From assembly GCA_032622095.1 (NCBI GenBank), contig CP136064.1, forward strand, positions 257,837,863-257,901,862: a stretch of DNA of 64,000 nucleotides. Reading direction: 5' to 3'. Within the stretch, counting starts at the first letter, position 1. Each line of letters begins with the position of its first letter. This document shows, piece after piece, positions 1 to 64,000 of the stretch. A program made the position numbers and the translations under genes. Below the pieces are notes generated by a model. That model had not been told where the DNA came from, searched no databases, and saw nothing but the letters and a program-made list of their open reading frames with translations. The DNA comes from Siphonodentalium dalli. Taxonomy: Eukaryota > Mollusca > Scaphopoda > Gadilida > Siphonodentaliidae.

Positions 1-1218
1 ACGTCTCTGTTTATGCAGGGTAGGGAAATTCTGCTCAATAACCTGGGAATTCTCCATAAGCATGACAGCAAACTTTATAAATAAAACAATCCCAAAAGAT
101 ATTTTTGACCAATCAGAGGTTGAATTGAATGCACGACGTGAGCTTTCAAACTCAAAATATTAAACAGTCATTCCACATGATTGCTATTTCATCACAGCGC
201 CCACATACTTATGTTAGTATTGAAACGACTCTGAGATACTGGAGTCGTTTAGCTGAACCCCAAAAATTTGAGTTGAAGTTGACTAGTTGGTACCTGCGGC
301 CAAGAATTATATACAAGTAGCTAGAACCATATCAATATGCATGCCATTGTTTATGATACAGCATACATCAGTCCAGAAATCCTTGCAATACAGTCACACA
401 AGTATTCATTGGTGACTATCAAATTAATAAATACTATTATACATGTATATATATACACACTACTCCAGTAGTCGAGTAGTGTATCTTCAGTAGTATATAA
501 TTATTCATTTTATAGTCAGCGTTATGTTAATTGCTTATAATGCTTCAGATGACTTATGTGTCACATGTAATAAGTGATATATTGTTTCGATTTTCGTTCA
601 AAAATAAAGTTGAGAAAGATGTCAGTCTGAGTCGCAAAAAGTTTGTCTGTGAACTCTGTCTTCGTTCTTTGTTTGACATTCGGAAAAAGTCTCAGCTGTT
701 ACGACAAATAAGTGAACAATAATTAGAAGGATATCCGATGGTCAGCTATGATTTCCTGATTTGATTCAAGATTCGATGTCGATGTCGACATTGCCACATT
801 GGACACCCGATTCGATTTGAGATTCTATTCGGTTGCCGAATTACCGATTCGCAGGGCCCTACCATCATGGAACTTGGAAAACCTGGTGCCCAGTTATCAC
901 GATTGTGCACGACTTATGTACTACATTTTGAAAATACTGACTATGTTGCATTTTGAATACTGTCACATCCACGGCAAGTGTTTGATCAATGTGCCATATA
1001 CCTACATTATTGTCTTTTAACTCTTATTATGGGAAGTATATACAATGTTCCGACTAGTCAACGGCAATATACAGAGTCGACAGTGAGAGCTATCAGCATC
1101 GTCTTTAGTCGACTAATCATTTCAACACGAAAAACTATCAAACATGCTGTAACTAAAGTACCAAATAACTGATTACGGAATATCTCATGATATGCATGTT
1201 TATTTGGCTAAACCTAAA
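1..1218. other. Intergenic DNA, no gene recognised
   Basis: AT-rich sequence with only short open frames (about 60-75 codons), none recognisable. A clean hairpin is visible at 457-482: ACACTACTC (457-465) pairs with GAGTAGTGT (474-482) around an 8-base loop. Positions 730-860 hold several imperfect GATTCGA-type repeats. Confidence 0.6.
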
Positions 1219-1322
1219 TACAGTAATGCCCTAAATAATCGACTCCTTAACCAAAGCAGAATTATGGGTAACTTTTCAGGCTTTAGTCGGAAATACTGTT
1301 TGTTGCCATTCATCGGAAAGCC
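1219..1322 (+). mobile_element. Half copy of palindromic CAGTAATG MITE
   Basis: It starts TACAGTAATGCCCTAAATAA and matches the left arms of the copies at 42041 and 49292 (TTAACC, CAGAATTATGGGTAA, then GTTGCCATTCATCGGAAAG). The right arm is missing, so this is a truncated copy. CAGT termini next to TA fit a Tc1/mariner-type non-autonomous element; that superfamily assignment is inferred. Confidence 0.7.
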
Positions 1323-1527
1323 CTGCGCAATTGAGTAAAAAGTTAATTATAAACGATTATTACAGGGGGCGACTCAACCCTATTGAATTAAGTGTGAGTA
1401 TGTAGGGTTGAAATTTAACTATCCTTGCCCCTAGGACATCTCAAGTAAACACTAGGACAATCGGAATGGCACAACACCAAGCTATCAGATACACCTTTAA
1501 TATCTACAACTACCCAAGCAACCCCAG

Positions 1528-2166
1528 TGTAATGGCCGAGTGGTTAGCGTGTTCGACTACCGGCCAGAGGGTTCGCTTGGATCCCAGATCGATTCACCTC
1601 AATCCTTGACAAAATAAAAGTCGGGAGCTCCGAGCGTGCCTATATAAAGTACCATGTAATGGCGTGTATGCCTCGCTGAGGTGTCGTTAAGCGGTAATCC
1701 TCTAAAGGGATGACACTTGTTTGATCACGCCATCCCATCGGGTGGGGACGTTAATGGCTGTCCCGTGTACAACCATGCATGCACGTTAAAGAACCCTACT
1801 GTGGGCAATGATCCACAGGTTAATGGCAAAATTCCTGTCTAAATTCCTCCCTTCGGGGCATAAGCTTCTAGTACGTTGTAGATATGTAGATAGTGTTAAC
1901 TGCCTAACAGGGTATGTACAAGTATAGACATAAAAGTTCAGGCCCGTCGAGTTGAGTCCCAGTATGGTTTGCAAGCATGGTAAAATACTCCTCCAGGTAT
2001 GTATATATGTAAAAGTACTAACAAGTCCTACTAAAAATCAAATACCCCTCCCTAGATTAACAATACTAACAAGATGTCTATACAGCTGTATGGGTGTGGA
2101 TGTCAATGTCGGGCCATCCCCCCTTCTCCTGACATAGGAGGTATTTACAATATAAGATAAGATAAG
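1528..2166 (+). mobile_element. tRNA-derived SINE
   Basis: The head has a pol III A-box-like TGGCCGAGTGG near 1535 and a disturbed B-box-like GGGTTCGCTTGGATCCC near 1570, as in a SINE derived from a Ser/Leu-type tRNA. A body follows with GCACGTTAAAGAACCC (about 1782-1797), a motif I recall from conserved central domains of invertebrate SINEs. The 3' end is a short ATAAGATAAGATAAGA run (about 2150-2166), typical of a SINE/LINE tail. At about 640 bp it is long for a SINE, so the 3' part from about 1830 may be a separate repeat. The arms do not form an intact cloverleaf, so it is not called a functional tRNA gene. Confidence 0.6.
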
Positions 2167-2193
2167 AAGACAATAAAAGATAAGCTACACATT

Positions 2194-2690
2194 CTCAAAT
2201 GGCCTACTCTTGGCAGAAGAAGAGACTTCTCCTCTTATTCTCTTCCATAAAATCCGATATAACCATGTAAACATCACCGACTCTGCTCCTCTTACACCTA
2301 CATGAGACCACAAACTTCTCTGCCCCTTCTACCAACCAAAATACCTCAGCACTTCCTTCTATACTCGAACAATTTCTCTCTTGAACAATATCCCAACCGA
2401 CACTGCCCATATCCAGGACGAATCAATGTTTAAGGATGCCCTCCACAATCATTTCTATGAACCCGGTAAAGGCAAGCAGGGCTCCTCCTCAAAACGACCA
2501 CCAGCCCGATCACCTGCATAGTGCCAAAAGAATGGTACAAATTTTTTAATGCTCTTATTTTAATAATAAAAAAAAATAATAATTCTTTTACCCATATAAA
2601 TATCTTTTATTCATGAGCCCCCTAATAATCCTCAGTTCATTGAGGGTATGGGGTATACTCGTAGATGCAGATGTAGATCGGGTTGGACTT
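2194..2690 (+). pseudogene. Decayed non-LTR retrotransposon 3' end
   Basis: Conceptual translation begins LKWPTLGRRRDFSS, which resembles the C-terminal segment after the reverse transcriptase in CR1/L2-like LINEs. After a one-base frame change it continues LFHKIRYNHVNI and later YTRTISLLNNIPTD, reaching a stop at about 2519-2521. At least one internal stop and one frameshift break it, so it cannot encode protein. A 3'UTR-like stretch follows, ending in GTAGATGCAGATGTAGATC (about 2660-2680), a degenerate short-repeat tail. It directly abuts the SINE tail at about 2166. Clade assignment is inferred from memory of the family pattern. Confidence 0.65.
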
Positions 2691-3024
2691 GGCACTGAGG
2701 GAGTTAATACACCTTGATAAATCGTAAAAGCAAATATACCACAAACTCATAAGACACATCAGATGCAGGAATTGATCAGAAAACTTGGTTAATAACAATA
2801 CCTGTGATCACATGACATCATTCGAACCAATCAGGGTCCAGAAATATACAGAAGTAATCAATTTGAATAAGGAGTTCATATGTATAGAAATCCAATAATG
2901 GTTAAACCAGGTGTGCTCCATAGATAATAGTTGTGTAATTAATCTTGGGCTACAATAGTAAAGTAAACATTGATATGGTAGATAGCCTTTAGATAGGTGA
3001 AGGTGGTGGTTATTTTAGTAAAAA
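2691..3024. other. Intergenic, nothing recognised
   Basis: No open frame, RNA or repeat noticed. The 8-base sequence AGTAAAAA at 3017-3024 is a possible target duplication of the next element. Confidence 0.5.
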
Positions 3025-3472
3025 ATAAAGCCTTGAAATAGTGTGTCTGTCATTTGCAGAATGAGGTCCCCAGAGGGTGAATTTAGTGTTGCTATCCCGC
3101 ATGGCGGTCAACCATCAACAAATTCACCCTCTGGGAACCTCATTTTGCTGAGGCCTCAACTGCTATGGGAGACCTAGGATCAGACTGAGGTTCCCCAGTT
3201 GAAGTTGGTGATGTTCACCCATTAATAGTCACCTCGATTATGCATTTTAGCTTCTGCAAATTAGGGGATATAGAAACTGAACAAAAGGGACAAAGTAACT
3301 AAAAAAATGTTCATTTAAGACTATATATACTTCCCAGAAGATGAGGTCTAAGCAGAGTGAGGTCCCCATGAGTGTGAATTTAGTGATGCTAGCCCACGGT
3401 GTAGTAGCGTCACTGAATTCACCCTCTGGGGACCTCAATCTGCAAATGACAGACAAACTACTTCAAGACTTG
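3025..3472. mobile_element. Foldback MITE with TGTCTGTCATTTGCAG ends
   Basis: The left end (CTTGAAATAGTGTGTCTGTC, continuing ATTTGCAGAATGAGGTCCCC) is the reverse complement of the right end near 3430-3470, giving terminal inverted repeats of about 50 bp. Each arm also contains a small inverted repeat around GAGGTCCCCAGAGGGTGAATT. The octamer AGTAAAAA flanks both sides (3017-3024 and 3473-3480), fitting an 8-bp target duplication as in hAT elements; the superfamily is inferred. A second copy is at 11527-11730 and a scrap lies near 33790. Confidence 0.7.
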
Positions 3473-3623
3473 AGTAAAAACATCTTCATATCTATCTACT
3501 ATCAATATTGTACATACTAGTATGGAAATATATAAAAACACTGGATCAATTTGAAGAGAGTTACTGAAAGCTTCTATATACATAAACTATGACTGAGGCA
3601 GGGGCCAGCTCAGATGTTTCAAA

Positions 3624-3990
3624 TTAACCTTTTCACGATGGGAGCTGCGCTGGTGCAGTATTAGCGATCCTGTGTCAGTGCATTCCCTTATTATCCTGCA
3701 TAATTATGCAAGTCTCCCAGAGAGCCTTGCATAATATTATATAAGAGAATGCAGGCCAATGAATTCTCTTATATATTTGAGGTTTAAGCCCCCTCCCATT
3801 AGCCCTCTCATGACGGGAGCTGCACTGGTGCTGTATTAAAGATCATGTGCCAGTGCATTCTCTTGTATATGCACGTCCATAGGGAGCCTTGCATATAAAA
3901 CAGAATGCACTGGCCTACAAGTTCAAGGTAAATATTGTTAGGCCAATGAATTCTCTTAATATATATGCAAGGTTTTAAGTTCCTCCCCTC
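3624..3990. mobile_element. Two degraded CCTTTT-end MITE copies in direct order
   Basis: TTAACCTTTTCACGATGGGA at 3624 and a related CATGACGGGAGCTGCACTGG at 3808 open two similar segments of about 180 bp. Each contains the family core GTGCATTCTCTT...TGCA with its inverted partner AGAATGCA. The core matches the better copies at 10149 and 48907. Both copies are missing their right ends. Confidence 0.6.
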
Positions 3991-4171
3991 CCCCAGCCCT
4001 CTTCCGGCAAGGTTGGACAGAAAACCACTTTCGAAATAAACAATAAACAAAGAAGGATAACTCTAAACAGAAAAAGCAAACAGTGTCATTGGGGCCCTCT
4101 TTTGAACAGTCCTGATGGCAAAACTCCTTACCAAAATTGTTTTATTTAGGTCTAATAACAGACAGCTGAGA

Positions 4172-4412
4172 TACTTATGGGAAGCCAAGTTGACATTTAA
4201 TAAATAATTGAGCTTGAGCGCAATAAGGAATCTCTAATTGCGCTTAAGCGCAATAAGAATATTTCTTATTGTGCTTAAGCGCAATTAGAGAATCCTTATT
4301 GCGCTTAAGCTCAATTATTTATTAAATTTCAGTTAGATCAGCGCAATTAGATCTTCCATTATTGCACTTAAGCGCAATTAGAGAGTCCTTATTGCGCTTA
4401 AGCTCAATTATT
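4172..4412. repeat. Long palindrome of GCTTAAGCGCAAT units
   Basis: Positions 4195-4327 form a near-perfect palindrome of about 133 bp centred near 4261. The outer arms are ATTTAATAAATAATTGAGC and its complement, and the inner arms carry GCGCTTAAGCGCAATAAG. A second partial unit follows at 4340-4412. The flank CTTATGGGAAGCCAAGTTGA recurs inverted at about 8318-8345 and again near 56013, so this is a dispersed family. Confidence 0.75.
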
Positions 4413-4970
4413 ACGCCACCTGTGGTGTTTCTAGCTTCTGTGAGTTTGATATTGTGTGATTTTGTGTACCTTACTCAATCGTACCGATAGAATCACGTAG
4501 ATGCCGAAATTGTAACGTTAACGCCACCGGTGTATAATATGTTTATGAAAATATGATAAATCGTATCGATAGAGTCAGGACAGGCTGAAATTGTAAACTT
4601 AAAGTCACCGGTGTAATAATATGTTGTTGAAAATATAAATAATTTGATAGACTGAAAATAATATATAACCCATTGGGAGCCCCTGGTGTATTCTTGTTTG
4701 TACCTTACTCAATCGTACCGATATAATCACGTATATGCTTAAATTGTAAAGTTAACGCCACCGGTGTATAATACGTTTTTGAAAATGTGTTAAATCGTAT
4801 CGATAGAGTCAGGACAGGCTGAAATTGTAAACTTAAAGTCACTTGTTGTTGAAAATATAAATAATCTGATAGACTGAAAATAATGTGTAACCCATTGCGA
4901 ACCCCTGGTTTAGTGAAGTGCATTGTGGGAAGTTTAATTGTGATTCTCCTACATCTTTATTTTCTGGAAT
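4413..4970 (+). mobile_element. 5'-truncated LINE 3'UTR, tandemly duplicated
   Basis: The segment starts TTACGCCACCTGTGGTG, matching the coding end of the LINE at 21895-22973, then continues with the same 3'UTR (CTTACTCAATCGTACCGATA and later CACCGGTGTATAATATG). The block at about 4468-4690 is repeated at about 4700-4915. Within each block two diverged units of roughly 95 bp can be seen, both containing GAAATTGTAA and CACCGGTG or its remnant. The end is AACCCATTGGGAGCCCCTGG (or GCGAACCCCTGG). Confidence 0.7.
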
Positions 4971-5159
4971 TATCACCAAGATTTCTCCACTCTATTCTGT
5001 TAAAATGTACCCTGATCGGTCATATTCTTTTGATAATTCTATCTAAATACATCTTAGCTACTATTCGGATCTGCTGTCCCGGTCGAAGAAGGTTTAGTTT
5101 GACCAAAACGGCTATTGACAAAAGTTTGTTTACAAAAATTGAGCATACTCAATGACCCG

Positions 5160-5430
5160 TAGGCCGTACACGCTGTAAATTTGTTATCGAAAACAAATTC
5201 AATTTCTTCCATCTAAAACATAATTACGCGCTGAACTCTGTCATTTTAAGAATATAGTAGTATTATACACATACACACCAAGTTTCAGCTCAAAATTTTG
5301 AAAAATGACAGTTTTATAGACATAAATCGATTTTAATGGCAAATCCGATGTTAAATTTTATCATCGAAAAAAAAAAATCATTTCTTCGATCTAGGAAATA
5401 ATTACGTGCTGTACCCTGTCATATTTGACC
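5160..5430. repeat. Two-copy direct repeat
   Basis: The segment at 5175-5260 (TTATCGAAAACAAATTCAAT through ACGCGCTGAACTCTGTCAT) recurs in diverged form at 5358-5430 (TCATCGAAAAA, TTTCTTCGATCTA, ACGTGCTGTACCCTGTCAT). No coding potential is apparent. Confidence 0.6.
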
Positions 5431-5449
5431 GGTTCTACCTGATAATTGT

Positions 5450-6560
5450 GTGACAGTACAGTCGCGTTACTTTATACGTCAACATTGGTCATTATCACTC
5501 AACAAATTTATTTTGGTCTATCGTATCAACCCCTATTTCCCCCGCGTAGCCTGACTAAGTGTCTTTATCGCTCCACTAATTTGTATCGTTTCATCGGTAT
5601 GAATTCCATATCCAATTATCCACATATAACCAACCCAACCTCTAATCCCGGTCCAATTTATTTATTTCTTTCATCGGTATATACCCCGCTGGACAAAACA
5701 AGTGTCCATTGGCACCGCGGTGTATTTGCCGTTCGGTCGCGGTGTCAGAGTTTGTAACTGCAGTTGAGCACCGCGGCCGAACGGCAAGTACACTGCAGCC
5801 GAGCGGCAAGTACACCATGGCCGAAAGGCAACTACAACGCGGCCGAATGGCATGTACATCGTGGTTAGATTTCGGGTTTGTATCATCTTTTTTCAGTTTA
5901 ATGAACGTACACCGCGACAACTACACCATGGCCAAATGGCAAGTACACCGCAGCCCAACTGTTGTTAGCCGGTGGAGCCGCAGTGTAATTGCATTTCGGC
6001 CGCGGTGGCAACGCTAACCGCACCGCGGTTAAGTGGACACTTGTTTTGTCCAGCAGGGTAGTCATGTTACGTAATATTTTATCTCGTGATACTTGTACTT
6101 ATATGTCTATGGTATTACTATAGTATGCCGTATATGTATATCAATTGCTATTCCTTTCTATATAATCCTGGTGCCAACTATAGAGATAATTTCAGACCCC
6201 CCCCCCCCCCAATTTTATATAATTGCTGCTTTAGTACAGTCGATCACGATGCATTACATGGCAACATCGATCCACTAATTTATGTCAGTTCATCAACTTC
6301 ATCGGTACAAACCCCTTTTTTCTCCGAGTCCATATAACCAACCCAACATCTTATAGAACTCCATAAATTACTATTCTGGCACTATATAGAGATGACTAAG
6401 ATTCTGACACCCCCCTATTTTATAGCCTTGTTGCAACAGTAGAGTTGATATGCATAATATGTCAACATTGGTCGTTATTGCTCTACAAATTTATATCGGT
6501 TCAACCCTTAGTTCCCTGTATCGCCCACCCCTCCCTCAATTTATTTTTTTCATTTGTATT
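5450..6560. repeat. Diverged direct repeats around a nested MITE
   Basis: GTCAACATTGGTCATTATC at about 5478 returns as GTCAACATTGGTCGTTATTG near 6460. CATATAACCAACCCAACCTC near 5626 returns near 6329. TCCACTAATTT and TCATCGGTA also recur (about 5572 and 6270). Together they look like two or three old units of one repeat, split by the insertion at 5684-6058. A C-run lies near 6198-6211. Confidence 0.5.
5684..6058. mobile_element. MITE with 25-bp inverted ends and TA target
   Basis: The left end CCCCGCTGGACAAAACAAGT continues GTCCA, and the right end is its near-exact reverse complement (TGGACACTTGTTTTGTCC, then AGCAGGG). The dinucleotide TA flanks both sides (5682-5683 and 6059-6060). The 375-bp interior is made of imperfect iterations of a GC-rich motif, CACCGCGGCCGAACGGCAAG, in both orientations. 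This fits a non-autonomous Tc1/mariner-type element. Open frames across it on both strands are products of the repeat. Confidence 0.8.
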
Positions 6561-6784
6561 ATAGTCTCGTCACATACACATTTTATCTTTTGTAACTTTT
6601 GCTTCAACGCGTCGAGATCCGCTGCAGACAATACAAAACTGACAACATTTTGAAATGTAAGCAGGCTTCAAACTCATCTTATCCAAGAAAAACTCTGGTT
6701 ACATAAAAAATTTGTGTATAAGGTGTACGCGCATTTGTTGCGTTAAAAACCAAAGGTCCCAAGTCAAGGTCCAAATCCCCAACA

Positions 6785-7335
6785 CACTGATGTGAGGTTT
6801 AACTCCATCTACATACAGTAATGTCCAAAGTAATTCATCACTTAACCACAGCAAAATTGTGTGTATTTTTTCATGATTCTAAATCCTGAAAAATTACCCA
6901 TAATTATGCTGTGGTTAAAGGGTCAATTACTTTGGGCATTACTGTAACCAATATAAGAATTTGAGGTTTAATGATAACTCAATCATCATACAGTAATGTT
7001 CAAAGCAATTGACCACTTAACCACAGCAGAATAATGGGTAATTTGAGGATTGTAAATGCTGAAAAAATACATAATTCTGCTGTGGTTAAGTGGTCAATTA
7101 CTTTGGGCATTACTGTAACCAATATAAGGATTTGAGGTTTAATGATAACTCAATCCTCATACAGTAATGTCCAAAGTAATTGACCACTTGACCACAGCAA
7201 AATTATTGGTAAATTTTCAGGATTTCAAATCCTGAAAAATTACCAATAATTCTGATGTGGTTAAGTGGTCAATTACTTTGGGTATTACTGTAACCAATAC
7301 AAGGATGTGAGGTTTAATGAGAACTCCATCCATAT
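6785..7335. repeat. Three palindromic MITEs in tandem
   Basis: Three hairpin units lie at 6814-6946, 6989-7117 and 7160-7292, each about 130 bp. Each opens TACAGTAATGTCCAAAG (or a close variant), closes with CTTTGGGCATTACTGTA (the third unit has GGTATTACTGTA), and is a near-complete inverted repeat (GACCACTTAACCACAGCA paired with TGCTGTGGTTAAGTGGTC). They are separated by the same spacer of about 42 bp (AACCAATATAAG, GAGGTTTAATGATAACTC), and parts of that spacer flank the outer ends. The hairpin plus spacer was therefore amplified as a unit of about 172 bp. Confidence 0.85.
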
Positions 7336-7350
7336 AACTAATAATTATGT

Positions 7351-7689
7351 GTGAAAATTAAAACAAAACAAAATAAATTCCATGATGGCGTCCAATATGG
7401 ACTGCCTAATTCTGCTCCAAAACATGTATATTCAATATATGGATGTTTATTGGGGGAAACCGATTATTTCAATGATATTTTCATTAACTGGAATCAAACC
7501 CCGACTTACGGGAGCGTGCGACAGTATCTTAAGCATATGTGCCTATTTAATGAGCCAACAATTGGAATCCCAACAGAGAAGATTGGCGTGGGTCCCTTGC
7601 GCGATCTGTCCATCGAAAACTATTTAGACATCTCAAGACACGTAAGACCCAATAAGTTAATATACAGAATAGATACATCTATTGCCTGA
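7351..7689 (+). CDS. Unclassified 112-codon open frame
   Basis: An ATG-initiated frame of 112 residues with ordinary composition (DGVQYGLPNSAPKHVYSIYG near the start, PTIGIPTEKIGVGPLRDLS near the middle). I do not recognise a domain, signal peptide or membrane segment. An 81-codon frame overlaps it on the same strand, which weakens the coding case. It lies just right of the tandem MITE array, and no polyA signal or splice site stands out. It could be an exon, a fossil of a mobile-element gene, or chance. Confidence 0.2.
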   Translation: MKIKTKQNKFHDGVQYGLPNSAPKHVYSIYGCLLGETDYFNDIFINWNQTPTYGSVRQYLKHMCLFNEPTIGIPTEKIGVGPLRDLSIENYLDISRHVRPNKLIYRIDTSIA

Positions 7690-7714
7690 GTGACTAATAT
7701 TTATATTTGTTACA

Positions 7715-7940
7715 ATGAGGTCAAATAGTTGCGAAGCCAGCACCACAATTCTTTCCCTCCATAGTAAATCTTAAAACAACTTCTAAAGAATTAATAATTC
7801 ACCTTATATTTGGTATGAAGCGTCCTTGGTTAACTGGAGTTCAGATTTGTTAACATCACGTCACCAAGGTAATTACTTGCGAAGCCACAGCCACAACTAT
7901 TTCCCTCCATTGTAATTCTCAAAACAACTTCTTAAGAACA
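7715..7940. repeat. Two-copy direct repeat, period about 147 bp
   Basis: TTGCGAAGCCAGCACCACAA with CTTTCCCTCCATAGTAA and AAAACAACTTCT (7728-7785) recurs as TTGCGAAGCCACAGCCACAA with TTTCCCTCCATTGTAA and AAAACAACTTCT (about 7878-7933). The units are diverged. No gene is seen between 7700 and 8300, which is very AT-rich. Confidence 0.65.
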
Positions 7941-7999
7941 ATTGACCAGGTCAGTCGCGCAATTATTGGAAGAGCCACGGTCAATCATTTTTTTATAAA

Positions 8000-9030
8000 C
8001 CAAATGTTACATTTAAATTATTGCTTTATTTAACCAAAACAAAAATGAGAAAATTAACTTTTACTACTTGCTAAATTTTATCTTTTAATTATTTCATTTA
8101 AATTTTAGTATTTACAGTATACTATGTCCAAGTCTTTATAATCTGTTGAGTGACCCCACAGTCGTTTACTTTGTTAGTAATAATTTGAAGGATTACTTGT
8201 TTAAACGCAATTGTTATCAAAATATTTTATGTATTTTTTATAATTTCTATTTATATGTAATACCATAATCTTGGTGGCGTTACCATTTCTGACTATGGTT
8301 TTCTTGTTTATTAAATGTCAGTTTGGCTTCCCATAGATACTGAGGTAGACATTCAATTTGGTAGACAGACAAACAAAATCATAATTTCCAGATAAAGTGA
8401 GATATCTCTCCTTACCAGTATGGACATTGTAGACGAACTGTTTGACCAAAATTATAAATATATGTTACTATCACCCCCCTACCCCCTCACAATAACCCCC
8501 TCCTTTAAAAATGAGATGATCCATATAGCATGTGACAAAATGTGGAATGATATCACATTCTCGATGCTCAAAATCTTGCTAAGAAAATAGTCACCTGCTC
8601 CTATGAGTCAATAGACTCAGTCATATATTATGATCTTTATCCCATTGAAACGCCACATCTGTATCAAAACACAGGTACTACCCTCAATTTAAACAAACAT
8701 AACATGCACAAGAACAATGGAGTAGTTGTCAATGTCAGCCATTTTCAATCAGTCGCACGCGCACGTGGGGGAATCCCCAGAAATACCTGGTCGGAATATT
8801 GCATTCACAAACGAGGGGTGATTGCAAGAAGGAAACTATCAAAGGCATCTTATACCTTTAATTTAACCCCAGAATTGTCTTTCAACAGTGGCCAGTGGGT
8901 AGGCGACTTCTATTTTCTAACAATCATTTAGTGCGCAGGGATGTGTCCAGAGGGTCTTCGTTGTCACGGTCCAGAGATGTGTCCAACTTAGAGCATGCCA
9001 TGAACCTCCACTCTGACTAACTTGGAACTT
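8000..9030. other. Intergenic, mostly unassigned
   Basis: Positions 8311-8370 are an inverted copy of the flank of the palindrome family at 4172 (TTGGCTTCCCATA). A 75-codon frame at 8704-8931 is not recognisable. Nothing else is supported. Confidence 0.4.
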
Positions 9031-9034
9031 TTTG

Positions 9035-9385
9035 AAGTTTTGACAGGGAACCTTATAATTCGAAAACATAACGCGAGGAATGAATCTCTTAGTTGATATC
9101 ATTTCCATAATAATGTACTTTACACTAGGTGATTGTCCCAACTCAAAATTACATGCTTTTCTCTGACTTTTGTGAGCCGACTATCGCATTAAACATCGAA
9201 TTAATTACCCAGGAAACATTCCATAATTGTAAGCGACGCAAAGCAAAATAGCTGACACATTCACTCAAATCGTGAAATTTTGAGTTGCGACCTTCACGAT
9301 CCGTCACCTACAGTGAAGTACCTAATTATTAAGGAACAGATACTAACTAAGAAATCTATTCTCCATGTTATTTTTTCGAATTTAT
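9035..9385. mobile_element. Foldback element with AAGGAAC ends, copy 1
   Basis: The left arm (about 9040-9145: CGAAAACATAACGCGAGGAA, CTTAGTTGATA, AATAATGTACTTTACACTAG, GTCCCAACTCAAAATT) is complementary to the right arm (about 9275-9385: AATTTTGAGTTGCGAC, CACCTACAGTGAAGTACCTA, AACTAAGAAATCTATTCTCC). The arms are therefore about 110 bp. A second, opposite-oriented copy is at 25707-26015 and extends the match to CAAAACTTCAAAAAGTTCCA. Confidence 0.7.
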
Positions 9386-9387
9386 AT

Positions 9388-10108
9388 ACACTAATATAGG
9401 GCCTGCTAATGTTCAGACATTAATTATTTCACACTAATATAGGGCCTACTAATGTTCAGACATTAATTATTTCACACTGATATAGGGCATACTAATGTTC
9501 AGACACTTATATAGGTCCTACTAATGTTCAAACACTAATATAGGTCCTACTAATGTGCAGACACTAATATAGGGCCTACTAATGTTCAGACACTAATTAT
9601 TTCAGACTAATATAGGGCCTACTAATGTTCAGACATATATTTCTCACTAATATATGGCCTACTAATGTTCAGACATTAATAAAGGGCCTACTAATGTTCA
9701 GACGCTAATATAGGGCCTACTAATGTTCAGACATTAATATAGGGCCAACTAATGTTCAGACACTAATATAGGGCCTACTAATGTTCAGATATTAATATAG
9801 CCTACTGATGTTCAGACAGTGATATAGGGCCTACTAATGTTCAGATATTAATATAGGGCTTACTGATGTTCAGACATTAATATAGGGCCTACTAATGTTC
9901 AGACGCTAATATAGGGCCTAATAATGTTCAGACACTATATAGGGCCTACTGATGTTCAGACGCTAATATAACGCCTACTAATGTTCAGACCTTAATATAG
10001 GGCCTACTAATGTTCAGACGCTAATATAACGCCTACTAATGTCCAGACACTAATATAGGGCCTACTAATGTTCATACACTAATATAGGGCCTACTAATGT
10101 TCAGACAC
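9388..10108 (+). repeat. 29-bp minisatellite, 23 units
   Basis: Tandem copies of a 29-bp unit (ACTAATATAGGGCCTACTAA followed by TGTTCAGAC) can be counted 23 times. Units 2, 3 and 7 carry an extra 14-bp segment (TAATTATTTCACAC type), giving 43-bp variants, and a few units have small deletions. Near the right end, units with AACGCC alternate with normal ones, hinting at a 58-bp higher-order unit. Confidence 0.95.
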
Positions 10109-10148
10109 TAAATCTGCTGAAGTAGTGCCGATGACGTCATCATTTTAA

Positions 10149-10407
10149 CCCTTTCATGTATAGAGCTTCCTGAAATTAGGCGAAAACCCTGTGCCAATGC
10201 ATTCTCTTATATATGCGAGTCTCCCATATATAGGAAGCCTCGCATATATAAGAGAATGCATTGGCCTAACACTATTTACATTGACCTTGTAAGCCAGTGC
10301 ATTCTCTTATCTATGCGAGGCCCCCTATGGGAGACTCGCATATATAAGAGAATGCACCGACACATGATATTAAATGCTGCACCAGCGCATCTCCCGTCAC
10401 GAAAGGG
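10149..10407. mobile_element. CCCTTTC-end MITE with double hairpin core
   Basis: TTAA precedes the left end CCCTTTCATG, and the right end is CACGAAAGGG followed by TTAC (a mutated TTAA). The interior holds two long hairpins, each made of GCATTCTCTTATATATGCGA and its complement around a short loop. TTAA targets and CCCTTT ends are typical of piggyBac-type non-autonomous elements; this assignment is inferred. Related copies are at 48907-49158 and, degraded, at 3624-3990. Confidence 0.75.
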
Positions 10408-10410
10408 TTA

Positions 10411-11314
10411 CGAGATATATTTATGAGACTGAATACCTCAAAGTTTGTCATTATGAGCTCACCGGCCACTGTCACAGGTATTTGAGAGTGGCTAAAATGT
10501 ACTGGCAAGCTTGACGGTTTTTGCATGAGGGAGGTGACTAAAAGTCAAGCTTGGCGATTTGAAATTTTTTAAAAGCCTTTTAAATGCTGTTTTCGTGTGA
10601 AATCTGTTGGAATATCTAGAACCAGTCAATTACCGGTACTTATATGGTCAATTTTCGTAAATTAATCGTTAAGCGGACTATTGACTTTGGAAAATTTGAC
10701 TAATTTGCTCATTTTCAAATCAAAATCAAATATAGAGTGTCTTTCGTATATGATCACTTACCTTAAACGCTGTTATAAGATTGTATTCTTATATGGTATC
10801 AGGTAGGATATAATGTAGGCTAATCCAGCCGAAAGATGCACTGCTTTTGGTCACAAATAACAAAAGAAGTATAGGCGTGGTTTAGGGTATATTCATGGGC
10901 TAATCCACCCGTTATAAACACTGCATTTGGCGACAAATGACAAAGAGGTTATGCCGGCGTGGTTTGTCTCTGAGAGTTCCAATCGATAAAGCATGAGACA
11001 TGCGGCGCAGCTGAATCAGAATTATAATGAGCATCAGGGAAATCCCCGGCTAAATCAGGATAATGGGCGATATCGAACGCCACGCCAATCGATGACACCG
11101 CCCGATAGGATAGGTTCACACGCTGGCAAATTTGCAGGCAATTTATTAGCGGCAGAGGACTGTGTGGTGTACCAGGATCCAAGTCTGCAAATAGTCGAGC
11201 TCCATGCAGAATTCAGTCCCCTATATACGCAGGACTTACCGCTGCCCGCACCAACATGTACTGCATGTGAATTTTAAGAAATGTCACATTTATTTTTTTG
11301 AGAGACTTTTGTAG
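10411..11314. other. Intergenic with one direct repeat
   Basis: A segment near 10815-10882 (GGCTAATCCAGCCGAAAG through TATAGGCGTGGTTT) recurs at 10898-10966 (GGCTAATCCACCCGTTAT through TGCCGGCGTGGTTT), so two units of about 85 bp lie side by side. A 94-codon frame at 10993-11277 overlaps an antisense frame and is not recognised. Confidence 0.5.
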
Positions 11315-11406
11315 GTTACAATTCATTCTGCATTATATATTCTGAGAAACTGTACTGTCCATATTCATTTGAAAATTGTTTAGATCAAGCCAGAATGAAT
11401 TGTAAC
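11315..11406. repeat. Short hairpin element
   Basis: GTTACAATTCATTCTG (11315-11330) and CAGAATGAATTGTAAC (11391-11406) are exact 16-bp inverted ends around 60 bp. It could be a very small MITE. No target duplication is obvious. Confidence 0.65.
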
Positions 11407-11526
11407 TGACAAAACACCTCAATAAAAAATGTTTAGATTTTATTAAGAAAATACACATGCCGGCAGCGGTCAGACATAGCGTAGCGAGGGGATTGAACTC
11501 TGTTTTGCGGTTGGCAAAAGGCAAAT

Positions 11527-11730
11527 AGTGTGTCTGTCATTTTCAGAATGAGGTCCCCAGTGGGTGAATTTATTGACGCTATATATATCCCGCACGGCGC
11601 GGGCTAGCATCACCAAATTCACTCTGTTTGGAAACTCATTCTGCCGAGGCCTCAACTGCTATGGGAGACCTGGGATCAGTTTTAACGTTCCCCAGTTGAT
11701 ACGTTCACACGATGGCAATTAATTTGGGCG
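11527..11730 (+). mobile_element. Partial copy of the 3025-3472 MITE
   Basis: It begins AGTGTGTCTGTCATTTTCAG and follows the left half of the element at 3025 through CTCAACTGCTATGGGAGACC to CCCCAGTTGA. The right terminal repeat is absent. Confidence 0.7.
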
Positions 11731-11893
11731 ACAGAGGGTGCTAGGATCACAGGGGTCCTGAGACTATTTTTATTAATATATTTTATGATATATATTAAAA
11801 GGTCTCAGCGTAGATTTTCGAGGAAATAACACCAAATCGAACCACATATAGTATACAAATGTCCTTGCACCAGATGCAAATAACAATACTATA

Positions 11894-12639
11894 TCTATTA
11901 TATATTTTGGAAGATCTGTCTGTGTATCTGTCTGTGGTGTGTGTGTGGGGGGGGGGGGGTGTGTGTGTTCGCGATGAACTCGAAAACGGCAGACCCGATT
12001 TCGATGAAACTTCGTATGTGAGGCTACTATCGGCCGGGAAGTGGCATAGGCATATTAATTTTCAGATCCGAGGTAAACTTTTCACGTGCCGAGGTCAAAT
12101 CTGTTTTTACGCCGTTTTGCGCTAATATATTTCAGTTCGGTGCTCACAAATCGATTCGATATAGCGCGAATAATAAATTGCCAGTCATATAATTTGCACG
12201 GTTAGAATCGGTGGCGCTTCCTCTTTCCAATGATGTATCACACGCCTATGTACGTTTAACGTTTCTACCTTAATTATCGGGAAGAACGCAGGACCATGCT
12301 TCGCTCATCGAAAAACATTCCGTAAATATAATTACGCCGTCAACAGATCGTGACGTGATCGCGTTTAACTTTTAACCGGTCGATGTCGCTTTAACTCATC
12401 ACCGACCGAGGTATCCGCAAATCACATTGGGCAATATATATATCTCGGAAACGGGTGGAGCTATCGACTTGAAATTTGGTATGTGAATGTATCTTGCCCC
12501 GGATACGAATTTTATCGGGTCGCCGAGCCCGTGCGACGCCAGCTTCGCGCATGCGCAGACCAGATCTCGGAAACGGGTGGAGCTATCGACTTGAAATTTG
12601 GTTTTTGAATAGCCCGGACGAAGTCGAGTCACCTTCTAG
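11894..12639 (+). mobile_element. Helitron-like element C
   Basis: The left end is TCTATTATATATTTTGGAAG after an A; the right end is CACCTTCTAG followed by T. Just inside the right end a hairpin (CCCGGAC, loop, GTC with GAG) lies about 12 bases from CTAG. A 5' TC, a 3' CTAG preceded by a hairpin, insertion between A and T, and no target duplication are the textbook signature of Helitrons. No Rep/helicase is encoded, so it is non-autonomous. A G-run (about 11947-11959) and GT repeats lie near the left end. The right part (GAGCTATCGACTTGAAATTT) matches the minus-strand elements at 17909-19183. Confidence 0.7.
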
Positions 12640-12651
12640 TATATATATATA

Positions 12652-12674
12652 TCTATTATATATTTTGGAAGATC

Positions 12675-12716
<42 letters not shown>

Positions 12717-13844
12717 CGCGATAAACTCGAAAACGGCGGACCCGATTTCGATGAAACTTGGTATGTGGGGATATTTTCGGCCGGGAAGTGGCATAGGCCT
12801 ATTAATTTGCCCGTGCGACGTGACCTTGACCTTGAAATCGGGTAATTTCAAGGTCAAACGCCCGAATATCACGGGATTTCGATAAAACTTGGTATGTGAG
12901 GGTACTTTCGTATGGGAAGTCTCATAAGCATATTCATTTGCCCGTGCGACGTGACATTGACCTTGAAATCGGGTCAATTCAAGGTCAAATCGCCAATTTT
13001 GTTGGGATTTCGATAAAATGTTATACATAGGGTTGCCTTTGTCCACTGAGTGTTTTGGACGGGTCAAATTGTGACCCCGACCTGACCTTGACCTTCAAAA
13101 TAATCAATTCAAGGTCAAATCGGGTAAAACCGGATGGATTTCGACGGGCACGTTTGTCGTGTACTTTTGTCCGGGCAGTGTTTTAGACTGTTCAAATCGT
13201 GACCCCACTTGACCTTGACCTTCATTATGGACAATTCAAGGTCAAAGCCCGGACGAAGTCGGGTCCGTGCGACGTGACATTGACCTTGAAATCGGGTAAT
13301 TTCAAGGTCAAACGCCCGAATATCACGGGATTTCGATAAAACTTGGTACGTGGGGGTACATAAGGCCGGGGAGTGGCATAAACCTATTAATTTGCCCGTG
13401 CGATGTGACCTTGATCTTGAAATCGGGTCATTTCAAGGTCAAACGCCCGAATATCACGGGATTTCGATGAAACTTGGTATGTGGGGGTACTTTCGTATTG
13501 GGAGTCTCATAAGTATATTCATTTGCCCGTGCGACGTGACCTTGACCTTGAAATCGGGTCAATTCAAGGTCATATCGCCAATTTTTATGGAATTTCGACG
13601 AAATTTGATACGTGGGGTTACTTTTGTCCACTGAGTGTTTTGGACGGGTCGAGTCGTGACCACGACCTGACCTTGACCTTCAAAATGGTCAATTCAAGGT
13701 CAAATCGGCTAAAACCGGATGGATTTCGACGGGCACGTTTGTCGGGTACTTTTGTCCGGGCAGTGTTTTGGACCCCACTTGACCTTGACCTTCAAAATGG
13801 ACAATTCAAGGTCAAAGCCCGGACGAAGTCGGGTCACCTTCTAG
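12652..13844 (+). mobile_element. Helitron-like element D
   Basis: Same left end as element C (TCTATTATATATTTTGGAAG), a (GT)n run at about 12680-12714, and a right end with the CCCGGACGAAGTCGGG hairpin, then TCACCTTCTAG and T. The interior is built of several modules of about 120-130 bp containing CGTGACCTTGACCTTGAAAT, then an inverted TTCAAGGTCA, then GGGATTTCGAT and ACTTGGTATGTG. It lies head to tail with element C, separated by 12 bp of alternating TA. Frames of 80-140 codons on both strands come from the module repeats and are not genes. Confidence 0.7.
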
Positions 13845-14838
13845 TATATATATATAACTGAACTCTTTTTCTCATATTTCGTTATATGGAAATAATATAT
13901 TTTTTATTAAGTTATGTGCGTTGTCCTGCCGAAATGTTTAGGCTATAATGTCACGTCGTGAGCGCAGGTGCCTGGTACAAGAGACCCTCGCCACCCAAAG
14001 ATATGTCTTTGGGTGGTGGGGGTCAATTGTGGTCGTGATTAACGAAAAATCAGTTTGAACAGCTTATGAAAGAGTCGATTTTCACACTTACAAATCAACT
14101 GATCCCGAGAGAAACTAAATTACCGCACCTCAAATATGTTCAATATATAGTCTTATAGGTTATAGGCTAAATATTATTGGGGTTGTGTCAATTTTCGTCC
14201 TGGAGACCTGTCAGTGTATAATAGTGTAAGCAATCGGCACTAGGCCTGCACCAAGTCACCAAAATCACAATTAACTATACACACTAGTCTCACTATGCAC
14301 GCTATAATATTTCGTTATTTCAATTATTATTTCGTTATAACGAAATATTATGTCATCAAAACGAAATCTTATAAAGTGCTGTGCATTAACGCACCTCAAT
14401 CAATGTGCCGTGTCGTAGATACATTCGCCTATTTTATGCATAATGCTATTTTATGGAATATTATAATCCCCTTCTCTTTTCATTGAGTTGAACTAATCAA
14501 CTACACACAGAGAAATTTTGGTTCTCCGGGAAACAAAACTGGTTTCATATAAAGTTTGTCCCAGTATGGGAATAAAACGAAGAACCAAACATACATGTTT
14601 TGGTTCTTCACGAATAATCAAAATAACGAACCAAAATGAAGAACCAAATTCAAGAACCAATTGTGAGGAAATTTACCTTAATAACAATTGATGTCTAGTG
14701 TAAGGCATGAAACATATTTCACAGATTGCATTTGAATAACCACCATTTCCCCAGAGAAAAATGAAACAACCTGGAACTTATCCTTTTCTAAAAATAAATT
14801 GAGGTCCGAACCCATGTATACATCTTCCCATACTTTAA
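13845..14838. other. Intergenic with several perfect hairpins
   Basis: CCACCCAAAGA (13991-14001) pairs exactly with TCTTTGGGTGG (14006-14016) around four bases. ATTTCGTTATAACGAAAT (14329-14346) is a perfect palindrome. Between 14500 and 14680 AACCAAA and TTTGGTT recur, including an inverted pair at about 14582-14608, and similar sequence resumes at 15590-15715. This is perhaps an older element split by the MITE at 14839. Confidence 0.5.
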
Positions 14839-15307
14839 AGGTACTCAATCCGATAAAACTCCTCTCAATTACTATATCAATGGCTTCGGGGGTCAAAAAT
14901 ATTTGATTCGAGTCGAGGAAGTCACCCATCAAAGCTCAGATTTGTTAGATATCGATTTTAGAAATCTATTATTTTTCATTATCGGGAATACTATCTGGCC
15001 CAGAACTCAGTCAAAATTGCGTTAAAATTACCACTTGATTTTAGAGTTATCCATCCTTGTCTGTTTTAATAGATTTGGAGTACACATCCAGAGCAGATTA
15101 CGGCAGTTATTAGTACTCATCTCGAGTTAATAACAAATTTCAAAAATCAATATCTAATAACTCTGAGCTTTGTTTGATGGGTTCATCGACTCGAATCAAA
15201 TATTTTTTACCCCCAAAGCCAAAGAAATAGTAATATAGGACCCTCTGATCGGATTGTTGTTGTTGGAATCTGTTGAGATGGGGACCCTCTTTACGGATTG
15301 AGTACCT
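14839..15307. mobile_element. AGGTACTCAATCCG foldback MITE, copy 1
   Basis: TTAA flanks both sides (14835-14838 and 15308-15311). The ends are AGGTACTCAATCCG and its reverse complement. The two halves are long diverged inverted repeats: GATTCGAGTCGAGGAAGTCA and AAAGCTCAG on the left pair with CTGAGCTTTG and CATCGACTCGAATC on the right. The element is 469 bp and has no convincing coding capacity. TTAA targets suggest mobilisation by a piggyBac-like transposase. Confidence 0.85.
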
Positions 15308-15826
15308 TTAACCACCTAAACTTGGTATATCCTTTTCTGATCAGCACTACCATCTCTTTACTATATCCTCATGAGTGCTTCTGAATACGGGGAGAGGGTC
15401 ATCAATAAGTTGCATAACTTGTACTCCAATCCCCTGTTGCCACATCACATGTATAAATATATCTATTTTGTAATTTAATCCAATATATTCATGGCACAAT
15501 AAATATGTTACTACTACTACTACTATCAAGTAGAAAACAGACATTATGGATCCACATTGGAACCTATCTTGTTTATAATGTTTGTCCTGAGGGGAGAACC
15601 AATGTGACCTATTTTGGTTATCTATTTGGTTCCCAGGATAGAACCATGCAGAACATGGAACCAAATAGTTCCCCATTTGCTTCACTAAATGGATAATAGG
15701 AAACAATTGTGAGTACTTGGGGATACAATGCCCCGTGACACTATGTGTAGGTTATAAGCATGTTTGGGGTGTCTTTGTTTCTGAAAGTTCTATTACTTCG
15801 TAAATACGGTATCGGGTATACCGTAA

Positions 15827-16305
15827 AGGTACTCAATCCGATAAAACTCCTCTCAATTACTATTTCAATGGCTTCGGGGGTCAAAAATATTTGATTCGAG
15901 TCGAGGAAGTCACCCATCAAAGCTCAGATTTGTTAGATATCGATTTTAGAAATCTATTATTTTTCATTATCGGGAATTCTTTCTGGCCCAGAAGACAGTC
16001 AGAATTTCGTTATTATTACCACTTGATTATAGAGTTATCCATCCTTGTCTGTTTCAATACAGTTTTGGCGTAAAATCTCGAGCAGGTTACCAAATTGACG
16101 GCAGTTATTAGTACTCATCTCGAGCAATTAACAAATTTCAAAAATCAATATCTAATAACTCTGAGCTTTGTTTGATGGGTTCCTCGACTCGAATCAAATA
16201 TTTTTTACCCCCAAAGCCAAAGAAATAGTAATATAGGACCCTCTGATCGGATTGTTGTTGTTGGAATCTGTTGAGATGGGGACCCTCTTTACGGATTGAG
16301 TACCT
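15827..16305. mobile_element. AGGTACTCAATCCG foldback MITE, copy 2
   Basis: Same family as 14839-15307 and very similar along its whole length. The left flank is GTAA (a decayed TTAA) and the right flank is an intact TTAA at 16306-16309. Confidence 0.85.
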
Positions 16306-16309
16306 TTAA

Positions 16310-16475
16310 ACTTGATAGCACACGATGTTGGTTCAACGAATAGACCCCGAAATTGTTCTGATGTCTGAAGAAAATATCGATATATATTAATACAGTTATT
16401 GTTCTATACTTTACCCCGTTTGTGATATGAGCAATATAGTTACCCTCGCCAACAACCAAACGACCATATTATATG
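16310..16475 (+). repeat. Flank shared with the locus at 54270-54435
   Basis: The sequence beginning ACTTGATAGCACACGATG and ending AACAACCAAACGACCAT is present in reverse complement at about 54275-54435, also beside an AGGTACTC MITE. At 54262 it lies between two MITE ends, so it appears to belong to a longer form of that element. Confidence 0.7.
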
Positions 16476-17378
16476 CATATAACTCGAAACAGGCTATATT
16501 GGCATGTGTACATTGGTATTTCAAAGTAATCCTGACTGATTTAGTCTCCTCCGTATCACCTTAACCCCAAACGCTTGGACATATTGGTCTGTTAGAATAT
16601 AGGACATTTAAGCTAAGCCTGTTCCCACACAAACATTGAATTGAATCATCGATCAAAATGGAAAAGAAAATCATTAGGTTTGGTTGGCGATTATCGCAAT
16701 ACGCCAGGGGAACACCGTGTGCGTAACGTACATGTAACTATCACAAGTATAACGTACTCTGGGGACAACTTATCGCCAATTTCATGCGTAAGATATATAT
16801 TTAAAACATGAATTCAGTTAAATGTTTCTACAGTTATCTGCATGGACTAGATCCCATCCATCTTTCCGACTAAATGCGGGTCATAACTTATGTCTTAATT
16901 TTACAATTGTCTTATGACATCTATAATTATACCACCAGTCTGGCACCAGACTTAAAGTTAAGACCATCTTAAGTTAAGGCCTTGTTCGTGAAACGCGCTT
17001 ATAGATGAACGTTTGAACGTAATGCCAATTTTAAGGATCACAAATATGCCCTTATCTGGTTTAGAACCAACTCTGTTACCACTGGACGGCATATATTGGC
17101 CTAATGTACCATGTACGTAGCCAGCTGAGCCACCGATGCCCACTGGGGCAAAATCCGCAACAAAATAGCCAGATTCAGCAGAGGATATCGGAGATAAACC
17201 ATGCATGCAAACCCATAAAGTTAAAAACTCTATGCCTGACACAGTACATCAGTTGGACATTTCAGACCCACATTTGAATTGTAATATTTAATGTCGTCCT
17301 GATAGTTTGATGTCCCAACCAATATGTTATGTGTTCGTTTAGGACGGGAAACGGATACAAAACATTACCTACAGGAAA

Positions 17379-17408
17379 GGAAACGGATATATATATATAT
17401 CCGTTTCC
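17379..17408. repeat. Perfect 30-bp palindrome GGAAACGG...CCGTTTCC
   Basis: GGAAACGG, alternating AT for 14 bases, then CCGTTTCC. In the second duplication copy the same place holds a perfect 20-bp palindrome, GGGAAACGGATCCGTTTCCC (23999-24018), followed by another CGTTTCCC. The arms are conserved while the spacing differs. Confidence 0.8.
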
Positions 17409-17537
17409 CACTTCATGCACTTGTTATCAGCGAATTATTATTTTATAATTTAATGTTTTTCGCATAGTAACATATGTATTCAATATAGGCCGATCACTCA
17501 GTGAGGGGTCCGGGAAGATGTAACCTATTTTTGGCGT

Positions 17538-17660
17538 CACGTGGGGGTCGCGTGCCGTGATTCGTGACGTCATTGTTCCAAAATGGCGGCGCCCAGTAGC
17601 ATAAGCCGTAGACGCGTAGACAAGTTTTCGGTTGGCAATCACCATGTCAGGTGAATCTTG
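17538..17660 (+). promoter_or_regulatory. Promoter-like block with short ATG-donor segment, copy 1
   Basis: An E-box CACGTG (17538-17543), a perfect CRE TGACGTCA (17565-17572) and a YY1-type CCAAAATGGCGGC (17578-17590) lie in series. About 55 bases on comes CACCATGTCAG followed by GTGAAT (17641-17656), a start codon in a fair context just before a plausible splice donor. YY1-type motifs near transcription starts and very short first coding exons are both known in animals. The downstream exon cannot be identified, so this is inference. Confidence 0.35.
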
Positions 17661-17908
17661 ACTCCTTCAGCGGATGGAACAAGAAGCGGGTGCAATTTAA
17701 ATATATTCCTGGATCCTATTTCTTTGGAAATTAATTACATTTGATTCAAAATGTCGCATGCAGACATTTCGTATAGCGAAATTACAGCCCCAAACGCATA
17801 ATTTTCCGAAAATCGGTTGCCTTGTCAACCGTTCGCAAATTGGTGGTATCTACCCAAAATGTTTGGAAGATTTACAAACTACGGATGATCACCGATATAT
17901 ATATATGA

Positions 17909-18421
17909 CTAGAAGGTGACCCGACTTCGTCCGGGCTATTCAACAACCAAATTTCAAGTCGATAGCTGCACCCGTTTCCGAGATCTGGTCTGCGCATGCG
18001 CGAAGCTGGCGTCGCACGGGCTCGGCGACCCGATAAAATTCGTATCCGGGGCAAAATACATTCACATAGCAAAGTTCAAGTCGATAGCTCTACCCGTTTC
18101 CGAGATCTCGTCTGCGCGTGCGCGAAGCTGGCGTCGCACGGGCTCCGCGACCCGATAAAATTCGTATCCGGGGCAAGATACATTCACATAGCAAATTTCA
18201 AGTCGATAGCTCCACCCGTTTCCGAGATCTCGTCTGCGCATGTGCTGCACGGGCGCCGCACGGGCTCGCCAATACGACAACGCCCACCGCCTGGTCAAAC
18301 TACACATACGTACCAAGTTTCGTCCCGATCGGTCGAGAATCGTAGATTTGTATAAATGACAGACAAACATACATACATACAGACAGACAAACAGACAGAG
18401 GTCTTCAAAATATATATGAGA
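17909..18421 (-). mobile_element. Helitron-like element A (minus strand)
   Basis: Read on the minus strand, it begins TCTCATATATATTTTGAAGA (at 18421) and ends CGAAGTCGGGTCACCTTCTAG (last 20 bases shown without the first C: GAAGTCGGGTCACCTTCTAG; at 17909), followed by T. CCCGGAC and GTCGGG form a hairpin about 11 bases before CTAG. The interior has two or three modules containing AAGTCGATAGCTCCACCCGT and the palindromic CTGCGCATGCGCGAAG. ACAT/ACAG microsatellite lies near the 5' end. No open frame for Rep/helicase is present. Confidence 0.7.
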
Positions 18422-19183
18422 CTAGCCGATGAGCCCGACGTTGTCCGGGCTATTCAAAAACCAAATTTCAAGTCGATAGCTCCACCCGTTTCCGAGATCT
18501 GGTCTGCGTATGCGCGAAGCTGGCGTCGCGCTATTCAAAAACCAAATTTCAAGTCGATAGCTATTCAAAAACCAAATTTCAAGTCGATAGCTCCACCCGT
18601 TTCCGAGATCTGGTCTGCGCATGCGCGAAGCTGAGGCCCGACGTTGTCCGGGCTATTCAAAAACCAAATTTCAAGTCGATAGCTCTACCCAGCACGACGT
18701 TCCAAATTTCAAGTCGATAGGTCTACCCGTTTCCGAGATCGGGTCTGCGCATGCGCGAAGCTGGCGTCGCACGGGCTCGGCGACCCGATTAAATTCGTAT
18801 CCGGTGCAAGATACATTCACATACCAATTTCAAGTCGATAGCTCCACCCGTTTCCGAGATCTGGTCTGCGCATGCGCGAAGCTGCCGTCGCACGGTCTCG
18901 GCGACCCGATAAAATTCGTATCCGGGGCAAGATACATTCACATAGCAACTTTCAAGTCGATAGCTCCACCCGTTTCCGATATCTCGTCTGCGCATGCGCG
19001 AAGCGGGCGCCTCACGGGCTCGCCAATACGACAATGTCCACCGCCTGGTCAAACTACACACACGTACCAAGTTTCGTCCCGATCGGTCGAGAATCGTAGA
19101 TTTGTATAAATGACAAACATACAGACAAACATACAGACAAACATACAAACATACAGACAGAGGTCTTCAAAATATATATGAGA
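18422..19183 (-). mobile_element. Helitron-like element B (minus strand)
   Basis: Its 3' CTAG (18422-18425) directly abuts the 5' TC of element A at 18421. Its 5' end TCTCATATATATTTTG (at 19183) is preceded on the minus strand by A. A CCCGGACAACGTCGGG hairpin lies 12 bases before CTAG. The interior repeats the same modules as element A, with short internal duplications at about 18533-18580. Frames of 100-160 codons across it are repeat products. Confidence 0.7.
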
Positions 19184-20110
19184 TGAGCTGTAGAATTCTG
19201 TCATGACAAATGGTCTGACCCAACATTAAATTAACGCATACATTGCTATAAATTAATATAAAGTAAGCATTTTAATGTTAGAACACGGGGCTTTGGTGGC
19301 CATTTTGAATGGCGCCCTCTGTCGGTGTTGGGTGATTTTCGAGCAAGGCTAGTTCCAGATGTTGGCAAAATATTCCTGGATAATTTAACTTCCGAAATCA
19401 TTTATATATTTGATTCAAAATGTCGCAAACATATCGTAATATAACGAAGTTACAGCCCCCAAATGCATAAATTTCCGAAAATAGGTTGCTATAGGTGGTA
19501 TCTACCCAAAATTTCTAGAAGATTTATAGACTACGGATGATCACCCACATAGTATGAGTTGTCACGCGGAGAATTCTGCCTTGGCAAATGGTCTGACCCA
19601 ACATTGAGTAAACGCACAAATTGCTATAAAATTATATAAAAGCGAGCATTTCTGCAAACAATCACGTCTGTGAGTAATGTTTTCTCAAAAGAATCACCAA
19701 CCAACTTTGCCTTAGACTAATTTCATGAAACTGGGCCTAAACTAATGTAGTTTTAAACATAATTAAATTATTGTAGCGAATTTCTACAAGGTTATCGGTC
19801 AATCCTTATTTCATCTTAAAAGCCCATTTAGTTTTCGAGTCACCGATTATTTTTTTTATAGTGCCGTTATATATGGTTTTATTAACAATCTACATGTATG
19901 ACATAAAATATGATTAAAATACTATAATTCATCACCATTTGGAACGTATGTGTCTCAGGTGCCCAAGCATAAAAGAAAATAGCTGAAATCATAGAAAATT
20001 TCCCACGTTTCGCTCCCAGAATGCAATATAATTCAAACTAAGATATAGAGTTATTCGCCCTCCATTGAAAATAATAGACTTTTCAGAGCAGACCAGATGC
20101 AACTTAATTA
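19184..20110. repeat. Dispersed duplication copy 1, right part
   Basis: Continues the duplication after the Helitron pair and matches 24310-25060 (GGGGCTTTGGTGGCCATTTT, then CACCAACCAACTTTGCCTTA, then CGTTTCGCTCCCAGAATGCA). Within copy 1, 17700-17905 and 19370-19555 are also related to each other (TTTGATTCAAAATGTCGCA, then GGTGGTATCTACCCAAAAT, then CTACGGATGATCACC). Confidence 0.75.
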
Positions 20111-21064
20111 AGCACAGAACATTTTATATATATATCTTTAATTGACCTCCATTACTAAAGATTGTATATATGAACACAATAGTATATAAAGAACATAATA
20201 CAAACGGTCATACATGTATCAACAAATCAAAGTATTTACATATAAATACAATTCTCGAGTTGGGTCTGCGCTCTTATCTGCATGTACCGTCCAAATCAAA
20301 ACAGTTCAGCATGACTACATGCGTTGCAATGCTTCAAGCGACAACATGTTTGAAAATTTGAATTGGAATGTCATCATCTGTAATCAATTGATCGCCCTCA
20401 ATTTCTGATAAGTTCCCAAGGAGCCAGGGGGGTGGAAAACAGTTTTTTCCAGGCACGTATGCCGGGGTGGGTGGGTGGTCGATAGGACCAACAAACAATT
20501 TTTTCCGCAACTCAAAAATATTTTTCCTGCAAGTCTTTTTGACTGTTTTTGCAATGAGTTTGGCTTAAAACACATCTATATGTCAATATTAACATAAATG
20601 ACAAATTTCATGATGATCAGACAAACAGTATAGCCTGTAGCCCATGCTAATGGATTGAATTTTGAAATCCAAGATGGCTGCTGGTAGCCATGTTTTTTTT
20701 TAACGAATAACCCCAAAATGACTTGTTCCTAATTACATGTCAATGTTCACATCAATGACTAATAGTATGCACAGAAATTCATATACAACTATTTACAGTG
20801 AAATTCCCCGCGCAAATCTCTGTTTTAGGGGGGTGGGTGTCAAAAAATGGTCGGAAAAAACTGCCGAAAACGGAAAAAAATTTGGACGCGGGGGTGGGTG
20901 GGTCCCAACAAGGGTCGAAAGTCAAAAATCAGCATACGTGCCTGCAAATTTTTTCCGACCCCCCCCCCGAAGGCAAGAAAACCATGGTCAGAAATGGTAA
21001 CGCCACCAAGATCATATAATTAGCCATAAATATAAATTATAATATAATTATAATATAAAATATT
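20111..21064. repeat. Inverted G-rich repeats plus fragment of the TTTAGCTC family
   Basis: GGCACGTATGCCGGGGTGGG near 20453 and GCATACGTGCCTGCAAATTT near 20931, each beside TTTTTTCC and G/C runs, are inverted relatives about 480 bp apart. Between them, about 20580-20770 (minus strand) is a fragment of the module found at 29-48 kb (AAATCCAAGATGGCTGCTGG, CCCCAAAATGACT). Frames in 20170-21019 are short and overlapping. Confidence 0.5.
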
Positions 21065-21104
21065 ATTCATTAGTTAGCGCTAATATAGGCGCTAACTAAT
21101 GAAT
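21065..21104. repeat. Perfect 16-bp stem hairpin
   Basis: ATTCATTAGTTAGCGC (21065-21080) is followed after 8 bases by its exact reverse complement (21089-21104). The surroundings are almost pure AT. Confidence 0.8.
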
Positions 21105-21894
21105 ACTATTATTTGATTGACTTGTTAAATAACATCTAATAAATATACATCTTATTCACAACTTTAAGGAGTCCTGGCACACGAGAATATTTATCGCCGT
21201 TTGATTTGCACCAAGTGAACTCGGCGCATATATAATTGATAGAACAGACCTCTATTATGATGATCGTGTCGTTATTTGTTTAAAATACGTATCAATTGAC
21301 ATACACGCACCCGTTCCCTCATTAAAATCTACATATATCGCCCATTTTAAGGGACCTCCGCGAATTCGGGGACTTCCGCAAAGTGACCTCCGCAAATAGG
21401 GACCTACTGCAAATCGTCGCACCCAATGCAATTTGTAAACAAATACGATTGACATGCGTTTTAACGTGGTGAGCATTAATTAAATGAAAGAAGCAATGCT
21501 ACATATAAACTATGTGTCATGGACTCAGCCTCATATATCTGTGTCAACTAAGGTCGCTTTGCGTGGTAAAAGTGAAAAGTGAAAGTGGAAATTCGGAAAA
21601 TCCTATTGAAAATGAAAGTACAATTTTTGGGAATTCCGCGGCAGATTAAGAGAATCTATACTATTGAAAGTAAATGTACGATTCCTGGAATTCTATCAGA
21701 TATCGCGACTCTGCTCGTTTTCGTGATCATATGTTATATAGGGCCTATATGACCACGAAAACGAGTCGAGTCACGATACATCCATCGGTACACATTGTGT
21801 ATACGATACAATTTTTACTTGATTAACAGAAAATAAAAATCGCGGTTACTCCAACAGAACAGGCACCCGCACTCCAATTAAAATTACCCATAAT
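21105..21894. other. Intergenic with a long imperfect hairpin
   Basis: At about 21704-21775 TCGCGACTCTGCTCGTTTTC (continuing GTGATCATAT) is opposed by ATATGACCACGAAAACGAGT (continuing CGAGTCACG), a stem of nearly 30 bp with few mismatches. Nearby, CTATTGAAAATGAAAGTACA and CTATTGAAAGTAAATGTACG are a short direct repeat. No gene is seen. Confidence 0.5.
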
Positions 21895-22973
21895 TCACTT
21901 CACTACACCAGGGGCTCCCAATGGGTTATACATTATTTTCAGGCTATCAGATTATTTATATTTTCAAGAACATATTATTACACCGGTGACTTTAACTTTA
22001 CAATTTCAGCCTGTCCTGACTCTATCGGTACGATTGAGTCATATTTTCAAGAACATATTATACACCGGTGGCGTTAACTTTACAATTTCAGCATCTACGT
22101 GATTCTATCGGTGCGATTGAGTAAGGTACAAAAAAAATTTCCCCCACAATGCCTTCGCCCAGTCGACCACAGAATATCAAAATCTGTAAAACAACTTACA
22201 CCACCATGTGGCGTAATAAAATATTCCATCCCATTTCTAAATGAATACATGGGTGTGCACTCAATGGATATGTGAGATAAAATATCGGTCGTGGTAGAAC
22301 CACAATTCGTACAGAATATTTATATGTTAATTCCTATTTGGCTTATCAATTTGCCAATCGTTAGATAAATGGTTTTGTCTTCTGGTGCGATTTACATAGG
22401 CGCCAAACATAAGATATACATAAGTCTGTGTGTATTCTATTGAAGAGTGAGAGACTTGGGTCAGAATTTGTTCTTGACTTCCACGCATCATCGTGTGATG
22501 TTACCATTCCCATGTTAAAAAATTTGTTTCCATGATTTTTTGTCCGAAAAACAAGACTCAGTGGCAAATTGGTTAAGATAGTACGAAAAATCATATCGTT
22601 CAAGTATTTGCATTATGTCACAAAAATAGTTATGGAAACACGATGAACTAGTGGTAGGCAAAAGCATGTATTCATACATTCTATGGAGGAAAACTTGTTT
22701 AGCAGTTTTGTGATTGTTACATTCGACATTACACAGTGATAATAGTGACAATTTCTTTTTATGTATGTAGAATTCTAGTGAATGAATTCCAAGTAAGCCA
22801 AGCGCAATGTCGGTCCGGGTCCTGTGTTCAAATCCCTGTATCCTTTTGATGCAAAATATATGAGTCCTCTCTAGTTTCATAATTTCATTTTGGGATAGAT
22901 TCCATAAAAGTTCCGTACCGAACAATGCTCTTTGCAAGACGACTGATTTATAAATGAGTGAGGAACTCATATA
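21895..22973 (-). pseudogene. LINE reverse-transcriptase tail and 3'UTR
   Basis: The minus-strand frame from 22970 to 22515 reads IYKSVVLQRALFGTELLWNL, then IQGFEHRTRTDIALGLLGIH, the pattern of the thumb region that follows the reverse-transcriptase domain in many non-LTR elements. Near 22260-22320 translation gives C-x2-C-x9-H-x4-C (CTNC...HISIEC), the zinc-knuckle-like end common in such ORF2 proteins. Several frame changes and stops break the frame between 22515 and 22300. The 3'UTR (about 22140 down to 21895) matches 4413-4970. The upstream domains are absent: the element is cut at 22973, exactly where duplication copy 2 starts. Confidence 0.75.
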
Positions 22974-23130
22974 ACTATCACAAGTATAACGTACTCTGAG
23001 GACAACTTATCGCCAATTTCATGCGTATAAGATATATATTTTAACAATATTTTAAACATGAATTCAGTTAAATATGTGTACAGTTATCAGCATGGACTAG
23101 ATCCCATCCATCTTTCCGACTAAATGCGGG

Positions 23131-23448
23131 TCATAACTTATGTCTTAATTTTACAATTGTCTTATGACATCTACCACCAGACTTAAAGTTAAGACCATCG
23201 TTAACGCCTTGTTCGTGAAACGCGCTTATAGATGAAGTTTGAACGTTCACTCTCAAATAAAGCAATTGATTTAGGTCCCCCATAGAACCAAAAGCCGCGA
23301 TAGTACCAGACAGTTTGGTACTATAAGCCTTTAGAGCCTGTTTAGCGTTATAGAACCAGATGAGTTGGTACTCCACAGAGGGCCAATCGTTGGCTCCAAG
23401 CTGATTGGGTGAGACCGTGGATATGTCAATATCGAGTGCCGTGTGCAA
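23131..23448 (-). CDS. Unidentified coding-like frame in the extra segment
   Basis: A 105-residue frame whose first 70 residues look protein-like (STVSPNQLGANDWPSVEYQL, then AFGSMGDLNQLLYLR). Only its last third overlaps sequence shared with duplication copy 1. The nine codons IAAFGSMGD coincide with the direct repeat that flanks the extra segment. Upstream on the same strand (about 23870-23690) another frame reads GYFVADFAPWGLGGSVG, so two exons of one protein are possible. I recognise no family and see no clear splice sites. Confidence 0.25.
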   Translation of the reverse strand: MHTALDIDISTVSPNQLGANDWPSVEYQLIWFYNAKQALKAYSTKLSGTIAAFGSMGDLNQLLYLRVNVQTSSISAFHEQGVNDGLNFKSGGRCHKTIVKLRHKL

Positions 23449-24210
23449 ACGATCAAATTAAAGTGAAAATATGGCCGCCCGTTCACTCGCGGTCATAGAT
23501 CTGTCGGATTATTTAATTTAGCGCTATGCAAGGGAGTCTTTGTGGTTATGTACTTAATTCGATGTTTAAACGCGGCAGCATCATTTGGAATCTAACATGC
23601 CACATTGTTAAATTTTCCGGTATCTGGGCTGTTTTGTTGTCCCCCATAGAACCAAAAGCCGCGATCTTAAGGATCACAAATATGCCTTATCTGGTTTAGA
23701 ACCAGCTCTGCTACCACTGGATGGCATATATTGGCCTAATGTACCATGCACGTAGGCAGCTGTGCCAACTGAGCCACCGAGGCCCCATGGGGCAAAATCC
23801 GCAACAAAATAGCCAGATTCAGCAGAGGATATCGGAGATAAACCATGCATGCAAACCCATAATAGTTAGAAACTCTATGCATGACACAGTACATCAGTTG
23901 GACAGTTGGACATTTCAGACACACATTTAAATTGTAATATTTAATGTCGTCCTGATAGTTTGATGTCCCAACCAATATGTTATGTGTTCGTTTAGGACGG
24001 GAAACGGATCCGTTTCCCAAAACATTACCTATACAGGACGGGAATATATATCCGTTTCCCACTTCATGCACTTGTTGTCAGCGAATGATTCGTTTATTAT
24101 TAAATGTTTTGCGCATAGTAACATATGTATTCTATATAGGCCGATCACTCAGTGAGGGGTCCGGGAAGATTTAAACTATTTTTGGTGTCACCTGGGAGTA
24201 GCTTGCCGTG

Positions 24211-24310
24211 ATTCGTGACGTCATTGTTCCAAAATGGCGGCACCCAGTAGCCTAATTAAGCCGTAGACGCGTAAACAAGTTTTCGGTTGGCAATCACCAT
24301 GGCAGGTGAA
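24211..24310 (+). promoter_or_regulatory. Promoter-like block with short ATG-donor segment, copy 2
   Basis: The CRE TGACGTCA (24216-24223), YY1-type CCAAAATGGCGGC (24229-24241) and CACCATGGCAG followed by GTGAAT (24297-24311) are kept in the same order and spacing as in copy 1. The start context is a full Kozak-like CACCATGG here. The E-box of copy 1 is changed (CACCTG). Confidence 0.35.
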
Positions 24311-25060
24311 TCTTGACTTTAATGTTAGAAAACGGGGCTTTGGTGGCCATTTTGAATGGCGCCCTCTGTCTGTGTTGGGTGATTTTCGAGCAAAGCTAGT
24401 TCCAGTTGTTGGCAAAATATTCCTGGATAATTTAACTTCGGAAATAATTTATATTTGATTCAAAATGTCGCAAACATATCGTCATATATAGCGAAGTTAC
24501 AGCCCCCAAATGCATAAATTTCCGAAAATAGGTTGCTATAGCAACCGGTCGCAATTTGGTGGTATCTACCCAAAATTTCAAGAAGATTTATAGACTACGG
24601 ATGATCACCCATATAGTATGAGTTGTCACGCGGAGAATTCTGCCTTGGCAAATGGTCTGACCCAACATTGAGTAAACGCACAAATTGCTATAAAATTAAA
24701 TAAAAGCAAGCATTTCTGCAAACAATCACGTTTGTGAGTAATGTTTTCTCAAAAGAATCACCAACCAACTTTGCCTTAGACTAATTTCATGAAACCGATT
24801 ATTATTTTTTATAGTGCCTTTATATATGGTTTTATTAACAATCTATGACATAAAATATGATTAAAATACTATAATTCATCACCATTTGGAACGTCTGTGT
24901 CGCAGGTGCCCATAGCATAATAGAAAAAAGCTGAAATCATAGAAAATTTCCCACGTTTCGCTCCCAGAATGCAACATAAATCAAACTAAGATATAGAGTT
25001 ATTCGCCCCCATTGAAAATAATAGACTTTTCAGAGCAGACCAGATGCAACTTAAGCACAG

Positions 25061-25706
25061 AACAGTTTATTACACCGAATAAGTTGCTAAGACAAATGGA
25101 GCTTCCTCTTTCAAGTGGTATATACTGTGGGATATATTTTATATAATGTGATATGGGGATTCGAAAATTAAGTGGTCCTTTAAATGCGGTCAACCAATCG
25201 TATTTATATAGTTTAGTTGTCTTTTGTAGGGAAAACAACACAGTATTTATCGAACCCTGGGCTACAAAGTTATTTCTTTCTCGATGGCGACAGCACCAAT
25301 TCTCACAACAGTATACATCTTGTGATTTGAAATTTGCCGTACACTGGCATCTGACGTTTAAGTCCAATTGCTTGCAAATGCGCTGAAAATGACCTATATA
25401 TGATATTGTTAACGTAAATCAGGCGCGTATATCGTTTTGGGATATAGGGAAAGTGCAAAGGGGGCGGGGCACACATCGGGGCGCGTTACAGGCCCCTGTG
25501 AAATGACCCAAGAAAATGCCACCCTGTTCTTGATTGATATAACATCTTCACGAAACCATTGATGACTCGAGAAAAATTAAGAGGGTGTATTAAATATGCG
25601 TTTTAGATCTTATGATAGATATTTCCCCGTACAGGAACGCACTATAATTAAACTGCTCAACTCGTCGTCGATAATCCACCAAGGCCATTGAACATATTTC
25701 TGAATT
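25061..25706. other. Intergenic; edge of a dispersed repeat
   Basis: Positions 24790-25180 (ending ATTCGAAAATTAAGTGGTCC) match, in opposite orientation, 40345-40785. From 25200 to 25700 nothing is recognised. The frames at 24999-25386 overlap on both strands. Confidence 0.45.
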
Positions 25707-26015
25707 AGTATATGTTCCTTAATAATGTACCTCACTGTATAGGCGAAGGTCCCAACTTGAAATTTCACGATTTAAGTAAATTTGTGAGCGATTTTGCTTT
25801 GCGTCGCTTACAAGTGTGGAATTTATCCTGGGTAATTAGTTCGATGTTTGCGATATCGGCTCACAAAAGTCAGAGAAAAGCATGCAATTTTTAGTTGTAA
25901 CAATCGCCTACAGTGAAGTACATTATTAAGGAACAGTATACCAACTAAGAAATATATTCCCCGCTTTACTTTTTCGATAAGGTTCCCAGTCAAAACTTCA
26001 AAAAGTTCCAAGGTT
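25707..26015. mobile_element. Foldback element with AAGGAAC ends, copy 2
   Basis: GTTCCTTAATAATGTACCTC with ACTGTATAGGCGA on the left is complementary to TCGCCTACAGTGAAGTACAT and TATTAAGGAAC on the right (about 25946). The interior and right flank match 9035-9385 in reverse orientation. Confidence 0.75.
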
Positions 26016-26158
26016 TTGTAGTGGTGGAATATGATCTCTACGGGCGTTAGCCAGAGTAGAGATTAATGGCATGATCTGCCCTCACCCCAACCTTTCAAAA
26101 ACAGAGTCGCGCGCGAATCTGAGCTGTTTGTGTTTGGTCGCGTTTTATTCAAGACAAA

Positions 26159-26779
26159 CTAGAGGTGTGACTGTCCCAATTGGACTAATGATACCACCCC
26201 CCCCCCGTGTTTTTAAAATAATAAGATGTTTCACATGTCAGTAAACATTTAGTTAAAATAATAAAATAACCGTTTCCATTGCAGGTGCACAACCCTATAG
26301 CCCTAATCTTAAACCTATTACCGAAAAATGTAGGAATAAAAGCTCGGACAAAATAATGCAAGTTGCGAAAATGTTCTAAGTCGAAAAAGCAGAATAACTC
26401 CACAAAAAAAAGTCGGACAGACATCATAATCGCAGGTGCACAGGTTCCCATGGTACTAAATATCAGTGCCAAGATTGAAAAACATTGACCTAAAATGTAG
26501 GAATAAAAGCTCGGACAAAATTATGCATGTTGCAAAAAAAATTCTAAGTCGAAAAAGGGGGATAACTCCACCAAAATATTTCGGACAGACGTCATAATCG
26601 CAGGTGCACAGGTTCCCATGGTGGTTGATGTCTGTGCCAAGTTTCACGGAAATTGATAAAAAAAAAACCGACTGAGAAAATCTCCGGACAAATTTGTGTC
26701 CATGGACGGACGGACGGACGACGGACGGACAAGCTAATTCCAGTATACCCCCCCCCCAACTTCGTTGCGGGGGGTATAA
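26159..26779 (-). mobile_element. CTAG-ending hairpin element F1
   Basis: On the minus strand it starts TTATACCCCCCGCAACGAAG, a hairpin head whose other arm is GGGGGGGTATA, followed by a CGTCCGTC run. It ends with a small hairpin (GTCCAATTGGGAC) then AGTCACACCTCTAG and TT. The body has modules with GGAGTTATCCCCCTTTTTCG and CACCTGCGATTATGACGTC. A hairpin head plus hairpin-then-CTAG tail suggests a Helitron/Helentron relative; no protein is encoded. Confidence 0.55.
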
Positions 26780-27613
26780 CTAGAGGTGTGACTGTCCCAA
26801 TGGGACTAAGGATACCCCCGTGTTGTTAAAACACTAAGTGTTTCACATGTCAGTAAACATTAAGATAAAATAATAAAATAATAGATTCCCATTGCAGGTG
26901 CACAACCCTAATTCCTAACCCTAATCCTAAACCTATTGACTAAAAAATGTAGGAATAATTTTTTTGCACAAAATGCTCTAAGTAGAAAGAGGGGGATAAC
27001 TCCACCAAAAACGTCAGACAGACGTCATAAACGCAGGTGCACAGGTTCCCATGGTCCTAATATCTGTGCCAAGTTTAAAACAAAATTGAATTAAAAATGT
27101 AGGAATAAAAGCTCTGACAAAATTATACATGTTGCGAAAATTTCTAAAATTATTTTTTAAATTTACCTAAAAATGTATAGGAATAAAAGCTCGGACAAAA
27201 TTATTCATGTTGCGAAAATTGTCCAAGTAGAAAAAGGGGGATAACTCCACCAAAATAAGTCGGACAAACGTTATAATAGCAGGTGCACAGATTCCCATGG
27301 TACTAAATATCTGTGCCAATTTTAAAACAAAATTGAATTAAAAATGTAGGAATAAAAGCTCTGACAAAATTATACATGTTGCGAAAATTTCTAAGTCGAA
27401 AAAGGGGGATAACTCCACCAAAAAATGTCCGAGAGACGTCATAATCGTAAATGCATAGGTTCCCATGGTGGTTGATGTCTGTGCCAAGTTTCACGGAAAA
27501 TGAATAAAATACGAGTGAGAAAAACTCCGGACAAATTTATGTCCACGGACGACGGATGGACGGATGACGGACGGACAAGCTGATTCCAGTTCGTTGCGGG
27601 GGGGGGGGGGGGG
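26780..27613 (-). mobile_element. CTAG-ending hairpin element F2
   Basis: Same family as F1 and joined to it: the CTAG at 26780-26783 directly precedes the TTATACCCCCC head of F1 on the minus strand. Its own head is damaged (only a C-run and GCAACGAACTGGAATCAGC remain at about 27575-27613). The body contains one extra module relative to F1. Confidence 0.55.
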
Positions 27614-27838
27614 TGATGATGGTTTGCAAAGATGTCCTAGCCAAACATTAGTGTTTAAAATCTTGTTGTGCATCAGGTCAACACATCGCCTGAATGTCAC
27701 AATCGTGACAAATGCGCACGAGCGACGCAATGAAGCGTAAACAACCCGCATTATATGTTTTTATAAACGATTGCGACACAAATAAATGACTGCGAAATGG
27801 GGTGGCATAAAATCAGGGAATATATATTCACTGCATAA

Positions 27839-28114
27839 AATGCACGGTAGCGGGATAATGTCGCAAGAGCTATACTCGTCCTTGACCTCGATAAATGGTA
27901 TACTCGTATAGGGCGCGCATCTATAATCTCAAATCGACTCCATTCCACCCGCACGTGCAATTTGACTTATATATCAGGATGTTCCACCCACTTTGGTGTT
28001 CTAGAAACCACCCGAAAAAGACCCGTTAATTAGTTGAATATAACGTGACTGCAAATTCTGAGGTGAAGGTCGAGTATAGCTCTTGCTACATTACCCCTCT
28101 ACCAAAATGCACGA
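27839..28114. mobile_element. Foldback element with AATGCACG ends
   Basis: The left arm AATGCACGGTAGCGGGATAA with AGAGCTATACTCGTCCTTGA is complementary, with mismatches, to the right arm (GAAGGTCGAGTATAGCTCTT, then CTACATTACCCCTCTACCAA). The arms are about 50 bp. No target duplication is visible. Confidence 0.65.
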
Positions 28115-28503
28115 CCATTTTTGATACTCAACAGGGCCTGTTCCAGGTTTTATTTGGGGACACCCCCCGATGACCAAAGGTCATCGCGGACTGCCGAAGG
28201 CAGGAGCCGGGGATAGTATGAGAGGGGTGGCCCCTCTCGTTGGGGCGGTCCGGGGGGTCTCCCCGGGAATTTTTTTGAAATTTCAATGCTCTGAGAGTGA
28301 TCTTGGGCATATCTGAAGAATGATTTTCATTTTTTAACCAAAGAGAATTTTATACTTTCAGTAGCTATTAATATGACCAGAGTCACTTAAGCTAGAAAAC
28401 AAAATTCATTTAATACATGAACTCAATTTATATTTATACACAAAAGAAAAGACACAATGAACCAACATATTTATTTCAACTTACAAGATAACATTGTTTT
28501 TAA
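28115..28503. other. GC-rich repeat-like block, then AT-rich DNA
   Basis: Positions 28130-28290 are sharply GC-rich against their surroundings (GGCGGTCCGGGGGGTCTCCC, then GGGAATTTTTTTGAAATTTC), with small hairpins (GACCAAAGGTC, CTGCCGAAGGCAG). I have seen similar G-rich/AATTTT junctions in invertebrate repeats but cannot name this one. The rest is plain AT-rich DNA. Confidence 0.4.
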
Positions 28504-28972
28504 AGGTACTCAATCCGATAAAACTCCTCTCAATTACTATATCAATGGCTTCGGGGGTCAAAAATATTTGATTCGAGTCGAGGAAGTCACCCATCAAAGC
28601 TCAGATTTGTTAGATATCGATTTTAGAAATCTATTATTTTTCATTATCGGGAATACTATCTGGCCCAGAACCCAGTCAAAATTGCGTTAAAATTACCACT
28701 TGATTTTAGAGTTATCCATCCTTGTCTGTTTGAATAGATTTGGAGTACACATCCAGAGCAGATTACGGCAGTTATTAGTATTCATCTCGAGTTAATAACA
28801 AATTTCAAAAATCAATATCTAATAACTCTGAGCTTTGTTTGATGGGTTCATCGACTCGAATCAAATATTTTTTACCCCCAAAGCCAAAGAAATAGTAATA
28901 TAGGACCCTCTGATCGGAGTGTTGTTGTTGGAATCTGTTGAGATGGGGACCCTCTTTACGGATTGAGTACCT
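28504..28972. mobile_element. AGGTACTCAATCCG foldback MITE, copy 3
   Basis: Nearly identical to 14839-15307. The left TTAA is intact (28500-28503) and the right is TCAA (28973-28976). It borders the start of the module array. Confidence 0.85.
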
Positions 28973-30139
28973 TCAAGACAATACAATCCTACAATCCCCT
29001 AATTTCTGGGAACGAGTAATTTTGGGGTCATTCGGCCAAAAAACATGGCCGCTGGCAGCCATCTTAGATTTTACTCTTTGTCTAAATCCTTTAGCACGGG
29101 CTACAGGTCGTACCTTTAGTCTGATCATCATAAAATTTGTCATGGCTGTTTAAATTGACATGTAGATCGGAACGAGTCATTTTGGGGTTATTCGGCATTA
29201 AAACATGGCTGCCAGCGGCCATTTTGGATTCTACTCTTTGCATGACTAAAGCTATCAAATGTTTTTGAATTGTTGGAAAACATAGCCGCCAGCAACCATC
29301 TTAGATTTTACTTTTATATACATGTATATATATATATATCTTTTCATGTTGATAAACTAGTACTAGACATTCAACTTTCCACATTCCTAATCACTCCATC
29401 GACAGTAACACATTAAATTATTTCCTTTCCAAGTTGAGCTACAGTGTCATTGACACTTTCATTAAGAAAAGATTGATCAAACATTACAAGGCGCAGGTGA
29501 CCATATCATACCTTTTTGGAAAGTTTGAAGACTTATATAGTGACGAAGCGAAGCGGAATTAAAATTTTCATCCCAGGTTGGATATTATTAAAAAGGAGGT
29601 CACCATTGCTAATCACTGTTTATAATATTTCCATCAAATGTCACAGAAACAAAACATAAAATGAAAACTCTGCTTTGCATTATCACTAGATATGTGCTCA
29701 AACATTCCAACAAGACATGAAGTATTATTCTACGGTTTGTTAATATTGAGTAATCTTGTCTTGAAAATTAACAATGAATTCCCCATTTCAATGTTGCCAC
29801 TTTACCTCCTTAACGGTGTTCACGCATATTCATGGCTGATTTTTTTCTTGCATATCTATTAGATGCTTTTGTATAATCTAACATGATTGAGCCAAAGAAG
29901 TTTTGTATGGAAAAGAATATAAAAATATTTTTCATATATTTTCGAGGATTTAGAGTGTCATAAAATTAAGGGGGAGATCGAGTGACCAGTTTTGAATGGG
30001 GATTTCAATGCAAACCTCCACAGCAAAAGTTATATCTGAAGCAGTTGTCTGGGAAATAAAGTAACCATATCAATAAACAGATATAGCATTTACCTGGCGG
30101 CTGGGCTAAGTAAATTTCAAATTTTTTGTTTTAAATTCA

Positions 30140-32309
30140 TTTTTAGCTCAACTTTACTTTGTAAAGTGTGAGCTATTGCCATGGCTTGGTATCCGTCGTC
30201 CGTGTGTGCGTGTGTATGTGTGTCTGTGTGTGATGCGTCAACAATTTCCTTTAGCACGGGCTACAGTTCGTACCTTTGGTCCAATTATTATGAAATTTGT
30301 CATGGATGTTGACATTGACATGTAGATGGGAACGAGTCATTTTGGGGTCATTCGGAAAAAAAAACATGGCCGCCAGCAGCCATCTTTGATTTCAAAATAC
30401 AGGCCGTACTGTTTGTCTGATCATCATGAAATTTATCATGGATGTTAATATTGACATGTAGATGGGAATGAGTAATTTTGGGGTCAATCGGCCAAAAAAC
30501 ATGGCCGCCAGCAGCCATCTTTGATTTTACTCTTTGTATGACTAAATCCTTTAGCACGGGCTACAGGTCGTACCTTTAGTTTGATCATCATGAAATTTGT
30601 CATGACTGTTGAAATTGGAATGTAGATGGGAACGAGTCATTTTGGGGTCATTCGGACAAAAAACATGGCCGCCAACGGCCATCTTGGATTTCAAAATTTA
30701 ATCCATTAGCACAGGCCACAGGTCGTACTGTTCGTCTGATCATCATGAAATTTGTCATGGATGTTAATATTGACATGTAGATGGGAACGAGTAATTTTGG
30801 GGTCATTCGGCCAAAAAACATGGTCGCCAGCAGCCATCTTGGATTTTACTCTTTGTATGACTAAATTCTTTAGCACGGGCTGCAGGTCGTACCTTTAGTC
30901 TGATCATCATAAAATTTGTCATGGATATTAATAATGACATGTAGATGGGAACGAGTAATTTTGGGATCATTCGGCCAAAAAACATGGTCGCCAGCAGCCA
31001 TCTTGAATTTTACTCTTTGTATGACTAAATCCTTTAGCACGGGCTACAGGTCCTACTTTTAGTCTGATCATCATAAAATTTGTCAAGAATGTTAATAATG
31101 ACATGTAGATGGGAACGAGTCATTTTGGGGTCATTTGGCCAAAAAACATGGCCGCCAGCAGCCATCTTGGATTTTACTCTTTGTATGACTAAATCCTTTA
31201 GCACGGGCTACAGGTCGTACCTTTAGTGTGATCATCATAAAATTTGTCATGGCTGTCGAAATTGGAATCTAGATGGGAACGAGTCATTTTGGGGTCATTC
31301 GGACAAAAAACATGGCCGCCAGCGGCCATCTTGGATTTCAAAATGTAATCCATTAGCACAGGCCACAGGTCGTACTGTTCGTCTGATCATGATGAAATTT
31401 GTCATGGATTATAATAGTGTGATCATCATAAAATTTGTCATGGCTGTCGAAATTGGAATCTAGATGGGAACGAGTAATTTTGGGGTCATTCGGCCAAGAA
31501 ACATGGCCGCCAGTAGCCATCTTGGATTTTACTCTTTGTATGACTAAATCCTTTAGCACGGGCTGCAGGTTGTACCTTTAGTCTGATCATCATAAAATTT
31601 GTCATGAATGTTAATAATGACATGTACATGTAGATGGGAACGAGTCATTTTGGGGTCATTCGGCCAAAAAACATGGCCGCCAGCAGCCATCTTGGATTTT
31701 ACTCTTCTTTGTATCACTAAATCCTTTAGCACGGGCTACAGGTCGTACCTTTAGTCTGATTATCATAAAATTTGTCATGGCTGTTGAAATTGGAATGTAA
31801 ATGAGAATGAGTCATTTTGGGGTCATTCGGACAAAAACATGGCCGCCAGCAGCCATCTTGCATTTCAAAATTTAATCCATTAGCATGGGCCACAGGTCGT
31901 ACTGTTCGTCTGATCATCATGAAATTTGTCATGGATGTTAATATTGACATGTAGATGGGAACGAGTCATTTTTGGGTCATTTGGCTAAAAAACATGGCCG
32001 CCAGCAGCCATCTTGGATTTTACTCTTTGTATGACTAAATTCTTTAGCATGGGCTACAGGGCGTACCTTTAGTCTGATCGTCATAAAATTTGTCATCGAT
32101 GTTAACGATGACATGTAGATGGGAACGACTCATTTTGGGGTCATTCGGTGGATAATATGGCCGCCAGCAGCCATCTTGGATTTTACTTTTCTCTTCATGT
32201 CTATAAACTAGTATTAGACATTCAACTTTCCACATTCCTAATCGCTCCATTGACTTAATACATTAAATTATTCCCTTTCCAAGTTGAGCTACAGTGTCAT
32301 TGACACTTT
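30140..32309 (+). mobile_element. Hairpin-headed modular element E1
   Basis: The head is TTTTTAGCTCAACTTTACTT with its complement GTAAAGTGTGAGCT, then a CGTCGTCCGTGTGTG stretch. The body is about 12 modules of roughly 165 bp (GGGCTACAGGTCGTACCTTT, TGATCATCATGAAATTTGTC, TGACATGTAGATGGGAACGA, CATGGCCGCCAGCAGCCATC). The tail is AAGTTGAGCTACAGTGTCAT then TGACACTTTC, itself a hairpin. It resembles widespread non-autonomous repeats of marine invertebrates, possibly Helentron-associated (my recollection). It encodes nothing; minus-strand frames of 60-125 codons are module read-through. Confidence 0.75.
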
Positions 32310-32389
32310 CATTGATAATTATTTTCTTCAGTTACAACTCTTGACCTACTTTTGAAATATAAAAAAAATTTGTAAAATAAAAACAAAAT

Positions 32390-32865
32390 ACACCAACCTT
32401 CCAATGTAACAAAGCCGGCTCGCCAGAAAAAAATGTATTTTGTTCAATAGAGCACAAAGTCCCTCCAAGAATTATTTGCAGCTCTGTAACTTTTTCTGCG
32501 GATATTTGCATGGAAATGACCTCATTAAACTGCATTAAAGGCCTAATTTATGTGTCAACTGTCATTTTTTTTCCAGCTGTACAATACTGGTGTAAGATGA
32601 TGTTGTAAAAATGTTGTAACTACAGTTTAGAAGGATCAGAGGACCCTGAGTTTTTTCCTTCACTTTTGCAACGTGTGTCATATTTTGTGGCAATGGATTG
32701 TCAAATTTCATAGTAAATATTGGGGTCCCCTGTTCCTTAATGCATTTTAATGATGTAATGTACTCATGGTTCCAATGATGTAATGTACTCATGGGTTCCA
32801 ATTTTATTCCCAAAACTTCATTTTCATTTTGTTCATCTGGTGTATCCTGAAACAAATCTGAAAGT
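32390..32865 (-). other. Exon-like open stretches in the duplicated spacer
   Basis: On the minus strand a frame after TTTCAG at about 32850 reads DTPDEQNENEVLGIKLEPMS, then MTHVAKVKEKTQGPLILLN. A second, after TTTAATGCAG near 32534, reads FNEVISMQISAEKVTELQII and LGGTLCSIEQNTFFSGEP, ending before AAGGTTGGT. Both follow plausible acceptors and are kept in the second copy (38259-38552 and 38023-38232) with few changes. A 25-bp tandem repeat (AATGATGTAATGTACTCATG) lies inside the first. I recognise no protein family; the identity between copies may simply reflect recent duplication. Confidence 0.3.
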
Positions 32866-33845
32866 TCAAAATTAAAGATGGTCTATCCCCTGGACCCTTC
32901 CTATAACAAGTTTTAGGGTATAAAAATGATATATCTGGGTATAAAATAATATATCTGAATCGAAGACCCTGTCTGGAAATGCTTCTATCAATTAATATTG
33001 GAGCATATCAAGCAGGAGAAATATATCTTGTTGGCACTTTCCATCAAGGCAAAATTAAGATATTTTGCTCTACAACTTCAGGAATACACCACTGTATTGT
33101 GCCTTTATAGACAAATATTATGCCCAATCTTCAGTTTGTCAGTGTTTTATTCACAGAAAAAAGTTATTTGTAGTTTTGGAATTATTGCCCATAATCATAT
33201 TTTGAGAACAACACACTTATGGTAGGACTCGCGATGCCCCATTCACACCAAAGTGATGTTTTCACCTACTGTGTTCTTCATTGTACAATGTACACTGTGT
33301 TCACTCAAATATACACTATTGAAATCCAATCATCCATGAAAATTCTCTGCTTGTATCTATTACTTTATTTGTGTACAATCTTAAATGAGAACACGGATGT
33401 GACTAGGAACATTACTAGTTTACTAGTATGTATTCTAAAAGCAAGGCATCTGTTTGACAGTGCATTTATTTTGAGATATAGCTGTTCGTTTTCGCTTACC
33501 TGGTTTAATCTTTATTACCATCAGGTAGGTAGAATTATAAACATGAGTTTCTAAATATACACATCATTGTTATTTGGGGAGATTTTTATTGGAGCAGATG
33601 TCAAGAAATAATTTAGGAGTTCTTCTTTTTACAAGCTGCCGCTATGAGAGGCTCAACATTCTCAGTCTGTCAATTCATTCCATCTGATGATTGAAAACAA
33701 ATTCACATGCTGTGTATATGGTCATAGTTCAAAAAAAATAATTTCATTCATATCTATTCCAAAAAAATGTTTTCACTGATGAATTGACCAGAGGGTGAAT
33801 TTAGTGATGCTAGTCAACTATACGGTTCAAATGAATTATGGACTA

Positions 33846-35493
33846 TTTTTAGCTCAACTTTGTAAGTTTGAGCTATTGCCATGGGTTGGCGTCCGTCTGT
33901 GCGTGTGTCCCTCAACAATTTCCTTTGGCGCGGGCTACAGGTCGTATCTTTGGTCTGATCTTTATGAAATTTGTCATGAATGTTGACATTGACATGTAGA
34001 TAGGAAACAAGTCATTTTGGGGTCATTCGGCCAAAAAACATGGCCGCTGGTGGCCATCTTGGACTTCAAATTTGAATCAATTGGTGTGGGTTACAGGTCG
34101 TACTGTTTGTGTGATCATCATAAAATTTGTCATGAATGTTGACATTTACATGTAGATGGGTACGAGTTATTTTCGGATCATTCGGCCAAATAACGGCCAT
34201 CTTGGATTTTACTCTTTGCATCACTAAATCATTTGACACATCCTACAGACCACATCTCTGATCCGATCATCACCAAACTTCATATGGATCATCGGGGCAC
34301 CCTCTAGATGGGAACGTGTCATTTTGGGGTCATTTGGCAAAAAAACATGGCAGCCATCAGCCATCTTGGATTTTAATCTTTGCATCACTAAATACTTTCA
34401 AATTTGAATCCATTGGCGGTTACAGGCCGTAATGTTTTCTGATCATCATAAAATTTGTTGACATTTACATGTAGATTGGAACGAGTCGTTTGGCACAACC
34501 TACAGACCACATACCCGATCCGATCATGATGAAACTTGTCATGAATGTTGATATTGACATGTAGATGGGAACGAGTCATTTTGGGGTCATTCAGACAAAA
34601 AACATGGCCGCCAACGGCCATCTTGGATTTCAAAATTTAATCCATTAGCACAGGCCACAGGTCGTACTGTTCGTCTGATCATCATGAAATTTGTCATGGA
34701 TGTTAACAATCACATGTAGATGGGAACGAGTAATTTTGGAATCATTCGGCAAAAACACATGGTCGCCAGCAGCCATCTTGGATTTTACTCTTTGTATGAC
34801 TAAATTCTTTAGCACGGGCTGCAGGTCGTAACTTTAGTCTGATCGTCATAAAATTTGTCATGGCTGTTGAAATTGGAATGTAGATGGGAACTAGTCATTT
34901 TGGGGTCATTCGGGAAAAAAACATGGCCGCCAGTGGCCATCTTGGATTTCAAAATTCAATCCATTAGCACGGGCTACAGGTCGTACTGTTCATCTGATCA
35001 TCTAGACATTTGTCGTGGATGTTAATATTAACTTGTAGATGGGAACGAGTAATTTTGGGGTCATTCGGCCAAAAAACATGGCCGCTGGCAGCCATCTTAG
35101 ATTTTACTCTTTGTATGACTAAATCCTTTAGCACGGGCTACATGTCGTACCTTTAGTCTGATCATCATAAAATTTGTCATGGCTGTTTAAATTGACATGT
35201 AGATCGGAACGAGTCATTTTGGGGTTATTCGGCATTAAAACATGGCTGCCAGTGGCCATTTTTGATTCTACTCTTTGCATGACTAAAGCTATCAAATGTT
35301 TTTGAATTGTTGGAAAACATAGCCGCCAGCAACCATCTTAGATTTTACTTTTATATACATGTATATATATATCTTTTCATGTTGATAAACTAGTATTAGA
35401 CATTCAACTTTCCACATTCCTAATCACTCCATCGACAGTAACACATTAAATTATTTCCTTTCCAAGTTGAGCTACAGTGTCATTGACACTTTC
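33846..35493 (+). mobile_element. Hairpin-headed modular element E2
   Basis: Head TTTTTAGCTCAACTTTGTAA, with a shorter hairpin loop than E1, then modules of the same type but more diverged (including ACCACATCTCTGATCCGATC variants), and the full TGACACTTTC tail. It begins beside a scrap of the 3025 MITE (AGAGGGTGAATTTAGTGATG, about 33791). Confidence 0.75.
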
Positions 35494-36180
35494 ATTAAGA
35501 AAAGATTGTTCAAACATTACAAGGCGCAGGTGACCATATCATACCTTTTTGGAAAGTTTGAAGACTTATATAGTGACGAAGCGAAGCGGAATTTAAATTA
35601 TCATCCCAGGTTGGATATTATTAAAAAGGAGGTCACCATTGCTAATCACTGTTTATAATATTTCCATCAAATGTCACAGAAACAAAACATAAAATGAAAA
35701 CTCTGCTTTGCATTATCACTAGATATATGCTCAAACATTCCAACAAGACGTGAAGTATTATTCTACGGTTTGTTAATATTGAGTAATCTTGTCTTGAAAA
35801 TTAACACTGAATTCCCCATTTCAATGTTGCCACTTTACCTCCTTAACGGTGTTCACACCTATTCATGGCTGATTTTTTTCTTGCATATCTATTAGATGCT
35901 TTTGTATAATCTAACATGATTGAGCCAAAGAAGTTTCGTATGGAAAAGAATATTGAAGATATAATAATATTTTTCATATATTTTCGAGGATTTAGAGTGT
36001 CATAAAATTAAGGGGGAGATCGAGTGACCAGTTTTGAATGGGGATTTCAATGCAAACCTCCACAGCAAAAGTTATATCTGAAGCAGTTGTCTGGGAAATA
36101 AAGTAACCATATCAATAAACAGATATAGCATTTACCTGGCGGCTGGGCTAAGTAAATTTAAATTTTTTGTTTTAAATTCA

Positions 36181-38001
36181 TTTTTAGCTCAACTTTACTT
36201 TGTAAAGTGTGAGCTATTGCCATGGCTTGGTATCCGTCGTCCGTGTGTGCGTATGTATGTGTGTCTGTGTGTGATGCGTCAACAATTTCCTTTAGCACGG
36301 GCTACAGTTCGTACCTTTGGTCCAATTATTATGAAATTTGTCATGGATGTTGACATTGACATGTAGATGGGAACGAGTCATTTTGGGGTCATTCGGAAAA
36401 AAAACATGGCCGCCAGCAGCCATCTTTGATTTCAAAATTCAATCCATTAGCACGGGCTACAGGCCGTAATGTTCATCTTATTGTCATGAAATTTGTCATG
36501 GATGTTAATATTGACATGTAGATGGGAATGAGTAATATTGGGGTCAATCGGCCAAAAAACATGGCCGCCAGCAGCCATCTTTGATTTTACTCTTTGTATG
36601 ACTAAATCCTTTAGCACGGACTACAGGTCGTACCTTTAGTCTGATCATCATGAAATTTGTCATGACTGTTGAAATTGGAATGTAGATGGGAACGAGTCAT
36701 TTTGGGGTCATTCGGAAAAAAAACATGGCCGCCAACGGCCATCTTGGATTTCAAAATTTAATCCATTATCACAGGCCACAGGTCGTACTGTTCGTCTGAT
36801 CATCATGAAATTTGTCATGGATGTTAATATTGACATGTAGATGGGAACGAGTAATTTTGGGGTCATTCGGCCAAAAAACATGGCCGCCAGCAGCCATCTT
36901 GGATTTTACTCTTTGTATGACTAAATCCTTTAGCACGGGCTACAGGTCGTACCTTTAGTGTGATCATCATAAAATTTGTCATGGCTGTCGAAATTGGAAT
37001 GTAGATGGGAACGAGTCATTTTGGGGTCATTCGGACAAAAAACATGGCCGCCAGCGGCCATCTTGGATTTCAAAATTTAATCCATTAGCACAGGCCACAG
37101 GTCGTACTGTTCGTCTGATCATCATGAAATTTGTCATGGATGATAATATTGACATGTAGATGGGAACGAGTAATTTTGGGGTCATTCGGCCAAAAAACAT
37201 GGCCGCCAGTAGCCATCTTGGATTTTACTCTTTGTATGACTAAATCCTTTAGCACGGGCTGCAGGTTGTACCTTTAGTCTGATCATCATAAGATTTGTCA
37301 TGGATGTTAACAATGCCATGTAGATAAGAACGAGTAATTTTGGGGTCATTCGGCCAAAAAAACATGGCCGCCAGCAGCCATCTTGGATTTTACTCTTCTT
37401 TGTATCACTAAATCCTTTAGCACGGGCTACAGGTCGTACTTTAGTCTGATTATCATAAAATTTGTCATGGCTGTTGAAATTGGAATGTAAATGGGAATGA
37501 GTCATTTTGGGGTCATTCGGACAAAAAACATGGCCGCCAGCAGCCATCTTGGATTTCAAAATTTAATCCATTAGCATGTGCCACAGGTCGTACTGTTCGT
37601 CTGATCATCATGAAATTTGTCATGGATGTTAATATTGACATGTAGATGGGAACGAGTCATTTTTGGGTCATTCGGCTAAAAAACATGGCCGCCAGCAGCC
37701 ATCTTGGATTTTACTCTTTGTATGACTAAATTCTTTAGCATGGGCTACAGGGCGTACCTTTAGTCTGATCGTCATAAAATTTGTCATGGATGTTAACGAT
37801 GACATGTAGATGGGAACGACTCATTTTGGGGTCATTCTGTTGATAATATGGCCGCCAGCAGCCATCTTGGATTTTACTTTTCTCTTCATGTCTATAAACT
37901 AGTATTAGACATTCAACTTTCCACATTCCTAATCGCTCCATTGACTTAATACATTAAATTATTCCCTTTCCAAGTTGAGCTACAGTGTCATTGACACTTT
38001 C
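36181..38001 (+). mobile_element. Hairpin-headed modular element E3
   Basis: Duplicate of E1 with the same head and tail and about two modules fewer. The module order is preserved at both ends. Confidence 0.75.
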
Positions 38002-39544
38002 ATTGATAATTATTTTCTTCAGTTACAACTCTTGACCTACTTTTGAAATATAAAAACAAATTGTAAAATAAAAACAAAATACACCAACCTTCCAATGTAA
38101 CAAACTGCAAGCCGGCTCGCCAGAAAAAAATGTATTTTTTTCAATAGAGCACAAAGTCCCTCCAAGAATTATTTGCAGCTCTGTAACTTTTTCTGCGGAT
38201 ATTTGCATGGAAATGACCTCATTAAACTGCATTAAAGGCCTAATTTATGTGTCAACTGTCATTTGTTTTCCAGCTGTACAATACTGGTGTAAGATGATGT
38301 TGTAAAAATGTTGTAACTACAGTTTAGAAGGATCAGAGGACCCTGAGTTTTTTCCTTCACTTTTGCAACGTGTGTCATATTTTGTGGCAATGGATTGTCA
38401 AATTTCATAGTAAATATTGGGGTCCCCTGTTCCTTAATGCATTTTAATGATGTAATGTACTCATGGTTCAAATGATGTAATGTACTCATGGGTTCCAATT
38501 TTATTCCCAAAACTTCATTTTCATTTTGTTCATCTGGTGTATCCTGAAACAAATCTGAAAGTTCAAAATTAAAGATGGTCTATCCCCTGGACCCTTCCTA
38601 TAACAAGTTTTAGGGTATAAAAATGATATATCTGGGTATAAAATAATATATCTGAATCGAAGACCCTGTCTGGAAATGCTTCTATCAATTAATATTGGAG
38701 CATATCAAGCAGGAGAAATATATCTTGTTGGCACTTTCCATCAAGGCAAAATTAAGATATTTTGCTCTACAACTTCAGGAATACACCACTGTATTGTGCC
38801 TTTATAGACAAATATTATGCCCAATCTTCAGTTTGTCAGTGTTTTATTCACAGAAAAAAGTTATTTGTAGTTTTGTAATTATTGCCCATAAAAATATTTT
38901 GAGAACAACACACTTATGGTAGGACTCGCGATGCCCCATTCACACCAAAGTGATGTTTTCACCTACTTAACTGTGTTCTTCATTGTACAATGAACACTGT
39001 GTTCACTCAAATATACACTATTGAAATCCAATCTTCCATGAAAATTCTCTGCTTGTATCTATTACTTTATTTGTGTACAATCTTAAATGAGAACAAGGAT
39101 GTGACTAGGAACATTACTAGTATGTATTCTAAAAGCAAGGCATCTGTTTGACAGTGCATTTATTTTGAGATATAGCTGTTCGCTTTCTCTTACCTGGTTT
39201 AATCTTTATTACCATCAGGTAGGTAGAATTATAAACATGAGTTTCTAAATATACACATCATTGTTATTTGGGGAGATTTTTATTGGAGCGGATGTCAAGA
39301 CTTGAAATAATTTAGGAGTTCTTCTTTTTACAAGCTGCCGCTATGAGAGGCTCAACATTCTCAGTCTGTCAATTCATTCCATCTGATGATTGAAAACAAA
39401 TTCACATGCTGTGTATATGGTCATAGTTCAAAAAAATTAATTTCATTCATATCTATTCCAAAAAAATGTTTTCACTGATGAATTGACCAGAGGGTGAATT
39501 TAGTGATGCTAGTCAACTATACGGTTCAAATGAATTATGGACTA

Positions 39545-40340
39545 TTTTTAGCTCAACTTTGTAAGTTTGAGCTATTGCCATGGGTTGGCGTCCGTGTGTG
39601 CGTGTGTCCCTCAACAATTTCCTTTGGCGCGGGCTACAGGTCGTATCTTTGGTCTGATCTTTATGAAATTTGTCATGAATGTTGACATTGACATGTAGGT
39701 AGGAAACAAGTCATTTTGGGGTCATTCGGCCAAAAAACATGGCCGCTGGTGGCCATCTTGGATTTCAAATTTGAATCCATTGGTGTGGGTTACAGACCGT
39801 ACTGTTTGTGTGATCATCATAAAATTTGTCATGAATGTTGACATTTACATGTAGATGGGAACGAGTTATTTTAGGATCATTCGGCCAAATAACGGCCATC
39901 TTGGATTTTACTCTTTGCATCACTAAATCCTTTGACACATCCAACAGACCACATCTCTGATCCGATCATCACCAAACTTCATTTGGATCATCGGGGCACC
40001 CTCTAGATGGGAACGTGTCATTTTGGGGTCATTTGGCAAAAAACAAGGCAGCCATCAGCCATCTTGGATTTTAATCTTTGCATCACTAAATACTTTCAAA
40101 TTTGAATCCATTGGCGGTTACAGGCCGTAATGTTTTCTGATCATCATAAAATTTGTTGAAATTTACATGTAGATTGGAACGAGTCGTTTGGCACAACCTA
40201 CATACCACATACCTGATCCGATCATTATGAAACTTGTCATGAATGTTGATATTGACATGTAGATGGGAACGAGTCATTTTGGGGGTCATTCAGCCAAAAA
40301 ACATGGCCGCTGGTGGTCATCTTGGATTTCAAAATTTAAT
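39545..40340 (+). mobile_element. Hairpin-headed modular element E4, 3'-truncated
   Basis: Duplicate of E2 that ends abruptly after ATTTCAAAATTTAATCCG at about 40340. The tail hairpin is missing. Confidence 0.75.
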
Positions 40341-40344
40341 CCGT

Positions 40345-40785
40345 TTAAATATATGTCATATTATATACCATCTGAAACAGGAAGCTCAAAAACATTGTAT
40401 CATAAACTTATTTGGTGTAATAAACTGTGAACATGTTTTTGTTGAGTTACTGACGTGTTTTGTGCTTAAGTTTCATCTGTAGTGCAAAAGTGAATTATTT
40501 TCAATGGAGGGGGAATAACTAAATCTTAAAGATAGAGTTATTCCTCTTCCATTGAAAGTCCATTTTTAATGTTTGAATTCTGTTGCATTCTGTGAGCCAT
40601 AACAGGGGGGATCTTTCTATGATTTCATCTGTTTTCTATTTCTCGATGGGCATCTTCAGGAACACAGATGTTCCAAATGGTGATGAATTTTAATCATATT
40701 TTATGGCACTGATTGTTATTAAAACCATATATCAAGGCACTATAACAAAAAATAATTGGTGACTCGAAAATTAAGTGGGCCGTTA
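40345..40785 (-). repeat. Dispersed repeat shared with 19812-20110 and 24790-25180
   Basis: On the minus strand it begins GGCCCACTTAATTTTCGAGT, then ATAGTGCCTTGATATATGGT, then CACCATTTGGAACATCTGTG, and reaches GAGTTATTCCCCCTCCATTG. The copies at 19.8 and 24.8 kb follow the same order. The end GAAAATTAAGTGG also occurs at 25160 on the opposite side, so a terminal inverted repeat is possible. Confidence 0.6.
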
Positions 40786-40918
40786 ACTATTCTACACTAA
40801 ATGTATTCTCCCAATCAGTTTTAAAATTATACATTGGAAGGATCTATTATTCATCTGGAGGGTTTAAATAAGATGACCGATAATAAAAGTGCAGAAGGAT
40901 CCCTATTTACCGGAGGGA

Positions 40919-40960
40919 AATGTTCAGATAATAAGACCTATGGTCTATTATCTGAACATT
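40919..40960. repeat. Near-perfect 42-bp hairpin
   Basis: AATGTTCAGATAATAAGACC is followed after TAT-type loop bases by GGTCTATTATCTGAACATT; one base is bulged. It sits in otherwise unremarkable DNA. Confidence 0.75.
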
Positions 40961-41269
40961 TTAATGAATGAATGAGTTTATTTCTAACCACGAATTGACA
41001 TGGAACATACACACAATTATACATATATACAAAAGCACCGAAGTAAAATAAATACACATGCATTTAATATACATTCAAAAAAATATATATACTGGTAACT
41101 CAACACCGCTACTCACAATTGTGAGCAGATATTGATCTTGCACCGTCCATACTTCACACCCACATCAAAATTCCAAGGAGAATAAATTGTGTCCCTCTGT
41201 GCAATCAAAAGTGATGTGGTTAAAGAGGTGCAATTGGGTGAGCTATTATTCTAGATTGGAGCCATCGAT

Positions 41270-41500
41270 TATTTCTTAAATTCATTATAAAACATGGCTG
41301 CCAGCAGCCATCTTGGATTTCAAATTTGAATCCATCCACACACATTTATTGGTGAAATGTTTGAAATGAAATCATTTCATCTACACAATACAAGACCTTT
41401 ACTGTAACTATTTGGCTTTCCTTCTTTATATTCTATCCATTGCTCAGCAAAAAATAAACTCCTTCCAAAGTTGAGCTAGTGTGTCATTGACACTTTCATC
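41270..41500 (+). mobile_element. Short remnant of the hairpin-headed family
   Basis: One partial module (CATGGCTGCCAGCAGCCATC) followed about 150 bp later by the family tail AAGTTGAGCTAGTGTGTCAT and TGACACTTTCAT. The head is absent. Confidence 0.6.
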
Positions 41501-42040
41501 TTTCTCGTAAAAAGTTACCCCTATTAGACCCCTTTGGTGCCATCTAGATGGTCCCCTGTGAATTTCTATAGAACACAGACAGACAGACAGACATTCGCAA
41601 ATATAGATATAGATATATCTCGTTATAGATATAGATATATCTACGTTAATTTTTTTCATTCGAGCATATATCTTAACCATACATTATCATTTCAAATTTG
41701 CCAGCACCGCCAGTGCAACCTTTTGTTGGTACATGGTTCACATTTGAAAAGACGCAGCCCAATTTCGAATTTGGTCACAGTCCGACGATTTTTCATGGAG
41801 TTATGCCCATTTTTCAACTTAGAAATTGCTGTTTTCGTGTCCGGACGGTAACTTGAACAATATTCAAAAGAATTTATTGATATTTGGTATGCAGTTCACA
41901 TTTGAGAAGACAGTCAGACCAAGTTTGAATTTGGTCACGTTCCCAAGATTTTTCAGAATTATGCCCCTTTTTCGAATAACACCTCATTCCGGGGGACATG
42001 GGGCATGAAACCTTTTATTCGACATGATCACTGGTGAATG
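41501..42040. other. Microsatellite and unclassified modules
   Basis: ACAG repeats and alternating TATAGATATAGATATATC units lie at 41575-41645. Then two diverged modules of about 165 bp follow (GGTACATGGTTCACATTTGA / GGTATGCAGTTCACATTTGA, then ATTTGGTCACAGTCCGA / ATTTGGTCACGTTCCCAA), ending CCGGGGGACATGGGGCATG, which looks like the end of another non-autonomous repeat. Confidence 0.5.
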
Positions 42041-42240
42041 TACAGTAATGCCCTAAATAATCGACTCCATAACCACAGCATAATTATGGGTAACCTCTCA
42101 GTATTTAGTCAGAAATATGGCTTGTTGCCATTCATCGGAAAGCTTTCAGATGAATGGCAACAAGCCATATTTCCGACTAAATCCTGAAAAGTTACCCATT
42201 ATTCTGCTGTGGTTAAAGATTCAATCATTCGGGCGTTGCT
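42041..42240. mobile_element. CAGTAATG palindromic MITE
   Basis: TACAGTAATGCCCTAAATAA, then GGCTTGTTGCCATTCATCGG, then its complement, closing through TTCTGCTGTGGTTAAAGATT. The right terminus has decayed (CGGGCGTTGCTGAA). It is longer than the copy at 49292. Confidence 0.75.
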
Positions 42241-42559
42241 GAACTAACTTGAAATAACTTTTTGTGAATGAAAATAAATAAAAACCAACACATTAATATC
42301 TCCATTATTCTCATTTTCTCATGCTATGATGACTGATAGAATGGTTTGGTAAGAAGTATTACACAAACTGAACACCATGCATGGGCACAATTATTTCAGG
42401 AAAAAAGTTATCACCGGGTTTGTAACCGAACTAATTAAATTTGTGTTTCAGAATATCTTAAAGTCTAGAATTTCAGGGCATGAATAACACATACCACATT
42501 TGGAGTCACCTGGCATTCAATATTTTCTATTTTTCAGACTCAGAGTGTGAAACTCCTCA

Positions 42560-42846
42560 GTGTCTGACCATAACGGTTGACGAATCTCAATGAAATTTGG
42601 TATGAGCTACTGTGAGGGCAATCAATTGAGCGTTCAATTGTTTTTTTTTCTTCTGGTTTTCTGTTCTAGTATTATTCATCTTTGTTTATTTGGGAGTATT
42701 GGTTTTTTGTCCATATCTCCACCAACGAATATAGGAGAAGTCGGCCCCGCGCGAAGTCGGTCCCATTCAAGGATGGCCCCGCGCGAAGATGGTCTCATAC
42801 AAAGATGGCTCCAGAGAAGTCGGCCCCATATATAACAGAACCATTG
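42560..42846. repeat. Repeat flanking element E5, left side
   Basis: ACGGTTGACGAATCTCAATG, then GGCAATCAATTGAGCGTTCA, recurs on the other side of E5 at 45768-45835. CGAAGTCGGTCCC and AGAGAAGTCGGCCCC have inverted counterparts at about 45687-45720. This suggests an older repeat with E5 inserted nearby. Confidence 0.5.
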
Positions 42847-45140
42847 TTAGCTCAACTTTACTTTGTAAAGTTTGAGCTATTGCCATGGCTTTGTCGTCCG
42901 TTGTCTGTGTGCGTAAGGTGCGTAAGGCGTCAACAATGCCGGCTACAGGTCGTACCTTTGGTTGGATCATTATGAAATTTGTCATAGCTGTTGACATCAA
43001 CATTTAGACCAGAATAATTAATTTTGGGGTCATTCGGAAAATAAACATGGCCGCCAGTGGCCATCTTGGATTTCAAAATTCATTCCATTAGCACGGGCTA
43101 CAGGCCGTACTGTTTGTCTGATCATCATGAAATTTGTCATGGATGTTAATATTGACATGTAGATGGGAACGAGTAATTTTGGGGTCATTCGGCCCAAAAA
43201 CATGGCTGCCAGCAGCCATCTTGGATTTTACTCTTTGTATGACTAAATTCTTTAGCACGGGCTGCAGGTCGTACTTTTAGTCTGATCATCATAAAATTTG
43301 TCAAGGATGTTAATAATCACATGTAGATGGGAACGAGTCATTTTGGGGTCATTCGGCCAAAAAACATGGCGCCAGCAGCCATCTTGGATTTTACTCTTTG
43401 TATGACTAAATCCTTTAGCACGAGCTACAGGTTGTACCTTTAGTCTGATTATCATAAAATTTGTCATGGCTGTTGAAATTGGAATGTAGATGGGAACGAG
43501 TCATTTTGGGGTCATTCGGACAAAAAACATGGCCGCCAGCAGCCATCTTGGATTTCAAAATTTAATCCATTAGCACGGGCCACAGGTCGTACTGTTTGTC
43601 TGATCATCATGAAATTTGTCATGGATGATAATATTGACATGTAGATGGGAACGAGTAATTTTGGGGTCATTCGGCCAAAAAACATGGCCGCCAGCAGCCA
43701 TCGTGGATTTTACTCTTTGTATGACTAAATCCTTTAGCACGGGCTACAGGTCGTACCTTTAGTCTGATCATCATAAAATTTGTCATGAATGTTAATAATG
43801 ACATGTACATGTAGATGGGAACGAGTCATTTTGGGGTAATTCGGTCAAAAAACATGGCTGCCAGCAGCCTTCTTGGATTTTACTCTTTGTATGACTAAAT
43901 CCTTTAGCACGGGCTACAGGTCGTACATTTAGTCTGATCATCATAACATTTGTCATGGCTGTTGAAATTGGAATGTAGATGGGAACGAGTCATTTTGGGG
44001 TCATTCGGCCAAAAAACATGGCGCCAGCAGCCATCTTGGATTTTACTCTTTGTATGACTAAATCCTTTAGCACGAGCTACAGGTTGTACCTTTAGTCTGA
44101 TTATCATAAAATTTGTCATGGCTGTTGAAATTGGAATGTAGATGGGAACGAGTCATTTTGGGGTCATTCGGACAAAAAACATGGCCGCCAGCAGCCATCT
44201 TGGATTTCAAAATTTAATCCATTAGCACGGGCCACAGGTCGTACTGTTTGTCTGATCATCATGAAATTTGTCATGGATGATAATATTGACATGTAGATGG
44301 GAACGAGTAATTTTGGGGTCATTCGGCCAAAAAACATGGCCGCCAGCAGCCATCGTGGATTTTACTCTTTGTATGACTAAATCCTTTAGCACGGGCTACA
44401 GGTCGTACCTTTAGTCTGATCATCATAAAATTTGTCATGAATGTTAATAATGACATGTACATGTAGATGGGAACGAGTCATTTTGGGGTAATTCGGTCAA
44501 AAAACATGGCTGCCAGCAGCCTTCTTGGATTTTACTCTTTGTATGACTAAATCCTTTAGCACGGGCTACAGGTCGTACATTTAGTCTGATCATCATAACA
44601 TTTGTCATGGCTGTTGAAATTGGAATGTAGATGGGAACGAGTCATTTTGGGGTCATTCGGACAAAAAACATGGCCGCCAGCAACCATCTTGCATTTAAAA
44701 ATTTAATCCATTAGCACGGGCGACAGTTCGTACTGTTCGTCTGATCATCATGAAATTTGTCATGGATGTTTATATTGACATGTAGATGGGAACGAGTAAT
44801 TTTGGGGTCATTCGGCCAAAAAACATGGCCGCCAGCAGCCATCTTGGATTTTACTCTTTGCATGACTAAATTCTTTAGCATGGGCTACAGGTCGTACCTT
44901 TAATCTGATCGTCATAAAATTTGTCATTGATGTTAACTATGACATGTAGATGGGAATGACTCATTTTGGGGTCATTCGTCCGAAAACATGGCCGCCAGCA
45001 GCCATCTTGGATTTTACTTTTCTCTTCATGTCTATAAACTAGTATTAGACATTCAGCTTTCCACATTACTAATCGCTCCATTGACTGTAATACATTAAAT
45101 TATTCCCTTTCCAAGTTGAGCTACAGTGTCATTGACACTT
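42847..45140 (+). mobile_element. Hairpin-headed modular element E5
   Basis: Head TTAGCTCAACTTTACTTTGT with AAAGTTTGAGCT, then modules, then the full tail TGACACTTTC. A four-module block of about 650 bp (roughly 43330-43980) is repeated almost exactly at 43981-44640, sharing rare variants such as CAGCCATCGTGGATTTTACT and CAGCAGCCTTCTTGGATT. Confidence 0.75.
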
Positions 45141-46326
45141 TCATTTAAAATCATTCTTTATTTATTTTATGATATGAAATAATGACAAAATAATATACAT
45201 GTAACAAATGATAATAAAATTAACTAAAAATTTAAACGGCATCGTCGTAGATGCCGTTGTCAGTGATTGGTGCTGAAGTCTCCGTGATCCTTCGGAGCAG
45301 CTGGCTTGTGGTCAAATCTCTGTCTCTGTACAGCTTCCAGAGGTTAAATATTTGACCCCGCACATGTGTGGTTTTGCTCCGTTAGACTCACCTTTCATGC
45401 AAAAAAAAAACTCAATAACATTTCTGGGTTGAAATCTTTTCAAGTCGAGCGATGATCTGGAAAATGGGGAAACCGAGTTAACTGGGACCAAATTCGGGTG
45501 GGGGAGCACGAATTGAACCATTTGCCACCAAAACCCAAAATTGGAATTTTAATTAAAAGTTGAATATCGAATGTCTATAATGCCTAACCTCTTAACTAAC
45601 TTCACACACCTCAGACTTCACAATTAATTAGCCAACATAAACACTATCTCAATCAAATTAAGCCGATTTAATCCCTACTAATTAATGGGGCCGACTTCTC
45701 TGGGGCTGTCTTCGCGTGGGGCCATCTTCATTTGAGGGCGATTTCGCCAGATACCCCACCAACGGTTGACGGATATCAATGAAATTTGGTATAAATGTTC
45801 ACTACTATGATGGCAATCAATTGAGAGTTCAATCGTTTTGTTCATTTTTTAAGAGTTTAGAATTTCAGAGCGTGAAAACCGCATACCACATTTGCAGTGA
45901 CCTGACATTGAATATTTTCTATTTTTCAGTCTCAGAGTGTGAAACTCATGTGTCTGACCAAATGTAGTGATGAATGACCATATGACGTGATGATTTAAGC
46001 TTTTAAACAATGGGAGGGAAATCAAGCAAGACAGATCCTGTCGTAAGTTACATGTATTTATTACACTCCAATGTGTGATTTCCATTGAAAATGCAGTTAA
46101 TTAAAAATGATAATGTCATGTATGTCATTTCATTCGACACGACCTACAGGCCACGTCCCTCATCCAATCGTCATCAAACCTCATATGTACCTTCAGTGTG
46201 ATCTTTTTGATGCCAGCTATAAAAAAATTCCGAATTACGATGAAAAACATGGCCACCAGAAGCCACCTTGGATTTCAAATTTGATTCCATCGTCACACCC
46301 TATAGCCCGTATTTATGGCCGGATCA
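45141..46326. other. Intergenic with a hairpin and a short coding-like end
   Basis: AACGGCATC (45235-45243) pairs exactly with GATGCCGTT (45250-45258). On the minus strand a frame ends LTTSQLLRRITETSAPITDN followed by GIYDDAV and stop near 45228, followed by A/T-rich DNA containing AATAAA. This could be the last codons of an unknown gene, but it is closed upstream by a stop near 45388. The remainder shows nothing recognisable. Confidence 0.3.
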
Positions 46327-48200
46327 TTTTTAGCTCAACTTTACAACGTAAAATTTGAGCTATTGCCATGGCTTGGTAGCCGTCGTCTGTACCTGCAAAT
46401 TTTTTATTTCAAATTGCAATACATTAGCACAGGCTACAGGCTGTACTGTTTGTCTTATCATCATGAAATTTATCATAGATGTTAATATTGACATGTAGAT
46501 GGGAACGAGTCATCTTTGGGTAATTCGGCCAAAAAACATGGCCGCCGGCAGCCATCATTGATTTTACTCTTTGCATGACTAAATCCTTTGGCATGGGCTA
46601 TAGGTCATACCTTTGGTCATCAGATCATCATGAAATTTGTCATGGATGTTAACATGGATGTTAGATGGGAACGAATCATTTTGGGGTCATTTGGCCATAA
46701 AACACTGCTGCGGGCAGCCATCTTGGATGGTACTCTTTGCATGACTAAATCCTTTGGCACTGGCTACAAGTCGTACCTTTGCTCAGATCATTATGAAATT
46801 TGTCAGGGCTGTTGACATTGAAATGTAGATGGGAACGAGTTATTTTGGGGTCATTTGCAAAAAAAACATGGCCACCAGTGGCCATCTTGTATTTCAAAAT
46901 TCAAACTATTAACACAAAATACAGGCTGGAGTGTTCGTCGGATCATCATAAAATTTGTCGTGGATGTTAATATTGACATCTAGACGGGAACAAATCATTT
47001 TGGGGTCATAAAACATGGCTGCCGACAGACATCTTTTACTCTTTGCATGACTAAATTCTTTGGCACGGGCTACAAGTCATACCTTTGGTCGGATCATTAT
47101 GCAATTTGTCATGGTCATTCGGCAGAAAAACATGGCCACCAGCAGGTATCTTGGATTTCAAAATTCAGTCCATAGCACGGGCTACAGGCCGGAGTGATCA
47201 TAGGATCATCATGAAATTTGTCATGGATGTTAACTTTACAACGTAAAATTTGAGCTATTGCCATGGCTTGGTAGCTGTCGTCTGTACCTGCAAATTTTTT
47301 ATTTCAAAATGCAATCCATTAGCATGGGCTACAGGCTGTACTGTATGTCTTATCATCATGAAATTTATCATAGATGTTAATATTGACATGTATATGGAAA
47401 TGAGTCATTTTGGGGTCAATCGGCCATAAAACATTGCTGCCAGCAGCCATCATGGATTTTACTCTTTGCATGAATAAATCCTTTGGCAGACCACATCGCT
47501 AATCTGATCATCACCAAACTTCATATGGATCATTGGGGTGCCTCTAGATGGGAGCATCAAAGTTTTCCGAATTTTGTTGAAAAACATGGCCACCAGTGGC
47601 CATCTTGGATTTTACTCTTTTTGACTAAATCCTTTGGTACACCCTACTGACGACATCCTACTTGTCCAATCGTCATTAAACATCACATGGATCTTCTGGA
47701 TGACCACAAGATGTGAATAATCTAATTTTTTCCGAATTTCGTTAAAAACATTCCACTGTCAGCCATTTTGGATTTTACTCTTTGCATGAATATATCCTTT
47801 ATTTGCCACACCCTACAGACCACATCCCGCATCCGATCATTATCAAACTATATGGATCTTCGAGGTGACCTCTAGATGGGAGCCATCAATTTTTTCCAAA
47901 ATTAGTTAAAAAACATCGGCAGCCATTTGCGATTTTACTCTTTGCATGACTAAATCCTTTGGCACACCCTACAGACCACATCCGATTATCACCAAACTTC
48001 CTATGGATCTTTTTGGTGACCAATTGATGGAAGCCATAAATTTTTCCAACCTTCATAGAAAAACATAGACGCTAGCGACCATTTTACTCTTTACTCTCTG
48101 TATGACTAAATCCTTCGGTGAATCCTAGAGGCAAACTACCATCATCTGATTATTATAATTACCGGTACCAATCTTCATACGGATCTTTGGGGTGACGTCT
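46327..48200 (+). mobile_element. Diverged hairpin-headed modular element E6
   Basis: Head TTTTTAGCTCAACTTTACAA with CGTAAAATTTGAGCTATTGC; a second, partial head appears at about 47232. The modules are more diverged than in E1-E5 and degrade towards 48200. The tail is not recognised. It is probably the oldest member in the window, with an internal duplication. Confidence 0.6.
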
Positions 48201-48906
48201 AGATTGGAGCCATTTTAGAATTTACTCTTCCTATTATTACTGCATCCTTTTGCACTCCCTCAGCCAAACCTTTTGATCTGATTAATCCAAAGCTGCATCT
48301 TCAGGGTAACATCTAGCTACTTAAACATATAAACAGTCTGAGCTCCCTATCGCTCTATGGATGTAATATTTGGCATGATCCCATGATCCACAGAGAGGCT
48401 CTATATCAGCACCGCATATAATCACTTTTGTTAAATTTTTGGAAACAGCTTAACAAGAGACGTGGTGGCAGGGTGGTTTGGCTGTGGTTTCCCACATAAT
48501 CGGCCACTCCAACTTTGGTAAAAATATTGAAAATTGCAAACCACATGTAGGGTGATATTGTTGTGATCGTTTTCCAACATATATTTATATCTTCGGACTG
48601 AAATTTAGCTGGAAATTTCCAACCGGGGATGTTCCATTGGAAATTGCCAAAAAATGGAAATCTTGAAGTATCAGTTGAAAAATTCCGAGCCAAGTTTCAT
48701 GTGTAAATGAGATTTTTGATCTGGGTCAATGGTGTGTAGTTGGATTTCCCAAGGTGGAGAACCCACAAATGAAGACACTCTAGCCAAGTCCTCTCGTGGC
48801 TTTAGCCAATAGAAAACCACATCAAAGGTCTGCTATGGTTTGAATACTTCTCAATCTGGGCAACACCGGGAACCATTTTGGACTCCTCAACCTTTGGCCT
48901 CTTTAA
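48201..48906. other. Intergenic, nothing recognised
   Basis: A 95-codon minus-strand frame (48406-48693) has no recognisable feature. No repeat was identified. Confidence 0.4.
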
Positions 48907-49158
48907 CCCTTTGAGTGCCAGGGTCCGATATTATCGGCCCTAAACCTACACAATAAGTCTGTTAAAGAATATAATAAAATATATTAAAATTGGAAAAATT
49001 GTATTAAAAAAAAAAAAAATTAAAAAATTTGTTAATTGTTAAGCCAATGCATTCTCTTATATATGCGAGGCGACCTATGGTCGACTCGCATATATAAGAG
49101 AATGCATTGGCACAGGGTATATGGGTTGATACAAAAATCGGACCTGGCACTCAAAGGG
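48907..49158. mobile_element. CCCTTTGAG-end MITE with TTAA target
   Basis: TTAA at 48903-48906 and 49159-49162. The ends CCCTTTGAGTGCCAGG(G)TCCG and CGGACCTGGCACTCAAAGGG are inverted repeats. The core is the hairpin CCAATGCATTCTCTTATATA with its complement (about 49045-49112), the same core as at 10149. This is a piggyBac-type non-autonomous element by its ends. Confidence 0.85.
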
Positions 49159-49291
49159 TTAAGTCACGGTTACAGAGAATGACGATGTTTGCCCAATAGC
49201 GGGGTAACCTGCTGCTGATATATAACTTATAATATTATATTTTAGCCCCCTGTCAAATTTCGTATTTTATTGTGATGATAGTACAAACATG

Positions 49292-49436
49292 TACAGTAAT
49301 GCCCTAAATAATCTCGACTCCTTAACCGCAGCAGAAATATGGCTTGTTGCAACATGCCATATTTCCGACTAAATCCTGTAAAATTACCCATAATTCTGCT
49401 GTGGTTACGGAGTCGATTATTTAGGGCATTACTGTA
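49292..49436. mobile_element. CAGTAATG palindromic MITE, both ends intact
   Basis: TACAGTAATGCCCTAAATAA on the left and TTATTTAGGGCATTACTGTA on the right. It is shorter than the copy at 42041 because part of the left arm and centre is deleted. Confidence 0.85.
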
Positions 49437-49876
49437 GTAATAGTGGACTGTAAGTTATTACATGTAACTGTAGTATGTACTACACCTATAATTATCACCC
49501 TATAATTATTGTAATATCGAATCTCAGCATGTTATGGTTTCTCCACTATGTGTCACATATGATCATATTATTTTCTACACCAGTTTCTTATGACCAAGAC
49601 ATATTGAAATGTCACGTTCTTGATCAGTTACAACACCACAAGACTTTTCTGTTAAATAATGCATAAGTTTACCGAATCACGCAATAATATGACGTCACGA
49701 CGTATTGCTGAGAGTAGAATAACATCTTGAGAGTGGAAAAATGCATTCGGTCTTCTGGGAGTGGAGATTTAGCTAGCCATTAATAAGAAATACCAAACAC
49801 AGCATTGACCGCAAAAATACATCTGGCATCATGTCATGCGCACACGCTCATAAGTCGTGCTAACGTTGCAATATCA

Positions 49877-50143
49877 ATGACTGTTTTGATGTCTATTATA
49901 CTTTCATTGTTTGCTTTGGTTACACTGATTTACGCTGGTGCATGCAATGTACGTACGTGTACTGTAAGTCATCAAGTATTCTGTCAACTCAACCAAGATC
50001 GCGAGGTGCACACATTTGGTTCCATGCTTTTCAAGATCAGGCGTGCAAATGTGCACAAGCACTGTTATGCGCCTCGAATTTGGACTGAAAATATCTATAT
50101 TAACCCTTTGAACCCTGGCTCCCCACAACGATCGACACCCTGA
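49877..50143 (+). CDS. Possible small secreted cysteine protein
   Basis: From the ATG at 49877 the frame gives MTVLMSIILSLFALVTLIYA, a good signal-peptide-like hydrophobic start, followed by GACNVRTCTVSHQVFCQ and then HTFGSMLF...HKHCYAP. The C-x7-C spacing and a T-F-x-S motif recall Kazal-type inhibitor domains, but two of the six expected cysteines are missing, so the family link is weak. The frame also continues 24 codons upstream to 49805. Its last 14 codons or so lie in a transposon end (from 50100), so the native C-terminus is lost or the frame is fortuitous. Confidence 0.3.
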   Translation: MTVLMSIILSLFALVTLIYAGACNVRTCTVSHQVFCQLNQDREVHTFGSMLFKIRRANVHKHCYAPRIWTENIYINPLNPGSPQRSTP

Positions 50144-52722
50144 CCCTGGGCTCCCAGTGGTATTTTTACGTGCGCTCGCGCAACAGTATGGCGATCAGAC
50201 AGATTCGTAGGTTGGTGTCACCGTACTCCGTTTCACTCCATGACGTCACCAAAAACGACGTAAAACCTCGTGGCGTTCTGACATTTTTACTGTGCCGCGT
50301 TTTTGCTATGTTTATTTTATGTGTTGTTTTCGATTATTTATTTGTCGCCGATATCGCCATTTGTCGGGATTCCCTGTTTCTATATTTAAAACTGGCATGC
50401 TCGTAGTGAGCCTCGATTTCGATTTTTTTCTCCGAGGTCAAAATACGTCAGAGTTATGACAAAAATAAATCGACCTACAGTTTCTCCATCAGAACTCTAC
50501 ATCAAAGAGCATATAGACTCCTTCGGGACCTACATAGACTCTTTCATTTGGGTATTTTTACTTATAATTGGGAAGTTTTATCATTTTTGGTTCGTGCGAA
50601 GACCTCTTTTTATCGTGCGGGAAAAGAGAGACATTCAAAACGCGATTTCGTAATTCGACGCAATAGGCTGAATAGCCTAACCTTCAGCCGAGTTCCGGGT
50701 CAAATACGACGAATGACGTAACACAAAACAGAACGCATTTGTTGACACAAACACCGTTTGAAGAGTTTATTATTACATAAAATGATCGTTATTGATTAAT
50801 TATTGATTAATTATTGATATTTATTGTTGCATATTGGCTGCTATCAATATTTACACAAATATTATTAATTATTTCTTATAATTGCTCCTTTGGTCAACTT
50901 TGACTATCGGAAAATGAAAATGAAAATATGCCGCTGAATAAAATGTAAATATTATATTAAATATTAAATATTAAAGTCTCATCCTTTCGGCAACATGGAA
51001 TTGGTTTTAATTACTTAAATGATTAATATAGTAATTTGCCTTTTATCTGTGACGAAATGAGAAATGGTAATTGTCTTTTTTTGCTAACATTAAATAAAAT
51101 AAAATAAATTAAGTAAAATACAGTGAAATTATTTTTTAAATTATTGTTTATTACATTTTTGCGCACGTTGGCATCTCTCTGAGTGCATTCTAGTTTATAT
51201 TGTGGCCAGTGTTTAGATGTATGGTGTTGTTAATGTTCAAGTCGTGTCACATTTCTGAAACTTTAGATGTATGTTTCCCATGGACCACTGATTATTTTAC
51301 GATATAGTTACATTGCCACGTGGTCACTCCATGGTAACGGTTGCTAGGCATCTACCCGATATTGAAAGTAAAATACAATTATAGCTTTTACGGTCGTAAT
51401 TCAGCCCAAGGAAATGGCGTTTTTGATGCAGTCAACACCCTATAGTGAAATTTGAGATATATCTGGCCAGAAGTATGATCCTATATATATAACTTGTATT
51501 TAAGGGTAGCAACGGTTGCTAAGCAAATACCCCAAATGATCGAATGACACCATTGCCCTGTGAATCCAATTGTATTATGCCCCAATTTAGACATTCTTGG
51601 CATGCACATGCTGGTGGTTATGTTCAAATGGTGCTACAGGTCTGAAATTTTACAGGTATGTTCCCATGGGCCACTGTGTATTTTTTTTAGAACGGTATAC
51701 TTTTCCACACGTTCACTCCCTGGTAACGGTTTCTAAATAACTACCCGGAACTGAAAGTATAATGCAATTATAGCTTATAGCGTCGTATAATTCTGCGCTA
51801 AGAAACGGCATTTCCTATGCAGTCAATACCCTATTGTGAAACTGGAAATACATCAGGTCAGAATATATGGAAGATTGAACCTACATGTAGTTTGTATTTA
51901 ACGGTATCAATGGTTGCTAAGCATATAGCCCAAGTGATCGAATGACACCACTTCCCTGTGTATTCAATGGCATTACGTCCTGTGTTAGACATCGCCTATA
52001 GGGCACGTGATGGTCATGTTCAAATGGTGCCATGAGTCTTAACTTTACATAATTGCTCAATAATACACGATTTGACCACGTGTTAGTAATGGGCACGCGC
52101 AAGTAGATCGGAATAGATGGTATTGTGACCATGCAACCCATTTCCACAGTACTACTCTGGTGCAATGTCAAAACGTGCAGCTGTATAACGCAAATTTATG
52201 TACTATGGAGATCCTTGATTTGATTGTATCATTTCACAAAAATCCATACATTTATCATTTTATCCTATGCGCATGCGCGAAATAAATCGACTCAAATAAG
52301 AAACTACGTGCGCCTTCCTCACATATGACAAAACACTGATTATGTATGCAATACTAATTTAAACAAAAAAGAGTGATCGAAATGGTGTCATTCTACAATC
52401 CTGCGAACCGCGCAACAATGTAGAGCTTTACCCGAATCGCTTCAAATAATGTACGTTTGTTGAATTCTGCGCTGTGCGCATGTGCATGTTTTTTCTACCC
52501 CAACTAGTCGGCAACAAACTCTTACACATGCACCCATGGAACTGCTGAAGTTCCTTGGGATCATTTACATAGATATAAGTGGATATAACAATGGTTATAA
52601 TATGTATACACATGCTACATAGGTTTATGATGTCAATGAATGCTGCTGTCCGCTTTTGCGGCCAGTCGGGTGTATGAACGTTTTCTGGCTGGCCGCTTTT
52701 GCTGCCAGTCGGGTTCAAAGGG
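50104..52722. mobile_element. 2.6-kb candidate element with CCCTTTGAACCC ends
   Basis: TTAA (50100-50103) precedes CCCTTTGAACCC, and GGGTTCAAAGGG is followed by TTAA (52723-52726). These are 12-bp perfect inverted ends with a piggyBac-type target. Near the right end CCGCTTTTGCGGCCAGTCGG and CCGCTTTTGCTGCCAGTCGG are subterminal direct repeats. The interior has no long frame, so it is non-autonomous or decayed. The two ends could instead belong to separate small MITEs. Confidence 0.5.
51220..52060 (+). repeat. Two tandem units of about 405 bp plus part of a third
   Basis: GTTAATGTTCAAGTCGTGTC, then CACTCCATGGTAACGGTTGC, then GTAGCAACGGTTGCTAAGCA (51227-51630) is followed in the same order by GTTATGTTCAAATGGTGCTA, CACTCCCTGGTAACGGTTTC and GTATCAATGGTTGCTAAGCA (51631-52012). 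A third start (GTCATGTTCAAATGGTGCCA) is at 52013. The array lies inside the 2.6-kb candidate element. Confidence 0.7.
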
Positions 52723-52766
52723 TTAAGTTAATAACAAACAATCATGACAATATGTTTGGTCTTCAG

Positions 52767-53582
52767 GTTCAGGAAGAAAGGCGAGAGACTCGAAATGAAA
52801 GGTGGAGAGAGGTGGGCCGTATGGCAGAGTTTGAGAGGCGGGCACTAGAAGAAGCTGAGAGGTGGGCACTAGAAGAAAGGCGGAGGGAGGCGGTCCATAG
52901 GTCAGTTGCTGAGAGGTTGGCACAGTTTGAAAGCTTTGGAAGGGAAAAAGTTGAGAGGCGGGCACTAGAAGAAGCTGAGAGGCGGGCACTAGAAGAAAGG
53001 CGGAGAGAGGCGGTCCATAGGTCCGTTGCTGAGAGGTTGGCACAGTTTGAAAGCTTGGGAAGGGAAAAAGCTGAAAGGCGGGCACTAGAAGAAAGGCGAA
53101 AAGATGAGGCTCGGATGGCAGAGGCTGAGAGGCAGGCACAAGAAAAAAGGTGGAGAAGAGAAGAAGCTGAGAGGCGGGCATTAGAAGAGAGGCGGAGAGA
53201 GGAGGTCCTTAGGGCAGAGTCTGGGAGGCTGGCACTAGAAGAAAGGGAGGCCCGTAGGGCAGAAAGGCGGATAGAGAAGGCCGGTAAGGCAGCAGCTGAG
53301 CTGGCACAAGTAGAAAGGTGGACGAGGGAAGAAGCTGAGAGACATGCTCGAATAGAAAGGCAGCGAGAGGAGACCCGTAGAGCAGAGGTTGAGAGGCGGG
53401 CACAAGAAGAAGCTGAGAGGCGGGCGCTAGCAGAAAGGTGGAGAGAGGAGGCACGTAGCGCAGAGGCTGAGAGACATGCACAAGAAGAAAGGCTGAGAGA
53501 GGCGGCCCATAGGGCAGATGCTGAGAGGCGGGCACAAGAAGAAAGGCAGCGAGAAATGGAGGCCATGACCTTACCAAAATGA
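52767..53582 (+). CDS. Exon for a Glu/Arg-rich coiled-coil protein
   Basis: An open frame of about 271 residues from a plausible acceptor (TTTGGTCTTCAG, ending 52766) to a TGA at 53580-53582. It is almost wholly made of heptad-friendly charged repeats such as AERRALEERRREAVHRSVAE and RRAQEEAERRALAERWREEA, as in trichohyalin-like or other long coiled-coil proteins. The first part has two near-identical 40-residue units (120 bp, about 52836-52955 and 52956-53075). The frame also extends upstream to an ATG at 52656, but those codons lie in the transposon end, so I prefer the spliced start. No membrane segment or catalytic motif is seen. Antisense frames of 120-285 codons are shadows of the low-complexity sequence. 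The cellular role is unknown. Confidence 0.45.
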   Translation, partial: VQEERRETRNERWREVGRMAEFERRALEEAERWALEERRREAVHRSVAERLAQFESFGREKVERRALEEAERRALEERRREAVHRSVAERLAQFESLGREKAERRALEERRKDEARMAEAERQAQEKRWRREEAERRALEERRREEVLRAESGRLALEEREARRAERRIEKAGKAAAELAQVERWTREEAERHARIERQREETRRAEVERRAQEEAERRALAERWREEARSAEAERHAQEERLREAAHRADAERRAQEERQREMEAMTLPK

Positions 53583-53594
53583 GAAGCCATTATT

Positions 53595-53945
53595 AAGCGT
53601 TTTTCTAGCGTTCTGTTGTTTGCCAAAAAACGCTAAGATGAAATACTAAGAATGGGATGAGCTAATTTAATGTTAATCTTAGCGTTTAAACGCTTAATCT
53701 AAGCGTTTAAACGCTACCTTAGCGTTCGCTTAGTATTTGACAAGCGTTCATATGGGGTAAAATATTTAAATGAGCTTAGCGTTTAAACGCTAATTTAAGC
53801 GTTTCTTAGCGTTGAAATGCTTCCTTAGCATTGAAACGCTTATCATTAAAACGCTTAGCTTATTAATTTCCAACCTCATAATGCTTAGCGTTTATCTAAG
53901 CGTTTTAACGCTAAGAAACGCTTCTTAGCGTTTAAACGCTAACAT
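53595..53945. repeat. Cluster of AGCGTTTAAACGCT palindromes
   Basis: Within about 350 bp AGCGTT occurs 12 times and its complement AACGCT 9 times. Four copies form the perfect 14-bp palindrome AGCGTTTAAACGCT and one forms AGCGTTTTAACGCT. Spacing is irregular, so it is not a simple satellite. It starts 13 bases after the stop of the coiled-coil exon. Confidence 0.85.
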
Positions 53946-54261
53946 AAGCACTTACAACCAAAGACTAACATATTAACCCTTACACATCTATTTGACTGCC
54001 CCCTGCTGAATGTAATATGAATATCAAACCAATCTCACTGACACAGATACCGGTAATGTAATATAAAATCATGTCCTGAAACGAATTCATATGTAGCATG
54101 CATCGATTAAAAATGTTACCTTACTTTGTTGAAGAATCACTGAACCTATGTGCTCTTAAGAATCTCCTAGCCATTTCCTCAGGGTTAGAATAAGGAATAT
54201 TTCCAGAATTGTGAATAAACAGAATTTAATTAATACTTTTCAAATAACATTTTAATGTTAA
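53946..54261. other. Intergenic, nothing recognised
   Basis: AT-rich, with no frame, repeat or hairpin of note. Confidence 0.5.
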
Positions 54262-54918
54262 AGGTACTCAATCCGAATGGTCGTTTGGTTGTTGGCGAGG
54301 GTAACTATATTGCTCATATCACAAACGGGGTAAAGTATAGAACAATAACTGTATTAATATATATCGATATTTTCTTCAGACATCAGAACAATTTCGGGGT
54401 CTATTCGTTGAACCAACATCGTGTGATATCAAGTTTAAAGGTACTCAATCCGTAAAGAGGGTCCCCATCTCAACAGATTCCAACAACAACAATCCGATCA
54501 GAGGGTCCTATATTACTATTTCTTTGGCTTTGGGGGTAAAAAATATTTGATTCGAGTCGAGGAACCCATCAAACAAAGCTCAGAGTTATTAGATATTGAT
54601 TTATGAAATTTGTTATTTACTCGAGATGAGTACTAATAATTGCCTTCAACTGTCGTAATCTGCTAGGGATGTGTACACCAAAATCTATTCAAACAGACAA
54701 GGATGGATAACTCTAAAATCAAGTGGTAATAATAACGCAATTTTGACTGAGTTCTGGGCCAGAAAGTATTCCCGATAATGAAAAATAATAGATTTCTAAA
54801 ATCGATATCTAACAAATCTGAGCTTTGATGGGTGACTTCCTCGACTCGAATCAAATATGTTTGACCCCCGAAGCCATTGAAATAGTAATTGAGAGGAGTT
54901 TTATCGGATTGAGTACCT
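54262..54918. mobile_element. AGGTACTCAATCCG MITE, long form (copy 4)
   Basis: TTAA at 54258-54261 and 54919-54922 bound AGGTACTCAATCCG ends. A third, internal copy of the end, again preceded by TTAA, is at 54439. From 54439 to 54918 the sequence is the standard MITE in reverse orientation. The extra 54275-54435 equals the reverse complement of 16312-16475. It is either a longer parental form or a MITE inserted beside an older terminus. Confidence 0.75.
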
Positions 54919-55859
54919 TTAATATATTATCATAATAATGCATAATATAATCTAATAATGTATAATTTGCCCCACTGTATGACTGAGATGAAAAAGATAG
55001 AATTAACAGTCCTGCAACATTTTTCATTATTTCTTATTTCTAGGTTTGTAGTTAAACACTCTCAAAATTATGTTGTGTTGTTCTATTTGTTTCCAATTGA
55101 TATACCGGTATATGTTAGGACCCTAGTAATTAGAACTAATCTCTACGTTAATTATTCATTTGATATTATGAGATCCCACCTGATAACCAGGTTGATTTGA
55201 TCAATTTGTCACTGTTCCTATACTGTATTGTGTAATTTCGCTTTAATTTGATTGAAATACTAAAGTCTGAAGGCTGAATGGTAACTAACCTGAACTATTT
55301 GAAGTTTTCACAGATGAAAGCTAGATAGAACCAAACATACTTTACAGTATGATTCCAACTGTTAAACTTAAATCTTTTTGTAAACTTAAATGTCTTATGT
55401 CAATATATATAAATACATAAATGCTGTGTATCTTGTTATAATATGAATTGGGACCTGAATTTTAAAAAAAAAAATTTTTTTTTTTTTTTTTTGCCTTCAA
55501 TTTGTTTGGGCGCCCAAACTCAATGTCCCCAAACCCGGTATACAGGAGTCGAAAACGGGCTGGGTCAGGTCCTGCTCAATCCGATCAGACGGTACCCATA
55601 CGATCAAGATAAACAACAACAACATTTCTTCAAAATACGATTTAGTTATCAGAATCGATTTATTGCAACAAAATAATGGTAACCACTGTCAACTATGGTA
55701 TCAAATTTCCCAAAACTGGTTAATTGTCAACATTTTGTTCAACAAAATATGGCCGTATTATCACTAAAGTATCACGAAATTTGACCGTATTAGGCCTACC
55801 ACTTGATCTTCATCCGCAATTTTGTCCGTTTGACCACGTGATCCTGGGCCACATGTTAT
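54919..55859. other. Intergenic, nothing firmly recognised
   Basis: An A/T homopolymer block at 55460-55491, and CTCAATCCGATCAGACGGTA with ACAACAACAACATT at 55577-55625, which recalls the MITE right arm. Frames of 77-80 codons here are not recognised. Confidence 0.4.
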
Positions 55860-56006
55860 AACACATCTCGACAAATAACAAACTTCAGAAATCGATATCT
55901 GATCACTCTGAGCTTTGATGGGTGGGTTCCTCGACTCGAATCAAATATTTTTTACCCCCGAAGCCAAAGAAATAGTAATTTAGGAGCGTCTGATCGGATT
56001 GAGTAT
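55860..56006. mobile_element. AGGTACTC MITE fragment (copy 5)
   Basis: ATCTCGACAAATAACAAACT through TCCTCGACTCGAATCAAATA to TCTGATCGGATTGAGTA matches the right half of the family. The terminal CCT is replaced by TGGGAGGCC, where a fragment of the GCTTAAGC family (4172) begins. Confidence 0.7.
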
Positions 56007-56200
56007 GGGAGGCCAAATTCACATTTAATAATGAATTGCGCTTAAGCGTAATTCATGGTTATATGTAACTAAACACCCCTTGTGAATAAATAGGTTTATC
56101 CATAACTTATCCTTAACTCCTATTGACATATCACCTCTTGTTTTCATTGGTTTGGATGGGTAGGGAGCTAGCCTAACTTCTTTATCAAAATGGCTGACTG
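56007..56200. repeat. Fragment of the GCTTAAGC palindrome family
   Basis: ATGGGAGGCCAAATTCACAT, then TTGCGCTTAAGCGTAATTCA, matches the start of 4172-4412. A further ACGCTTAAGCGTAA is at about 56887-56900. The rest of the interval is plain. Confidence 0.55.
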
Positions 56201-56325
56201 GCAATAGTATTACCTTCCGTTTTGGTTGAGGCGACTCGTGATAGCATTATATTATCTTCTGTATATATTAGTTGGGCTACTTATAATAGCATTACCTTCT
56301 GTATTAGTCGGAGCGACTTCGATTT
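56201..56325 (+). repeat. Three short tandem units
   Basis: AGTATTACCTTCCGTTTTGG, AGCATTATATTATCTTCTGT and AGCATTACCTTCTGTATTAG each lead into G(A/C/T)GGCGACT-like or GGGCTACT sequence. The units are 50-60 bp, diverged. Confidence 0.55.
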
Positions 56326-56349
56326 TCTTCAATTTTCGAGTATACAGGT

Positions 56350-56765
56350 ACACCATATGAGGGAAGCAAGCCCTCAGTGACACCACATTCACTCTATATG
56401 ACCATGGAAATACTATAGATATGTGCAAAAGATGCTGATTTAATAAAAACGCTAGAGCTCGAGGACTGGGACACCAAAGCTCCAGGAATGAGACACCAAC
56501 TTTTGGGACAGGGATGTTGATAATATGAAAATAGGGGGTTTCTCCTGATTTAAGTCAACAAGTAAACCATGTGAGGTAAGCAAGCCCTCGTGCAGTGACA
56601 CCACATGCATGCTATAGTATATGGCCATAGTAATGGCCCAAATATGTGCAAAAATACATTAAAAAACATATACAAAATTACTAGAGTTCCGAGAAGGAGA
56701 CCTCAATTCTTTGGATATAGGGATGCTGATAATATGTAATTAGGGATTATCATTGTTGAACACAT
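56350..56765 (+). repeat. Two-copy direct repeat of about 215 bp
   Basis: ACACCATATGAGGGAAGCAA with GCCCTC and GTGACACCACATTC, then GATATGTGCAAAA, then GGGATGTTGATAATATG, is followed by AAACCATGTGAGGTAAGCAA, GTGACACCACATGC, AATATGTGCAAAA and GGGATGCTGATAATATG in the same order. Confidence 0.7.
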
Positions 56766-56986
56766 ACTCACAGTTGACTGTTGAGTACTCAGGCCAATGC
56801 TTATCTTGTGTTGCTAGGTGATACACCGGGGGGGGGGGGGCAGGTCATGCCAATAGTGTATGGGGAGGTAAGATAGCAGTTACAATTACGCTTAAGCGTA
56901 AATGCCACATTTAGCATACCATATATGTGTTACATAGATCATAACACAATCAAACAATCAACATTTTGGGATCTCCCATAGTGGGT

Positions 56987-57015
56987 AATTAAGGTAATTA
57001 CTAATTACCTTAATT
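56987..57015. repeat. Perfect 13-bp stem hairpin
   Basis: AATTAAGGTAATT and AATTACCTTAATT around three bases. Confidence 0.75.
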
Positions 57016-58484
57016 GTAATTAGATGAGGAAAAGCCAAAAGGAAAAATTGAAAATTCCCAGAGTGTAAGGAATTTGTTTTAGTGGAGTCGCTTAACGAAA
57101 AATCGTTCACTTTTGGATAGAAGCATGAGGGTATGTGGTCCTCATCAACCAGTTAGCTGGTTCCAGGTTTCTGGTGACCCCTTGACCTTCAAATTGACCT
57201 TGACATTTCGAAAATTTGAGATTATGGGGTATCTATTTTGTATCGAATATAATGGCTATATTAAATGATATATAGACATTGGAGATTGTCGAAGCGATAG
57301 CATGGATGTCCGCCTTTGTACTCACATTCAATTTGTCTATGATAATCCAAACTGGCCACCATAATGGACGCCAAAATAAAATAAAAATTACGTTTTTTCA
57401 CTAATATCTTTCAAATCAGTTCCTGCTTTTTGGAACTGTTTGAGAATTGCAACTTTATTTTGCATTGCTCATGGTAACTGAACATTGGAGCAACGAAATA
57501 TGCCATTCGTGGGCTCCCTGCCAACTCAGATCCCTTAAAAATTCGATTTTACAGAAAGTGCAGCTGGAAAGTGGTATAAAAATCTACAACAAAAAAACCA
57601 TTGGGATTCTAGTCATAATTCGTCAAGAAATGGGAAGAACCGAGCAATCTAATTGACAAATTCCATTTCTTATAAATATTCCAACTCAATTCTACCCAAA
57701 TTGTCAATTTGGCTCAAAATGGCAGCCAAAATGCAGACAGAATATGGAAAAATGTAAATATTGCCCCAGCGAGTAACGCAATCGCATACCAGTTGTGGTT
57801 GATGAAAAATGACTATTCTGTCTTATAGATATTAAATACTACCATTTCTGATGCACCTTGGTTAATTGTTACTATTTTAAACACTGAAATTACCAGAATT
57901 ATTGGATTTTTCTATCACAAACTTGACATCAAAATCGGCAAAAATTCACCTTTCAGGTCAAGACAATTTTTTCAAGTAAAATGGTATCGAGGTGTTTATT
58001 GTTTTGATCTGTCTTAAATGGGCCACACTTTTCTGTTATTTGACAAAATTACTCAAGATGGTTTGCAAAATGGCAACCAAATTTGGTAAAACAAATTATT
58101 TTTCATATATATCCTGAATATTATTCTCTGATGTTCAGAAAAGGTAGCAAATTGTGACTCACTTTGTATTAACCATGTTACTTATGAGGCATGACAAATT
58201 AATTATAAACGATGTAGTACGGAATTTTGCCAAAAACTTCTTTTGGGATTCTGACCATGTTTTTGTACAGAAATGGACAGCACATTGAAACTGAACTGAA
58301 AGGGGCATTATTATGAGGCTACGACAATAAAATTGTGGCTCATTGGCATCGAATGACTAATGTCAGGAAAACCGTTCCCCCCATTGTGCATATAAACCAC
58401 CATCAGGATGTAGAACTCTCTGACATTACCTCTATATCGATTAACATGTCCCTGAGTTATTGCGTAAAGCGATACCCACCCAAA
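57016..58484. other. Intergenic, no gene recognised
   Basis: Diverged stretches recur (CAAAATGGCAGCCAAAATG, CAAAATGGCAACCAAATTT) and suggest old modules. The 69-codon frame at 57447-57656 and the opposing frames at 58311-58598 are not recognised. Confidence 0.4.
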
Positions 58485-59176
58485 TTTACACATGTACAAC
58501 CCACCCATGACCATACACTCGCTCCATATATACCACATAAATGACCATGTAGCCACTCGTTTTTTACACACACACTTCATCCATGACCGTACAGCCATAT
58601 TTAGGTATAACCGTACACCATGCCCTTGACTGTATAGTCACAAGTCACCATGCAGGTATACTTCTACGCCTCACACACGACCGTATAATCACTCTATATA
58701 TAGCTCTACACCCCATTCATGATCATACATTCACTTCATGTATACATATTCGCCCCACCATTGGCCATGCAATTACTCCATGTATATATATTTGCCACAC
58801 CCATGGTCATGTAGTCACTCAAGCTATACATATACACCACACCCATAACAATAGAGTCACTCCAAGTACACATATACGCATCACCAATGGCCATACAGAC
58901 GTTCTATATATACCAATACCACGCTCACGCGACCATTCATACACACAGGCTTGCATTTACACCTCACTCATGACAATTCAGCCACTCGCTGTATACTCAT
59001 AACCACATTCGTGGTCATATAGTCAATCATTGTTTACCAATTCACATCACCATTGGCCATATGGTTATTCCATATACACATATTGGCCGCACCAATGGTC
59101 ATATAGCCACTAAAGATATACATATGCACCCCACCATGCATATAAAGTCACTCCAGGTATACATATACACCTCACC
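58485..59176 (+). repeat. Degenerate minisatellite, unit about 45 bp
   Basis: Roughly fifteen imperfect units containing CATGACCATACA or ATGGCCATA, GTCACTCCA, and GTATACATATACACC (for example GGCCATGCAATTACTCCATG, then TATATATTTGCC). Unit length drifts between about 40 and 50 bp. The 139-codon frame at 58583-59002 reads through it as His/Thr/Ile-rich repeats and is not taken as a gene. Confidence 0.8.
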
Positions 59177-59183
59177 ACATTTC

Positions 59184-59202
59184 GGCGGCCATCTTGGCCG
59201 CC
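59184..59202. repeat. GGCGGCC hairpin
   Basis: GGCGGCCATCTTGGCCGCC: a 7-bp GC-only stem with a 5-base loop, in AT-rich DNA just after the minisatellite. Confidence 0.6.
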
Positions 59203-59529
59203 AAATTGGATTCTGGTGTCGGATTTTTGGCTAATTTGTAAGGTTGTATATTAGCATAACGAATCGAGCGGAAAACAAGACCGCATGTGCTATCATCTTT
59301 ACTATAATGGCGATCAAAGAGACCTGGTGCATTTTTAAAAAATGGCCGTCATAATGGACGCCATCTTGTCTGGAGTCTCTGCGGCCACTTTTTTTCTTGT
59401 TAACAAGTGAAAAAAATTAGAGGAGACCTTAAGGAAGAAAATTAGTGGGGTGAAGTTAAGTCCTGGGGGGTGCAGAGGTCGACCAATATCTCCTGGACTA
59501 TATGCAGGACTTACAGATCGCCATAGACT
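59203..59529. other. Intergenic, nothing recognised
   Basis: Contains ATGGCCGTCATAATGGACGC, similar to stretches near 57355. The 81-codon minus-strand frame (59335-59580) runs into the minisatellite and is not recognised. Confidence 0.4.
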
Positions 59530-60090
59530 AAAGGGAGATAACCTATAGCACTGTTCATCAAAGGAGATAAACCGGTTCACAAGGGAGATAACATATCTGG
59601 TTCAATAGCACTGTTCATCAAGGGAGATAAACCAGTTCACACGGGAGATAACCAAGCTGGTTCAATAGCACTGTTCACGAAGGGAGATAACCCGGTTCAC
59701 ATGGGAAATAACATAGCTGGTTCAATAGCATTGTTCATCAAGGGAGATAGCCCAGTTCACAAGGGAGATAACCTAGCTGGTTCAATAGCACTGCTCATCA
59801 AGGGAGATAATCCGGTTCACATGGGATATAACATAGCTGGTTCAATAGCATTGTTCATCAAGGGAGATAGCCCAGTTCACAAGGGAGATAACCTAGCTGG
59901 TTCAATAGCACTGCTCATCAAGGGAGATAATCCGGTTCACATGGGATATAACCTAGCTGGTTCAATAGCATTGTTCATCAAGGGAGATATATATAGCCCA
60001 GTTCACAGGGGAGATAACCCAGCTGGTTCAATAGCACTGCTTATCAAGGGAGATAGCCCAGTTCACAAGGGAAATAACATAGCTGGTTCA
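59530..60090 (+). repeat. 60-bp minisatellite, about nine units
   Basis: The unit is AAGGGAGATAACCTAGCTGG, TTCAATAGCACTGTTCATCA, AGGGAGATAACCCGGTTCAC. The period is exactly 60 except for a 6-base ATATAT insertion near 59988. Units at 59701-59940 alternate as 120-bp dimers. As 60 is a multiple of three, a 144-codon frame (59701-60135, GNNIAGSIALFIKGDSPVHK repeats) stays open by arithmetic. Confidence 0.9.
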
Positions 60091-61432
60091 ATAGGTTACC
60101 CACAACTAATTATTTTCCATAGGCGACAGTGTTAACTAAAAGTCCCGTCGGCCATGGCTTTGACCTAGTTGAACTTCTAGTGGTCAATTTTCCCTTAGAA
60201 CGTCATCCTCTGCACCAGTATGTGACAACAAACGCGCCCTTTTCGGTATTTTTTTCAAACGATAATCTTGCATTTCCACAACTACCCCATTTACTGCAAA
60301 AAAATCAGCAGCATAAAAATACCCAGACCCCTTCCGTAACTTCTGGACGGCACCAGACTCTTCCTGGACATCTAAACATACACGATCGCCATATTTACGT
60401 AGGCTATGGTTTTCTGTTCCCGATTAGGGATATTTCCCTCAGTGATAATCAACCAATCAGCAGCCAGAATTTTTTTTTATGCTGACTCGAGTTTCCCTAC
60501 ACAAATTCAAGAAAAGTAACTCTATATAATTAGTTGTTTGTAACCTATATTTGAAAAGAAAATTGAAGTTTGATCGTGTAAACCGCGCCAATTTTACAAA
60601 AAAAGCTTTACCGTGATACAATAGAAATATAGGAGTTATTGGACATCCTATTATCTCCCAGCGGTCATTTAACCCACATACCCCGTTTTAAAATTAACAA
60701 TTTTTTTGGGGTAAGAAATAACACCAGTAATAGAGTCCTGATAAATCTGGAAGCGCAGTTTAGTAGAAAAGATACTAATGTCTCATGTTAGGCTTGTCAT
60801 AGACATATATACTGCACAGTGTCGCATGTCCCATGTCCATCCACTCACTAGTGGGGATATTATGACCACAAATGTGACCACACCCCAAATTCAGGGTTTT
60901 TCATCATAATTTAATTTGTAAAAACCGACTCGCGTGCATAACGCACACGATAGAAAGTAATATGTATAAGTTTTGAAAACTAGTCACGTACATCTACCAT
61001 ACGTTTTAAGGAATTTATCTAATTTTGAACAATACAATGTTTAATTGCATTTGAAATAGACCCCCCCCCCTCAAAATTTCACCATCCGATGATGGTTTGG
61101 TTCAATGATAGGCGGATGTCCCTTTAAATTTCAGTACTTTTCAGGAGTTTGAGTCGAATTTCTATCAGAGAAACTTCCATCACATCGACCGTGCTATTTT
61201 GAACATTAAAGGTCCACCCATATGCACAAAATGGATGATTTTCAGAAAATTTCGCCTCCGGAAAAAGTTGAAGTTCCGGCGACAGAGGGTTAATAAATGT
61301 CTCGCATAATCTGAAAATGGGTCTGTAGGGCGTGAAAATATAATAACTCAACAAAACGAGTGTGTCTTTGTTTATCAGTGTTCCTAAATTCGCTGCCCTG
61401 AACGATATTTGAAAAATGTGATTTTTTTGCCT
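60091..61432 (+). repeat. 1.34-kb tandem unit 1
   Basis: Starts ATAGGTTACCCACAACTAAT directly at the end of the 60-bp minisatellite. The unit includes CAACCAATCAGCAGCC (about 60452), a TATA-like CTCTATATAATTAG (about 60520), a C-run near 61062-61071 and TTTTTTGCCTATAG at its end. Length is 1342 bp. Confidence 0.95.
60129..60485 (+). other. 118-codon frame inside the 1.34-kb unit
   Basis: Reads MLTKSPVGHGFDLVELLVVN at the start and SLSDNQPISSQNFFLC at the end. The same frame is open in unit 3 (62818-63174) but broken in unit 2 by one extra A (frame ends at 61659). A 107-codon minus-strand frame (61124-61447, 62471-62794) is also shared. There is no recognisable domain. Conservation between near-identical units is not evidence of coding. 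Confidence 0.2.
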
Positions 61433-62779
61433 ATAGGTTACCCACAACTAATTATTTTCCATAGGCGACAGTGTTAACTAAAAGTCCCGTCGGCCATGGC
61501 TTTGACCTAGTTGAACTTCTAGTGGTCAATTTTCCCTTAGAACGTCATCCTCTGCACCAGTATGTGACAACAAACGCGCCCTTTTCGGTATTTTTTTCAA
61601 ACGATAATCTTGCATTTCCACAACTACCCCATTTACTGCAAAAAAAATCAGCAGCATAAAAATACCCAGACCCCTTCCGTAACTTCTGGACGGCACCAGA
61701 CTCTTCCTGGACATCTAAACATACACGATCGCCATATTTACGTAGGCTATGGTTTTCTGTTCCCGATTAGGGATATTTCCCTCAGTGATAATCAACCAAT
61801 CAGCAGCCAGAATTTTTTTTTATGCTGACTCGAGTTTCCCTACACAAATTCAAGAAAAGTAACTCTATATAATTAGTTGTTTGTAACCTATATTTGAAAA
61901 GAAAATTGAAGTTTGATCGTGTAAACCGCGCCAATTTTACAAAAAAAGCTTTACCGTGATACAATAGAAATATAGGAGTTATTGGACATCCTATTATCTC
62001 CCAGCGGTCATTTAACCCACATACCCCGTTTTAAAATTAACAATTTTTTTGGGGTAAGAAATAACACCAGTAATAGAGTCCTGATAAATCTGGAAGCGCA
62101 GTTTAGTAGAAAAGATACTAATGTCTCATGTTAGGCTTGTCATAGACATATATACTGCACAGTGTCGCATGTCCCATGTCCATCCACTCACTAGTGGGGA
62201 TATTATGACCACAAATGTGACCACACCCCCAAATTCAGGGTTTTTCATCATAATTTAATTTGTAAAAACCGACTCGCGTGCATAACGCACACGATAGAAA
62301 GTAATATGTATAAGTTTTGAAAACTAGTCACGTACATCTACCATACGTTTTAAGGAATTTATCTAATTTTGAACAATACAATGTTTAATTGCATTTGAAA
62401 TAGACCCCCCCCCCCCCTCAAAATTTCACCATCCGATGATGGTTTGGTTCAATGATAGGCGGATGTCCCTTTAAATTTCAGTACTTTTCAGGAGTTTGAG
62501 TCGAATTTCTATCAGAGAAACTTCCATCACATCGACCGTGCTATTTTGAACATTAAAGGTCCACCCATATGCACAAAATGGATGATTTTCAGAAAATTTC
62601 GCCTCCGGAAAAAGTTGAAGTTCCGGCGACAGAGGGTTAATAAATGTCTCGCATAATCTGAAAATGGGTCTGTAGGGCGTGAAAATATAATAACTCAACA
62701 AAACGAGTGTGTCTTTGTTTATCAGTGTTCCTAAATTCGCTGCCCTGAACGATATTTGAAAAATGTGATTTTTTTGCCT
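61433..62779 (+). repeat. 1.34-kb tandem unit 2
   Basis: Length 1347 bp, nearly identical to unit 1. The differences seen are mostly homopolymer changes (one extra A near 61640, one extra C near 62226 and a longer C-run near 62404). Confidence 0.95.
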
Positions 62780-64000
62780 ATAGGTTACCCACAACTAATT
62801 ATTTTCCATAGGCGACAGTGTTAACTAAAAGTCCCGTCGGCCATGGCTTTGACCTAGTTGAACTTCTAGTGGTCAATTTTCCCTTAGAACGTCATCCTCT
62901 GCACCAGTATGTGACAACAAACGCGCCCTTTTCGGTATTTTTTTCAAACGATAATCTTGCATTTCCACAACTACCCCATTTACTGCAAAAAAATCAGCAG
63001 CATAAAAATACCCAGACCCCTTCCGTAACTTCTGGACGGCACCAGACTCTTCCTGGACATCTAAACATACACGATCGCCATATTTACGTAGGCTATGATT
63101 TTCTGTTCCCGATTAGGGATATTTCCCTCAGTGATAATCAACCAATCAGCAGCCAGAATTTTTTTTTATGCTGACTCGAGTTTCCCTACACAAATTCAAG
63201 AAAAGTAACTCTATATAATTAGTTGTTTGTAACCTATATTTGAAAAGAAAATTGAAGTTTGATCGTGTAAACCGCGCCAATTTTACAAAAAAAGCTTTAC
63301 CGTGATACAATAGAAATATAGGAGTTATTGGACATCCTATTATCTCCCAGCGGTCATTTAACCCACATACCCCGTTTTAAAATTAACAATTTTTTTGGGG
63401 TAAGAAATAACACCAGTAATAGAGTCCTGATAAATCTGGAAGCGCAGTTTAGTAGAAAAGATACTAATGTCTCATGTTAGGCTTGTCATAGACATATATA
63501 CTGCACAGTGTCGCATGTCCCATGTCCATCCACTCACTAGTGGGGATATTATGACCACAAATGTGACCACACCCCAAATTCAGGGTTTTTCATCATAATT
63601 TAATTTGTAAAAACCGACTCGCGTGCATAACGCACACGATAGAAAGTAATATGTATAAGTTTTGAAAACTAGTCACGTACATCTACCATACGTTTTAAGG
63701 AATTTATCTAATTTTGAACAATACAATGTTTAATTGCATTTGAAATAGACCCCCCCCCCTCAAAATTTCACCATCCGATGATGGTTTGGTTCAATGATAG
63801 GCGGATGTCCCTTTAAATTTCAGTACTTTTCAGGAGTTTGAGTCGAATTTCTATCAGAGAAACTTCCATCACCTCGACCGTGCTATTTTGAACATTAAAG
63901 GTCCACCCATATGCACAAAATGGATGATTTTCAGAAAATTTCGCCTCCGGAAAAAGTTGAAGTTCCGGCGACAGAGGGTTAATAAATGTCTCGCATAATC
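62780..64000 (+). repeat. 1.34-kb tandem unit 3, cut by the window edge
   Basis: At least 1221 bp of a third unit. A few substitutions are visible (for example GGCTATGATTTTCTG for GGCTATGGTTTTCTG, and CACCTCGACC for CACATCGACC). The array probably continues beyond 64000. Confidence 0.95.

Follow-up and report, generated by a model that had tools for sequence, protein, structure and literature searches.

How two Helitron-like elements came to lie head to tail within a single A–T site, without a base between them, is the question raised by this locus of Siphonodentalium dalli. The window, that is the whole stretch of 64,000 nucleotides to which all positions without a contig label refer, lies on contig C4 (257837863-257901862) of a genome assembly of 2.23 Gb in 9 contigs. 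The original prediction described two such elements, A and B, together with an empty paralogous site, and offered rolling-circle read-through or repeated targeting as explanations.

Two Helitrons in one A–T site

The following features were delimited for the pair and its empty site.

18422..19183, minus strand: Helitron B, non-autonomous, 762 bp, with the 5' TC at 19183-19182 and the 3' CTAG at 18425-18422
17909..18421, minus strand: Helitron A, non-autonomous, 513 bp, with the 5' TC at 18421-18420 and the 3' CTAG at 17912-17909
18420..18425, minus strand: head-to-tail joint CTAG–TC without an intervening base, the 3' end of B abutting the 5' end of A
17947..19070, minus strand: internal repeat of about 122 bp (126-nt reference), eight copies across both A and B
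18434..18449, minus strand: 3' hairpin of B, CCCGGACAACGTCGGG, 12 nt from the end
17920..17935, minus strand: 3' hairpin of A, CCCGGACGAAGTCGGG, with a weak stem, 11 nt from the end
18637..18652, minus strand: second, internal copy of the 3' hairpin within B, without CTAG, also present in the unit of about 678 bp at locus L056
24566..24692, plus strand: paralogous empty site, with a second copy near 19502-19628

Direct reading of the minus strand gave the layout ...CTACAGCTCA / TCTCATATATATTTTGAAGACC...(B)...CCCGGACAACGTCGGGCTCATCGGCTAG / TCTCATATATATTTTGAAGACC...(A)...CCCGGACGAAGTCGGGTCACCTTCTAG / TCATATATATATATCGGTGATC, in which slashes mark the borders. The CTAG of B directly precedes the TC of A and the pair occupies one A–T site, with 17908 and 19184 as flanking bases and A and T as the outer flanks, so that the predicted arrangement was borne out. 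Both elements start with TCTCATATATATTTTGAAGACCTCTGTCTG, followed by a TCTG/TATG-rich stretch, the repeats of about 122 bp and a short palindrome 11–12 nt upstream of the CTAG end. Folded as DNA, the hairpin of B was predicted at -6.4 kcal/mol (z -1.88, equalled by 11 of 200 shuffles). The fold of the A hairpin (-3.3 kcal/mol) and that of a further element, C, described below, did not exceed shuffled sequences, and at a copy of the 3' palindrome at 12613 the hairpin was absent from the predicted fold.

Judged by these termini, A and B are two non-autonomous Helitrons of the canonical type (Helitron1), and the Helitron-like identity given in the original prediction holds. The 5' TC and 3' CTRR ends of that type are present as TC and CTAG in A, B, C and the fetched stacks, the palindrome lies at the usual place (about 10–12 nt upstream of the 3' end) with mixed fold strength, the insertion is between A and T without a consistent target duplication, and relatives encoding Rep and a Pif1-type helicase share the right terminus. 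The elements do not have the TT target of Helentrons and HINEs, the A–T target and the TC and CTAG ends standing in its place; as to the subterminal inverted repeats of that group, a search of 17850-19250 for inverted repeats of at least 30 nt found none. A retroposon on the plus strand was considered and rejected, given the precision of both ends and the lack of a consistent target duplication.

When 17690-17908 was joined to 19185-19330, omitting base 19184, and used as query, the flanks of the pair aligned to 19370-19690 and 24390-24760, both free of an insert. The predicted empty paralogue therefore exists in two copies, yet it could not be defined base by base: about 25 nt around the site are unlike between filled and empty copies, with a TA tract on one side and TGAGCTGTA versus TGAGTTGTCACGCGGA on the other. 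The empty site is sound, yet not base-perfect, and on its evidence alone a footprint could be present. A 3-nt match, TCA, spans both sides of the pair and may be due to chance. A target duplication, which would have spoken against the proposal, was looked for and no consistent one was seen: no flank match occurs in L060, in L074 or at the border at 987 of L063. The segment that supplies the empty site, host or repeat, belongs to a diverged duplication (17156-20127 and 23664-25070, pieces 81–93% identical).

Other genomic copies agree that the CTAG and TC positions are true element borders. In 20 loci picked for similarity to the pair, with a script that demanded neither A nor T, A stood before 16 of 17 TC ends without a preceding CTAG and G before the remaining one, after four misregistered script matches had been dropped. 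Every listed 3' CTAG in these loci precedes T, including 11 without a left-end-like sequence next to them. Another count, with A before all 24 units lacking a preceding CTAG, is partly circular, as the script required A or CTAG. Solo copies often sit just before TATATA.

Further Helitrons in the window and Rep/helicase elements

In a further cluster, on the plus strand and absent from the original prediction, the 5' ends lie at 11894 and 12652, the CTAG ends at 12639 and 13844. Its two members are separated by a (TA)n spacer of 12 bp and form no direct joint.

11894..12639, plus strand: element D, with a C-type 5' end, a unique middle of about 380 bp and an A-type 3' end
12652..13844, plus strand: Helitron C of another subfamily, 1193 bp, with the 5' end TCTATTATATATTTTGG, (TA)n flanks and the same right end as a Rep/helicase element on C6

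Element D may be a single chimeric Helitron; otherwise it consists of a 5' fragment followed by a separate 3' piece of 197 bp (12443-12639). This piece, on the plus strand, has TATATATA before its start TCTCGGAAACGGG and TATATATA again after its CTAG; it was also observed at L028 (minus strand, position 2538), and it may represent a minimal Helitron begun at a cryptic TC in the internal repeat. Among the fetched loci, the context TATATA before TCTCGG occurred once more. Elsewhere in the window, between 30398 and 48000, several long arrays of repeats of about 155–165 bp, all of one family, form blocks separated by a few kb.

Of 457 candidates for PF14214, 150 were scored in a profile search and gave 151 matches; those listed all lie above the curated cut-off, and none of 14 control genomes matched. 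Twenty of the listed matches lie in frames of 1,500–1,700 amino acids and some in longer frames; from these long open frames, Rep/helicase activity may be recent. The middles of the Rep/helicase elements were taken from the PF14214 frame lengths, and the scan for PF05970 and PF21530 covered the copies on C3 and C1. On C6, the copy at 36914596 (minus strand, PF14214, frame of 1605 amino acids) has the right end AAAGCCCGGACGAAGTCGGGTCACCTTCTAG found in element C; its 3' terminus CAATTCAAGGTCAAAGCCCGGACGAAGTCGGGTCACCTTCTAG is followed directly by TCTATTATATATTTTGG. The C4 copy follows it as far as GTCACC (94.9% identity over 354 bp), beyond which the two diverge. The C3 copy carries PF14214 and PF05970, and a member of another family adjoins its terminus in a CTAG–TC joint. 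The C1 copy, at 13743912 on the minus strand with a frame of 1614 amino acids, has PF21530 in its C-terminal piece; it is flanked by a TCTCAT left end, which has the 5' module of A and B, and by a right end CCCGGACAACGTCGGGCACATCGGCTAG.

The autonomous Rep/helicase partner with the same ends that had been anticipated was thus recovered as to its right end (C6 and C4), and its left end as a candidate beside the C1 copy; no left end was recognised in the leftward sequence read for the C4 and C6 copies. C1:13739545-13748219 (minus strand) was considered as a complete autonomous partner and rejected, as its last 60 bp or so contain a left-end-like motif of their own and its right end may be a separate small piece. 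Nesting may have occurred there, and the right ends of the C6 and C4 copies are firmer than that of C1. A Helitron of a second Rep/helicase family, which has the hairpin CCCGTC...GACGGG, also abuts another left end, TCTATATATATAAAACCCGTCG (L093, C3:17614700-17617500).

Joints across the genome and their possible origin

The exact 26-nt joint, CTAG followed by TCTCATATATATTTTGAAGACC, occurs 8,207 times in the genome and its reversed-letter control 0 times, a frequency beyond chance. Exact TCTCATATATATTTTGAAGACC left ends preceded by A number 7,593, and joints make up 51.9% of both sets together. Some of the A–TC left ends are themselves joints that lack the final G, as are L069 and L073 among 20 sampled. 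These 20 borders on C1 were taken from the first 25 listed, omitting four already fetched (all in stacks) and a second border inside L069; eight have another left end right after the CTAG, nine have other, mostly TA-rich sequence there and three have no recognisable 3' end in the stretch read. The families joined are TCTCAT, TCTCCT, TCTATT and one with the hairpin GCCGCCAGTGGCGG. Viral contigs contained no match, and bacterial and archaeal contigs gave seven pattern matches in unrelated prokaryotes.

The best explanation of these joints, and in our estimate a very probable one, is that Helitrons inserted one after another, with self-targeting, at the A–TC left edge of copies already resident. 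Element A would have inserted between host A and T, and B later between host A and the T of the 5' TC of A, itself an A–T site, giving host A, B, A and host T in this order with a G–T joint inside. That A preceded B here is inferred from the A–T rule, because host A and resident T form a legal A–T site and the inner G–T joint does not. The 5' edge of a resident Helitron would then be a preferred landing site, used thousands of times, and since A–TC is recreated at each new left edge, stacks would grow leftwards. Rep might turn this left end into a hot target, beyond AT-richness alone, by recognising or nicking it.

Read-through, in which one transposition event lays down several units as a concatemer, would equally give perfect joints without a spare base, and Helraiser circles are described in PMC4778049 as carrying exactly the CTAG–TC joint. 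For A and B it is contradicted: they are 91.5% identical to each other, and each has closer relatives elsewhere at about 96.5–97% (B about 97%, 96.8%, over 658 bp to a subfamily of about 678 bp at L056 and L057; A 96.5% over 484 bp to L048). The near-identical units of a rolling-circle dimer are absent, and because of these closer relatives the pair is not a simple dimer of this kind. Of the two mechanisms originally offered, repeated targeting therefore stood and read-through did not hold for this pair. Among 103 units compared in fetched stacks (matches over 80% of length), 59 matched both inside and outside their own stack, of which 39 matched best outside, even with so small a comparison set, and 20 inside, seven of the latter belonging to one higher-order array; 37 further units had an outside match and no such match in their own stack. 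Joints moreover cross families with unlike hairpins. At C2:150.05 Mb (C2:150051000), neighbours of 678 bp are 99.85% identical versus 96.3–96.5% elsewhere, as read-through would predict; these neighbours and the blocks at C3:109.6 Mb look like later duplication or true concatemers. Taken over all joints, we regard read-through as very unlikely.

A resident copy might also recombine homologously with an excised circle; such recombination could draw on the joint carried by circles (PMC4778049) and on the homology provided by the internal repeats. It predicts joints between the 3' and 5' ends of one circle, hence of one subfamily, and hybrid outer units; the 2,681 joints of a young 3' end with an old 5' end contradict it for mixed joints, and it is hardly credible as a general account. 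Mobilisation of a ready-made B-A composite, with the first terminator skipped, has precedents in the end bypass and composite Helitrons described in PMC4778049 and PMC3288121. The search for other B-A junctions did recover the same exact joint at genome scale, as given above, but no second B-A composite: among the 40 of 6,213 candidates that were scored, the next-best match to the whole pair was 87%, which makes this explanation extremely improbable.

Amplification after insertion, by which a few founding joints would have been multiplied through unequal crossing-over into satellite-like arrays, is suggested by several loci. A block of three units (about 556, 458 and 350 bp) recurs at C3:109.6 Mb, joint spacings recur at C1:31.74-31.76 Mb, and among the 20 sampled borders flanks are common to L067 and L068 and to L077 and L079, and nearly so to L071 and L072, which may thus be copies of each other. 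Local duplication or copying of units does occur at C3:109.6 Mb, C1:31.74 Mb and C2:150.05 Mb. The higher-order-like stacks L046 (C3:109599500-109607500) and C1:31736875-31757835 are possible examples of a step from transposon to satellite. Against amplification as the general source, within C1:1-30 Mb a listed joint lies at most 1.2 kb downstream of 40 of 100 A–TC starts, in scattered places and with many unit lengths, and we consider it unlikely; in the same interval, 46 of 96 listed joints were not reached from any listed A–TC start.

A plain preference for A–T in AT-rich surroundings might also bring insertions to left ends. Helraiser favours AT and AT-rich flanks, most on the 3' side, according to PMC4778049, left ends contain TATATATTTTG and solo copies, as mentioned, often precede TATATA. 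With 5,000–300,000 old left ends assumed, 0.2–10 joints of a young 3' end with an old left end are expected on random A–T sites and 2.6–156 if insertions are confined to AT-rich A–T sites. Under these assumptions the expectation is at least 17-fold too small, and the true gap is smaller, as only exact young left ends (15,800) and the base composition of the window scaled to the genome were used, which makes the expectations too low. The enrichment at resident left ends is therefore a bounded guess; targeting seems to exceed what A–T preference could give, which by itself is decidedly unlikely to account for the joints, and some feature of resident left ends probably attracts insertions.

Serial insertion at the left edge also fits the order of subfamilies within stacks. 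A young 3' end followed by an old left end (ATCGGCTAG then TCTATTATATATTTTGG) occurs 2,681 times in the genome as an exact match. The reverse order was estimated from 77 CTAG–TCTCAT joints, which remain of the first 100 listed once 23 in the C1:31.74-31.76 Mb array are set aside; the 77 come from the start of one chromosome and often from the same stacks. The upstream 3' ends were young in 58, of hairpin family F in 12 and of a degenerate F in one, old in five and other in one. Extrapolated from 5 of 77, about 533 of the 8,207 joints are old–young (95% interval 176–1,191 if joints were independent, which those in the same stack are not), and the ratio of young–old to old–young is near 5 (2.3–15), its second term being an estimate. 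Within fetched loci the two orders were counted 23 versus 1, biased by the choice of loci. Mean pairwise identity of left modules is 83.8% for the old and 89.4% for the young subfamily (20 each), and the greater diversity is expected if the old one is older.

Leftward growth rests on this subfamily order, because divergence among TCTC-type neighbours showed no significant trend: of 47 pairs, the downstream unit was more diverged from the consensus in 24, less in 22 and tied in one (p=0.17), and the first and last units of 20 stacks gave p=0.20. The old–young order in 5 of 77 joints means that growth is not strictly one-way or that old types still move. Whether several families use the resident left end as a true docking site, where Rep recognises or nicks A–TC and the incoming strand is joined, we judge to be an even chance. 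If so, roughly one in two young copies whose left end is intact would sit directly behind another Helitron, and stacks would preserve successive waves in layers and seed satellite-like arrays.

Comparison with known systems

Helitrons joined head to tail are already known from maize and bats and tandem arrays from plants, and self-insertion has been proposed for fungi. Stacking at genome scale with mixing of families and subfamily order was not reported in the literature searched, which takes in few subscription papers. The arguments for read-through and for repeated insertion have so far drawn on single pairs; the 8,207 exact joints of this genome, with many of them linking different subfamilies, supply deciding statistics and speak for elements inserted serially under strong self-targeting. 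They also suggest how dispersed Helitrons could turn into satellite-like arrays, and landing on their own kind might spare genes.

The oyster Cg_HINE Helentrons, as characterised in parts of PMC7492417, are likewise rolling-circle elements of the non-autonomous kind, in which a microsatellite lies close to the left end, tandem repeats occupy the centre and a palindrome is present at the 3' side; they differ in Helentron ends bearing subterminal inverted repeats, of 11–12 nt, and in TT targets, compared with the TC and CTAG ends and A–T target here. Helraiser (PMC4778049, PMC5876387) shares the TC and CTAG ends, a hairpin 11 nt from the 3' end, the AT target and a RepHel enzyme, and differs in that excerpts of both papers are silent on any preference for the left ends of resident copies. 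Self-insertion has been proposed for the fungal FoHeli and a Metarhizium triple in the relevant passages of PMC5148889; these are single cases with non-canonical ends, whereas TC and CTAG ends are found here at genome scale.

Tandem Helitrons of Myotis (Pritham and Feschotte 2007), in the account given in PMC2267711, have similarly perfect head-to-tail joints, viewed as read-through from one event; they are read there as tandem repeats of elements, whereas the units here are mostly unlike. The closest parallel is the maize pair, for which the passages concerned (Du et al. 2008, PMC2267711) describe a CTAG–TC joint without a spare A between two different elements and consider, as one of two orders, canonical insertion between host A and the T of the resident 5' TC. 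Joint and models are the same in both; maize offers one pair with the insertion order left open in that account, and S. dalli thousands of joints, with mixed families and a subfamily order.
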